From assembly GCA_028283245.1 (NCBI GenBank), contig JAPYNU010000093.1, positions 1 through 46,116 on the forward strand: DNA of 46,116 nucleotides, in the 5' to 3' direction. Made by a program: the position numbers and the translations under genes. Below, in pieces: positions 1-46,116 of the stretch. Each line of letters starts with the position of its first letter. Position 1 is the first letter of the stretch. This stretch comes from Candidatus Aldehydirespirator catecholifindens (GTDB taxonomy: Bacteria; Actinomycetota; Acidimicrobiia; Acidimicrobiales; Aldehydirespiratoraceae). The notes under the pieces are model-generated. The model was not told the origin of the DNA. It did not search any database and saw nothing but the letters and a program-made list of their open reading frames with translations.

Positions 1-83
1 CGTTCAAGATTGTGCTGTCTGACCCTGAAGGCGCAATAATCGGTGACGGCGAAGCCATCATCACCATCAAAGACAACGACTAA
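1..83 (+). CDS. C-terminal end of a Calx-beta domain protein (partial)
   Basis: Reading from base 3 gives an open frame of 26 codons ending in TAA at 81-83. The residues (FKIVLSDPEGAIIGDGEA, then IITIKDND) match the final strands of a Calx-beta repeat. These repeats typically finish with a 'L.nP.ga.igdg.a..tI.dnD' pattern. Calx-beta domains are calcium-binding beta-sandwiches, often tandem in large secreted or surface adhesins. The domain ends within a few residues of the stop, so it is the last domain and no sorting signal follows it. The rest of the gene lies outside the window, so overall size and role cannot be judged. Confidence 0.7.
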   Translation, partial: FKIVLSDPEGAIIGDGEAIITIKDND

Positions 84-121
84 CCCAAACCCTGCCCAGA
101 GTTGATGACGTCACCAAATCC

Positions 122-139
122 CACCGAAGCGAGTCGGTG
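122..139 (+). terminator. weak hairpin after the Calx-beta gene
   Basis: CACCGA (122-127) and TCGGTG (134-139) form a 6-bp stem with a 6-nt loop, 38 bases after the stop codon of the Calx-beta gene. There is no T-run after it, so an intrinsic terminator is only possible, not shown. Confidence 0.3.
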
Positions 140-184
140 ACACTGTCCACTGCGATTCTGTAACGCTGGCCAGCGAAGAGCGTT

Positions 185-485
185 TTAGGGCTGGTTGTAT
201 GGGTTTATGGTGGGATGGTTGGGCTGAGTTGAGCGGATTTCTTGTTCAAGCGCTCGCAGCGAATCCGACGGCAGGTAACGTCGTCCTCGTTTCTCGCCCA
301 CTGGCATCAGCAAACCGGCAGCGACCATAGCGGTTAGGTCTCGAGTAGCCATGGCGTCGCTGATCGGCTCGCCTAATGCCGACTCCACAATGCTCATGTA
401 AAGCGAACGGCTCAGTCTCCAACCTTGACCCGAATGCATTAGCGCATCAACGCTGCGCTCAGGTAGCAACGAATCAAGTTTTGGG
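185..485 (-). pseudogene. Fic-family protein remnant (C-terminal winged-helix part)
   Basis: The minus frame ending at 185 encodes about 95 residues resembling the C-terminal winged helix that follows the catalytic domain in many Fic (AMP-transferase) proteins. Visible pieces are LGEPISDAMATRDLTAMVAAG and GRRYLPSDSLRALEQEI, like the '.is..TatRdL..lv..GlL...g.gR...Y.l' pattern of that family. No catalytic HPFx(D/N)GN(G/K)R motif is present. The frame runs upstream into the antisense of the neighbouring ATPase remnant, so it has no native start. The 5' part of the gene is therefore missing and the piece is probably not functional. It lies directly against the stop of the ATPase remnant at 489, suggesting a deletion join. 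Assignment to Fic is from pattern memory and is moderate. Confidence 0.55.
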
Positions 486-488
486 CTT

Positions 489-982
489 CTAGAGGACTTG
501 CCACCAAGGTGCGGACAGCACGTCGGGCGCGAGCCAGTCAATGGTTTCACCGCCGTGCAGCAAAAGTCCCGGCAAAGCCCGGGCACCGTATTCGGAGCGG
601 AACGCACGTAGGTGAGCTGTGTCGCGCAGCCTTGGCTGTTTGGTTGCCTTCACCTCCACCGGCAGCAAGCGGTTTCCAACCTCAATCACGAAGTCGACCT
701 CCTCGCCTACCGTTGTGCGCCAATGCAGTATCTCGGCTCGCTCACTACGCGCATAAGGATGACTGGCTGTCGCCCCCCTACCAGCACATCAGGCTCACGT
801 CGAGCCACTTCAACAACATCAAGATCGTCAAGTGACACATAGCGCCGGTTGCCTGGAGTCAACTCGCTCACCAGCGTGCTCTTTCCCGTCTGGCGAGCCC
901 CCGTCACCACCACGGCGGGCATCGCCTCAAGACGCTCTAGGAGGCTGCTAGCAACAAGTCGCTCTCTGAGTGTTTTATCCAT
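489..982 (-). pseudogene. AAA+/DUF4143 ATPase remnant with internal deletion and frame break
   Basis: The start of the frame (ATG at 980-982) encodes an AAA_14-type P-loop domain with Walker A GARQTGKST at residues 28-36, then 'RYVSLDDLDVVEVARREPD'. After about 80 residues the match stops. In another frame, from about 745 down to the TAG at 489, the typical tail of DUF4143 ATPases appears: ILHWRTTVGEEVDFVIE, LLPVEVKAT, then a terminal region. Intact relatives are about 380-450 residues, like the full copy at 39522-40856, so roughly 200 central residues are deleted and the join near 730-745 is out of frame. The family is an ATPase fused to a nuclease-like domain of unclear role. The N-terminal piece alone would keep Walker A but lose most of the ATPase. 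Confidence 0.75.
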
Positions 983-987
983 GGCCT

Positions 988-1024
988 GGATGACAATCAT
1001 TCACGCTATGGATGATTATCATCC
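988..1024. promoter_or_regulatory. paired operator-like sites upstream of the broken ATPase gene
   Basis: GGATGATTATCATCC at 1010-1024 is a perfect 7-bp inverted repeat around one base. A degenerate copy, GGATGACAATCATTC, lies at 988-1002. The copies are 22 bases apart, about two helical turns, just upstream of the ATG at 982. This arrangement suits a dimeric repressor or self-regulation by the ATPase; binding is inferred. Confidence 0.45.
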
Positions 1025-1084
1025 AGCTGAGTGACGCAAAGGGAGTGAACCCAAGCGAGGGCGTGAAGCCAGGCGCAGGGTGGT

Positions 1085-3709
1085 TCAGCCGACGCTGCCC
1101 TCCATTTGGAGTTCGATCAGACGACTCCACTCCACCGCATATTCCATCGGCAGAGTGCGGGTGACCGGCTCAATGAAGCCGTTGACTATCAAACCCATGG
1201 CCTGCTCTTCGGTGAGGCCACGACTCTGCAAATAAAACAGTTGATCGTCAGCCACTTTAGAAACAGTGGCCTCATGGCCGATCACAGCGTCGCCAGAGCC
1301 GACTTCCATATAGGGATAAGTGTCAGAGATCGAATCGCCGTCAAGGATCAGCGCATCGCATTGCACATGGCTCTTGCAGCCATATGCATCATCTTCAACA
1401 CGCACCAAGCCCCGATAGGAGGTGCGCCCACCGCCTGAGGAGATCGACTTCGACACGATCTTTGAGGTGGTTTCGGGCGCGGCGTGAGTCATCTTGGCAC
1501 CAGTGTCTTGGTGCTGACCCGGCCCTCCGTAAGCCACCGACAGCACCTCACCAGACGCTTTGGGCCCCACCATCACCACCGCCGGATACTTCATCGTCAG
1601 CCTGGAGTTGTGAACGATGAATCCCTCAGACACGAAGTTGCCGGTGCCTTCGACTTCGATGTCCCAAGTGGGCACAACATCGGTCTCGGAACTCACGTCA
1701 ACATCGCGCACTTCTACGCTGGACGGCAACTCGATCTGTGACCGGCCCACTCGCCGGAAATAGCGTAGAGTTGCAGCTGGTTGATGAGCTGCTGAGTCAC
1801 GCAGTTCAGGTGAAACCAACGGAAGCAGCCTCTCATCGGCCACAAAATCCAAACGGTGCGAACCGCGTGCGGTAGAGGTGTAGCCGAGGATTTGCACTCT
1901 TCGCTCACCCTCAAACTCTGTGTGAAGTCGAGATTGGATGCCGAGACTAGTGAGAACGTCACCAACGTCTGTGAGCAATTCAGGGTTGACTGACTTGATG
2001 GAGAAACCGCGTCTGCCTGCAGGGGCGCAACCGTCGGAGTCTAGATAGCCAGCCACAAATGACAGCCGCTGCGACTCGGGCAGGTTAAGCACCCAGGACG
2101 GCACCCGCTTGCTGTGAGCGCCAGTCACAAAGCCATTGCCCTCTAGTAGATAGGCAAGATCAACGCTGTTCCAAGTCAAAGTCACGCCGTCAGCGCGCTC
2201 GGTAGGCGCAGAGTCTGGCATGATCCGCTTCATCACCTCAATCAAGCGGTGACGGGCCCGGTCCTGCTGGGGGACGGAAAAAACTACTTTGGCCCAACGG
2301 TGTCCACCTGAATCCGCAGCAACCGAATCAATGGAGCCGTCACCGACGAAAAGGCCGAACAGCCACATGAGATCGTCGGTGGTGGTCTCGCCCACCACGA
2401 GACGAGTCGGTCGCTGACGCTCAGCAACGAAGCTCTCGCTGTACTGATTGCTGCTGTTGAACACTGTGGCCGTATCGGGCAAATCCAGTTTGTGAGACTC
2501 GCCGTAGTCAAGACTGGAAATAGGCACAATGGCCTTCTTCAGATGGTCGGCGCGAACGTAGGTTAGGCGGTATCGACCCAGTTTCTTGGGCTGTGAGGCA
2601 TCATAGGCGTAGGAATAAAAGGGATGATTGTCGGTCACCCGCAGCCGACGAGAGCCCTGTCGCACGTCTCTAACCGGCTGTTCGCCGGAGTAGCGCTTGG
2701 CTGTGACCCGCCGCCAGCACAGCGAACCGACGGCCTCGTCGTAGGACAGCACTTCATCGCCAGGCATGACCAGCTCAATCGGCTTGGTGCCGCCTGGAGT
2801 AGTCACCCGCGAGCCCTCGGCTAAGCAGCCAATGTTGCCGTCGATCCATTCCATGTGGCCTTCGGCTTCGACCCGGGCGCGTTTGGTGACAAGGTTGTAG
2901 ACGTTGTCAGACCAGTTCTGGATAGTGGTGTAAGTCACCCGAGCCGAACGTCCGACCACGATCTCCACCACCGCTGAATGCAACGAGTCGGTGGAATAAG
3001 TGGGTGCTGAGCAGCCCTCAATGTAGTGAACTTTGGAGCCCTCATCAGCGATGATCAAGGTGCGCTCAAACTGGCCCATGTTCTCGGCGTTGATGCGGAA
3101 ATAAGCCTGAAGAGGCGCTTCGACCTCCACGCCGGGCGGAATATAGATAAACGACCCTCCCGACCACACAGCCGAGTTCAGCGCCGAGAACTTGTTGTCA
3201 TTCGGCGGGATTACCGTGCCGAAATAGCGCTTCACCAACTCTGGGTATTCACGCAACGCAGTGTCCATATCGCAAAACAGCACCCCGAGCGCTTCAAGGT
3301 CTTCACGGTTGCGGTGATACACGACCTCGCTCTCATACTGAGCGGTCACACCGGCGAGGTATTTGCGCTCAGCTTCTGGGATGCCGAGACGCTCATAGGT
3401 GTTCTTGATCGACTCGGGCACCATGTCCCAGTCGTTGGCAAGAGTGTCAGTCGGCTTGATGTAGTAGTAGATATTGTCGAAGTTGATGCCGCTGGTGTCA
3501 CCACCCCAGGCGGGACGTGGACGACGCTCGAAACGACGATGCGACTTGAGGCGGAAGTCCAGCATCCACTGAGGCTCGCCCTTGAGCCACGACATCTCGC
3601 TGATGATGTTGTCGTTGAGACCCTTCTTGGGTTTGAAGACGTAGTCCTCCTCATCGCTCCAGCCCAGTTGGTAACGACTGAGATCGACACCGATATCCGC
3701 TGTGGTCAT
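1085..3709 (-). CDS. sufB: Fe-S cluster assembly scaffold SufB with in-frame intein
   Basis: SufB is the core scaffold subunit of the SufBCD complex, which builds iron-sulfur clusters in the cytoplasm. The 874-residue product has two extein parts, residues 1-294 and 702-874, joining to about 467 residues, the usual SufB size. Family landmarks include YYYIKPTD, FIYIPPGVEVEAPLQAYFRI, IADEGSKVHYIEGCSAP and the C-terminal VSKVADDQLFYLQSRGL. The intein sits between DGNIG and SRLTMKYP, the conserved insertion point also used in mycobacterial SufB. I start at the ATG at 3707-3709 because AGGAGG lies seven bases upstream; a longer frame to 3796 has no support. A gamma-carbonic-anhydrase-like gene lies 37 bp upstream. 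No sufC, sufD, sufS or sufU is adjacent: the next genes downstream are pseudogenes. Function requires splicing, after which the extein join restores DGNIG-SRLT. Confidence 0.95.
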   Translation of the reverse strand: MTTADIGVDLSRYQLGWSDEEDYVFKPKKGLNDNIISEMSWLKGEPQWMLDFRLKSHRRFERRPRPAWGGDTSGINFDNIYYYIKPTDTLANDWDMVPESIKNTYERLGIPEAERKYLAGVTAQYESEVVYHRNREDLEALGVLFCDMDTALREYPELVKRYFGTVIPPNDNKFSALNSAVWSGGSFIYIPPGVEVEAPLQAYFRINAENMGQFERTLIIADEGSKVHYIEGCSAPTYSTDSLHSAVVEIVVGRSARVTYTTIQNWSDNVYNLVTKRARVEAEGHMEWIDGNIGCLAEGSRVTTPGGTKPIELVMPGDEVLSYDEAVGSLCWRRVTAKRYSGEQPVRDVRQGSRRLRVTDNHPFYSYAYDASQPKKLGRYRLTYVRADHLKKAIVPISSLDYGESHKLDLPDTATVFNSSNQYSESFVAERQRPTRLVVGETTTDDLMWLFGLFVGDGSIDSVAADSGGHRWAKVVFSVPQQDRARHRLIEVMKRIMPDSAPTERADGVTLTWNSVDLAYLLEGNGFVTGAHSKRVPSWVLNLPESQRLSFVAGYLDSDGCAPAGRRGFSIKSVNPELLTDVGDVLTSLGIQSRLHTEFEGERRVQILGYTSTARGSHRLDFVADERLLPLVSPELRDSAAHQPAATLRYFRRVGRSQIELPSSVEVRDVDVSSETDVVPTWDIEVEGTGNFVSEGFIVHNSRLTMKYPAVVMVGPKASGEVLSVAYGGPGQHQDTGAKMTHAAPETTSKIVSKSISSGGGRTSYRGLVRVEDDAYGCKSHVQCDALILDGDSISDTYPYMEVGSGDAVIGHEATVSKVADDQLFYLQSRGLTEEQAMGLIVNGFIEPVTRTLPMEYAVEWSRLIELQMEGSVG
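1607..2827 (-). other. SufB intein (407 aa) with LAGLIDADG homing endonuclease
   Basis: The element runs from Cys295 to Asn701 of the host protein. Splicing block A is CLAEGSRVTTPGGTKPIELV with the nucleophile Cys1. Block B holds VTDNHPFYSY. The two LAGLIDADG helices are LFGLFVGDGSID (about 450-461) and FVAGYLDSDGCA (551-562), each with its catalytic acidic residue. The C-terminal block contains TWDIEVEGTGNFVSEG and ends in His700-Asn701, followed by Ser702 as the +1 nucleophile. All residues needed for splicing are present, and both endonuclease motifs look intact, so it may still be mobile. In the DNA the whole element is in frame with no stops. Confidence 0.93.
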
Positions 3710-3746
3710 GTGTAGACCTCCTATATGTGCGACAAGTTGAAATCTA

Positions 3747-4265
3747 TCAGTCGATGCGGCGCATTTCGGCGCGATAACGGTGACCGCGTGCCACATACAT
3801 ATCCGCGTTGGCCTGATTGTGGCCTTCAGTCAGAACATCCTCACGGATGCGTGCCGGAGTGCCCAGCGCCATAGCGCCCGGCGGCACCACCGTGTCGGTA
3901 GTCACCATGGCGTTGGCACCAACCAAAGCATGAGGGCCGATCTGGGCTCTGTGGATCACTACCGCACCCACACCAATGAGCGAACCATCATGCACGGTGC
4001 AGCCCTCCAGATGCGCCAAATGCCCGATAGTGCAGCTCTCACCAACAATGGTGGGCAACTCGGGCGCGCAATGGATCACTGCTGCGTCTTGGACATTGCT
4101 GCGAGCGCCGATGCGGATCCAGCCATCGTCGCCGCGCAGCACCGCATACGGCCAAACCGAAGAATCAGGTCCGAGCTCAACGTTGCCGATCACCACCGCA
4201 TCGGGATGAACGTATGCGCTGGGATCAATGAGCGGCTCAATGTCACCCAAGGCGTATATGGCCAT
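3747..4265 (-). CDS. gamma-carbonic anhydrase-like left-handed beta-helix protein
   Basis: The 172-residue product is a hexapeptide-repeat (left-handed beta-helix) protein of the gamma-carbonic anhydrase/YrdA/PaaY type, starting DIEPLIDPSAYVHPDAVVIG and ending with the usual helical tail. In active enzymes three histidines bind the metal, two of them in a GHxxxxH arrangement. Here His65 (AVIHCAPELPTIVG) and His82 (TIGH) are kept, but the third position is Glu87 (HLEGC), with an extra His at 85. It may therefore bind metal differently or be a non-carbonic-anhydrase relative. It ends 37 bp before sufB and is probably co-transcribed with it; the flavin reductase gene ends 15 bp upstream. GAGGAT lies upstream of the ATG. 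Fold assignment is strong, catalytic activity uncertain. Confidence 0.85.
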   Translation of the reverse strand: MAIYALGDIEPLIDPSAYVHPDAVVIGNVELGPDSSVWPYAVLRGDDGWIRIGARSNVQDAAVIHCAPELPTIVGESCTIGHLAHLEGCTVHDGSLIGVGAVVIHRAQIGPHALVGANAMVTTDTVVPPGAMALGTPARIREDVLTEGHNQANADMYVARGHRYRAEMRRID

Positions 4266-4280
4266 CTACAACACCATCCT

Positions 4281-4811
4281 CTATGACTCCGTCAATGGTG
4301 CCACGCGGCCGTAGCCGCCCTTCACGAACACCAGCGGACCGTCGTTGCTAGAGCCACTTTCGCTGCCAGCGCTCAACGCCATCACCTCGCCGACCACGAT
4401 GTCGTGGTCACCTGCTGGGTGAACCGCGTTCAGGCGACAGTCAATCCACGCCAGACAGCCTTCAATCACTGGAGCGCCAGTGGCTTCCACTCTGATAGCG
4501 ACCCCAGCGAAACGATCTTGGCTCTGGCTAGCAAAGACAGCCGAAAGATCGGCTTGACGGTCGCTAAGCACGTTGACACAGAAACTGCCCGCGTGACGCA
4601 TCTTCTGCCATGAGTCTGAATCGTTTCCCGCACAAAACGACACCAGCGGCGGATCCAGCGACACGCTGTTGAAAGATCCGATGGTCAGCCCTTCGGGACC
4701 GTCTGGGCAAGCAGCGGTGACAACGGTCACACCTGTCGGGTAATGACCCAGAACCCTACGGAACTCACGCCCGTCAATGGCGCCAGAAGCTTGGTCATCA
4801 CCGCCTGTCAT
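4281..4811 (-). CDS. flavin reductase-like FMN-binding protein
   Basis: The product (176 residues from the ATG at 4809-4811) belongs to the flavin reductase/FMN-binding split-barrel family, the small component that reduces FMN or FAD with NAD(P)H for two-component monooxygenases. Landmarks are FRRVLGHYPTGVTVVTA, LTIGSFNSVSLDPPLVSFC, FCVNVLSDRQ and HDIVVGEV, in family order. Family members are usually 160-190 residues, so it appears complete. A longer frame to 5000 would overlap the divergent gene and add atypical sequence, so I reject it. The gene is first in a minus-strand run with the carbonic-anhydrase-like gene and sufB; only 34 bp separate its start from the divergent gene at 4846. No oxygenase partner is seen nearby. 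Confidence 0.88.
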   Translation of the reverse strand: MTGGDDQASGAIDGREFRRVLGHYPTGVTVVTAACPDGPEGLTIGSFNSVSLDPPLVSFCAGNDSDSWQKMRHAGSFCVNVLSDRQADLSAVFASQSQDRFAGVAIRVEATGAPVIEGCLAWIDCRLNAVHPAGDHDIVVGEVMALSAGSESGSSNDGPLVFVKGGYGRVAPLTES

Positions 4812-4845
4812 CGCATAACGATGGTAGCAGTGACACAATCGCGCC

Positions 4846-6384
4846 ATGAACAAAACCGAAAACAACGAACCCGGCACTCTCACAAACGAAGCCGACAACA
4901 GCAAAACCGAAAACGAAACCGGCCTGTTGAGCCTTACAACACCAGAGGTGCCCCCTCTGCCTGAAGGGCTGGTGGCGGTAGTCAAGCGCGATTGCCCCAC
5001 TTGCGTGCTGGTGAAACCAGTGCTGCATGACCTGCACCGGCGCGCTGGCTTGACCGTGATAAGCCAAGACGATCCTGACTTCGGTGAAGCAGCCGACTGG
5101 GTGCTGCATGACCATGACCTAGCGTTGTCATGGCATCACAGCATCGAAACTGTGCCCACGCTGCTGCGGGTCTCATCACAAGGCATCGTCACGGCCAGCA
5201 CGGTCGGCTGGTCACGCCCACAATGGGAGCAGTTCACTGGGGTGGCCGACCTCGGCGAGGGCCTGACCGAATGGAGCCCAGGCTGCGGGTCACTAAGCGT
5301 TGATCCCGCCCACGCCGACACTCTCGCCGTGCGTTTCGGCAGTGCGGGACTGCACAGTCGTCGTGTGGAGTTGGCTTCGCTGGAGGACGAATGGGAGGCG
5401 ATGTGGAACCGGGGGTGGTCAGACGGACTGCCGGTGGTGCCACCAACGCAGGCTCGGGTGCTGCGAATGCTTGAAGGCACCAGCCGTGATCCCAGCGAGG
5501 TCATAGCGGTAGTGCCACCCAGTTTGGTGGAGTGCAGCGTTGAGAAGATAGCCGTCAACGCGGTTATGGCGGGCTGCACGCCGGAGTATCTGCCTGTGGT
5601 GATCGCTGCGGTGCAAGCTTCATGCAACGATGAGTTCAACATGCACGGCGTGCTGGCCACGACCATGAGCGTCGGACCGGTGCTGGTGGTGAACGGCCCT
5701 ATCGCAGCTCGCATCGCCATGAACTCTGCTCTCAACGCGCTGGGGCAAGGCAACCGTGCTAACTCCACCATCGGGCGGGCGTTGCAGCTGGTGGTGCGCA
5801 ACGTGGGCGGAGGACGCCCCGGCGAAGTGGATCGAGCCACTCTGGGCTCGCCTGCCAAGGTCGGATTCTGTTTCGCCGAGAACGAGGCCGACTCACCTTG
5901 GGGCTCGCTGGCAACAAGTCGAGGCTGGCGAGAAGATCAATCGACAGTCACAGTGTTCGCTGGGGAATCGCCCAGAATTTTTGTTGATCAAAGATCTCGC
6001 AACCCCGAATCGTTGATCAGGCATCTGGCTCAGGCGCTGCGCGTAACGGGGTCGCCCAGAATGCTGCTGGGCATTGATGCCATGCTGGTGCTTTCGCCTG
6101 AGCACATGGCTCGTTTTGTTGATGCTGGCTGGGGGCGCAACGATTTCATGGCGGCGCTCGGTGAAGAGTTGCTGATCAACAGCGAAGAGGTGCTGTCGGG
6201 CGCTGACGGTATCGCTGAAGGACTGCCCACTGCGGCGGCGGGTCGAAAGGTGCCAAAGTTCCGCGATGAAGGTCTGCTGGTGGTGCAGGCTGGTGGCGAC
6301 GCTGGACTGTTCTCAGCGATCATTACGGGATGGTCCAACGGCCCCGGCGGAAGCGATCCCGTGACCCACGAGATCACACCGTGA
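4846..6384 (+). CDS. thioredoxin-like domain fused to a large uncharacterised domain, UGSC-linked
   Basis: The 512-residue protein begins with a low-complexity N/E/T-rich stretch (about 1-35). A thioredoxin-like domain follows with the redox motif CPTC (VVKRDCPTCVLVKPVL, about residues 47-62) and a cis-Pro-like ETVPTLLRV. The rest, from about residue 180, is a large domain with EWEAMWNRGWSDGLPVVPPT, SLVECSVEKIAVNAVMAGC, LNALGQGNRANSTIGRA and LLVVQAGGDAGLFSA. I recall this domain from genes next to UGSC-family proteins but cannot name a function. The UGSC selenoprotein starts 153 bp downstream on the same strand. Together they suggest thiol/selenol redox chemistry, with this protein as possible reductant or catalyst; that is inference. 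A CACAAT element six bases before the ATG suggests a leaderless or near-leaderless start, since no Shine-Dalgarno is visible. Confidence 0.75.
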   Translation: MNKTENNEPGTLTNEADNSKTENETGLLSLTTPEVPPLPEGLVAVVKRDCPTCVLVKPVLHDLHRRAGLTVISQDDPDFGEAADWVLHDHDLALSWHHSIETVPTLLRVSSQGIVTASTVGWSRPQWEQFTGVADLGEGLTEWSPGCGSLSVDPAHADTLAVRFGSAGLHSRRVELASLEDEWEAMWNRGWSDGLPVVPPTQARVLRMLEGTSRDPSEVIAVVPPSLVECSVEKIAVNAVMAGCTPEYLPVVIAAVQASCNDEFNMHGVLATTMSVGPVLVVNGPIAARIAMNSALNALGQGNRANSTIGRALQLVVRNVGGGRPGEVDRATLGSPAKVGFCFAENEADSPWGSLATSRGWREDQSTVTVFAGESPRIFVDQRSRNPESLIRHLAQALRVTGSPRMLLGIDAMLVLSPEHMARFVDAGWGRNDFMAALGEELLINSEEVLSGADGIAEGLPTAAAGRKVPKFRDEGLLVVQAGGDAGLFSAIITGWSNGPGGSDPVTHEITP

Positions 6385-6422
6385 TCGGCTGCGACGGCTA
6401 CTGTGTTTGGGCAAATAATGTG

Positions 6423-6500
6423 TTTGCTTAAGGCAGCAGCGGTTGCCACCAGCACAAACAGGTCTGCGAAAACAGGCTCGCACAAACAGGCCTAAGCAAA
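6423..6500 (+). repeat. inverted and direct repeats upstream of the selenoprotein gene
   Basis: TTTGCTTAAGGC (6423-6434) pairs imperfectly with GCCTAAGCAAA (6490-6500). Between them GCACAAACAGG occurs twice (6452-6462 and 6480-6490). The intergenic RNA could fold into a long hairpin ahead of the selenoprotein start at 6538. No known riboswitch is recognised. Confidence 0.35.
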
Positions 6501-6537
6501 AATCTGCCAAGGCATGAAAAAATGAGGGGACAATGAC

Positions 6538-7050
6538 ATGACAGTAGTACTAGATCCTACTTCCGAGCTGACACCAGCGGCCAGACAACGCACAGCGCGA
6601 CCAGAGTCGCTTAACGGCCTCACGATCGGCTTGCTTGATATTTCCAAACCTCGCGGCAACGTGTTTCTTGACCGCATTTCGCAACGGCTAGACAGCCTCG
6701 GCGCTGAAGTGATTCGTTACACCAAGCCGACCTTCTCAAAGCCTGCTCCTGTGGATCAGCGCCACGAGATCGCCACCAACTGTGATGCGGTGATCGAAGC
6801 GTTAGCCGATTGAGGCTCGTGCGTGTCGTGCAGTGTGCATGACGTGAGTGACCTAGAAGGTCGAGGGATTCCTGGCGTGTTCGTGACAACAGTGCATTTC
6901 GCTTCGGCTGTGTCGGCGCAGTCTCAGTCGTTGGGTTTCGACGCGGCTGCGGTGATGACCAGCCATCCGATACAAGACCGCACCGATGACGAGATGACCG
7001 CCATCGCAGATGAAGCGTTCGAGCAACTAGTGAAAGCACTAACCGCTTAG
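6538..7050 (+). CDS. UGSC-family selenoprotein (Sec encoded by UGA at 6811-6813)
   Basis: The frame runs 170 residues if the in-frame TGA at 6811-6813 is read as selenocysteine. The bases after it are GGC TCG TGC, giving U-G-S-C, the hallmark of the UGSC (seleno)protein family, whose other members have Cys in that position. Flanking sequence fits: GLTIGLLDISKPRGNVFLDR before the site, and VSCSVHDVSDLEGRGIP then VFVTTVHF after it. The frame continues without another stop to TAG at 7048-7050. A hairpin with GU in its loop begins nine bases after the UGA. GAGGGGA lies upstream of the ATG. The family's reaction is unknown; a selenol/thiol redox centre is likely. The gene follows the thioredoxin-like gene. 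Sec incorporation genes (selA, selB, selD, tRNA-Sec) are not in the window, so translation through UGA is inferred. Confidence 0.85.
6822..6846 (+). promoter_or_regulatory. bacterial SECIS-like hairpin
   Basis: Bases 6822-6832 pair with 6836-6846 to give an 11-bp stem including three G-U wobbles; the central eight pairs are GTCGTGCA (6825-6832) with TGCATGAC (6836-6843). The loop is GUG at 6833-6835. The loop lies 20 bases after the UGA, within the spacing known for bacterial SECIS elements, which carry a GU in the apical loop for SelB binding. Confidence 0.75.
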
Positions 7051-7067
7051 CTGAGCGCTTGCTTGTT

Positions 7068-8312
7068 TTACTTGCCCGCCCAAGCGAGCCACAGCGCTGC
7101 GGTCCATGTGAAGCGAAGGCCTCCAACGGGTGTGCCAGCAATAGGGTCGAAGCTCTCAGGCATACCGACAGAGGTGATCAACTTGGCTGTATCGCCTTGT
7201 ATGCGTTCAGCCCAGTCGTGGGCACCGATGTCTGCCAGGCCAGATGCGATCATGTAGTTGACCATGCACCAGACCGGGCCGCGCCAGTAGCGCAGCGGCT
7301 CAAAGTCGGCGTGACGCGGATCAAAGCTAGGCACAAGGAATCTGCAAGCCTGCGACCAGGATTGCAACTGTTCTAGCAACTGCTCGGTGTGCTGATCAAT
7401 GCCAGCATAAGGAGCAAGAAACGATGCCGAGGTTCCCGCCTCAGCATGGCGACCGGTGCGCAGATCCAGCGAGCAGTAAGTACCAGCCGACTCGTTCCAG
7501 AACTGCTCAAAACCCGACTCAAGGCGTTCTAAGCGTTGCCGGGTATGGCTCGTGTCAGCACCGAGAGCCTCACCGAGCCAAATGAGGTCGCGCTCGGCGC
7601 GCAGCAGCACAGCAGTGACGCAGGGATCAGCTACAAAGAACGGGCTGCGAGCCGCGATCTCGGTGTCGTTCCATCCAGTTGACGCGCCGTAGTCAATGAG
7701 CGCCAGATAGCGGTCATAGTCGGATTTGTGGGGTCGCATCACAGCATCCACATGATCAAGATCACGCCGGACGTAGTCGCCGTTCAGTGTGGGTGCCACA
7801 CAAGAAAGCGGATGATCCCAGTCGGGCAGGTTGTCACGACCCGACTCCCAGGGATGAGACACAGCGATGACCCCGAGACCTTGAGGGTCGCGGGCTTGAT
7901 GCCACCAGCGATGCCAGCGTTCGATTGCCTCATACAGCGACTTGGGCGGAAGCTGGTCAATCTCAGTCAGATGCCTGACGATCGTGGCAGCCACTGGGGG
8001 TTGTGAGATCCCTGAGGTCGCGGGGCTCTCTGCGTCGGTGCGCCACACATCGGCACCCGGGAAATAGCTCGGAGCGTCCTCCCAGAACACGATGTGAGGC
8101 ACCATCCCTGAAGGCCATTGAGCAGCGAAGAGGGTTTTGATCTCGGTCCAGGCTCGTTCGGTGTCGAACTGCACCCAGCCGAGAGCCGCGAACAGCGAAT
8201 CCCAGTTCCATTGGAACGGGTACAACCCCGCGGTCGGCACGCAGTAGCCGCCCCGGTCGTTGTCTCGCAGGATGGCTTTGGCTTCGGCTATGCGATCGGG
8301 GCCGCTTGTCAT
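7068..8312 (-). CDS. GH63-like glycosidase (glucosyl-/mannosylglycerate hydrolase type)
   Basis: The 414-residue product is an (alpha/alpha)6-barrel glycoside hydrolase of the GH63/MGH-like group, which cleaves compatible solutes such as glucosylglycerate or mannosylglycerate. Landmarks are AGLYPFQWNWDSLFAALGW near the start, HPWESGRDNLPDWDHP holding the presumed catalytic acid Asp, YWRGPVW, and GMPESFDPIAGTPVGG with the presumed basic Glu, then FTWTAALWLAWAG at the end. No signal peptide is visible, so it acts in the cytoplasm on imported sugar. Its ATG shares one base with the stop of the ABC ATPase gene at 8312, indicating translational coupling in the five-gene LacI-controlled operon. It converges with the selenoprotein gene. 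Substrate is inferred from family and context; trehalose-like sugars are an alternative. Confidence 0.82.
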   Translation of the reverse strand: MTSGPDRIAEAKAILRDNDRGGYCVPTAGLYPFQWNWDSLFAALGWVQFDTERAWTEIKTLFAAQWPSGMVPHIVFWEDAPSYFPGADVWRTDAESPATSGISQPPVAATIVRHLTEIDQLPPKSLYEAIERWHRWWHQARDPQGLGVIAVSHPWESGRDNLPDWDHPLSCVAPTLNGDYVRRDLDHVDAVMRPHKSDYDRYLALIDYGASTGWNDTEIAARSPFFVADPCVTAVLLRAERDLIWLGEALGADTSHTRQRLERLESGFEQFWNESAGTYCSLDLRTGRHAEAGTSASFLAPYAGIDQHTEQLLEQLQSWSQACRFLVPSFDPRHADFEPLRYWRGPVWCMVNYMIASGLADIGAHDWAERIQGDTAKLITSVGMPESFDPIAGTPVGGLRFTWTAALWLAWAGK

Positions 8313-9403
8313 CAGGTGTATAACACCATGTCGTTAGCGGGATCGATCCACCTGATCTGATCAGCCGGGAATCGGATGTGGAGTTCGTCTTTTGCCGCCA
8401 CCGGCAGGCTCGGATGGGTGGAAACCTTCAATCGGTGGCCCCCCACCTCAACGGTAAGCAGATTCTGAGCGCCGAGAGGCTCAACCACCTCAACGCTCAC
8501 CGGCACAGTGTCAGGCCCAGGGGCCGTGAGCGTCTCCATGTTCTCGGCGCGGATGCCAAGCGTGATCCGGTCACCGTTCAAGGCACGGATCAGCGGAGCG
8601 ATCTGCGCAGCGGGTGAGAACTCATGATGCGCCACTGTCACGACCACATCATCGGTGTTGCGCCGGATCATCCCGTCAAGGAAATTCATCGGAGGGTTGC
8701 CGATGAAACCCCCGACGAAGCGATTAGACGGTGCCTCGTAGACCTTGTGGGGCACATCGCACTGTTGTATTTCGCCGTCACGCATCACCGCCACCCGGTC
8801 GCCCATGCTGAGAGCCTCTATCTGGTCATGCGTCACGTAGACGGTGGTGGCATCCACATCAGCCAGCAGACGCTTGAGTTCGGCTCGCATCTCCAGACGC
8901 AGCAAAGCATCAAGATTGCTCAGAGGTTCATCCATCAAAAGGACTTTGGCTTCCATGGCCAAAGCTCGAGCTACAGCCACCCTCTGGCGCTGCCCACCGC
9001 TCATGGCGCTCGGCCTACGGTCAAGCAGATCCTCAATATGAAGCAGTTCGGCAGCGCTGTTGACCCTCCGGCTGATCTCGGATTTATCAACCTTGTTCAT
9101 GCGCAGGCCGAAGCCGATGTTGTCACGCACTGTCATGTGCGGGAAGATTGCGTAACTCTGAAAGACCATCGAGATTTGACGCCTGCCGGGCGGCAAATAC
9201 GTTACGTCACGGCCACCAATAGTTATGCGACCCGAGTCGGCCATACCTAATCCAGCGATGGCTCGCAGCAGAGTTGTTTTGCCGCAGCCGCTGGGGCCTA
9301 GCAGCACTAGGAACTCGCGATCCGCGATGGTCAGGCTGGTGTCGCGCACAGCCGCCTTGTCACCGAAACTTTTGGTGACGCGCTCTATACGAATTTCAGC
9401 CAT
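8312..9403 (-). CDS. sugar ABC transporter ATP-binding protein (MalK/UgpC type)
   Basis: This 363-residue ATPase powers the importer formed with the two upstream permeases. It has Walker A GPSGCGKTT, Q-loop VFQSYAIFPHMTV, signature MSGGQRQRVAVARALA, Walker B VLLMDEPLSNLD and the switch His in VYVTHDQIEA. The C-terminal about 130 residues form a TOBE/OB extension typical of MalK-class sugar ATPases (LGIRAENM, LGAQNLLTVEVGG). GGAGGG sits about five bases before the ATG at 9401-9403. It lies 12 bp after the permease gene and overlaps the glycosidase start by one base. Length and motifs are standard, so it is complete. Confidence 0.95.
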   Translation of the reverse strand: MAEIRIERVTKSFGDKAAVRDTSLTIADREFLVLLGPSGCGKTTLLRAIAGLGMADSGRITIGGRDVTYLPPGRRQISMVFQSYAIFPHMTVRDNIGFGLRMNKVDKSEISRRVNSAAELLHIEDLLDRRPSAMSGGQRQRVAVARALAMEAKVLLMDEPLSNLDALLRLEMRAELKRLLADVDATTVYVTHDQIEALSMGDRVAVMRDGEIQQCDVPHKVYEAPSNRFVGGFIGNPPMNFLDGMIRRNTDDVVVTVAHHEFSPAAQIAPLIRALNGDRITLGIRAENMETLTAPGPDTVPVSVEVVEPLGAQNLLTVEVGGHRLKVSTHPSLPVAAKDELHIRFPADQIRWIDPANDMVLYT

Positions 9404-9415
9404 GGTGCCCTCCGG

Positions 9416-10387
9416 TCACTTAGTGACCTGCCCCCACATGTTGAACAGGTACCGGCGGATAAAGAACATGAAAACGATCGAAGGGATCATCAAAAAGAAA
9501 CTCCCTGCGAACTGGAACGCGTCAGGAGAGTTAGCCAAAGAAGCCAGAACCAGTGCTGGCAGCGTTCGATTGTCGAGTGTGAGCACAGCCGCGGCGAACA
9601 CCTCGTTCCATGACAGAACAAACGAGAACAAGCCTGAGGCTGCTATCCCTGGTATCACCAGCGGCACGACAATATGTCGGAACGACTGAAACGGGGTAGC
9701 CCCAAAAACTTGGCCAGCTTCCTCTAATTCGTAGGGCACGCTCGCGAACACGCTAGAGACAACAAGGATGGAGGTTGGCAATGCCAGCGCTGTATGCATC
9801 AGGGCCAAGCTGTAGAGGCTGTCAAACACACCGGCGCGCAAAAACAGAACCGCCAGCGGGATCGACAGCACCACAATCGGGAAAGCTCGCACAGCCAGCA
9901 CCGACAGCCGGAAAAGATCGCGACCCCGGAACAGGTATCGGGCTATGGCGTAGCCAGCCGGGATCGAGATAAGAGTCGAGAGCACCAGCGTGATCAACGC
10001 CACCACGATGCTGTTCCACAAGCCTCGCAGCACTCCCTCAGACTCCAAAAAGAAGCGCATGGTGTCAGTCGAGAACGGGATGAACGGCAGGAAGTTCTTT
10101 GGATAAGACCGCACCGTTTCTTGTGTCGTGAACGCCATCGAGAACACGAAATAAATCGGCACCAAGATCCACGCAGCGATCAGCGCTGCAACCACATAGG
10201 TGAGCCGTCGTCCACGCCCGGCGCGGCGACGCATGCGTTGATGCATTTCCGCGACTTCAGGTGAGTCAAGCGGTGGCAGCACCAGCGCAGTGTCGGCTGC
10301 GGTGTTCACATTGGCTGCCGCGCCAGAAGCCAAGCCAGGAGAAGCAGCGGTGGGTGAAGCAGCGGTGGGTGAAGCAGTGGAGTTCAT
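9416..10387 (-). CDS. sugar ABC transporter permease (MalG-like)
   Basis: The 323-residue membrane protein has about six hydrophobic segments and the cytoplasmic coupling loop ELEEAGQVFGATPFQSFRHI, followed by VVPLVIPGIAASG, the EAA motif by which such permeases contact the ATPase. The N-terminus carries a near-exact repeat (TAASPTAASPTAASP, residues 5-17 region) before the first membrane segment at about residues 60-80. It overlaps the upstream permease gene by four bases (ATGA). It forms the heterodimeric channel with the protein encoded at 10384-11757. The membrane-domain assignment to the carbohydrate (CUT1) class is secure; substrate follows from the neighbouring glycosidase only. Confidence 0.93.
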   Translation of the reverse strand: MNSTASPTAASPTAASPGLASGAAANVNTAADTALVLPPLDSPEVAEMHQRMRRRAGRGRRLTYVVAALIAAWILVPIYFVFSMAFTTQETVRSYPKNFLPFIPFSTDTMRFFLESEGVLRGLWNSIVVALITLVLSTLISIPAGYAIARYLFRGRDLFRLSVLAVRAFPIVVLSIPLAVLFLRAGVFDSLYSLALMHTALALPTSILVVSSVFASVPYELEEAGQVFGATPFQSFRHIVVPLVIPGIAASGLFSFVLSWNEVFAAAVLTLDNRTLPALVLASLANSPDAFQFAGSFFLMIPSIVFMFFIRRYLFNMWGQVTK

Positions 10388-11757
10388 GTGGGGCGCACTT
10401 CCGACTCCGAACGCACCGAGCGAAGGTAGAAGACAGCGCTTGTGATCGACAGCAGCAGTATGAACAAGGCGTAAGCCGATGCCACATTGTCGTTGCGCAA
10501 CTCGAAGTATTGGCGGAATGACTCATGCGCTAGCACGGTGACCACATCTCCCCCGCTGAGCGCGATCACAACCGCAAACACTTGCAGAGCCAAGATAGTG
10601 CGCAGGATCAAAGCCACCTGGATGCTGGGCTTCAGCAACGGCAACATGATGTGGCGAACCCTCTGCCAGTAGCTAGCACCAAACAGTTCGGCGGCCTCTA
10701 GCGTCTCATCTGGGATGGCCTGCAAGCCGGCCACCAAGATCACCATGACGATTGAGGTCGCCCGCCACAGTTCGGCCAGCACTATGGCAAAAAGGATCCA
10801 GCCGGTAGTTTCGGCGGTTAGAAAAGCAAACGGCCCGTCAATGAGCCCGAGCCCGTCAAGGATGCTGTTCAGCAGACCGTTGCCAGTGAATATCGAAAAA
10901 AACAGGATGCCTGCTGCCAGGTCGCTCATGCCGATTGGCAGCGCGAACACATACAGAAAGCCCGAACTGAAGCGGATGCGTGCGTGGATGACCAGCGCCA
11001 TAGCCAAAGCCAGCACCAGCTGCAGCGGGATCAGCATCGCCATGATCAACAAGGTGTTGCGCAAAGCGGGCTCAAAGAACCGGTCGTCGATCATGCGCTC
11101 AATGAACGCTGACGTGAACTCACCCGCCGTTCCCCGATGCACCCGACCGCGTTCACCGTCCTCAAACACTTGCAGATACCGCGAGGGTGCCCAACCAGCA
11201 ATCTCGTCTGGGTCTTCGGCTGGCTGCACGAGGAACCACACCTCCAAGACAGCCACCTCAGCGATCGAGACGGATACCCGCTGCTCAAGACGCCCGACCA
11301 CGCTGCTGCTTTCGTCAGGCTCGGCGTGAACATCGGTCAAAGGATCAGCCGACTGACCCAGCTTGGGACGCACCGTGCCAGTCAGAGGATTTCCGGCAGC
11401 GTCGCTCTCGCGGACTCGGATACGCGCTTCGGGCACCCACCCGTTGACGCTGGTGCCCACCGCAGCAGAGCCGCTGACGCGGAACCACTGCTCAGTGAGC
11501 AGGGCGGCTTCGCCGTCTTCGATCATCGCTTGGCTGCGTCGGTCAAGGATCCGAAGCGCCGTGCCTTGGGGAATCTTGGAGACCTCTGATGCATCAAGCG
11601 TTGGTTCAGAGCGCACCGGCAGCACGGCATCATCATCGTAGATGGCCAGCACTAAACCCTGATACATCGGGTAGGCGAAGAACATCGCCAAATAAACGAT
11701 CGCAGGAGCGATCAACAGGTAAGGAACGAGGCGGCGTCGCCAAGTCCTAACTTTCAT
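10384..11757 (-). CDS. sugar ABC permease (MalF-like) with two SH3b-like domains inserted
   Basis: The product (about 457 residues from the ATG at 11755-11757) is the partner CUT1 permease. After the first membrane segment (LLIAPAIVYLAMFFAYPMYQ, about 14-33) comes an insertion of about 165 residues before the next membrane helices. It reads as two SH3b-like domains. The first has LPVRSEPTLDASEVSKIPQG and WFRVSG, then VNGWVPEARI. The second has DVHAEPDESSSVVGRL and VWFLVQP, then AGWAPSRYL. The rest is ordinary, with the EAA loop TLEAAELFGASYWQRVRHI. SH3b domains usually bind cell-wall peptides or glycans, so the outer loop may contact peptidoglycan or the binding protein; this is inference. 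A TTG ten codons earlier (11785-11787) is an alternative start; neither has a clear ribosome site. Confidence 0.9.
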   Translation of the reverse strand: MKVRTWRRRLVPYLLIAPAIVYLAMFFAYPMYQGLVLAIYDDDAVLPVRSEPTLDASEVSKIPQGTALRILDRRSQAMIEDGEAALLTEQWFRVSGSAAVGTSVNGWVPEARIRVRESDAAGNPLTGTVRPKLGQSADPLTDVHAEPDESSSVVGRLEQRVSVSIAEVAVLEVWFLVQPAEDPDEIAGWAPSRYLQVFEDGERGRVHRGTAGEFTSAFIERMIDDRFFEPALRNTLLIMAMLIPLQLVLALAMALVIHARIRFSSGFLYVFALPIGMSDLAAGILFFSIFTGNGLLNSILDGLGLIDGPFAFLTAETTGWILFAIVLAELWRATSIVMVILVAGLQAIPDETLEAAELFGASYWQRVRHIMLPLLKPSIQVALILRTILALQVFAVVIALSGGDVVTVLAHESFRQYFELRNDNVASAYALFILLLSITSAVFYLRSVRSESEVRPT

Positions 11758-11795
11758 CGCGGGCAGGCAAACATCTGTGGTCGCCAAATGAGGTT

Positions 11796-11840
11796 AGACG
11801 GCCTCTCGCTCCTAGTTGCAACAGGAGCGAGAGGCCGTCT
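11796..11840 (-). promoter_or_regulatory. perfect 18-bp hairpin between binding-protein and permease genes
   Basis: AGACGGCCTCTCGCTCCT (11796-11813) and its exact complement (11823-11840) flank a 9-base loop, 12 bases after the stop of the solute-binding gene. There is no T-run on the minus strand. Such hairpins commonly stabilise the binding-protein mRNA or partly terminate transcription, keeping the binding protein more abundant than the permeases. Confidence 0.8.
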
Positions 11841-11852
11841 GGGGGGATTAGA

Positions 11853-13364
<1,512 letters not shown>

Positions 13365-13414
13365 AGTTTCCCTCCTAGGGGCTCTCAATATTTAAGTGAA
13401 GAGCATTGTGTTGG

Positions 13415-13454
13415 ACACTATTGTTTTCCGAAACGTTTCGGAAAACAATAGTGT
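13415..13454. promoter_or_regulatory. 40-bp perfect palindrome, LacI-type operator
   Basis: Bases 13415-13434 and 13435-13454 are exact reverse complements. The core CGAAACGTTTCG resembles operators of LacI-family regulators. It lies 50 bp upstream of the binding-protein start and reaches to within three bases of the regulator's chosen GTG, so one bound dimer could shut off both the sugar operon and the regulator gene. Confidence 0.88.
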
Positions 13455-13456
13455 TC

Positions 13457-14491
13457 GTGAGAGCCAAGAAACGGCCGACACTTCGCGAAGTCGCCAAAGC
13501 CACAGGCTTGTCCGTCACCCAGACCTCACGGGCTCTGAACAATCGCGACGACGTGTCAGCACACACCCGAGCCCGAGTTGCTGAAGCTGCGGCCAAAATC
13601 GGATACGCTCCAAACCTTGAGGCTAGGCGGCTCAAGATGCCTGGCACTCGAACCAACTCGATCGGCTTGGTGCTCGCCACCGACAGTCAGCGCTTCTCAG
13701 ATCCGTTTCTTGGCGGACTCCTCACGGAACTAGTCGATGAAGCAGCTCGCCGCGGATGTGAACTTCAGCTCTCTGCTCCGCTAGCGGACGAAGACCCGAC
13801 AGCCTCCTACGCACGAGCCGTAGCTGCCCAAAGCGTCGACGGTTTCGTGGTGTTGCGAACCGCTTTCGACGATCCCCGAGTCCGCTACTTGCGCGACCAT
13901 GATGTCCCCTTCGTCACATTCGGGCGGATCGACGACATCGGCGGCCACCCGGCTGTGAATGAGTCGATTGACTGCCTCCGCCCGGCCATAGACCATCTTG
14001 TGAATCTCGGTCATCGCCGGATCGGCTGCCTAGCAGAGCCACGCGAACACGCTGTAGCTGCTCAGCGGATCGCCTCGTTCTCTGCTTCGCTGATGTCACA
14101 CGGAATTGAGGCTGACCCGGCTCATATCATCCCGAGCGGATTCAGAGAGGACGCTGCGGCTGAGGCCACCAGCCGACTTCTTAACAGTCGCAAGCCGCCG
14201 TCAGCTTTGATAGCCGTCAACGATCTGCTAGCTATGGGTGCCTTAAGAGCGGCATCTGCACACGGACTCGACGTTCCAGGTGATATGAGCATCGTGGGCT
14301 TCGACGACATTCATGCGGCGCGGTTCATGTCACCGCCGTTGACAACGCTCAGGTACCCGTCCCAGACCCTCGGAAACGGACTCATCACCCAGTTGCTCAA
14401 CGCGATCAACGATCCCACCTTCGAAGACGACATGCATGTCACACCCGAACTCGTTGTGCGACAGAGTTCAGGCCCCGCCAAATCGCCATAG
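13457..14491 (+). CDS. LacI-family transcriptional regulator
   Basis: The 344-residue protein has an N-terminal LacI helix-turn-helix (LREVAKATGLSVTQTSRALN), hinge (ARRLKMPGTRTNSIGLVL) and a periplasmic-binding-like sensor domain ending with IVGFDDIHAARFMSPPLTT. It should repress the sugar operon at 11853 downward and its own gene through the palindrome at 13415-13454, releasing on binding the imported sugar or a breakdown product. The start is uncertain: GTG at 13457 or 13451 both fit the family length, and 13451 lies inside the palindrome. A TTG at 13406 would add atypical residues. No strong Shine-Dalgarno is visible, so a leaderless transcript is possible. Confidence 0.92.
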   Translation: MRAKKRPTLREVAKATGLSVTQTSRALNNRDDVSAHTRARVAEAAAKIGYAPNLEARRLKMPGTRTNSIGLVLATDSQRFSDPFLGGLLTELVDEAARRGCELQLSAPLADEDPTASYARAVAAQSVDGFVVLRTAFDDPRVRYLRDHDVPFVTFGRIDDIGGHPAVNESIDCLRPAIDHLVNLGHRRIGCLAEPREHAVAAQRIASFSASLMSHGIEADPAHIIPSGFREDAAAEATSRLLNSRKPPSALIAVNDLLAMGALRAASAHGLDVPGDMSIVGFDDIHAARFMSPPLTTLRYPSQTLGNGLITQLLNAINDPTFEDDMHVTPELVVRQSSGPAKSP

Positions 14492-14582
14492 AGGTCAACG
14501 GCACTGCGGTAAGTGCAAGCCTTGTGTCTGTTGGGCAAGAGCTTTGCGGCTCCAGCTGTTCAGCCGGCGTTGAGAGTGCTGG

Positions 14583-14656
14583 TAGCGACGGACAGACTTG
14601 AACTGTCGACCTCTCGATTATGAGTCGAGCGCTCTTACCTACTGAGCTACGTCGCC
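14583..14656 (-). tRNA. tRNA-Met (CAT anticodon)
   Basis: The minus strand folds as a 74-nt cloverleaf: acceptor GGCGACG with CGTCGCT (one G-U pair), D-arm TAGCTCAGTAGG, anticodon stem CTCGA/TCGAG with loop CTCATAA, and T-arm ACAGTTCAAGTCTGT. Anticodon CAT fits elongator Met; an Ile tRNA with modified CAU cannot be excluded by reading alone. CCA is not encoded. Confidence 0.92.
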
Positions 14657-14682
14657 AAGAGAACAGGCTAATGCTCGTTGTG

Positions 14683-14755
14683 AGCTCCCTGTCAGAATCG
14701 AACTGACGACCTTCTCCTTACCATGGAGACGCTCTACCGACTGAGCTAAGGGAGC
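14683..14755 (-). tRNA. tRNA-Thr (GGT anticodon)
   Basis: The 73-nt minus-strand cloverleaf has acceptor GCTCCCT/AGGGAGC, D-arm TAGCTCAGTCGG, anticodon stem TCTCC/GGAGA with loop ATGGTAA, and T-arm TCAGTTCGATTCTGA. Anticodon GGT reads Thr ACC/ACU. It lies 26 bp upstream of tRNA-Met and is probably co-transcribed. Confidence 0.95.
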
Positions 14756-14838
14756 GGACTAGCAATCATGCCACATCGCCAAGCCTTTACCAACACAGGC
14801 CTCTCTTTGGGCGTTGAGCAACCACGCTGAGCCTCTGT

Positions 14839-15873
14839 TCACGAAGCAAACTCCGCTACTTCGACACGAGTGCCTCTCTGAGCGCTGACTATTGCGGCTT
14901 CGAACACTTCGGTCACTGCCAACCCGACACGTCCGTCTGTCTCGATAGTGGCACTTCCTCGGATTGCAACTGCGAACTCAGCAATTTGTTCAACCAGCGG
15001 ATCATTGACCTCTAGATCCACTTCCTGCGGGGTGACTTCATCTCTGGCCTGGATCAGCAATCTGGTGCCATCGCCGCGATTGAAGGCTGCGGCTTGCGTG
15101 CCGTGAACAGTGACCTCCACTGTTGCTGGCAAGAAATGGCTGGTGAGCAGCGAAGCGACCGCTCCCGACTCAAACTCGAACAACAAACCTGTCGCGTGAT
15201 CCAAAGGCTGATCAGCCAAGACGCTGCGGCTCAATGCCGTGACCGCCACTATCGGGCCGATCAGATATTGATAGGTGTCGATCATGTGAACGCCGAGTCC
15301 GGTCATGGCACCCAGCGGTGTTTCAGTTTGATCAGCGCGCCAAGTAGCGGGATACCCCTTGGACACGTTGAACATTGACGAAGCGAGCAGCACCGTGCCG
15401 AGTTCGCCGTTTTGCACCATCTGACGAATGCGGCGATTGGCACCTTGGCGGCGGCGCTGATGGCCCACCATCAGCAGAGTGCCAGCACTATCGGCTGCAG
15501 CCACAGCACAGCGAGCTTGCTCAACGGTAAGAGTGAAAGGCTTTTCCACCAGCACATGTTTGCCTGCTGCTGCCGCTTCACAGATCTGTTCGGCATGGAC
15601 GCTATGCGGTGTCGCCAGAATCACACCCTCCACATCATCTGCCGTCAACAACTCTTTCAGCGAGGTCACGCTGCGACAGCCGAAGCGCTCGGCGAAACCT
15701 TCACGAGCCGATGCAGTGCGAGCATGACAAGCCACCACTTCGGCCGTCCCCGACCTTTCGACTGTGGAAGCCAGTTCTGCGCCCCACCAGCCAAGTCCTA
15801 CAAGCCCCAATCGAACCTTGTCACTCCCTCCGCTTGTTGCAGGGACGGTCTTTGTAATGCCGCTCGGATTCAC
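14839..15873 (-). CDS. Gfo/Idh/MocA-family oxidoreductase
   Basis: The 344-residue protein has an N-terminal Rossmann fold (VRLGLVGLGWWGAELASTV) and the family's EKPFTLTVEQA motif (HVLVEKPFT), whose Lys contributes to catalysis, then GHQRRRQGANRRIRQM and GLGVHMIDTYQYLIG, the His-containing active-site helix. Members oxidise or reduce sugars, inositols and related polyols with NAD(P). The GTG start overlaps the stop of the upstream dehydrogenase by four bases (GTGA), so the two are translationally coupled. Substrate cannot be read from the sequence; context is a catabolic gene run. Confidence 0.9.
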   Translation of the reverse strand: MNPSGITKTVPATSGGSDKVRLGLVGLGWWGAELASTVERSGTAEVVACHARTASAREGFAERFGCRSVTSLKELLTADDVEGVILATPHSVHAEQICEAAAAGKHVLVEKPFTLTVEQARCAVAAADSAGTLLMVGHQRRRQGANRRIRQMVQNGELGTVLLASSMFNVSKGYPATWRADQTETPLGAMTGLGVHMIDTYQYLIGPIVAVTALSRSVLADQPLDHATGLLFEFESGAVASLLTSHFLPATVEVTVHGTQAAAFNRGDGTRLLIQARDEVTPQEVDLEVNDPLVEQIAEFAVAIRGSATIETDGRVGLAVTEVFEAAIVSAQRGTRVEVAEFAS

Positions 15874-16760
15874 AGCGATGCCTGCTCAAGATGGCGCAGC
15901 AGTGCCGCAGCATCAAGCTCCCCAAAACCCTCTGCGACCGCCGCTCGGTAGTGTGGCAAAGCCGCTTTCAGTAGCGGAGTGGACGCTCCAACGAATCGAG
16001 CGTGATCAGCAATGAACTGAGCGTCCTTGAGGAGTATCGCCAAACGCGCCGAGGGGGGTTCATAGCTGTCGGCTGCCATCATCGGCCCTCTGATCTCAAA
16101 GATCCGCGATGATCCGATGCCAGCACCAATCACCTCCTGCACAATCTCGGGATCGAGTCCGCTGGCTGCTGCAAGCCGATGAGCTTCCGCTGTAGCGAGG
16201 GTATGAACCGCCACCAGCAGATTCGCCACGAATTTCATGCGCGAACCGTTGCCGAACTCACCGAGGTAGTAGGTACGTTGTCCCAGGTGCGCGAGTATCG
16301 GCTCAGCGACCGCGAACGCTTGCTTCTCCCCACTTGCGTAAACCACCAATGTGGCCTCAGCGGCTTGCAGGCCGGTACCACTGACAGGAGCGTCTAACAG
16401 CGCCGCACCAGCTGCTTCTAAAGTTGCTCTAGCTTGCTGCTTGGCTTCGATGGAAAAGGTGCTCATCTCGACCACAACTAGACCTTCTATAACCGCTGAG
16501 GTCAAAGCTTCACTCGTCTCGCTCAACGAATCCTCATTAGTCAAAGCCACCAGCACGATGTCAGCGGTGGAGGCGACCTCTCTCACGCTGGAAGCAGCCA
16601 CAATCCCGCAGGCACCTGCTCGGTCTGCTTGTATATCGAAGCCGATCACTTCATGTCCCGCAGCCTGCACATGGCGCGCATAGGCGCCACCCATCACGCC
16701 AAGCCCGACCACTCCGACAGTTAGTCCGGGATCGCCTATTCCGGGATCACTGGAAATCAT
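15870..16760 (-). CDS. NAD(P)-dependent beta-hydroxyacid dehydrogenase (HIBADH family)
   Basis: The 296-residue protein shows the dinucleotide-binding motif GVVGLGVMGGAYARHV, the substrate-binding DAPVSGTGLQAAEATL (family DAPVSGG), and GNGSRMKFVANLL with the catalytic Lys. This is the 3-hydroxyisobutyrate/tartronate-semialdehyde reductase family, which interconverts beta-hydroxyacids and semialdehydes. It is coupled to the Gfo/Idh gene downstream by a four-base overlap. The exact acid is unknown. Confidence 0.9.
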   Translation of the reverse strand: MISSDPGIGDPGLTVGVVGLGVMGGAYARHVQAAGHEVIGFDIQADRAGACGIVAASSVREVASTADIVLVALTNEDSLSETSEALTSAVIEGLVVVEMSTFSIEAKQQARATLEAAGAALLDAPVSGTGLQAAEATLVVYASGEKQAFAVAEPILAHLGQRTYYLGEFGNGSRMKFVANLLVAVHTLATAEAHRLAAASGLDPEIVQEVIGAGIGSSRIFEIRGPMMAADSYEPPSARLAILLKDAQFIADHARFVGASTPLLKAALPHYRAAVAEGFGELDAAALLRHLEQASL

Positions 16761-16803
16761 GTTGGTAGTTCTGCTGCTCTCACAACAGCACGCTCAGAAT
16801 CTC

Positions 16804-18438
16804 TCATGGCTGGCCGTCATCCCTAGCGCCTAGCGTTCGTTCACGCTCGTAGATCACTCTCTGCTCGGGGAGTATCGCCACCCGGCCAGAATCGCCGTCA
16901 AGCATGCCCAAGCGGGGACCATTCCTCACGATTTCGACACCGTGGCAGTCAACCACCGCAGGCACGGTCAGCGAGCGGGCGACCTCAAAAAGGTGGGCGG
17001 TCGGCGCCCCGCCTACAGAGATAATTCCGGCCGCATCAAAAAGCAACGGCGAGAAGTTCGCCAGCGGATACTGGGTGACAATGATGTCTCGGGGTCGCAC
17101 ATGCTCGGTTTGTTTGGAGTGCTCCACCCAGACCAGCCGCCCTGCTCCTATCCCTGAAGCACTGCCCCGGCCGGTGCAGATCTCGCCTTGGAGTGCGGCC
17201 ACGCCAGCCAAAACTGGCTCCCAACGGTCGATGCCTTGGCGACCCGAGGGTCGTGTCATCTCCAGCAAACGGCTGGTCATTCCCAGCAGTTGTGCGGCCA
17301 GATCAGGGTCAACTGGTGCCAGCGACGATAGGGCATCAATTGACTCATTGGGTCGGTCACTGCGCATACGCCGTAGAACGCTCATCGCTTTTGCGTGAGC
17401 AGCGTCGGCCTCCTCAGGCGGTTCTCCCCAAGCCTGCGCTAGCAGTCGCCGAGCGAGAGCCTGCGCTTTGGCAGCCAATTCTTCTGCTGTGGCTTCAGTG
17501 GCAGGCTTGACGGGCTCAGGAGGCTGACGCAGTGCTGGTAGCCATCCGAGCACCAGTTCTTCGCCCCAAGATCCAGGGTAGTCACGGGCCATCCTCACGA
17601 AGTCCAAAGCGAAGCGGTGGCCGAGCGCAGCGGGTGCCGAGAAGCTTTCATCGGCACCGTCGACCAGTGATTTCTGCACCTGCAGAAGCAACGGCTCAGA
17701 ATCCAGCATCACCCACTCGATCAAGTTGAAGCCAAGTTTCTGACGCGCCTCTGCTGCCATAGCAGCCACAGCGAGCAACGCATCGGCACCCATGAGCTCT
17801 AATGCGTCACGACCCGATACCTCACCATCGGATACTTCGGCTCGACAACCTGATGACCAACCAGCCATCAGATCGCGAGGCGAACCTGCTACTGCGTCAA
17901 TCCGCACCGATGAGTCGGCGTAGACAACTGCAGCACCTCCGAAGTCGGGAAAGATCTCAGACTGGACCACTAAACCCATCGGGGCTTCGCAGGGTTCGAT
18001 GACCGCGGCCTCGTAACGCTCTAGTACTTCCAACGCGTAGCACGATGCCCAGACGCTCTTGGCCGCCTTGGAGAGTTCGTTTCGGTGCACCTCAGGCACG
18101 GATGTGAAAGCCCCCGACCATTGCCCCGAACCTTCCAGAATGCTGGAGGAGCGCACGATTAGCGGCTCATTAAGGCAGCGGGCCGCCACAGCCATAGCTT
18201 CGCTCAGCGCAGCATCCAACTCCAAGCCGATGATCGCCATGCGGGCACCTCCTGTGCCCCGCGACTCCATCTGCGACTCTGCCAGCAGCAGCGCGTCCAA
18301 CGAAGCTGCGGGAGACACCACGAAACCGTCAGGCACGGGCAATCCAGCAGCCTTGGCTTGAGCCAGGCCAGCCCCTTTAGCACCCGAAACAGCCACATCA
18401 CACGCGGTCGGATGGTTAAGAGATACAACTAACGCCAT
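16804..18438 (-). CDS. compact PEP synthase/RPH-like dikinase (ATP-grasp + phosphohistidine domain)
   Basis: From the ATG at 18436-18438 the product is 544 residues. The N-terminal part is a PPDK/PEP-synthase ATP-binding domain: GAKGAGLAQAKAAGLPVPDG (about 19-38), LIVRSSSILEGSGQWSGAF (about 93-111) and FNLIEWVMLDSEPLLLQVQ (about 237-255). The C-terminus is the swivelling phosphohistidine domain, with GGAPTAHLFEVARSLTVPA and the presumed His at about 482. The PEP/pyruvate TIM-barrel is absent; only about 150 mostly helical residues lie between. This plan resembles rifampin phosphotransferase and other dikinases that use ATP to phosphorylate a small molecule, giving AMP and phosphate, but it is shorter. 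Neighbours suggest a catabolic activation step. A GTG 15 codons upstream is an alternative start. Confidence 0.8.
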   Translation of the reverse strand: MALVVSLNHPTACDVAVSGAKGAGLAQAKAAGLPVPDGFVVSPAASLDALLLAESQMESRGTGGARMAIIGLELDAALSEAMAVAARCLNEPLIVRSSSILEGSGQWSGAFTSVPEVHRNELSKAAKSVWASCYALEVLERYEAAVIEPCEAPMGLVVQSEIFPDFGGAAVVYADSSVRIDAVAGSPRDLMAGWSSGCRAEVSDGEVSGRDALELMGADALLAVAAMAAEARQKLGFNLIEWVMLDSEPLLLQVQKSLVDGADESFSAPAALGHRFALDFVRMARDYPGSWGEELVLGWLPALRQPPEPVKPATEATAEELAAKAQALARRLLAQAWGEPPEEADAAHAKAMSVLRRMRSDRPNESIDALSSLAPVDPDLAAQLLGMTSRLLEMTRPSGRQGIDRWEPVLAGVAALQGEICTGRGSASGIGAGRLVWVEHSKQTEHVRPRDIIVTQYPLANFSPLLFDAAGIISVGGAPTAHLFEVARSLTVPAVVDCHGVEIVRNGPRLGMLDGDSGRVAILPEQRVIYERERTLGARDDGQP

Positions 18439-18538
18439 GTTGACAGTGACACCGTTGCTATCAGCGGGCTCGCCGGTAATCACGCCGCTGCGGTCGGTTC
18501 AGAAGCGACTGCAACACACTCAGACTGCTGCGCTCGGT

Positions 18539-19777
18539 TCACCCGGTGCAGGTGATCTCGTCAAGCGGGAAGGTGGAGATCAGTTCCACGCCGGTCTCGT
18601 TGACGATCAGCATCTCCTCAAGGCGCACACCAAACTCATGGAGTTTGCCGTGCTGGGTTTCGAGGGCGAACACCATGCCCGGCTTGATCTCTTGAGGGTG
18701 ATCAAGCGACCAGATGCGCGAGATCACCGGCTGGTCATATTGGGCGAGCCCTAGACCGTGACCCCAAAGGTTGGCTGCGGCTTCGTCCTCCTCCTCATAA
18801 CCCCAAATGTCTTTAGCGGAAGGCCAGACTGCGGCGATGTCGGCGGTGGTGACACCGGGCTTAGTGGCTTCGATGGAGTCTTGTAGCCACTTGTTGGCAA
18901 GGTCGTAATAGCGCTTCTGCTCGTCGCTGGGGGTGCCGCCCACACAGTAAGTGCGATAGACGCACGATTTGAAACCGTTCCAGGTGAGCGCCGCCAAGTC
19001 AATGATCACCAGATCCCCGGGTCGGATGATGCGGTCGCCGTGGTTGCGCCAGTTAGGCCAAGCGTTGGGGCCCGACGAAACGATCACATCCTCAACGTTC
19101 TCCATGCCTGGAATGCTGTAGAGATACTCCATCCCGAACGCTGTGACTTCGTTCTCGGTGAGCCCCGGCTTAAGGAACTGCGAGAACTCATAGTGGGTAA
19201 CATCGCAGATTGAACCAACGATGCGCATCGCCTTCTGCTCGTTAGGGCTCTTGATGGCTCGAGCCTCCATCATTGGTGTCATGCCGTCCACCCAGTTGAT
19301 GCCGCGCTCTTCGAAAGCTCGGATCATGTTGAGATCCATGAAATCCACACCCAGAGGCTGATCAGACACTCCGGCATCCTCTAGGTCGTTCATCAAAGCG
19401 TTGGTGAACTTGGCTACTTGGGCTGTGGATGCCGGACCTGCCGCTCCCTTGATCCAGGCGTAGGAGTAACGGACATTCTCTTTAGGGATCCAAGGCGAAT
19501 GCTCACGAATGTGATAGCCGATATCGCCTTGTTCATAAAGGATCGGTTCTCGGCCTTCGATCAGCACGGCGTAACGCAAACCCGGCTTTAGCTGGTTCCA
19601 GCCCGGGGTCATAGTAGACGTGACGTAGCGGATATTCTCGTCATACATCAACAACATGGCACCGAGACCGTTGCGCGACATAGCCTCACGTGCTCGGCGC
19701 AGCCGCCACTCTCGCACTTCTTGCCAGTTGATCCCCTCACGCCAGTCAGTTCCGAGAACTCCGAATGCTTCTTTCAC
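18539..19777 (-). CDS. M24-fold (creatinase/prolidase/DddP-like) protein with altered metal site
   Basis: The 412-residue protein starts at GTG 19775-19777 with AAGGAG upstream. It has a creatinase N-domain (about 15-170) and a pita-bread C-domain with VEDVIVSSGPNAWPNWRNHG, VIIDLAALTWNGFKS, LWGHGLGLAQYDQP and MVFALETQ, then VRLEEMLIV. In metallopeptidases and in the DMSP lyase DddP the ligands are Asp, Asp, His, Glu, Glu. Here Asp260, His340, Glu373 and Glu387/388 are present, but the second Asp is Cys272. The 12-residue spacing from the first Asp resembles DddP more than PepP, but the match is loose. It may be a hydrolase or lyase with unusual metal chemistry. It follows the DRE-TIM gene by 90 bp. 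Confidence 0.82.
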   Translation of the reverse strand: MKEAFGVLGTDWREGINWQEVREWRLRRAREAMSRNGLGAMLLMYDENIRYVTSTMTPGWNQLKPGLRYAVLIEGREPILYEQGDIGYHIREHSPWIPKENVRYSYAWIKGAAGPASTAQVAKFTNALMNDLEDAGVSDQPLGVDFMDLNMIRAFEERGINWVDGMTPMMEARAIKSPNEQKAMRIVGSICDVTHYEFSQFLKPGLTENEVTAFGMEYLYSIPGMENVEDVIVSSGPNAWPNWRNHGDRIIRPGDLVIIDLAALTWNGFKSCVYRTYCVGGTPSDEQKRYYDLANKWLQDSIEATKPGVTTADIAAVWPSAKDIWGYEEEDEAAANLWGHGLGLAQYDQPVISRIWSLDHPQEIKPGMVFALETQHGKLHEFGVRLEEMLIVNETGVELISTFPLDEITCTG

Positions 19778-19867
19778 TGGATGCTCCTTGTTGATGTGTG
19801 GATCGTGTGCTTTTGGGGGGATGTGCGCATGCTGGGCTTGGTGATGATGTTCAGATGACGGTGATGC

Positions 19868-21088
19868 TCAGATAACTTTGCGGGCGCACTCAACGAACTC
19901 GTCGTTGTTGAGCAGTCCCTTCTTCTGCAGCGACTTGGCCTTGACAATGCCGAGAATCTCAAGGGCTTCGTCTTCATCGGCGGACATTTCGTTGCGCTCC
20001 AGCCAGACATGAATCGAATCAACTCCAGAGCCTTTGCCTAGCACTATCTCTGGTGCCGTTTGACCGACCAGTTCCGGGCGAAACGGGAACACTTCAACCA
20101 GTTCCTCACCGACGTTGCGAACCCAGGTGGCGATGATGCCGGACTCCACGCTGTAGAGGCGCTCCCCCACCACCGGTCGGTTGCTGGGCTGTGCAACGTC
20201 CGCCATTTCCAGTACTTGCCTTGAGATGTCAGTGAAGTGCTCTGTGCTGATGCCCGTGTCAAGCCCATACATAGTGAGTAGCGCCATGATGGTTTCTTCA
20301 GTGGGCGTGTTGCCTGAGCGTTCGCCTAGGCCGGTGACGGTGGTCTGAATCACCTCAACACCTTCAGCCACCGCCAAGATGGTGTTGGCCACGCCCATCC
20401 CGAAATCCATATGGAAATGGGTTTCCATCGGCACGCCGAGACGCTCACGCGTCTGTCGCACGAAGTATGAGACAGCATGAGGCGACAGCACCCCAAAGGT
20501 GTCGACTAAAGCGACAGCGTCAACATGCCCGTCGGTAGCGACGGTTTCCATCATGTCGAGATACTCAGCGATGTCGGCCCGTGTAGCATCAATCGGGAAG
20601 AAAGTCACCTTCAAGCCGTGCTCATGCGCAAAACTGGTGGCCTCAACGGACGCGTCAAGCGCTTTCTGCACAGGCCAGCGGTAACCCTTCTGGATCAAGT
20701 GATGACTTGACGGCACTTCCATCACCACACCACTGACACCACAGTCAAGAGCCAGTTTGATGTCGTCAACCATGCATCGGGCAAAGGCATAAATCTCAGA
20801 GTCGAAACCTGCGGAGGCGATACGTCGCACCGCTTCAGTGTCCGCAGGCGAAACCGCAGGAAGGCCTGCCTCTATGCGATGAATTCCCGCGTTGTTGAGC
20901 AGTTCAGCGATCTTCAGCTTCTCATCTGCGGTGAACTCCACACCAGCTTGCTGCTCGCCGTCGCGCAGAGTGACATCATGCACCTTGAGCGATGCGGGAA
21001 GGTTCATCGAGCCAGTTGCTTCCGGCAGATAGTTCCACGGGCTAGAGAACCATACGTCGGTAATCCATGGTGTTGTCGATGAACTCAC
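19868..21088 (-). CDS. DRE-TIM metallolyase family (homocitrate/isopropylmalate synthase-like)
   Basis: The 406-residue protein uses GTG 21086-21088 with GAGGAG seven bases upstream. The N-terminal TIM barrel has the DRE motif HDVTLRDGEQQAGVEFTADE and the metal pair in ETHFHMDFGMGVANT, plus GLGERSGNTPTEE, as in homocitrate, isopropylmalate and citramalate synthases. The C-terminus (KGSGVDSIHVWLERN) is the short LeuA-dimer-like linker region; there is no full allosteric regulatory domain. It may condense acetyl-CoA with a 2-oxoacid or cleave such a product. Isopropylmalate synthesis is less likely because no leuBCD genes are nearby and the genes around it are catabolic. Confidence 0.85.
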   Translation of the reverse strand: MSSSTTPWITDVWFSSPWNYLPEATGSMNLPASLKVHDVTLRDGEQQAGVEFTADEKLKIAELLNNAGIHRIEAGLPAVSPADTEAVRRIASAGFDSEIYAFARCMVDDIKLALDCGVSGVVMEVPSSHHLIQKGYRWPVQKALDASVEATSFAHEHGLKVTFFPIDATRADIAEYLDMMETVATDGHVDAVALVDTFGVLSPHAVSYFVRQTRERLGVPMETHFHMDFGMGVANTILAVAEGVEVIQTTVTGLGERSGNTPTEETIMALLTMYGLDTGISTEHFTDISRQVLEMADVAQPSNRPVVGERLYSVESGIIATWVRNVGEELVEVFPFRPELVGQTAPEIVLGKGSGVDSIHVWLERNEMSADEDEALEILGIVKAKSLQKKGLLNNDEFVECARKVI

Positions 21089-21193
21089 CGGTTGCTCCTC
21101 AAGACTCGCTTAGTCGCCGCATTGACCGTGCCGCTGCACCGCTGTAAAGCTTCTGGGCTCCTAGGCAGCACTGCTTTTCACTTCAATAATCAG

Positions 21194-21207
21194 ATCATAT
21201 ATTATAC
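21194..21207 (-). promoter_or_regulatory. shared promoter/operator motif upstream of the DRE-TIM gene
   Basis: On the minus strand this is GTATAATATATGAT, containing a consensus -10 TATAAT, about 106 bases upstream of the GTG at 21088. Twelve of 14 bases recur in the same orientation upstream of the ABC binding-protein gene (28326-28339), suggesting joint control, perhaps by the GntR regulator at 22478-23128. Confidence 0.5.
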
Positions 21208-21265
21208 ATGGTTGCGAGGCAACCTCTGGATCTCAGGTTCAGCGAACCACGAGCAGAAGTCAACG

Positions 21266-21300
21266 ACTGTGCGTCTGGTGCCCGACACCGGACGCACAGT
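21266..21300 (-). terminator. 15-bp hairpin after the amidohydrolase gene
   Basis: ACTGTGCGTCTGGTG (21266-21280) pairs with CACCGGACGCACAGT (21286-21300), one wobble, five-base loop, 88 bases after the amidohydrolase stop. No T-run follows on either strand, so it may be a terminator without U-tract or an RNA stabiliser. The rest of 21089-21387 holds the promoter motif at 21194-21207 and nothing else I can recognise. Confidence 0.55.
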
Positions 21301-21387
21301 TCGGCCTTAAGTTGCCTACTAGCAGGCTTCTTACTGGAACCGCTTACGGTTCACAGAAGTAAACAAATTTGAGATGTTCGAGATTTA

Positions 21388-22401
21388 TCAAAGATCAAAC
21401 AGTCGGGCTGCGTTCAAGCCTTTTACAGCGGCGCGTTCGGCTTCGCTGAGACCCTTGAGTCGGTTGATCAAGCCAATCGGATCGGATTCGCCCATGTCGA
21501 AGGGGTAATCGGTTCCCATCATCACACGGTCAACGCCGACGATCTCGATCAGGTGCTTGAGATAGTGAGGTTGAAACACCATGGTGTCGTAGTAGAGCCG
21601 TTTGAAGTAGTAGCTCGGCGGGTGGTGTGGGATATGAGTCCGTGTTTCGGGACGCACCTCCCAGGTGTGATCGGCACGCGCCGCGTAGAACGGCACATAG
21701 CCGCCACCATGTAGGAGCACCAACTTCAAGTCGGGTAACTCCTCAAATAGTCCCGAAAAGACCATGCGATGCACTGCGACCGTGGTTTCGAGAGGATTGC
21801 CGATGCAGTTGACCATGAAATAATCATCAAGACGCTGGCTCTCCTCATAACCGTTGGGGTGAAGGATCACCGGTATGCCTTTGGCTGTGACCGCCTGCCA
21901 GAAAGGACGAAAGCGCGCTTCGTCAAGATTGTGCCCGTTGACCGTGCCACCAATCTGCAAACCCTTAAAACCGAGTTCGTCAACGGCTCTGTCCATCTCG
22001 GCTATTGCGGCATCAACATCTTGTAAGGGCACGGTGGCACCCACAGCAACGAAACGGTCACCGAATTCAGCCGCTGCTCGGGCTAGGGCATCGTTCTGGA
22101 TTCTGGCCGACTCAACGGCTGTTGCTGTCGGCAGCCAGTAGCCGTATTGCGAGACGAAAGTGGACAGGCCCTGAACATCAACTCCCATCTGGTCCATTGG
22201 TTCAATGCGTGCGGCAGGATCATGCAGTTGCGCCGAGATTGAAGGGAGCATCACTGCGTTGTGATCACGAGAACTCTGATTCATGTAATGGACGTAGGGC
22301 TCATAAGCAGGCTGACGATGAGTCTCTAGCAGCGGCTCGCACTGCGCCACTGCCAGATGGCAGTGAATATCAACAGCGCAGAGGGCACCAGATGACAGCA
22401 T
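21388..22401 (-). CDS. amidohydrolase-family enzyme (ACMSD-like)
   Basis: About 337 residues from the ATG at 22399-22401; a TTG at 22425 would add eight. The protein belongs to the amidohydrolase_2 family of metal-dependent decarboxylases and hydrolases. Landmarks are the metal-binding AVDIHCHLA near the N-terminus, HPNGYEE, LVLLHGGGYVPFYAARADH with a ligand His, and MMGTDYPFDMGE with the catalytic Asp. The family includes aminocarboxymuconate-semialdehyde decarboxylase and gamma-resorcylate decarboxylase, so decarboxylation or ring-product hydrolysis is likely. It is 76 bp downstream of the GntR gene on the same strand and probably belongs to its regulon. Confidence 0.87.
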   Translation of the reverse strand: MLSSGALCAVDIHCHLAVAQCEPLLETHRQPAYEPYVHYMNQSSRDHNAVMLPSISAQLHDPAARIEPMDQMGVDVQGLSTFVSQYGYWLPTATAVESARIQNDALARAAAEFGDRFVAVGATVPLQDVDAAIAEMDRAVDELGFKGLQIGGTVNGHNLDEARFRPFWQAVTAKGIPVILHPNGYEESQRLDDYFMVNCIGNPLETTVAVHRMVFSGLFEELPDLKLVLLHGGGYVPFYAARADHTWEVRPETRTHIPHHPPSYYFKRLYYDTMVFQPHYLKHLIEIVGVDRVMMGTDYPFDMGESDPIGLINRLKGLSEAERAAVKGLNAARLFDL

Positions 22402-22477
22402 CAACTCTTGCTCTACGCTCAGCAATGACTGTCAACGGCGTCAGTCATTAACAGGCCATTAACAGTTGGCTAGGCGA

Positions 22478-23128
22478 TCAGGAACGCAGGCCAGCTTCAA
22501 GAACCGAACGCGGAATTTCCAGATGTTCGGTTATGGCCTCAGCGGCTGCCTGCTTGTCGTGATTGCGAAGAGCTTCAACGATGCGCTCGTGGTCGTGATT
22601 AGCTTGCTCGCGTGCCACGGGCTGAGCCTTCAACGCCATGCTCACATACATCACAGAAGTGTCCAGCAGCGGTCCGAGGATGTTAAGCAGTCTGGGTGAA
22701 CCGGCTGCCGCGTAGATCGCCATGTGAAAGTCACGGTTCAGCACTACCCAGTTGACCGTTGATGATGGTGACTTCATCCGCTCATGCAGTTCGTCCACAT
22801 GATCTAGTTGCTCGGGGGTGATTCGAACTGCGGCCTTCTTAATGGCGACCACCTCCAGCAACCGTCGCAGGTCGTATACCTCCTCAAGCTCTTCATTGCT
22901 GATGTTGTGGACCGTGCCGCCACGGTGAGCGTCCAACGCAACGATCCCTTCGGCTGCGAGATCCCGCAGCGCTTCACGCACAGGGGTAGTGCTAACATCA
23001 AGTTGTTCGGCAAGATCAGCCTGAACCAGACGAGTGCCGCCAGGGATACTGCCATCAAGAATCCCTTCTCTGAGAGTTTCCCTCACGAACTCGTGGGCGG
23101 TGACACGGGCTCGAGTCCTCCTATGCAT
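22478..23128 (-). CDS. GntR-family regulator, FadR/FCD subfamily
   Basis: From the ATG at 23126-23128 the product is 216 residues. It has a GntR winged helix (REGILDGSIPGGTRLVQADL, then VSTTPVREALRDLAAEG) and an FCD ligand domain with the metal-binding pattern NRDFHMAIYAAAGSPRLL and HDHERIVEALRNHD. Such proteins usually repress organic-acid or aromatic catabolism and release on binding an intermediate. A GTG at 23194 would add 22 residues with no family match. It stands between the amidohydrolase and the divergent alcohol dehydrogenase and is the likely local regulator of the catabolic genes from 14839 to 29642. Confidence 0.9.
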   Translation of the reverse strand: MHRRTRARVTAHEFVRETLREGILDGSIPGGTRLVQADLAEQLDVSTTPVREALRDLAAEGIVALDAHRGGTVHNISNEELEEVYDLRRLLEVVAIKKAAVRITPEQLDHVDELHERMKSPSSTVNWVVLNRDFHMAIYAAAGSPRLLNILGPLLDTSVMYVSMALKAQPVAREQANHDHERIVEALRNHDKQAAAEAITEHLEIPRSVLEAGLRS

Positions 23129-23345
23129 TGCTCTGATACCTGCTTCAGTCACGGCTGTCCGACACTTTCGACCTCCAATATTCTCTGAGCGCACTCGTGC
23201 GCTTTCGGCAATGTTGTGGCACTGTTGACCTCGTGAATCCGACTTGATGTTTCAACTCAACGATAATATCGACCAAGCAGCAGCCAATAACGATAAAGCA
23301 GCATTCGTTCGGGATATCGCTCACAAGCCCGACAGGGGGCTCGAC

Positions 23346-24350
23346 ATGAAGTGCGTCCAAGTCACATCCCCCGATCATCTGCACTTTACTGATGCCGCAG
23401 ATCCGCGACCCGACACCACCAGCCACGCTGTGATCAAAATTGACACGGTCGGCATATGCGGCACCGACTTGAAGATCCTCAACGGCTCGATCCCGGTGAG
23501 CTACCCACGGATCATGGGCCATGAGATGGTCGGCGTGGTGGAGGCGGCCGCTGACTCGGGCCCGCCGCAGGGCAGCAGAGTTCTTGTTGATCCGGCCATT
23601 GTCTGCGGATCCTGTGTGATGTGTCAAAGAGGGCGCGGCAACATCTGCCTTCAGGGAGGATTGTTGGGTCGCGACGCCGATGGCGTGTTCGCTCAGTATG
23701 CACAACTGCCGAGCCATCGGCTGCTGGAGGTTCCGGACTTGATCAGCGCTGACGCGGCCGGGCTGTTGCAGGTACTGGGCACTTGCGTTCATGCGGCTCG
23801 CAGCACTCCGGTGTTCGCGGGTGATGTCGCAGTGGTACTGGGACTCGGAGTCAGTGGCCTGCTGTTCACGCAGTTGCTGAATGGTGCTGGAGCCATAGTC
23901 GTGGGAGTGACGCGCTCTGAGTGGAAGCAAGACTTGGCCCGGCAGATGGGAGCGCATGCAGTGACCACGCCCGGCAACGCCGCGGCTGTAGTGAACGATC
24001 TCAGCGAAGGGCGCGGTGCCGACTTGGTGGTTGAAGCTGTGGGAACCGAGGCGACCGTTGCACAAGCCATTGAACTGAGTGCTGTCGGAGGTGAGGTGAT
24101 GATCTTTGGCACCCTCACAAAGGGGAGCAAAGGTCTGCCCTACTATCAGCTCTACTTCAAGGAACTGACCATTCGAAATCCTCGGGCAGCCACTATGGAC
24201 GACTACGCCCGCGGTATTGAGCTGGCTGCATCTGGAGCGTTGAACCTTGCTGCCATTGTCACCGACAGATTCGAGCTCTGTGAAGCTGCCGGAGCCTTTG
24301 AGAGGGTTCAACACGCCGAGTCTCTTAAGGTGCTGATGGCGGTCGCCTGA
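23346..24350 (+). CDS. zinc-dependent alcohol dehydrogenase (MDR family)
   Basis: I start at the ATG at 23346, which has GGGGG seven bases upstream; the longer frame from 23244 adds an unrelated leader. The 334-residue protein has the catalytic-zinc motifs GICGTDLK and MGHEMVGVV, four structural-zinc cysteines in CGSCVMCQRGRGNIC, and the Rossmann motif VVLGLGVSGLLFTQ. It oxidises or reduces an alcohol with NAD(P). It is the only plus-strand enzyme in the cluster, diverging from the GntR gene across about 215 bp. Substrate unknown; threonine or polyol dehydrogenase-like specificity is possible. Confidence 0.92.
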   Translation: MKCVQVTSPDHLHFTDAADPRPDTTSHAVIKIDTVGICGTDLKILNGSIPVSYPRIMGHEMVGVVEAAADSGPPQGSRVLVDPAIVCGSCVMCQRGRGNICLQGGLLGRDADGVFAQYAQLPSHRLLEVPDLISADAAGLLQVLGTCVHAARSTPVFAGDVAVVLGLGVSGLLFTQLLNGAGAIVVGVTRSEWKQDLARQMGAHAVTTPGNAAAVVNDLSEGRGADLVVEAVGTEATVAQAIELSAVGGEVMIFGTLTKGSKGLPYYQLYFKELTIRNPRAATMDDYARGIELAASGALNLAAIVTDRFELCEAAGAFERVQHAESLKVLMAVA

Positions 24351-24404
24351 GACGACTCAACTAAACCGAAAACATACTTCGATTGCTGGCTCACTACGAC
24401 GTTT

Positions 24405-25145
24405 TCAGCTCGCAAGCAGGTCAAGTTCTTCAAACTTGCGCAACACATGGGCTTTGGCTACTGCGACTTCGTCATCGCTGGGATCCCGAGGGAAGGGCAG
24501 CTCCACTCCGATGTCGTCGGTGAGCCGACCTCCCTTGGCGAATACCAGAATCCGGTTGGATAATTCGACTGCTTCGCCAACATCGTGAGTTACGAACACC
24601 ACCATCTTCTTGGTTTCAGCCCACATGTGATGAAGTTCGCGTCGCAAAGCTCGGGCGGTTATGGCATCAAGATGACTGAAGGGCTCATCCATAAATAGCA
24701 CATCGGGTTCAATGCAGAAAGCTCTAGCTATGCCGACCCGCTGCTGCATTCCGCCTGAGAGTTCCCCCGGGAACTTGTCGCCCTTGTCGCCGAGCTGAAC
24801 CATCTCTAGGTAGCGCTGGCAGCGCTGCTTGGTCTCACTAGAGCGGTCTTCCTGCACGAACAACAAGTTGTCGGTGACAGTGCGCCACGGAAGTAGTCGA
24901 GCTGCCTGGAAAACGTAGCCGGGCGCGGCCACACGTCCGTCGCTGGTGATATCAACAGTCCCGCTTGTGGGGGTTTCGATGCCGGTAAGGATGTTTAGCA
25001 ATGTTGATTTGCCGCAGCCTGAAGGCCCGACAATCGACACAAAGCTATGCCCTGATATGTCCAGGTTGACATCCTCTAGTGCAACGACCTTGTCGTCGCC
25101 GGTGCCGAACTCTTTGTGGAGGTTCTTGATCTTGATGTCAGCCAC
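24405..25145 (-). CDS. ABC transporter ATP-binding protein (nitrate/sulfonate/taurine type)
   Basis: The 246-residue ATPase starts at GTG 25143-25145 with AAGGAT upstream. It has Walker A GPSGCGKSTLLN, Q-loop GYVFQAARLLPW, signature LSGGMQQRVGIARAF, Walker B VLFMDEPFSHLD and switch VVFVTHDVGEAVELS. The sequence around these motifs is typical of the SsuB/TauB/NrtD group. Last gene of the importer operon; it follows the second permease by 79 bp and converges with the alcohol dehydrogenase. Confidence 0.95.
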   Translation of the reverse strand: MADIKIKNLHKEFGTGDDKVVALEDVNLDISGHSFVSIVGPSGCGKSTLLNILTGIETPTSGTVDITSDGRVAAPGYVFQAARLLPWRTVTDNLLFVQEDRSSETKQRCQRYLEMVQLGDKGDKFPGELSGGMQQRVGIARAFCIEPDVLFMDEPFSHLDAITARALRRELHHMWAETKKMVVFVTHDVGEAVELSNRILVFAKGGRLTDDIGVELPFPRDPSDDEVAVAKAHVLRKFEELDLLAS

Positions 25146-25224
25146 TGCAAATCCTTCGCTTGGTTGTGTTCGCTGGTTGTTGTGACTACTGCTTCAGTTT
25201 TTGCTCAGCAGTTCGTGCTCGGTG

Positions 25225-26169
25225 TCAGCGGACTGGCCGCTCTTGGTCTTGGAGATCTTGATTCTCTGTGAAGGCCTCTTCCACTACCTCGGTCTGGAGT
25301 TGCGGACGCCAGCGGAAGGCCCTGCGGCTGATCGGCTCGAAGACTAAACGCTCAAAGAGGATCGCAAAGATCACAAAAAAAGCTGCGTAACCGACCACTC
25401 CGTGGGCCCGATGAGCGTCATACCAGAATTTGATGGTCCAGCCAGCGCCGTCTTGGCCACCGAACACCTCGGCGATCACTAAGCCCTTCCATCCGATGGA
25501 GAAGCAGTACCGGGCGGCTGCGAACATGAACGGCAAGAGCGAAGGTACAAGCACATGGCGAATGATTCTTGATTGTGGCACCTTGAATGAGCGCGCCATG
25601 TCGAAGAGTTCGCGCGGCGTGTTGCGCACCCCTTCGCGCACATTGACGATCACGAAGGGGATGCCTGCCAGGATGACTGTGAGGATCGGGCCTCGATCGT
25701 CAAAACCGAAGATGATGCTGTTGAACAACGCCCAAGCCAGCGCTGGCATGGCCAATATCGCCATAGTCCAGTCATGACAGAAGGCGTTAGTGGCTCGTGA
25801 CAAGCCCATCGCCAGACCCAGCGCGGTTCCGAGGACCATGGCGATAGCAAAGCCCGACATCAAGCGGCGCAACGAGATATAGAAGGTTTCGTAGAGGTTC
25901 TTGCGAGCCAGTGTGTCGGTGATGAACTCATCCCACATGAAGGCACCGACCTCGCCGGGTGTGGGCAACACATCCACTGCGAACGGCCAAACCTGCTCCA
26001 CGGCCGCAAGCGTGATATGCCACACTGCGAACAAGAACACCGGGAACAGCAGGCGTGCAAAGTGCGGAGACTTGACGATTCTTACTGCCACGGCGAGCGG
26101 ATTGGGGGCGGAACTCATCGCAGTTGATGCGCTGACATCGTTTCGGCGGGGGGTTTCGGTGGTTGTCAT
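25225..26169 (-). CDS. ABC transporter permease (SsuC/TauC type) 1
   Basis: About 314 residues from the ATG at 26167-26169, with several membrane helices and the coupling loop ELFDMARSFKVPQSRIIRHV followed by LVPSLLPFMFAA. The family forms channels for nitrate, sulfonates, taurine or pyrimidine precursors. It is similar in plan to the adjacent permease at 26184-27062 (shared RxLPxELxDMAxSFKV-type loop), so the two form a heterodimer. The spacing to the upstream permease stop is about 14 bp. Confidence 0.93.
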   Translation of the reverse strand: MTTTETPRRNDVSASTAMSSAPNPLAVAVRIVKSPHFARLLFPVFLFAVWHITLAAVEQVWPFAVDVLPTPGEVGAFMWDEFITDTLARKNLYETFYISLRRLMSGFAIAMVLGTALGLAMGLSRATNAFCHDWTMAILAMPALAWALFNSIIFGFDDRGPILTVILAGIPFVIVNVREGVRNTPRELFDMARSFKVPQSRIIRHVLVPSLLPFMFAAARYCFSIGWKGLVIAEVFGGQDGAGWTIKFWYDAHRAHGVVGYAAFFVIFAILFERLVFEPISRRAFRWRPQLQTEVVEEAFTENQDLQDQERPVR

Positions 26170-26183
26170 AAGCACTCGGTTCC

Positions 26184-27062
26184 CTAGCTTGCTACAACAG
26201 CCTGACGCCAGCGGAAATAGCGCCTTTCGATGGCTTCAAGCACCACTTTCTCTAAGAACAGTGCGAAGAAAAAGAAAGCCAAGATCCAAGTCAAAAACTC
26301 GCTCATGTCAAACAGAACGGCACTGATCCGCATTTCGAAGCCGATCCCCTCAGACGATGAGAAGACTTCGGTTAGCACCGTAACCTTCCAGGCGATAGAG
26401 AACCCGAAGCGCAGACCGGTGAATAGGTACGGTGCCAGATGCGGAATCACGATCTGGCGGTTGCGCTTATAGAGGCTGACCTTGAAAGACTTAGCCATGT
26501 CAAGCAGGTCTTTAGGCAAAGCTCTGATGCCTTCTGAGACATTTACCGTGACCAGCGCGAATGTGGTCAAGATGATTGCGATGGTAGGGCCTATGGGCCG
26601 GTTGCCGAAGATGATGGCGGTGATCAGCACCCAGATCAGCCCAGGTGCCGACAGGCTGATCAGCACGGCGTCTTTGAAGAATCCTTCAAACCATTTGGAC
26701 TGCATCAGAATCCCGACCATCGCACCTATCAGGAACGACAGGCCGAAACCCACGGCTATGCGAGTGAGCGTGGCCTGGAAAGCGGCTGGCATGGTGCCCT
26801 CGCCCCAGATCTCACCAAAAGTCGCTAGCACCTCCGAAGGCCCCGGCAGCAGTTTGGGATCAAGTGGGTTGCCCCGAAGCCAGCTAAAGATGTCAAGGAG
26901 AGCGAACTCCCAAACAGCCAGCACGACGACGTAGCTCAAGATGCGCCAGAACCAGCGTGAGGTCAGCTCTTTCTGACGCGCCCGACGCGCCAGCTCCTCT
27001 TCGGTGACGCGCTGCTCAGCGGCCACCTCGCCGGTGCTGATGTCGGTCTGTGTGGCGGTCAC
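26184..27062 (-). CDS. ABC transporter permease (SsuC/TauC type) 2
   Basis: The 292-residue protein starts at GTG 27060-27062. A charged N-terminal tail of about 40 residues precedes the first membrane helix (ILSYVVVLAVWEFALLDIF). The coupling loop is ALPKDLLDMAKSFKVSLYKR, and the remaining helices match the binding-protein-dependent permease fold. It pairs with the product of 25225-26169. The gene is preceded by a 14-bp hairpin that separates it from the binding-protein gene. Confidence 0.92.
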   Translation of the reverse strand: MTATQTDISTGEVAAEQRVTEEELARRARQKELTSRWFWRILSYVVVLAVWEFALLDIFSWLRGNPLDPKLLPGPSEVLATFGEIWGEGTMPAAFQATLTRIAVGFGLSFLIGAMVGILMQSKWFEGFFKDAVLISLSAPGLIWVLITAIIFGNRPIGPTIAIILTTFALVTVNVSEGIRALPKDLLDMAKSFKVSLYKRNRQIVIPHLAPYLFTGLRFGFSIAWKVTVLTEVFSSSEGIGFEMRISAVLFDMSEFLTWILAFFFFALFLEKVVLEAIERRYFRWRQAVVAS

Positions 27063-27109
27063 GATGATGTTTCTTCGAGGGTCAAGACGAAAGCCTTCAA
27101 AGGGCAGAC

Positions 27110-27145
27110 GGCGGGCTGAACGCTTGGAGGTGCGTTCAGCCCGCC
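27110..27145 (-). promoter_or_regulatory. perfect 14-bp hairpin between binding-protein and permease genes
   Basis: GGCGGGCTGAACGC (27110-27123) and its exact complement (27132-27145) flank an eight-base loop, about 30 bases after the binding-protein stop. No T-run follows on the minus strand. Position and form mirror the hairpin at 11796-11840 in the other importer operon. Confidence 0.8.
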
Positions 27146-27176
27146 ACTACTGACTATTGAAACTGAGGGGCTCGGC

Positions 27177-28232
27177 CTAAGGAGCGATGGCCTCAAAGCG
27201 CGGCTGCGGGAAGCCGACATCAAGCCTGTTCTGGTTGTCTTCATGCAGTTCTGTCATGAAGTCATAGATAGCGACCTCAGCCTCAATCCAATCCGAGTCT
27301 AGGAAAACGCTGTCAACGAACCAGTCGTTTGCGCCCTGCATGAAGTCAACTGTGAATGCGATGTCTTCAGGGTCTTCTACTGCAAAGTGCTGCGGATAGG
27401 TCTCGACGATGGTGGCGGTGTTCTCTTCCCACTGCTCAATGCCGAGCTGCCACAGCTCAAGGAACGCCTTTGCTTCTTCTGGGTGAGCGTCATACCAAGA
27501 TTCGGTGGCGGTGAACAGGTTCGACATCACATGGTTCTTGCCGTCATTGAGCCCCGAGAAATCGTTGTAGAGCTGGAAGGGCATACGACCGTTGTACATC
27601 ACCTCAATTTCGCCAGCACGCAGGTGCGGTACGGCTGCTTCGGGGATCACCACAGCAGCTTCGCAGTCGCCGCGTAGCAGGTTGGTCGGGTTAACAAAGT
27701 GGTCATTAACGATCAGGTTGTAGTCGCCACCGCCGACGCGATAGTCAATGTCGTGCAGCTGATCCATCGCCACTGTCCAGAAACCGGTGTTGGATACGGG
27801 GCTGCTAACGCAAATATTTGAGCCGCGGGAAATATCTTCCAGAGTCTCATACGGACTGTCTGCTCGGCGCAGCATGAATGAGCGCTGGTAGTTGTACTTG
27901 CCGAAGGTGACAGTGTCGATAGAGGTCTCCTGCTCAAGCACGGGGATCTCCTGGGTGCCCATCGACACAATGTCACCATGTCCGCCTGCGAAGTAGGTGA
28001 ACTCGTCCCATGTGGAGGCGGTGACAATTCTGATGTCGTTCTCGATCTCCCAGATCTCAAGCAAACCGGTGTCAGTTAGCCAATCCCAGACGGGATCTGG
28101 AGCAAAAGCAAACCGGATGATCTCGGTATCTTGAGCCTCCGAGTCGTCATCATCGTCGCCACACCCAGCTGCTAGCAGCGTGAGCACAGCGAGCGCAGCG
28201 AGCACCTTCGCCATTCGGTTCGTTCTGAGCAT
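27177..28232 (-). CDS. NMT1/SsuA-like solute-binding lipoprotein
   Basis: The 351-residue protein starts at ATG 28230-28232 with GGGAGGAA upstream. A lipoprotein signal (MAKVLAALAVLTLLAAGC) is followed by an acidic DDDDD tether. The mature part (GGHGDIVSMGTQEIPVLE, ISRGSNICVSSPVSNTGFW, LLRGDCEAAVVIPEAAV) has the layout of nitrate/sulfonate/taurine or thiamine-precursor receptors. The glycine-rich phosphate-type loop of classic SsuA is not obvious, so the ligand is unknown. It is the first gene of the importer operon, read from a promoter near 28333-28360. Confidence 0.88.
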   Translation of the reverse strand: MLRTNRMAKVLAALAVLTLLAAGCGDDDDDSEAQDTEIIRFAFAPDPVWDWLTDTGLLEIWEIENDIRIVTASTWDEFTYFAGGHGDIVSMGTQEIPVLEQETSIDTVTFGKYNYQRSFMLRRADSPYETLEDISRGSNICVSSPVSNTGFWTVAMDQLHDIDYRVGGGDYNLIVNDHFVNPTNLLRGDCEAAVVIPEAAVPHLRAGEIEVMYNGRMPFQLYNDFSGLNDGKNHVMSNLFTATESWYDAHPEEAKAFLELWQLGIEQWEENTATIVETYPQHFAVEDPEDIAFTVDFMQGANDWFVDSVFLDSDWIEAEVAIYDFMTELHEDNQNRLDVGFPQPRFEAIAP

Positions 28233-28325
28233 TGTGTTCCTCCCTCTCAGGTGAGATCGGTGTGGCACCGATGGCAAGCAGCGGCACCTAGATAAGGGCT
28301 CTAGTAGAACCCCACGGTCCGACTA

Positions 28326-28360
28326 GTCATACATTATACACCATATATTATTTGTGTCCA
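28326..28360 (-). promoter_or_regulatory. promoter of the ABC importer with shared motif
   Basis: On the minus strand TGGACA (28355-28360) and TATAAT (28333-28338) are separated by 16 bases, about 100 bp upstream of the binding-protein ATG. The 14 bases at 28326-28339 (GTATAATGTATGAC) match 12 of 14 with the motif upstream of the DRE-TIM gene at 21194-21207. An imperfect AT-rich inverted repeat spans the spacer, as expected for an operator. Confidence 0.6.
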
Positions 28361-28421
28361 GTCGGGCGTTCGCATCACCCATGTCACGGAGAAGCCCCAT
28401 CAGCGGGAACATCAAGATCAA

Positions 28422-29642
28422 ATGAAAAACCCGGTCCAAAACGAATGCAGATCTGTGAGCGCGTCCAGCAGTTCTAGGAGGGGTGCGGCTCTGGCGGGGT
28501 TGGCCGTGTCAACCACATCGATTGCTCTGGGTGCCTTGCCGGTGTTTCTTCTTGGTGCGCTGGCAGTGTTCATTCGTGACGAGCTGAACTTCAGCGAGAC
28601 CCGGCTTGGGCTGGCTGTATCGACCTACTACTTGGCTTCGGCATTGGCTTCACTGCCAGGAGGCCGCCTATGTGAGGCTGTTGGCGGGCGAAGAGCGGTT
28701 GCGATAGCGGCACTGACAGGCGGAACTTCAATGCTCGCCACAGCACTGCTCGCCCGCAACTATGAGACGCTGCTGGTGTTGATGGCTACGGCTGGTGTGG
28801 CCAACGGCATTGCGCTGCCCGCCTCCAATCTGGTGATCGTCGGGCGGATACCGCAACGTATGCAAGGTGCTGCATTCGGGGTGAAGCAGTCGTCGGGGCC
28901 GATCAGCACTTTGCTGGCCGGGGCTTCGGTTCCGTTGCTGGGCTTGACCGTGGGTTGGCGCTGGGCATTCTTCTTGACCGCTGTGACCACGCTGCCCCTC
29001 ATCATTTGGGGTCGCAGCGCAACTCGTCGCAACTACAGCGAACGGCCAGCAAGCAAGCTACGAGTTCCAGTAGGTCCGTTGGTGGTGTTGGCCGCAGCTG
29101 CCGCAACAGCGGTTGTGGGCGGGGCATCAATCGCCGCCTTCTATGTGGAGTCAGCGGTCGCAGGAGGTGTATCGGCAGGCGCAGCAGGCACAACTCTTGC
29201 GGTGAGTAGCGTTCTCGGCATCGGCTTTCGGATCTTGTGGGGCTTCGTCGGCGACCGGTCACCGCGCTTGCATGTGCCGCTGCTGAGCATCCTCCTTGCG
29301 ATCGGGGCGTGCAGTTACGCGTTGCTGGGTCGCGTGTCCACTCCCGCGGCTTTGCTGGCGGTGACGATCACAGCCTTCGCCAGCGCTTGGGGCTGGCCAG
29401 CGCTGTTCAACTACACCATCGTGAACCATGTGCCACAGGCACCAGCGCTGGCTACCGGCATCGCAGGCACTGGACTCTTCGCGGGCGGCATTATCGGTCC
29501 GCCACTGTTTGGGGTGGTCGTTGAGGCATCGGGATACGCCACTGCCTGGTCTTGCGTGGCGGCTAGCGCTGCTTGTTCAGCACTGCTGATGCACATCGGA
29601 GGACGCCGACTCGAAAAGTCGCACCTACAAGTCGACCGCTAG
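28422..29642 (+). CDS. major facilitator superfamily transporter
   Basis: The 406-residue protein has about twelve hydrophobic segments and the MFS loop motif between helices 2 and 3 in the form LPGGRLCEAVGGRRA. The N-terminal half includes IALGALPVFLLGALAVFI; the second half has GIGFRILWGFVGDRSPRLH. It is divergent from the ABC importer operon and so shares its regulatory region. Direction and substrate cannot be read; as a neighbour of the catabolic genes it may import the same substrate class or export an intermediate. The ATG at 28422 has no strong ribosome site. Confidence 0.9.
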   Translation: MKNPVQNECRSVSASSSSRRGAALAGLAVSTTSIALGALPVFLLGALAVFIRDELNFSETRLGLAVSTYYLASALASLPGGRLCEAVGGRRAVAIAALTGGTSMLATALLARNYETLLVLMATAGVANGIALPASNLVIVGRIPQRMQGAAFGVKQSSGPISTLLAGASVPLLGLTVGWRWAFFLTAVTTLPLIIWGRSATRRNYSERPASKLRVPVGPLVVLAAAAATAVVGGASIAAFYVESAVAGGVSAGAAGTTLAVSSVLGIGFRILWGFVGDRSPRLHVPLLSILLAIGACSYALLGRVSTPAALLAVTITAFASAWGWPALFNYTIVNHVPQAPALATGIAGTGLFAGGIIGPPLFGVVVEASGYATAWSCVAASAACSALLMHIGGRRLEKSHLQVDR

Positions 29643-29677
29643 CTCTGCTAATGCACTGATTCAGGTTCTGGGAGTGG

Positions 29678-30709
29678 TCAGCCTTGACCGCCTGAGGTTT
29701 CCTTCACCGAGGCCTTGCCAGCGGCGATCCAGGGCATCATGGCACGCAGCTCTTCGCCGACCTTCTCAACGGGATGCTCATGCCCCTCGGCTTCAAGGCG
29801 CAGAAAGTTGGCCCGGCCGCTGCGGCTCTCGGCCACCCATTCATCAGCAAACGTGCCGTCTTGCACTTCGGCGAGTATCTGGCGCATCTGCGCACGGACT
29901 GCGTCGTTGACGATGCGCGGCCCACGCGTCAGATCACCATATTCGGCAGTGTCCGACACCGAATAACGCATTCCAGAGATGCCTTCCTCGTACATCAGAT
30001 CCACGATCAGCTTCAACTCGTGCAGACACTCAAAATAGGCGATCTCGGGCTGGTATCCGGCGTTTACGAGAGTCTCGAAACCGGCCTGCACCAACGCAGT
30101 AGTGCCGCCGCACAGCACAGCCTGCTCACCAAAAAGATCGGTTTCGGTCTCTTCAGTGAAAGTCGTTTCGATCACACCAGCTCGGGCACCACCAATCGCG
30201 TCCGCGTAGGCCAATGCCAGAGGCAATGCAGAACCAGAGGCGTCCTGCTCAATCGCTACCAAACACGGCACTCCGCCTCCCTCAACATATGTGCGACGCA
30301 CCAAATGCCCAGGGCCTTTGGGGGCCACCATACACACGTCAACTGAGTCGGGAGGCTCAATCAGGCCGTAACGAATATTGAAGCCGTGAGCGAAGAAGAT
30401 CGCTTCACCCGGCTGTAGGTTGGGGGCCACATGATCGGTGTATATGCCACCCATCTCGGTGTCGGGCATCAACATCATCGTCACGTCAGCCTCGGCAACA
30501 GCGTCAGCGATCGTCATGACCGAAAGCCCGGCCTCTCGGGCTTTCGCCGCTGAAGACGACCCTTCTCTCAAACCGACCCGCACATCAATGCCCGACTCTT
30601 TCAGGTTGAGCGCATGCGAGTGACCCTGCGAGCCGTAGCCGAGCACTGCGACCTTGCGACTAGCAATTGCTGAGGAGTCCACGTCGGATTCGTAATAAAT
30701 GTTGGCCAC
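29678..30709 (-). CDS. ilvC: ketol-acid reductoisomerase
   Basis: IlvC converts acetolactate or acetohydroxybutyrate to dihydroxy acids in Val, Leu and Ile synthesis, using NAD(P)H and magnesium. The 343-residue class I enzyme has the Rossmann motif [17 protein letters not shown], the cofactor loop [23 protein letters not shown] and the metal ligands in [16 protein letters not shown] and [19 protein letters not shown]. It starts at GTG 30707-30709 with GAGAGG upstream, 62 bp after ilvN, and converges with the MFS gene. Complete and ordinary. Confidence 0.97.
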
Positions 30710-30771
30710 AGGAACCTCTCTTGTTGGCTGTTGTTTGTCGGATTTGTTTTCTTAGATGTCTTGAATGGCCT

Positions 30772-31308
30772 CTAAGGCGCTAGTAGAGGCAAGGCGACTC
30801 TGCCGGTGCGCTGTAGTTCCACTATGCCGAAGGTTCGTAGGCGCTGCTCGAATTCGTCAAGCCGGGTGGGTCGCGCCGACAACGACAGCAGCATCTGTGA
30901 CTGGCTCTGATCAAGCACATATGCCCTGAAATCATCAATCAAGTCAAGTAGTTCATGGCGACGCTCGTTGCTAGCCGCGCTCTTCACTATGACCAGCATC
31001 AACTCTCGCTCCACAGACTCTAGGGGACTTAGCTCACGGATTTCCACCACGTTGATTAGTTTGTCGAGTTGTTTGACCACCTGCTCTAGCGGTGCCGAAG
31101 CCACATCCACCGTGAAAGTGATGCGACTAAAGCGTTCGTCTGCGGTTGGGGCTACAGCCAGCGACTCAATGTTGAATCCTCGTCGTGCAAAAAGCCCTGA
31201 CACACGCGCCAGCACTCCCGGCTTGTTCTCAACCGTGGTAACAACGGTACGGAACCGCTGCTGCGGCTCCAAGAACTCTTCGGAAGCTGCGTCGTTGAGA
31301 GAAGTCAT
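30772..31308 (-). CDS. ilvN: acetolactate synthase small (regulatory) subunit
   Basis: The 178-residue protein has an N-terminal ACT domain (TVENKPGVLARVSGLFARRG, then FNIESLAVAPTADERFSRI) that binds valine for feedback inhibition, and the C-terminal ALS_ss domain. It overlaps ilvB by four bases (ATGA), so the subunits are made in step. Length matches the family. Confidence 0.96.
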   Translation of the reverse strand: MTSLNDAASEEFLEPQQRFRTVVTTVENKPGVLARVSGLFARRGFNIESLAVAPTADERFSRITFTVDVASAPLEQVVKQLDKLINVVEIRELSPLESVERELMLVIVKSAASNERRHELLDLIDDFRAYVLDQSQSQMLLSLSARPTRLDEFEQRLRTFGIVELQRTGRVALPLLAP

Positions 31309-33038
31309 CGCTGTGAAGGGTCAACCACGAGTTCGGAGTTGGTGCAGCCTGCTGGAACCATCGGATACACGTTTTCGCCACGCTCGCAGCGAAACTCAAC
31401 CACCACAGGACGGTCATTGATCTCGTTGGCTTTGTTGATTGCTGGTGCCACTTCTTCTGGGGCTTCAGCACGCAGCGCCACACAACCCATCGCCTCGGCC
31501 CACTTCACATAGTCGGGAACTTCATAGGAGAGATACACCTCGCTGTAACGCTCGTCATAGAACATTTCCTGCCATTGGCGGACCATGCCCAGATAGGCGT
31601 TGTTGAACAAAGCCACCTTTATGGGTATGCGTCCTGTTGCGGCGGTTACCAGTTCTTGTGCGGTCATCTGGAAGCAGCCGTCACCGTCAATCGCCCAGAC
31701 CATACGGTCGGGTTTGCCGACCTTGGCCCCGATTGCCGCCGGTACCGAGAAGCCCATGGTTCCCAGACCCCCAGAGTTGATCCAGGTGTAGGGATGATCG
31801 AAACGCCAATACTGGCTGGTCCACATCTGATGCTGGCCCACGCCTGAGGTGACGATGGTGTCGTTAGGCGTGGAATCTCTCAGCACCTCCAGCACGTATT
31901 GGGGCTTGAGGCGCTCTCCTGGCTCTGACTGCTCATACACCAGCGGGTAACGCTCCTGCCATCCGCTGATCTGTGACCGCCAAGCTTGACGGTCAGGCTG
32001 AGCGTCACGGCCTCCGCAATCATGAAGCTCCTTGACTAGCGCCGCTATCACCACACGACAGTCACCATGCATAGCAACGTCGGGCTGTCTGACTTTGCCG
32101 AGTTCTGCGGCGTCTATGTCCACATGGATGACTTTTGCATCAGGCGCAAAACCATCAAGTCGTCCCGTCACCCGATCATCAAAGCGCGCTCCCAACGCAA
32201 TCAGCAGATCCGAGTGCTGCATAGCCGTCACAGCGGTGTAATTGCCATGCATTCCCGGCATCCCTAAGCACAGTTCGTGACTGTCGGGAAACGCTCCTCG
32301 CGCCATCAAAGTGGTGACCACAGGCACATCAATCAGTTCGGCTAGTTCCAGCAGTTCCTTCGCGGCGCGGGCTTTGAGTATGCCGCCACCTGCGTAGATG
32401 ACTGGTCGCTTCGCAGCGCTGATCAACTGCGCCGCGGCACGCAGCAGTTGCGGGTCGCAGTCGGTGACAGGACGATATCCAGGGAGTTCCATGATGTCGT
32501 CGTTGGGCTCATACCAGGTCATGGCCGAGCGCGGATTGTTGGGATCAACGATGTCTTTAGGCACGTCCACTAGCACCGGCCCAGGTCGCCCGGTGGTGGC
32601 GATGTGGAACGCTTCGTGGATCACTCGGGGAATGTCCTGAGCCTCGGTGACTAGAAAATTGTGTTTTGTGACCGACATGGTGATGCCGGTGGTGTCGCAT
32701 TCCTGGAAGGCATCAGTGCCGATAGCCGGATAAGGAACCTGTCCAGTGATGCACACCAACGGGATTGAGTCCATGTAGGCATCACACAGCGGGGTGACTC
32801 CGTTGGTGGCACCTGGACCAGATGTGATCATCATCACACCAGGTCGACCAGTGGCGTGAGCGTAACCTTCGGCCATGTGCCCGGCACCTTGCTCGTGACG
32901 CACCAGGATGTGGCGGATCGGCGACTCAATAATAGGGTCATAGACCGGCAAGATGGCACCGCCGGGCAGCCCGAATACCACTTCGACACCTTCATGTTCG
33001 AGTGCTTTGACTAGGGCTTGTCCGCCGTTGATATCCAT
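31305..33038 (-). CDS. ilvB: acetolactate synthase large (catalytic) subunit
   Basis: The 577-residue thiamine-diphosphate enzyme joins two pyruvates, or pyruvate and 2-oxobutyrate, in the first common step of branched-chain amino acid synthesis. The catalytic Glu is in RHEQGAGHMAEGYA. The FAD region and TPP motif GDGCFQMTAQELVTAATG are present, as is the C-terminal VVVEFRCERGENVYPMVP. The ATG at 33036-33038 is preceded by GGAAGG (33044-33049), which can be hidden in a hairpin (33046-33070). A leader peptide gene and promoter lie about 145-230 bp upstream, so expression is probably set by branched-chain amino acid supply. Confidence 0.97.
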   Translation of the reverse strand: MDINGGQALVKALEHEGVEVVFGLPGGAILPVYDPIIESPIRHILVRHEQGAGHMAEGYAHATGRPGVMMITSGPGATNGVTPLCDAYMDSIPLVCITGQVPYPAIGTDAFQECDTTGITMSVTKHNFLVTEAQDIPRVIHEAFHIATTGRPGPVLVDVPKDIVDPNNPRSAMTWYEPNDDIMELPGYRPVTDCDPQLLRAAAQLISAAKRPVIYAGGGILKARAAKELLELAELIDVPVVTTLMARGAFPDSHELCLGMPGMHGNYTAVTAMQHSDLLIALGARFDDRVTGRLDGFAPDAKVIHVDIDAAELGKVRQPDVAMHGDCRVVIAALVKELHDCGGRDAQPDRQAWRSQISGWQERYPLVYEQSEPGERLKPQYVLEVLRDSTPNDTIVTSGVGQHQMWTSQYWRFDHPYTWINSGGLGTMGFSVPAAIGAKVGKPDRMVWAIDGDGCFQMTAQELVTAATGRIPIKVALFNNAYLGMVRQWQEMFYDERYSEVYLSYEVPDYVKWAEAMGCVALRAEAPEEVAPAINKANEINDRPVVVEFRCERGENVYPMVPAGCTNSELVVDPSQR

Positions 33039-33045
33039 GTTGGCC

Positions 33046-33070
33046 TTCCGGTTGGGCCTTTCAGCCGGAA
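33046..33070 (-). promoter_or_regulatory. hairpin sequestering the ilvB ribosome-binding site
   Basis: On the minus strand TTCCGG (33065-33070) can pair with CCGGAA (33046-33051), which covers most of the GGAAGG ribosome site at 33044-33049. A six-pair stem is modest; combined with the leader peptide it could give translational attenuation. Confidence 0.4.
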
Positions 33071-33077
33071 CTGACTG

Positions 33078-33108
33078 TTAGATGTTGCACGTTTAGATTT
33101 TGCACGTT
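33078..33108 (-). repeat. tandem 15-bp repeat in the ilvB leader
   Basis: TTAGATGTTGCACGTT (33078-33093) and TTAGATTTTGCACGTT (33093-33108) differ at one base. They lie between the leader hairpin at 33127-33147 and ilvB, where alternative pairing or protein binding could occur. Confidence 0.5.
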
Positions 33109-33126
33109 TTATGCCATACGCGAAGC

Positions 33127-33147
33127 GACCTCCCTATCAGGGAGGTC
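33127..33147 (-). promoter_or_regulatory. 9-bp hairpin downstream of the ilv leader peptide
   Basis: GACCTCCCT and AGGGAGGTC flank a three-base loop, 36 bases after the leader peptide stop. It is the strongest stem in the leader, but no T-run follows on the minus strand, so a classical intrinsic attenuator is not evident. Confidence 0.6.
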
Positions 33148-33182
33148 AGCGCACGATCGGATGGGTTTGCGAACGCGCGCTG

Positions 33183-33233
33183 TCAGACTACTACTTCTAC
33201 GAATAGAACTACGAGCCGGTTAGCGTCGCGCAC
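33183..33233 (-). CDS. ilvB leader peptide (Val/Leu-rich, 16 aa)
   Basis: A small frame on the minus strand, GTG at 33231-33233 to TGA at 33183-33185, encodes MRDANRLVVLFVEVVV: six Val and two Leu in 16 residues. Actinobacterial ilvB genes are known to be preceded by short peptides with an RLVV-type run, used to sense charged Val/Leu tRNA. Ribosome stalling at these codons would change folding of the downstream RNA and raise ilvBNC expression. There is no Shine-Dalgarno. Instead a -10 element (CATACT, 33240-33245) ends six bases before the GTG, so the transcript probably begins at or next to the start codon. Confidence 0.78.
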   Translation of the reverse strand: MRDANRLVVLFVEVVV

Positions 33234-33239
33234 GGCTCA

Positions 33240-33268
33240 AGTATGGCTTAAAAATTGCTGCGTGACAA
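33240..33268 (-). promoter_or_regulatory. ilvBNC promoter
   Basis: On the minus strand TTGTCA (33263-33268) and CATACT (33240-33245) are separated by exactly 17 bases. The predicted start of transcription falls at the GTG of the leader peptide. Confidence 0.65.
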
Positions 33269-33397
33269 CCGCCTCAAACGGCGGGCTCTTACCCCTGCTC
33301 AGCCCGCCACTTTTGACACAAGCCCGTCAGACCCAACCGCTGAATGAGTTGTAATCGTGTGGCTACTGTGTTAACGGGCTAACCTGCGAAGTCTTGC

Positions 33398-33470
33398 GGG
33401 GCTATAGCTCAGTTGGTAGAGCGCTTCCATGGCATGGAAGAGGTCAGGGGTTCAATTCCCCTTAGCTCCA
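33398..33470 (+). tRNA. tRNA-Ala (GGC anticodon)
   Basis: A 73-nt cloverleaf: acceptor GGGGCTA with TAGCTCC including the G3-U70 pair that marks alanine tRNAs, D-arm TAGCTCAGTTGG, anticodon stem CTTCC/GGAAG with loop ATGGCAT, and T-arm AGGGGTTCAATTCCCCT. CCA is not encoded. Confidence 0.96.
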
Positions 33471-33489
33471 CTCTCCTCCGTTACTGCAC

Positions 33490-33520
33490 ACCAAGAGCCT
33501 CCTGCTGCAAGGCTCTTGGT
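33490..33520 (+). terminator. hairpin after tRNA-Ala
   Basis: ACCAAGAGCCT (33490-33500) and AGGCTCTTGGT (33510-33520) form a perfect 11-bp stem with a nine-base loop, 19 bases after the tRNA. No T-run follows. It probably ends the tRNA transcript. Confidence 0.6.
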
Positions 33521-33622
33521 CTACCCAATCTGTCAGAGGCGGTCTAACTATTTTAGAAACGCGCTCGGCCTTCGCCCATCTTTCTTCGCTCACCTCTGAA
33601 CTACTTGTGGTATCATTGACCG

Positions 33623-33868
33623 ATGAGTGGGATATATAAGATCACGATGGGAGATCGTGGCAGACTGGTGATTCCATCCGAAGTACGAAGACGCTCAAGC
33701 CTCGAACCGGGCACGGTGCTGGTGCTGATCGACTCACCCGATGGAGTGCTCCTAGTAACACGCGAACAACTCAGTGAGCGTGTACGCGCTGATCTAGAAG
33801 GGCACGACCTCGTCGGCGAGCTGAGCGCTGAACGCCGACGGGCATCTTCTTTAGAGGATGCCCGTTGA
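33623..33868 (+). CDS. AbrB/MazE-type antitoxin
   Basis: The 81-residue protein has a swapped-hairpin AbrB DNA-binding domain at the N-terminus (YKITMGDRGRLVIPSEVRRR) and a charged C-terminal tail (about 55-81) that should wrap the toxin. It neutralises the PIN toxin encoded next and represses the shared promoter. TATCAT at 33611-33616 ends six bases before the ATG, so the mRNA is probably leaderless. The frame overlaps the toxin by four bases. Confidence 0.88.
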   Translation: MSGIYKITMGDRGRLVIPSEVRRRSSLEPGTVLVLIDSPDGVLLVTREQLSERVRADLEGHDLVGELSAERRRASSLEDAR

Positions 33869-34233
33869 CTACCGTGCTGGACGCTTCCGCCCTACTCGCC
33901 CGACTGAAGGGCGAAACTGGTAGTGAAGTAGTCGAGCAGGCTTTGCTTGACGACGCAAGATGCAGCGCCGCTAACTGGAGCGAAACAGCTCAGAAGGTGA
34001 TCGCTGCGGGCGGCAACTGGCTCAATACCAGATCATTGCTGTTGAGCTACCAGCTAACCGTTGAGGCAGTCACCGCCGAAGATGCCGAGTGGGCTGCCAA
34101 ACTTTGGAGGCCAGCCGAAGGCCTGTCATTGGCCGACAGGTTGTGCCTCGCTCTCGCCGAGCGCCTCAACGTGACGGTCTTGACAGCTGATGCCGCCTGG
34201 GGCTCAAGCGATCGCATACAGCAGATTCGTTGA
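33865..34233 (+). CDS. PIN-domain toxin (VapC-like RNase)
   Basis: The 122-residue protein shows the PIN active-site acids: Asp in TTVLDASALLARLKGE, Glu in NWSETAQKV, and the C-terminal acids in LSLADRLCLALAERL and VLTADAAWG. It should cleave RNA when not bound by the antitoxin. The start is a TTG overlapping the antitoxin stop (TTGA), an economical coupling that would keep toxin translation low. VapC homologues are 120-140 residues, so it is complete. Confidence 0.88.
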   Translation: MTTVLDASALLARLKGETGSEVVEQALLDDARCSAANWSETAQKVIAAGGNWLNTRSLLLSYQLTVEAVTAEDAEWAAKLWRPAEGLSLADRLCLALAERLNVTVLTADAAWGSSDRIQQIR

Positions 34234-34311
34234 CCACCGATCTGTAACCTGCTAACTGTTACCTGTCAACAGGATCAACTAATCAACTACAAGGACGGCT
34301 TCGCGCAGCAA

Positions 34312-35325
34312 TCAGGCGACTTGCCAGGTGGGGCGTGAGTGCAGCAGCGCCTGAAGGTCGCCGGGCCCGGCCTTTGATTGCGAAGCCGCTATCTGAGAGG
34401 TAACAGCCGAGCCGTATTCGGTGCGATCCACAGCACGGAACACCCCGATCGGTGTGGGCACGTCGTTGCTGTCAGCCAATCGGCTCAAAGCGAACGCCAC
34501 CGACGGGTCTGGTTCGGTCTCGTCATGCACCACCAGCGCGTCTAGTCCCACGTCGGCTACTGCCACCGTGCGGGCTCGCCCATGCTCAATGACCACGCCA
34601 AGCTCATTGTCGGCGCCGAAACGCACCGGCTCGCCGTGCTGCAAGTTGATCAGCATCGAATCCCTTGCGTCGCGCTTGGTGATCGCTGCGAAAGCGCCGT
34701 CGTTAAACACGTTGCAGTTCTGGTAGACCTCCACAAGCGCAGCACCGGGATGCTGATGAGCCCGACGAAACATTTCCTGCATGTGATTGCGGTCCATGTC
34801 ATGGGTTCGGGCCACGAACGAAGCCTCAGCACCCAACGCCAAAGACACCGCATTGAAGGGCTGCTCAACCGAACCATGCGGCGTGGATTTGGTGATCTTG
34901 CCCCGCTCGCTGGTCGGCGAATACTGGCCTTTGGTTAGTCCATAAATCTGGTTGTTGAACAACAATATGTTGAGGTTCACGTTGCGGCGCAGCGCGTGGA
35001 TCAGATGGTTACCGCCTATTGACATCATGTCGCCGTCGCCGCCCACCACCCAAACATGCAGATCGCCACGGGCCATAGCCAAACCGGTGGCAATCGCTGG
35101 CGAGCGTCCGTGAATCGAGTGAAGCCCGTAGGTGTTCATGTAGTAAGGGAAGCGCGCCGCGCAACCAATACCAGACACGAACACGGTGTCTTCACGGCGC
35201 ACACCCAGCTCTGGCATAAGCAGCTGCACAGCGGTGAGAATCGAATAGTCGCCGCATCCAGGGCACCAGCGAACTTCTTGGTCGGTGGCCCAGTCTTGAC
35301 GTGTGGTTGTGGGCACATCTGTCAT
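34312..35325 (-). CDS. korB: 2-oxoglutarate (2-oxoacid):ferredoxin oxidoreductase beta subunit
   Basis: The 337-residue subunit binds thiamine diphosphate: CPGCGDYSIL at the N-terminus, GDGDMMSIGGNHLIHALRRN for the Mg-TPP site, and NNQIYGLTKGQYSPTS. Together with the alpha subunit it oxidatively decarboxylates 2-oxoglutarate to succinyl-CoA and reduces ferredoxin, replacing the pyridine-nucleotide dehydrogenase of the citric acid cycle. It overlaps the alpha gene by four bases (ATGA). The 2-oxoglutarate preference is from family resemblance. Confidence 0.93.
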   Translation of the reverse strand: MTDVPTTTRQDWATDQEVRWCPGCGDYSILTAVQLLMPELGVRREDTVFVSGIGCAARFPYYMNTYGLHSIHGRSPAIATGLAMARGDLHVWVVGGDGDMMSIGGNHLIHALRRNVNLNILLFNNQIYGLTKGQYSPTSERGKITKSTPHGSVEQPFNAVSLALGAEASFVARTHDMDRNHMQEMFRRAHQHPGAALVEVYQNCNVFNDGAFAAITKRDARDSMLINLQHGEPVRFGADNELGVVIEHGRARTVAVADVGLDALVVHDETEPDPSVAFALSRLADSNDVPTPIGVFRAVDRTEYGSAVTSQIAASQSKAGPGDLQALLHSRPTWQVA

Positions 35326-37286
35326 TGCTGCGCTCCTGTCTGCGAATCGTTCTGTGAATCGTTGCCGCCGCTGGTCGTCATGGCGGCGAGTTCTTGGTCG
35401 CTGCTGATGCCGGATGTGGCTGCGATGTCAGGCCACAACGCTTCAATCAGCTCAGCCGCAGTGAAAGGCTGACCTGTGATCTTGGTCACCGCCCTAGCAT
35501 CAACCAGGTACTCGGCTCGCAGCATACGACTGAGCTGCCCTGTGTTCATTTCGGGCACGATTACCCGTTCGAAGCCGCTGAGCAGTTCGCCGAGATTGGC
35601 GGGCAGCGGATTGAGATGGCGAAGATGAATGTGAGCCAAACGGTGCCCTGCTGCTTCTAGACGACGCCTAGCGGCGGTAACAGCACCCCAGGTTGAACCC
35701 CAGCTGACCACAGCAACACCAGCGTCGGGGTCGCCAATCACCTCGGCTCGGGGAATGTCCTGTGAGATCAAGGCGATCCGCTCGGCGCGCATCCTCACCA
35801 TGGCCTGATGATTCTCGGGCTCGTAGCTGATGTTGCCGACACCGTCTTCTTTCTCAATGCCACCGATGCGATGCATCAAATTCGGCGTGCCGGGCACAGC
35901 CCAAGGCCGCGCCAAACGCTTGTTTCGTAAGAATGGCCAGAACACAGCTTCGCCGTCTTCGTTGACATGGTTGGGCTCAGAAGCGAACTCCACCTCTATC
36001 GCAGGCAGATCAGCCACATCGGGGATCTTCCACGGCTCGCTGCTGTTGGCTAGGTAACCGTCAGATAGCAGCACCACTGGAGTGCGATACTGCACTGCGA
36101 TCCGCACCGCTTCTATCGCCGCAAAGAAGCAGTCCGACGGGCTTTGTGCAGCCACGATCGGCAATGGTGCTTCGCCGTGACGGCCGTGCATGGCCATCAA
36201 CAAGTCGGCTGCCTCGGTTTTGGTAGGCAAACCAGTGGAAGGGCCGCCTCGCTGAATGTCGATCACCACCAGCGGCAATTCGAGACTGACCGCCAAGCCA
36301 ACCGTCTCAGCTTTTAAGGCCATGCCAGGCCCCGAAGTGGTGGTCACCCCGATATGGCCGCCGTAAGCAGCACCCAACGCTGACCCGACCGCTGCGATCT
36401 CGTCTTCGGCTTGCAGGGTGCGCACGCCGAAGTTCTTGTGGCGAGACAGCTCATGCAGAATGTCGCTAGCAGGTGTGATCGGATACGACCCCAAAAACAG
36501 CGGAATGCCAGCCTGTTGCGAAGCAGCGATCAAACCCCACGACAGCGCGATGTTGCCGTTGATATTGGTGTAAGTACCCGGCTGCAGCACTGCCGGGTTG
36601 ATCATCAGCCTGCTAGCACCCAGTTCTGCGGTCTCACCGAAGGCGTGCCCTGCCGAGAAAGCTGCCTTGTTGGCTGCGATCACAGTGTCACGCCCAGCGA
36701 ATTTGTCTTCGATCCATTCAAGGGTCGGCTTAACCGGGCGCGAATACAGCCAAGACACCAGCCCCAAAGCGAAGAAGTTCTTGGAGCGCTCAGCGTCTCG
36801 GGGCTTCACTCCTAGTTCTTGGCAAGCCCGCTTGGTCAGGTCGGTCATCGGCGCTGGCACCACCGTGAAACCGTCAAGGCTGCCGTCTTCGAGAGGATTC
36901 GTGTCGTAGCCAGCTTTGGCGAGGTTGCGTTCGTTGAAGGCATCAGAGTTGACGATCACAGTGCCGCCGGGGATGAGTAGACCTAAATCAGCTCGCAGCG
37001 CTGCCGGGTTCATAGCTACCAGCACTGTGGGAGCATCACCAGGGGTGGTGATGTCATGATCGGAGATCTGTACCTGAAACGACGAAACACCAGCCAGAGT
37101 GCCAGCCGGGGCTCTGATCTCAGCAGGGAACTCCGGCAATGTGGCAAGGTCGTTGCCGAAAAGGGCGCTCGCTGAGGTGAAGCGATCACCGGTGAGCTGC
37201 ATACCGTCGCCGGAGTCACCTGCGAAACGCAGCACTATGCCATCAGTCGTGGGGACCTCATGGGCCCGCGATGCAGTGTCGGTCAC
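35322..37286 (-). CDS. korA: 2-oxoglutarate (2-oxoacid):ferredoxin oxidoreductase, gamma-alpha fusion
   Basis: The 654-residue protein fuses the gamma domain (about 1-190; GIVLRFAGDSGDGMQLTGDR) to the alpha domain, beginning near GNIALSWGLIAASQQAG and containing the substrate-binding GSYPITPASDILHEL. TSGPGMALKAETVGLAVSLE and IQRGGPSTGLPTKTEAADL are also typical. No ferredoxin (4Fe-4S) domain is fused. It starts at GTG 37284-37286 with AAGGAG nearby. Paired with korB, it is likely part of central carbon metabolism in an aerobic actinobacterium. Confidence 0.94.
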   Translation of the reverse strand: MTDTASRAHEVPTTDGIVLRFAGDSGDGMQLTGDRFTSASALFGNDLATLPEFPAEIRAPAGTLAGVSSFQVQISDHDITTPGDAPTVLVAMNPAALRADLGLLIPGGTVIVNSDAFNERNLAKAGYDTNPLEDGSLDGFTVVPAPMTDLTKRACQELGVKPRDAERSKNFFALGLVSWLYSRPVKPTLEWIEDKFAGRDTVIAANKAAFSAGHAFGETAELGASRLMINPAVLQPGTYTNINGNIALSWGLIAASQQAGIPLFLGSYPITPASDILHELSRHKNFGVRTLQAEDEIAAVGSALGAAYGGHIGVTTTSGPGMALKAETVGLAVSLELPLVVIDIQRGGPSTGLPTKTEAADLLMAMHGRHGEAPLPIVAAQSPSDCFFAAIEAVRIAVQYRTPVVLLSDGYLANSSEPWKIPDVADLPAIEVEFASEPNHVNEDGEAVFWPFLRNKRLARPWAVPGTPNLMHRIGGIEKEDGVGNISYEPENHQAMVRMRAERIALISQDIPRAEVIGDPDAGVAVVSWGSTWGAVTAARRRLEAAGHRLAHIHLRHLNPLPANLGELLSGFERVIVPEMNTGQLSRMLRAEYLVDARAVTKITGQPFTAAELIEALWPDIAATSGISSDQELAAMTTSGGNDSQNDSQTGAQQ

Positions 37287-37610
37287 TGATGCTCCTTTGC
37301 ATCATCTTCAAAAGGTGGCCGAACCCGGCGCGCCACAAGAGCTCGTCGCATCCGTCCTGCCTCGGCAACACTAGCGGGAACCTTCAGCCTCTAAACGCTA
37401 TGCACCCGTATTCATCCGCGTGTATTTGAGATTGCGCGGCAGAATCACCCAACTAGCGCAGGTGCTGCCGTGACCCGAGACATTATTCACCCGCATAATC
37501 TGCTGATGTCTTGATTGTCGACGATCAGACTGGCTTCAACTGGATCAGCCGCTGACTCAACTGTTTCGCAAGCAATGTGTCAGAGAATATTGATGTTATG
37601 ATGTATCGTC
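37287..37610. other. intergenic region between korA and the RHH antitoxin gene
   Basis: 324 bases with no gene I can support. The right end carries TATGAT (37597-37602), eight bases before the antitoxin ATG, and a near-palindrome ATGATGTATCGTCAT there that could be the antitoxin's own operator. The rest shows no clear hairpin, repeat or RNA. Confidence 0.5.
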
Positions 37611-37853
37611 ATGCGTACTCAGATAGCTCTCGAGACCGAACAGCACGCCCTCGTGAAACGCAAAGCTGAGGAATTGGATATCAGCATGGCTGAGTACATC
37701 CGTCGCCTCATAGACCGCGACCTTCAACAGACGAGGTCTGGCGGCGATATCTCAGACATCTTCGGAATCGGCAACTCCGGCGGCAGCAACATTGCTCTAG
37801 ACCGCAAGTCTGCCACGGCTGAGGCAATAGCCGCACAAGCCACACGGAGATGA
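37611..37853 (+). CDS. ribbon-helix-helix antitoxin (VapB-like)
   Basis: The 80-residue protein starts with a beta strand MRTQIALETEQHALVKRKAE and the helix ISMAEYIRRLIDRDL, a ribbon-helix-helix DNA-binding fold. The flexible C-terminus should block the toxin. It overlaps the PIN gene by four bases. A -10-like TATGAT lies eight bases before the ATG, suggesting leaderless mRNA. Confidence 0.85.
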   Translation: MRTQIALETEQHALVKRKAEELDISMAEYIRRLIDRDLQQTRSGGDISDIFGIGNSGGSNIALDRKSATAEAIAAQATRR

Positions 37854-38266
37854 GCGTCTTCGTAGACACTTCGGCCTGGTATGCAGCCGCCGACACTGCA
37901 GATGTGCATCACCTGAGAGCCGTTGAGCGACTCAGTGAGTTCTCTCAAGATCTGCTAACGAGTGATCATGTGCTCATTGAGACCTGGTTTCTTGCCAATA
38001 GTCGCCTCGGCAAAGATGCCGCTGAGACGTTGCTGAGCAAGATCTGCGACGGCATAGCCCGCGTTGAAATTGCCGCACTTTCCGATCTGGAGAGGGCGGC
38101 GCGGATACACGCAGCATTCTCTGACCAGAACTTCTCGATCGTCGATCGCACGAGTTGGTCGGTGATGCAGCGCCTAGGAGTAAGAGATGCGATCTCGTTC
38201 GACCAAGACTACTCAACCTACCGATTCGGAAGAGATCGTCGCCAAGCCTTCACTATTCACGCGTAA
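37850..38266 (+). CDS. PIN-domain toxin (VapC-like RNase), second system
   Basis: The 138-residue protein has the PIN pattern: SVFVDTSAWYAAADTADVHH with the first catalytic Asp, SDHVLIETWFL with the Glu, and FSIVDRTSWSVMQRLGV then AISFDQDYSTYRFGR with C-terminal acids. It is coupled to the antitoxin by ATGA overlap. It differs clearly from the PIN toxin at 33865-34233, so the two loci are independent systems. Confidence 0.9.
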   Translation: MSVFVDTSAWYAAADTADVHHLRAVERLSEFSQDLLTSDHVLIETWFLANSRLGKDAAETLLSKICDGIARVEIAALSDLERAARIHAAFSDQNFSIVDRTSWSVMQRLGVRDAISFDQDYSTYRFGRDRRQAFTIHA

Positions 38267-38322
38267 CACATCACGCTGCTAACGAAGGTGCTGCCGTGGG
38301 CTGGGACTGATCGGAACTGCTT

Positions 38323-39372
38323 TCAGGCCAGCGTGACTGAAGTGTCAAGGTAGACATCTTGTATAGCGTTGAGGAGTTCGACCCCTTCGGCGAGGGGCCG
38401 CTGGAAGGCTTTACGACCCGAGATCAGACCCATCCCGCCAGCTCGCTTGTTGATCACTGCTGTGGCAACCGCTTCGGCTAGATCACCAGCTCCCGATGAC
38501 GCTCCTCCACTGTTGATCAAACCGATGCGGCCCATGTAGCAGTTGGCTACCTGATACCGGCACAAGTCAATCAGGTGGTCGCTGCTGAGCTGTTCATAGA
38601 CAAGATCATGAGTCTTACCGAAACCAACGGCACGATAGCCGCCGTTGTTGACAGGCAACTTCTGCTTGATGATGTCGGCTTCAATGGTTGCGCCAAGATG
38701 ATTGGCTTGACCGGTGATGTCGGCCGCAGCGTGATAGTCGGTGTCACCGACTTTGTATTGCGAGTTACGCGTGTAGCACCACAGCACGCAGAACATTCCC
38801 AGTTCGTGGGCAGCTGCGAAAGCTTCCGAGATTTCGGTGATCTGACGGCGCGACTGCTCCGAACCGAAGTAGATGGTGGCACCAACACCAGCAGCACCGA
38901 GATCCCAGGCTTGCTCAACTGAGCCGAAAAGCACCTGATCGTAGGTTTCGGGCAGGCTCAGTAGCTCGTTGTGATTGAGCTTGACGATGAAAGGGATGCG
39001 GTGGGCGTAACGGCGTGATGCCAAGCTGAGCACGCCGAAAGTAGAGGCCACAGCGTTGCAACCACCTTCGATAGCTAGCTCAACGATGCGCAGCGGATCA
39101 AAGTAGTCGGGGTTGGGTGCGAAAGAGGCACCTGCGGAGTGTTCAATGCCTTGATCAACCGGCAAGATCGACAGATAGCCGCTACCGGCGAGCCGTCCAG
39201 CGTCAAACATGGCGGCTAAGTTGCGCAGCACCTGCGGCGAACGGTCGCTAGCAGCAAAGACTTGATCCACGTAGTCAGGGCCGGGAACCGTCAGAGACGA
39301 CCGGTCGATGGTGGTGCATGTGTGTTGTAGAAGCGACTCGGCATCAGCACCAAGCAAGCTGTGAATATCCAC
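38323..39372 (-). CDS. class I fructose-bisphosphate aldolase (FbaB/DhnA type)
   Basis: The 349-residue protein cleaves fructose 1,6-bisphosphate in glycolysis, or makes it in gluconeogenesis, by a Schiff-base mechanism. Landmarks are [29 protein letters not shown]-like [32 protein letters not shown] and [17 protein letters not shown]. The Lys residues in the last two segments are candidates for the Schiff base and phosphate contact. The start is GTG 39370-39372 with AGGAG upstream. It stands alone, 57 bp from the converging PIN toxin gene. Confidence 0.92.
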
Positions 39373-39521
39373 TAAGGGCTCCTGAGGAATGTTCCGATGT
39401 GACTACTAGCCGCGCTGTCCTATGACTGGCACACCACTATTAGTCAAGGTAGCGCCCTAAACCCCCAACTCGCGCTCTACCCCTCTGTTGTCGTCTAGAT
39501 GTCTCGGCTGACGCTTAGTGG

Positions 39522-40856
39522 TTAATGCCAGAGCACGCTGATGGGTGCAGACCAGATCTTGTCGCTCGTGTTTGTGCTATTGCTGCGGATCTTGGTGATG
39601 TGGGCACCGGTGGTGAGCACCAAACCCAGAATGAACCTGTCCCCTACCTTTTCGGCGAGCCACTCAATGTGCTTGGCATCGCCGGGCCGGTGTCGGTTAG
39701 CCGATTTGACCTCAATCGCAATGATCCCACCTTCTGGAGTCTCAATCACGGCATCAATCTCATGGACACCCTTGTGGGTGCGGAGATGACTCAGCGCGTC
39801 TCGCATACCCAAAGCCTCTAGTTCGCATCGGAGCTGGTTAATCACGAAAGTCTCCAAAACCCTGCCGTAGAGGTCTCCGTTCAGCTTCAACCGGGCCAGC
39901 GGCACATCCATCGCTGCAATCAACAGCGCCGAATCGCTGAACAGCATCTTGGGAGACTTGGCGAGACTCGGCACATCCTCGCTGCTGAACGCTGGCACTT
40001 CAACGGTCACATCCATGTCAAGAAGAATGTGCCGGTAGTCCCGATGGGTTCCAGGGTTGACACCGGCATCTTTGCGCAGGCTCCCGTCCTCAGGCGAACG
40101 AGCTGTGTGTAAGGCTGAGGCTGCGAGGTATCTGCGAAAGTGTGAGGCTGAGCGCCGCGTCCCGAACAAGGGCAGATCTCGTCGCAGCAGAACGCTCAGA
40201 TAGTCGCTGCACCATTCCTGAGAGCGCGCCACCGAACCTTCTGGTGCACACGCCGGGAAGCCCCCGACTGCTGCCAAGTCAAGATACCCGAAAATATTGA
40301 ATGCCTGCTTTGGGGACACCGCTGGCGGATTCCCCGCTAACAACCCAGCAACTGTCGGGTTTGGATGCAGATCCGCTACCTGTACACCCCGTTCCCCGAT
40401 AGTCATCGGATTGAGCCAGCCAACGCCTTGCGCTTGGAGAGCACCGAGCCCACCCGAAGTAAGTTCCCTCATGTTCATCGGGTTGAGTCGGATAACCCCT
40501 GCCCGGCCGGTCAAAGCCTGAAACTCTGAGCGACCCCTTGGATCAGGAGAGCCAGTGAGGATGAACCGGCCGGGCCTGCGATCCCGGTCGACCGTGCGCT
40601 TGATCGCTCTAACAACCTCAGGCACCAGTTGCCACTCGTCCACCAGTAGCGATTCGTCATATAGAGCGAGAGCCGCCTCGGGGTCGTCATGAAACACGGT
40701 ACGAGTGGAAGCATCATCAAGAAAAGCGCTTGTGTTGGCCGCTCGCAGCGCAGTGGTGGTCTTGCCGACCCCTCTTGCGCCTGTGACCAGCACGACAGGA
40801 TTGAGCTGACAAGCACGCTCTAACTGCGCGTCCGCAAGGCGAGGTATGTAGTCCAA
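39522..40856 (-). CDS. AAA+ (AAA_14)/DUF4143 ATPase
   Basis: The 444-residue protein has Walker A VTGARGVGKTT, Walker B-like SLLVDEWQLVP, and FILTGSPDPRGR, the sensor region. The C-terminal DUF4143 part has a nuclease-like core: HKGVHEIDAVIETPEGGIIA and IEVKSANRHRPGD, where an Asp and Glu-x-Lys fit a PD-(D/E)xK-type site. The start is TTG 40854-40856 with GGAG five bases before. The family is widespread and its role is not established. Three 23-bp direct repeats lie directly upstream, as for a self-regulated gene. It diverges from the helicase operon, sharing 179 bp with it. A broken relative lies at 489-982. Confidence 0.88.
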   Translation of the reverse strand: MDYIPRLADAQLERACQLNPVVLVTGARGVGKTTTALRAANTSAFLDDASTRTVFHDDPEAALALYDESLLVDEWQLVPEVVRAIKRTVDRDRRPGRFILTGSPDPRGRSEFQALTGRAGVIRLNPMNMRELTSGGLGALQAQGVGWLNPMTIGERGVQVADLHPNPTVAGLLAGNPPAVSPKQAFNIFGYLDLAAVGGFPACAPEGSVARSQEWCSDYLSVLLRRDLPLFGTRRSASHFRRYLAASALHTARSPEDGSLRKDAGVNPGTHRDYRHILLDMDVTVEVPAFSSEDVPSLAKSPKMLFSDSALLIAAMDVPLARLKLNGDLYGRVLETFVINQLRCELEALGMRDALSHLRTHKGVHEIDAVIETPEGGIIAIEVKSANRHRPGDAKHIEWLAEKVGDRFILGLVLTTGAHITKIRSNSTNTSDKIWSAPISVLWH

Positions 40857-40864
40857 GAACTCCA

Positions 40865-40930
40865 GCGTAGCAGTATTTGAAGCCTTAGCATAGCAGTAGT
40901 TAGAGCTTTAGCATAGCAGCATTTGGAAAC
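40865..40930. repeat. three 23-bp direct repeats upstream of the AAA+/DUF4143 gene
   Basis: Units begin GCGTAGCAGTATTTGAAGCC (40865), GCATAGCAGTAGTTAGAGC (40888) and GCATAGCAGCATTTGG (40911), the last incomplete. The 23-base period places sites on one DNA face. They lie between the two divergent starts (40856 and 41036), so a bound protein could control both the ATPase and the helicase operon. Confidence 0.8.
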
Positions 40931-41035
40931 TATATCTGCCCATAACCAGCATCAACAAAGATCAGGACAGCCGTCGTAGACTTCACAAGACCGTAAGTTT
41001 TCGGCCCTGTGCAACGGCATAGGCAATGACCAATA

Positions 41036-43207
41036 ATGGCGAATCAGGTGATGACGGGTTTATCAAGCGATGAGCGGCTGGAGCTTCAGCAGTTGCGTCT
41101 CCGCGAGTGGGTCGGGCGATCAACAGCGCTCCCCGAGACCGATGAGACTGGCGGAGCGGATTCCTTGGAGCCTGACGGGTCAGAGGCGGCTTTTGCGCCT
41201 CTCGAATGGGAGATGACCCGTGGTGTTGAACTGCACTCATGGCAGAAATCTGCTCGTGACGCATGGTTCAGCGGGGGTCAAAGCGGAATCATCAAGGTCG
41301 TGACCGGCGCAGGCAAAACCATTGTCGCTTTGTCGATCATTGAACGCCTTCAGCGATCTGATCCTGAACTTCGTGTTGCGATTGTTGTGCCGACCATTGT
41401 GCTGATGAACCAGTGGCGTGATGCGATACTTGAGCATTCCAATCTCCCTGAGCAATCCGTCGGGCGTCTGGGGGGAGGCCAAGCCGATCACTTCAGTGAT
41501 GCGACTCGAATACTGATTGCTGTGCTTGCGTCGGCGCACAAGGAACTACCGCGGCTAGTGGATGAGGGCTTGTCGCAGCATTTGTTGCTTGTCGGAGACG
41601 AATGTCATCGTGTGGGAGCACCCAAGATGTCGCGGGTTCTCGACACGCGCAGGGCTTACAGCCTCGGCTTGTCTGCTACACCTGAGCGCTCCGAAGACGA
41701 TGCGACGGCAACCAACACAGCCTCTGAGCGGGCGGATAAGGGGCTCGGCTCAATCGTTTACGAAATGAGCTTCGCTCAGGCACTTGAACTTGAGGTTCTT
41801 CCACCTTTTGAGATTGAACATTTCGGGTTGTCGCTGAGCATCGATGAACGGCAGCAATACCACAAACTGTCCAAGTCGATCAGCGACGCTCGTAAAGAAC
41901 TCCGCAGCAGGTCGCCTACAGCGCGAAATAAGGGAGGCGGTGAGCCGCTGCTGGCTTGGGCGAGACGGGTAGCTGCCAGAGGCGGAGACCTCGCCAGACT
42001 TGCGTCTCGCTTTGTGAGTGACACGAGCCAACGCAAACAACTTCTATACAAGGCGCAGAGCAGAAGAAACGCAGTGCTGACTCTCGTGCAACAAACCCTT
42101 GAATCTCGTGATGACGCACGCATCATCTTGTTCCATGAGAGCATCAATGAAGTCATCGGAATTTTCGAACTTCTGACATCTGAAGGCGTGCCTGCTGTGA
42201 TGGAACACAGCCAACTGCCGAATGAGTTGCGTGAAACAAGCTTGGAGCTTTTTCGAAGCGGCATAGCTCAAGTTGTGGTATCGGCACGTTCGCTGATTGA
42301 GGGCTTCAACGTTCCCGAAGCTGATCTGGGCATAATCGTTGCGTCGTCTAGTTCGCCACGTCAGCGAATCCAGAGCATTGGCCGGGTGCTACGACGGCAC
42401 CTAGGCACCGAAGGAGATGAGAAGGCTTCGCGGATATGTGTTCTGTATGTCCGAGACACCGTTGACGAGGCGATTTATGAGCGTCAAGACTGGGACAAAC
42501 TGATCGGACTTAACCGTAATCGCTACTACGAATGGGATCTTCTAGAAGATACAGTGCTGCGTGATGGTCCGCCGCGTGCTGCTATCCCTGACGAGGGCGA
42601 TATTGATGTCACCGTGCTGAATCTTGGTGACGAGTGGCTTGGGCGTTACGACGGGGAAGAGTACTCATGCGACGGTCACGACAATGTGGTGACTCTCGAC
42701 GGACAGTTCGCGAATAATCCTCAAGGTGTCCCAGGGCTTATTCGCGAACTCAAGGGCAGACCTGGCCGATTCAAAGTGACACCTCGTCAGCATGTCATCT
42801 TGATGCGTATGCAAAACGACGACGGTACTTGGATCACGAAGTTCGGAGGTCGTCTGGAGCAACCGTTCGACTTTGATGCTGTGGCTCAGGCGGACCTCGT
42901 CGATGTGAGCGGATTGCATCCAGGCGATGAATATCTCGGCCCCCTCACACCGACTGCAGCACTCAAATTTCGCCAGCTCAGGGGAGGAGTCGTTGCAAAG
43001 AAGCGTCCAGGTGGTGAGAGTTTCGCCTCAGGCGATCAGGCGGTTCAGCTTGTTGAGGTTCTGCGACAGCTGGAGAAGAGCAACTGTCGGATATCGAAGT
43101 TCTTTGTCAACGAGCTTGGGCATGCTTTCTGGCGAGAGAAGGGCGAAGCGCGCTTCATAGCCGCAGATGCGGGCGGCCTGTTCTCTGATGATGAGTCTTC
43201 GTCATGA
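41036..43207 (+). CDS. SF2 helicase with a novel C-terminal bipartite module
   Basis: The 723-residue protein is a superfamily 2 helicase of the XPB/type III restriction-like group. Motifs: Q-like ELHSWQKSARDAW (65-77), I VTGAGKT (89-95), Ia VVPTIVLMNQW (117-127), II GDECHR (187-192), III LSATPER (212-218), V VVSARSLIEGFNVPEAD (414-430), VI QSIGRVLRR (446-454). After about residue 520 comes a module I do not recognise, with GDEWLG (531-536), a GRFKVTPRQ element (577-585), GDEYLGP (630-636) and KFFVNELGH (688-696). Related modules make up the two proteins encoded immediately downstream. No nuclease domain is seen. The next gene overlaps the stop by four bases (ATGA). The ATG at 41036 has no clear ribosome site; 41051 is an alternative. 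Confidence 0.9.
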   Translation: MANQVMTGLSSDERLELQQLRLREWVGRSTALPETDETGGADSLEPDGSEAAFAPLEWEMTRGVELHSWQKSARDAWFSGGQSGIIKVVTGAGKTIVALSIIERLQRSDPELRVAIVVPTIVLMNQWRDAILEHSNLPEQSVGRLGGGQADHFSDATRILIAVLASAHKELPRLVDEGLSQHLLLVGDECHRVGAPKMSRVLDTRRAYSLGLSATPERSEDDATATNTASERADKGLGSIVYEMSFAQALELEVLPPFEIEHFGLSLSIDERQQYHKLSKSISDARKELRSRSPTARNKGGGEPLLAWARRVAARGGDLARLASRFVSDTSQRKQLLYKAQSRRNAVLTLVQQTLESRDDARIILFHESINEVIGIFELLTSEGVPAVMEHSQLPNELRETSLELFRSGIAQVVVSARSLIEGFNVPEADLGIIVASSSSPRQRIQSIGRVLRRHLGTEGDEKASRICVLYVRDTVDEAIYERQDWDKLIGLNRNRYYEWDLLEDTVLRDGPPRAAIPDEGDIDVTVLNLGDEWLGRYDGEEYSCDGHDNVVTLDGQFANNPQGVPGLIRELKGRPGRFKVTPRQHVILMRMQNDDGTWITKFGGRLEQPFDFDAVAQADLVDVSGLHPGDEYLGPLTPTAALKFRQLRGGVVAKKRPGGESFASGDQAVQLVEVLRQLEKSNCRISKFFVNELGHAFWREKGEARFIAADAGGLFSDDESSS

Positions 43208-43902
43208 CCCGCTTTCAGGTCAATCGTGTCAAGCCGCAAGTATGGAATGGGCGCTACGCACGGATACCGGGTGATACCACCGTGATGCATGTGCATTTCG
43301 TTGACGGCAAGTGGCGTCCGGTCTGCATTTGGGAGTTGGATGGCGTAAAGGCTGTTTGTTCAATGGTTGACTCGAAGGATGCGATCGTTCTCGCTAAAGC
43401 TGTCAACAAGGCCAAGAAATTTCTAGGTGGAGGCCCGGGTGGGTCGTTTCTCATCAACGAGCGCTGTCAGATATTGGTGCCCGCCCCCGGCTCGAAAGAT
43501 TTCCGCCGAGCGATCGCGGGCACATGCTCTGGGCCGCTCCTGTTCGCGAACAGTTTAAAGGGTTACGGGACTTTCGATCTGGCGGACGACACTGGCTTGA
43601 AACTTGGTGATGTCTGGGATCGGCCGTACATTGGCATGATCCATCATTTGAGTAACAAAAATCAACTTTACTTCTGGAAGGTTGATGCTGATGGTGGCAC
43701 GAAAGTCCTTCCGCAAACTCAGGACACTGATCTGATTGCTGCACTCCGCCACCTCCGGCCATTTGGTGGTGTCAAATTTATAGCTGCCTACGGCGGTCTC
43801 ATCTTGACGAAAGTTCCAGTCGGGATAGGGGCAAAGATGATTTGGGAGCCTCGTTACGTCGGCCGCATTAACTTTGACGAGTGGTTTCAAAAGGAGAACT
43901 AA
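43204..43902 (+). CDS. uncharacterised protein 1 of the helicase operon
   Basis: I do not recognise this 232-residue protein. It has no membrane segment or signal peptide. It carries GGPGGSFLINE (76-86), LGDVWDRPYIG (134-144) and FGGVKFIAAYGG (187-198), at the same order and spacing as elements in the helicase C-terminus and in the next protein. It therefore looks like a free-standing copy of the helicase module. In the second half the NE signature has decayed (FIAAY). The start ATG overlaps the helicase stop and the next gene begins one base after its own stop, so the three should be made together, possibly as a complex. A role in recognising a nucleic acid or regulating the helicase is speculation. 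Confidence 0.85.
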   Translation: MTRFQVNRVKPQVWNGRYARIPGDTTVMHVHFVDGKWRPVCIWELDGVKAVCSMVDSKDAIVLAKAVNKAKKFLGGGPGGSFLINERCQILVPAPGSKDFRRAIAGTCSGPLLFANSLKGYGTFDLADDTGLKLGDVWDRPYIGMIHHLSNKNQLYFWKVDADGGTKVLPQTQDTDLIAALRHLRPFGGVKFIAAYGGLILTKVPVGIGAKMIWEPRYVGRINFDEWFQKEN

Positions 43903-43903
43903 G

Positions 43904-44584
43904 GTGGGCGACAGCCGATTTCCAGTGTTCAAGGGGAACTGTCCGAAGAATGTGAACAAAGATGCCAAGTACGTTGTCCGCACTGTTGACGGGCGTTTGG
44001 TGGTAGCACTTTCCTACTTGAGTTCGAATGGTGAACAGTGGCTCGCCACTAGCGAGTACCATCCAGGTCTTGTAGAAGTGGTTAACGCTGTCAAGGTGTC
44101 TATGGGTGCAGGTCCAAATGGCCCTTTCTACATCAATGAGTACGCTCAAGTCATAGTCCCGGTTGCTGACGGCACCTACTATTTCGCTGGCGACTATGAA
44201 GAATCTCTACGTTTTGAGTTTGAGGGAATAACACTCTCAGGTGAGGGCGTTGGCCTAGACGGGAGGCTTCTGTCGCCTGGCGACAACTGGGATGGGCCTC
44301 ATCCCGGGATCCCCTACATCCTGAAGGCTGGCGGTGGCGACATCTACTACAAGTCCGAACCCCGTCCCCATGTCATCAGGCAGGTCTTCTTGAGTTCGGT
44401 GGTTAGGCCGGTTGCGGCCCGTTCTCTAGCAGCCCGCATTCAGGCTGTGAAAGGTTCACAGGGCGGAAGGTTCTATATCAACGAATGGCGCGAAATGTTC
44501 GCTCCCGTCAACGAAGGCGGCGTATACAACTACGTCTACATCGGGCATCTAGACGACGATGAGCCCTGGTTCCCAAAACCGTAA
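43904..44584 (+). CDS. uncharacterised protein 2 of the helicase operon
   Basis: The product is 226 residues from GTG 43904-43906, which has AAGGAG seven bases upstream; the longer frame from 43874 overlaps the previous gene and lacks a ribosome site. It is a paralogue of protein 1. It has GPNGPFYINEYAQVIVPV (70-87), SPGDNWDGPHPGIPYIL (124-140) and GGRFYINEWREMFAPV (187-202). The two FYINE halves resemble each other, pointing to an internal duplication, and this copy is the best preserved of the set. Predicted soluble and cytoplasmic; ends PWFPKP. No catalytic motif is obvious. It closes the operon 74 bp before the converging TPR gene. Confidence 0.87.
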   Translation: MGDSRFPVFKGNCPKNVNKDAKYVVRTVDGRLVVALSYLSSNGEQWLATSEYHPGLVEVVNAVKVSMGAGPNGPFYINEYAQVIVPVADGTYYFAGDYEESLRFEFEGITLSGEGVGLDGRLLSPGDNWDGPHPGIPYILKAGGGDIYYKSEPRPHVIRQVFLSSVVRPVAARSLAARIQAVKGSQGGRFYINEWREMFAPVNEGGVYNYVYIGHLDDDEPWFPKP

Positions 44585-44657
44585 ACTTGATCCCATCGCG
44601 GCGGATTTGACTAAGCCGACCGGCAGAAAGAGTGGCTCAGATCTGTTGTTTGCCCAC

Positions 44658-45380
44658 TTAGCTGAGGGCTTGGACTCTTTGGGCTACGTCAGCTAGTTGC
44701 GAATCATGGCACTTGACCCAGCCGAACAGTTCACGCGCCCGTGGTGCTCGTCCGGCTCGTTCATAAAGGTCGGCTAGGGCGTAAGCACGGCGTAGGTGAT
44801 GCTCACGAGGTCGTTCAGGCAGCCGTCGCCAGCCGTGCTCTAGAGTCTTGATTGCTTGCTCTAGTTCACCACGGTCGGCTCTGGCACCCGCCAGCACTAG
44901 GCGTCCCTCTGTGACCAGTTCCGCCGAAGGCGAAGCCGCGCCAAGTTCACGCCAGAGCACCTCCACATCGTCCCAGCGACCCAACGCCCGATGACAGTCG
45001 GCCAGCACCGGATGCTGCTCCACCGACCCGCTCAACTCACGGAACTGTTCAAGCTCATTCATGGCTTTATGGAAACGGCCTAAGCGATACAGCACCAAGC
45101 CATGCAGTTCACGCACATCAGCTACTTCAGGAGCTTCACGAGCCAGCTGAGATAGCAGCGGCAGAGCCTCAGCAAAACGCTCGACTCGAAAGGCTTTGGC
45201 TGCGGAGTCAAACCGATGCAGCGCGCTGCGGCTTTGCTGAGCGCCCAGCACACGCTTGAAAGCGTGGTGAGGATCAGCAACCGGATGTGGCGCAGACGGC
45301 AGAGGCTGCCTGTCGCGCACAGGCACCGAGCCGGACTGTTTCTTGGGCCTTTTGCTGGTTGAACGCTCTACCAGACTCAC
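44658..45380 (-). CDS. TPR-like repeat protein
   Basis: The 240-residue protein has a basic, Pro/Ser-rich N-terminus (about 1-40) and then helical pairs spaced like tetratricopeptide repeats, for example FAEALPLLSQLAREAPEVAD, YRLGRFHKAMNELEQF and LADLYERAGRAPRARELFGW. TPR proteins hold partners together; no enzyme domain is present. The start is GTG 45378-45380. It lies just downstream of the 5S gene and its terminator, on the same strand. Partner unknown. Confidence 0.78.
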   Translation of the reverse strand: MSLVERSTSKRPKKQSGSVPVRDRQPLPSAPHPVADPHHAFKRVLGAQQSRSALHRFDSAAKAFRVERFAEALPLLSQLAREAPEVADVRELHGLVLYRLGRFHKAMNELEQFRELSGSVEQHPVLADCHRALGRWDDVEVLWRELGAASPSAELVTEGRLVLAGARADRGELEQAIKTLEHGWRRLPERPREHHLRRAYALADLYERAGRAPRARELFGWVKCHDSQLADVAQRVQALS

Positions 45381-45414
45381 AGCAGAAGCCTAGCGCTGCA
45401 TACCTTCACCGTTA

Positions 45415-45459
45415 AACCCAGAAGACCCCGCCAAACATGTCAGCAGGGTCTTCTGGGTT
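45415..45459 (-). terminator. rRNA operon terminator
   Basis: AACCCAGAAGACCC (45415-45428) and GGGTCTTCTGGGTT (45446-45459) form a perfect 14-bp stem with a 17-base loop, nine bases beyond the 3' end of 5S rRNA. On the minus strand the stem ends in GGGTTTAAC, a short T-run. Confidence 0.8.
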
Positions 45460-45467
45460 AGGAGAAA

Positions 45468-45583
<116 letters not shown>

Positions 45584-45739
45584 ACTTGTTGTCATCTTCT
45601 GCGTGAGCCGCCTAAAAGCAAACCAGTTAGTGCAGAACTCACAAAAGCATTCCTGGCTGAACCAAGATGCTTCAGAGACGAAGATCGTCTCTTGATGAAC
45701 TCCATAGCGAGCACGAGCACCGAGCGTACGATGCGAAAA

Positions 45740-46116
<377 letters not shown>

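What the first reader, a model, noticed from the sequence alone, without database searches (positions are those of the whole stretch)
41036..44584. Three-gene operon: SF2 helicase plus two small proteins sharing the helicase's own C-terminal module
The helicase core is ordinary, but its C-terminal 200 residues and both downstream proteins are built from the same unit. Ordered elements are F-x-(I/V/L)-N-E or its degenerate form, then G-D-x-(W/Y)-x-x-P, then a second F-x-(I/V)-N-E-like element. Element starts are 579/630/689 in the helicase, 82/135/192 in protein 1 and 75/126/190 in protein 2, giving spacings of 51-53 and 57-64. Genes overlap or abut, so the products should be made together. I do not know such a system. 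A helicase with detachable copies of its accessory module suggests assembly of a complex on nucleic acid, plausibly for defence or DNA processing.
Basis: partly seen in the sequence, partly recalled or inferred. Interest (0 to 1): 0.82.

Follow-up and report, generated by a model that had tools for sequence, protein, structure and literature searches.

The report
Helicase trio sharing a repeated module
Three neighbouring genes encode a DNA-translocating helicase and two small proteins built from the same previously unnamed domain as the helicase's tail; the trio recurs in seven bacterial phyla and in salt-loving archaea, often joined to known anti-phage systems, so it is probably an undescribed part of microbial immunity.

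Summary
The helicase (H, 41036-43207) and two small proteins (S1, 43204-43902; S2, most likely GTG 43904-44584) each carry two tandem copies of one ~90-110 aa unit, six in all. Profile comparison links most unit pairs (E down to 3e-18; 120 column-shuffled controls never below 0.015), and predicted structures give the same beta3-alpha-beta3 order in H and S2. Neither small protein matches Pfam, NCBIfam, PADLOC or PHROGs; no solved fold matches S2 confidently. H is an XPB-like SF2 ATPase with no nuclease domain found. The trio recurs in the same gene order in seven bacterial phyla, and in haloarchaea with the order changed. The three proteins co-vary, and transfer between phyla is supported. In six of ten bacterial loci with enough flank it sits beside defence genes: after BrxL twice, after mad6-like kinases three times, beside a type IIG enzyme once. 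The window copy stands alone. Best reading: an undescribed, mobile, defence-linked helicase complex in which S1 and S2 supply detached copies of H's tail domain. Complex formation and anti-phage activity are inferred, not shown. A sliding-clamp resemblance was seen but is too weak to claim.

The parts
41036..43207 (+). H: XPB-like SF2 helicase/translocase, 723 aa
   Evidence: ResIII 5e-24 and Helicase_C 1e-14; best solved relatives archaeal XPB by sequence and by Foldseek E 1e-22; motifs GAGKT, DECH, SATP, QRIQSIGRVLRR
41216..42487 (+). H two-RecA helicase core (residues 61-484)
   Evidence: extent of matches to other helicases
42611..42877 (+). H C-terminal unit 1 (residues 526-614)
   Evidence: hhalign to S2 unit 2 E 4e-8 and S1 unit 2 E 3e-7; beta3-alpha-beta3
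42899..43189 (+). H C-terminal unit 2 (residues 622-718)
   Evidence: hhalign to H unit 1 E 2e-6; beta3-alpha-beta3
43204..43902 (+). S1: small protein of two units, 232 aa, basic (pI 9.5)
   Evidence: no Pfam/NCBIfam/PADLOC/PHROGs family
43237..43563 (+). S1 unit 1 (residues 12-120)
   Evidence: hhalign to S2 unit 1 E 3e-18 and S2 unit 2 E 4e-7
43591..43899 (+). S1 unit 2 (residues 130-232)
   Evidence: hhalign to S2 unit 2 E 2.5e-13 and H unit 1 E 3e-7
43890..43896 (+). Shine-Dalgarno-like AAAGGAG before S2
   Evidence: read from sequence
43904..44584 (+). S2: small protein of two units, start probably GTG 43904 (TTG 43874 is the mechanical ORF start)
   Evidence: AF2 model of the 236-residue form, mean pLDDT 90, pTM 0.86
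43922..44221 (+). S2 unit 1 (residues 17-116, numbering from TTG 43874)
   Evidence: hhalign; structure
44261..44581 (+). S2 unit 2 (residues 130-236, numbering from TTG 43874)
   Evidence: hhalign; structure

Best explanation
H, S1 and S2 form one functional, horizontally mobile, defence-linked module. H is an XPB-like, ATP-driven DNA translocase. Its tail carries two copies of a new ~90-110 aa beta3-alpha-beta3 domain, and S1 and S2 are separate two-copy versions of that tail. Most likely S1 and S2 pair with each other and with H's tail through like-with-like contacts, making a non-catalytic platform that grips or recognises nucleic acid and controls the motor, as the separately encoded DrmB is thought to do for DrmA in DISARM. 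The module then either blocks or remodels invading DNA itself or feeds it to the nuclease or modification machinery of the defence operon it is attached to. Shown: shared units, conserved trio, co-variation, patchy spread across phyla, and adjacency to BREX- and MADS-like genes, type IIG, pAgo and Mrr-like genes. Inferred: complex formation, DNA binding by the units, and anti-phage function.
For: Six homologous units with the same predicted secondary-structure order in H and S2. The order H-S1-S2 is kept in 9 bacterial genomes besides the window's (L046, L048, L050-L056; L052 S1 is short), and in L047 and L049 S2 starts after S1 before the contig ends. Haloarchaea have H with one unit and two two-unit proteins; profiles match the bacterial ones (haloA-S1 2e-12, haloHC-H_C 7e-9). 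Distances of H, S1 and S2 correlate (r 0.62-0.96, Mantel p <= 0.0005). Gemmataceae H nests within Acidobacteriota rows (99-100% support) and S2 agrees. Contexts: HsdM/mad2-like MTase, HsdS, HerA and mad6-like kinase directly upstream (L050, L053), mad6-like kinase (L048), BrxL directly upstream (L052 with PglZ, L054), type IIG enzyme and GajB-like UvrD (L055), pAgo (Natrinema), DrmD-like SNF2 and Mrr_cat (haloarchaea). Defence contexts do not follow the H tree (L048 and L052 are sisters with different neighbours), so recruitment probably happened more than once.
Against: No experiment and no predicted complex. The window copy has no recognised defence system next door, only a divergent AAA_14/DUF4143 gene scoring as PADLOC candidate PDC-S01. 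L046, L051 and L056 show no defence genes in what was scanned. No nuclease was found in the trio. Co-variation is expected for any operon inherited together. The neighbour survey had no matched random-gene control, and only 13 bacterial loci including the window are known.
Confidence: 0.62

Rival explanations
1. A DNA-repair complex: an XPB-like helicase with accessory DNA-binding proteins used for excision repair or replication restart, with defence-gene adjacency reflecting mobile islands only.
For: The core is closest to archaeal XPB; several copies stand alone (window, L046, L051, L056).
Against: Rare and patchy: no convincing other hit in 396 sampled genomes of the phylum and 1 of 297 in the sampled phylum of G400; between-phylum transfer and repeated placement directly inside defence operons.
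Confidence: 0.17
2. A regulator or counter-defence module, or another function of mobile elements (e.g. plasmid or element maintenance), rather than a defence effector.
For: Haloarchaeal copies on plasmids; patchy distribution.
Against: No hit in phage, viral or bacterial plasmid collections; no replication, partition or integrase genes recognised next to bacterial copies among the proteins scanned.
Confidence: 0.13
3. S1 and S2 are degenerate tail duplicates with no joint function with H.
For: Clear paralogy.
Against: Each orthologue family keeps its own invariant residues across phyla and the three proteins co-vary.
Confidence: 0.05

Closest known systems
DISARM DrmA-DrmB (PMC9142583; PMC12458937)
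   [quoted passage not shown] defence role
   Different: DrmB is an OB-CON-DUF1998 (HAR) protein and DrmA is YprA-like; here H is XPB-like, keeps its own copy of the module, and the separate copies are two and show no DUF1998 match in Pfam
PbeA of PbeABCD / TIGR04095 dnd_restrict_1 (PMC10853773; PMC6459918)
   Same: Best-scoring named helicase core (201 and 160 bits)
   Different: PbeA carries an HKD endonuclease joined to the helicase and acts with PbeB-D; H matches only profile positions 248-620 and scores far below the TIGR04095 cut-off of 600
Archaeal XPB (XPB-Bax1)
   Same: Nearest solved helicase
   Different: No Bax1-like nuclease seen here; NCBIfam XPB score 67 against cut-off 610; the C-terminal domain is new
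BREX and MADS-like operons
   Same: Trio lies directly downstream of BrxL (L052, L054) or of a mad6-like kinase (L048, L050, L053)
   Different: The BREX landscape paper PMC12839542, searched for XPB and SF2 helicase, returned no such trio; the window lacks these neighbours

Membership tests
PbeABCD / dnd_restrict_1 | HKD nuclease fused to the helicase | tested here: not met
   H begins its match at PbeA profile position 248; no nuclease family in H
PbeABCD / dnd_restrict_1 | TIGR04095 curated cut-off (600 bits) | tested here: not met
   159.6 bits
XPB helicase | XPB-type SF2 core | tested here: met
   phmmer E 3e-23 to solved RAD25/XPB; Foldseek E 1e-22
XPB helicase | NCBIfam equivalog cut-off | tested here: not met
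   67 bits against 610
DISARM | DUF1998-bearing DrmB partner | tested here: not met
   S1 and S2 have no Pfam match to DUF1998 or to any family above its cut-off
BREX | core BREX genes in the window's trio neighbourhood | tested here: not met
   five flanking proteins scanned with Pfam, three of them with PADLOC and NCBIfam; none BREX. Present instead beside L052 (PglZ, BrxL) and L054 (BrxL)
MADS | mad genes beside the window trio | tested here: not met
   mad6-like kinase, HerA and MTase present beside L050/L053, kinase beside L048
Sliding clamp (PCNA/DnaN) fold | clamp fold in S2 | tested here: inconclusive
   top 50 Foldseek PDB hits are clamps but E >= 0.01 and TM 0.13-0.19; VIA Z at most 2.8
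Anti-phage defence system | protection against phage | not testable with these tools
   needs an assay

The most novel reading that the evidence does not exclude
The six homologous units of H, S1 and S2 close into a pseudo-sixfold, clamp-like ring tethered to the motor: an immune helicase carrying its own heterotrimeric DNA clamp, independent of known sliding clamps.
Probability: 0.07. Interest if true: 0.92.

Novelty: new variant of a known kind. Interest (0 to 1): 0.72.

Why it matters
If right, this adds a cross-domain, mobile defence module with an unnamed domain that no library used here recognises, explains why unrelated defence operons (BREX, MADS-like) carry the same three extra genes, and gives a clean test of how a helicase uses detachable copies of its own tail.

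Tried and rejected
Clamp fold for S2: Foldseek PDB and viral tops are enriched in PCNA/DnaN/9-1-1, but E is 0.01-0.6 and TM about 0.2 or less, VIA Z <= 2.8, so it is not claimed; weak or missing matches do not show that the fold is new either. Single-protein and S1/S2 or H alignment scans of viral contigs found no relative; the 8-sequence alignment A3 was too diverse to scan. tblastn of S1 and S2 in plasmids, and of an L053 S2 in plasmids and phages, gave nothing; haloarchaeal copies surfaced only through H. A 272-aa fragment upstream of L054 BrxL looked like PglZ to the eye but has no Pfam match. Literature searches found no description of the trio. Composition and promoter/terminator scans were uninformative.

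Full report
Observation. H is 41036-43207, S1 43204-43902, overlapping H by ATGA. Element spacings are as stated.

Is the sharing more than chance? S1 and S2 are plainly homologous (E 7e-9). H against either alone is near noise. With orthologues, each protein resolves into two tandem units. hhalign on unit profiles gives E from 3e-18 to about 1e-6 for the stronger pairs, while 120 column-shuffled comparisons never beat 0.015. A few pairs are weak directly and are joined only through others. AF2 gives S2 two beta3-alpha-beta3 units (pLDDT 90) and gives both H tail units the same order (tail pLDDT about 68-92). S1 was not modelled.

What it is. H has an XPB-like two-RecA core with intact motifs and no nuclease match. 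S1 and S2 have no family in Pfam, NCBIfam, PADLOC or PHROGs above cut-off. Their invariant residues (G, F, N, E, Q, V, P, W) do not form an obvious catalytic set, so a binding or scaffold role is inferred.

Relatives. One scan of 84,980 genomes, limited to two short peptide patterns, returned 80 loci. Full-length relatives occur in Acidimicrobiia (69%), HR32, Verrucomicrobiota, Acidobacteriota, Thermodesulfobacteriota, Planctomycetota, Pseudomonadota and Lentisphaerota (NCBI names). S1 and S2 follow H in L046, L048, L050, L051, L053-L056; in L052 S1 is short; in L047 and L049 S2 begins at the contig end. Haloarchaeal H ends in one unit, and two two-unit proteins lie in tandem upstream (Natrinema, Halalkaliarchaeum, Halobaculum, L058, L063, L066, L116) or one beside H and one beside an Mrr-like gene, with a long uncharacterised protein and a DrmD-like SNF2 gene in most (L041, L042, L057, L059-L062). 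So the finding's architecture recurs in both domains.

Context and inheritance. L050 and L053 carry the trio straight after an operon of HsdM/mad2-like methyltransferase, HsdS, HerA, mad6-like kinase and uncharacterised proteins; L048 has the kinase; L052 has PglZ-BrxL and L054 BrxL immediately upstream; L055 has a type IIG enzyme downstream and a GajB-like UvrD protein upstream. That is six of ten bacterial loci with flanks; the window, L046, L051 and L056 lack clear defence neighbours. No random-gene baseline was run. Distances of H, S1 and S2 correlate; the Gemmataceae trio groups with a Bryobacteraceae one in both H and S2 trees, evidence of transfer, and neighbours do not track the H tree. 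The trio is rare: only the window's own genome among 396 sampled in its phylum, 1 of 297 around G400.

Mechanism. Established: the units, the trio, its mobility. Inferred: like-with-like assembly of H's tail with S1 and S2, nucleic-acid gripping by the unit helices, whose ends carry basic residues in most families, and control of the motor, by analogy with DrmAB, where the separately encoded partner moves on DNA loading (PMC9142583). With no nuclease in the trio, damage to invaders would come from blocking or remodelling DNA or from the linked system.

Known systems. PbeA has the best-scoring core but its HKD nuclease is absent; XPB and TIGR04095 cut-offs are not reached (PMC10853773). The BREX paper PMC12839542, searched for XPB and SF2 helicase, gave no such trio. 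Other literature searches found none; subscription papers are mostly not held, so absence is provisional.

Noticed in passing
window 40864-40932: Three head-to-tail imperfect 23-bp repeats in the gap before the helicase; the 20-bp core has no further match within 3 mismatches in the window. Possible operator; untested.
   Followed up: partly
window 39522-40856 (-); L046 15011-16210 (+): AAA_14/DUF4143 genes flank the trio in the window (PADLOC candidate PDC-S01, 296 bits) and in its closest relative.
   Followed up: partly
L126 1-9615, L053 1-9968, L050 1-9821: MADS-like operon with five uncharacterised proteins of about 1377, 548, 361, 283 and 384 aa shared between Desulfobacteraceae and Acidobacteriaceae contigs.
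   Followed up: partly
L057, L059, L060, L061, L062: Haloarchaeal gene set: SNF2 (DrmD-like), ~1100-aa Cys-rich protein, ~310-aa protein of a family annotated as restriction endonuclease, and a two-unit protein beside H.
   Followed up: partly
L052 3033-4352: 439-aa protein with weak pAgo match (2e-14) just before PglZ-BrxL-trio; pAgo also near the Natrinema trio.
   Followed up: no
L049 2545-3579: S1 there has an extra ~100-aa C-terminal extension.
   Followed up: no
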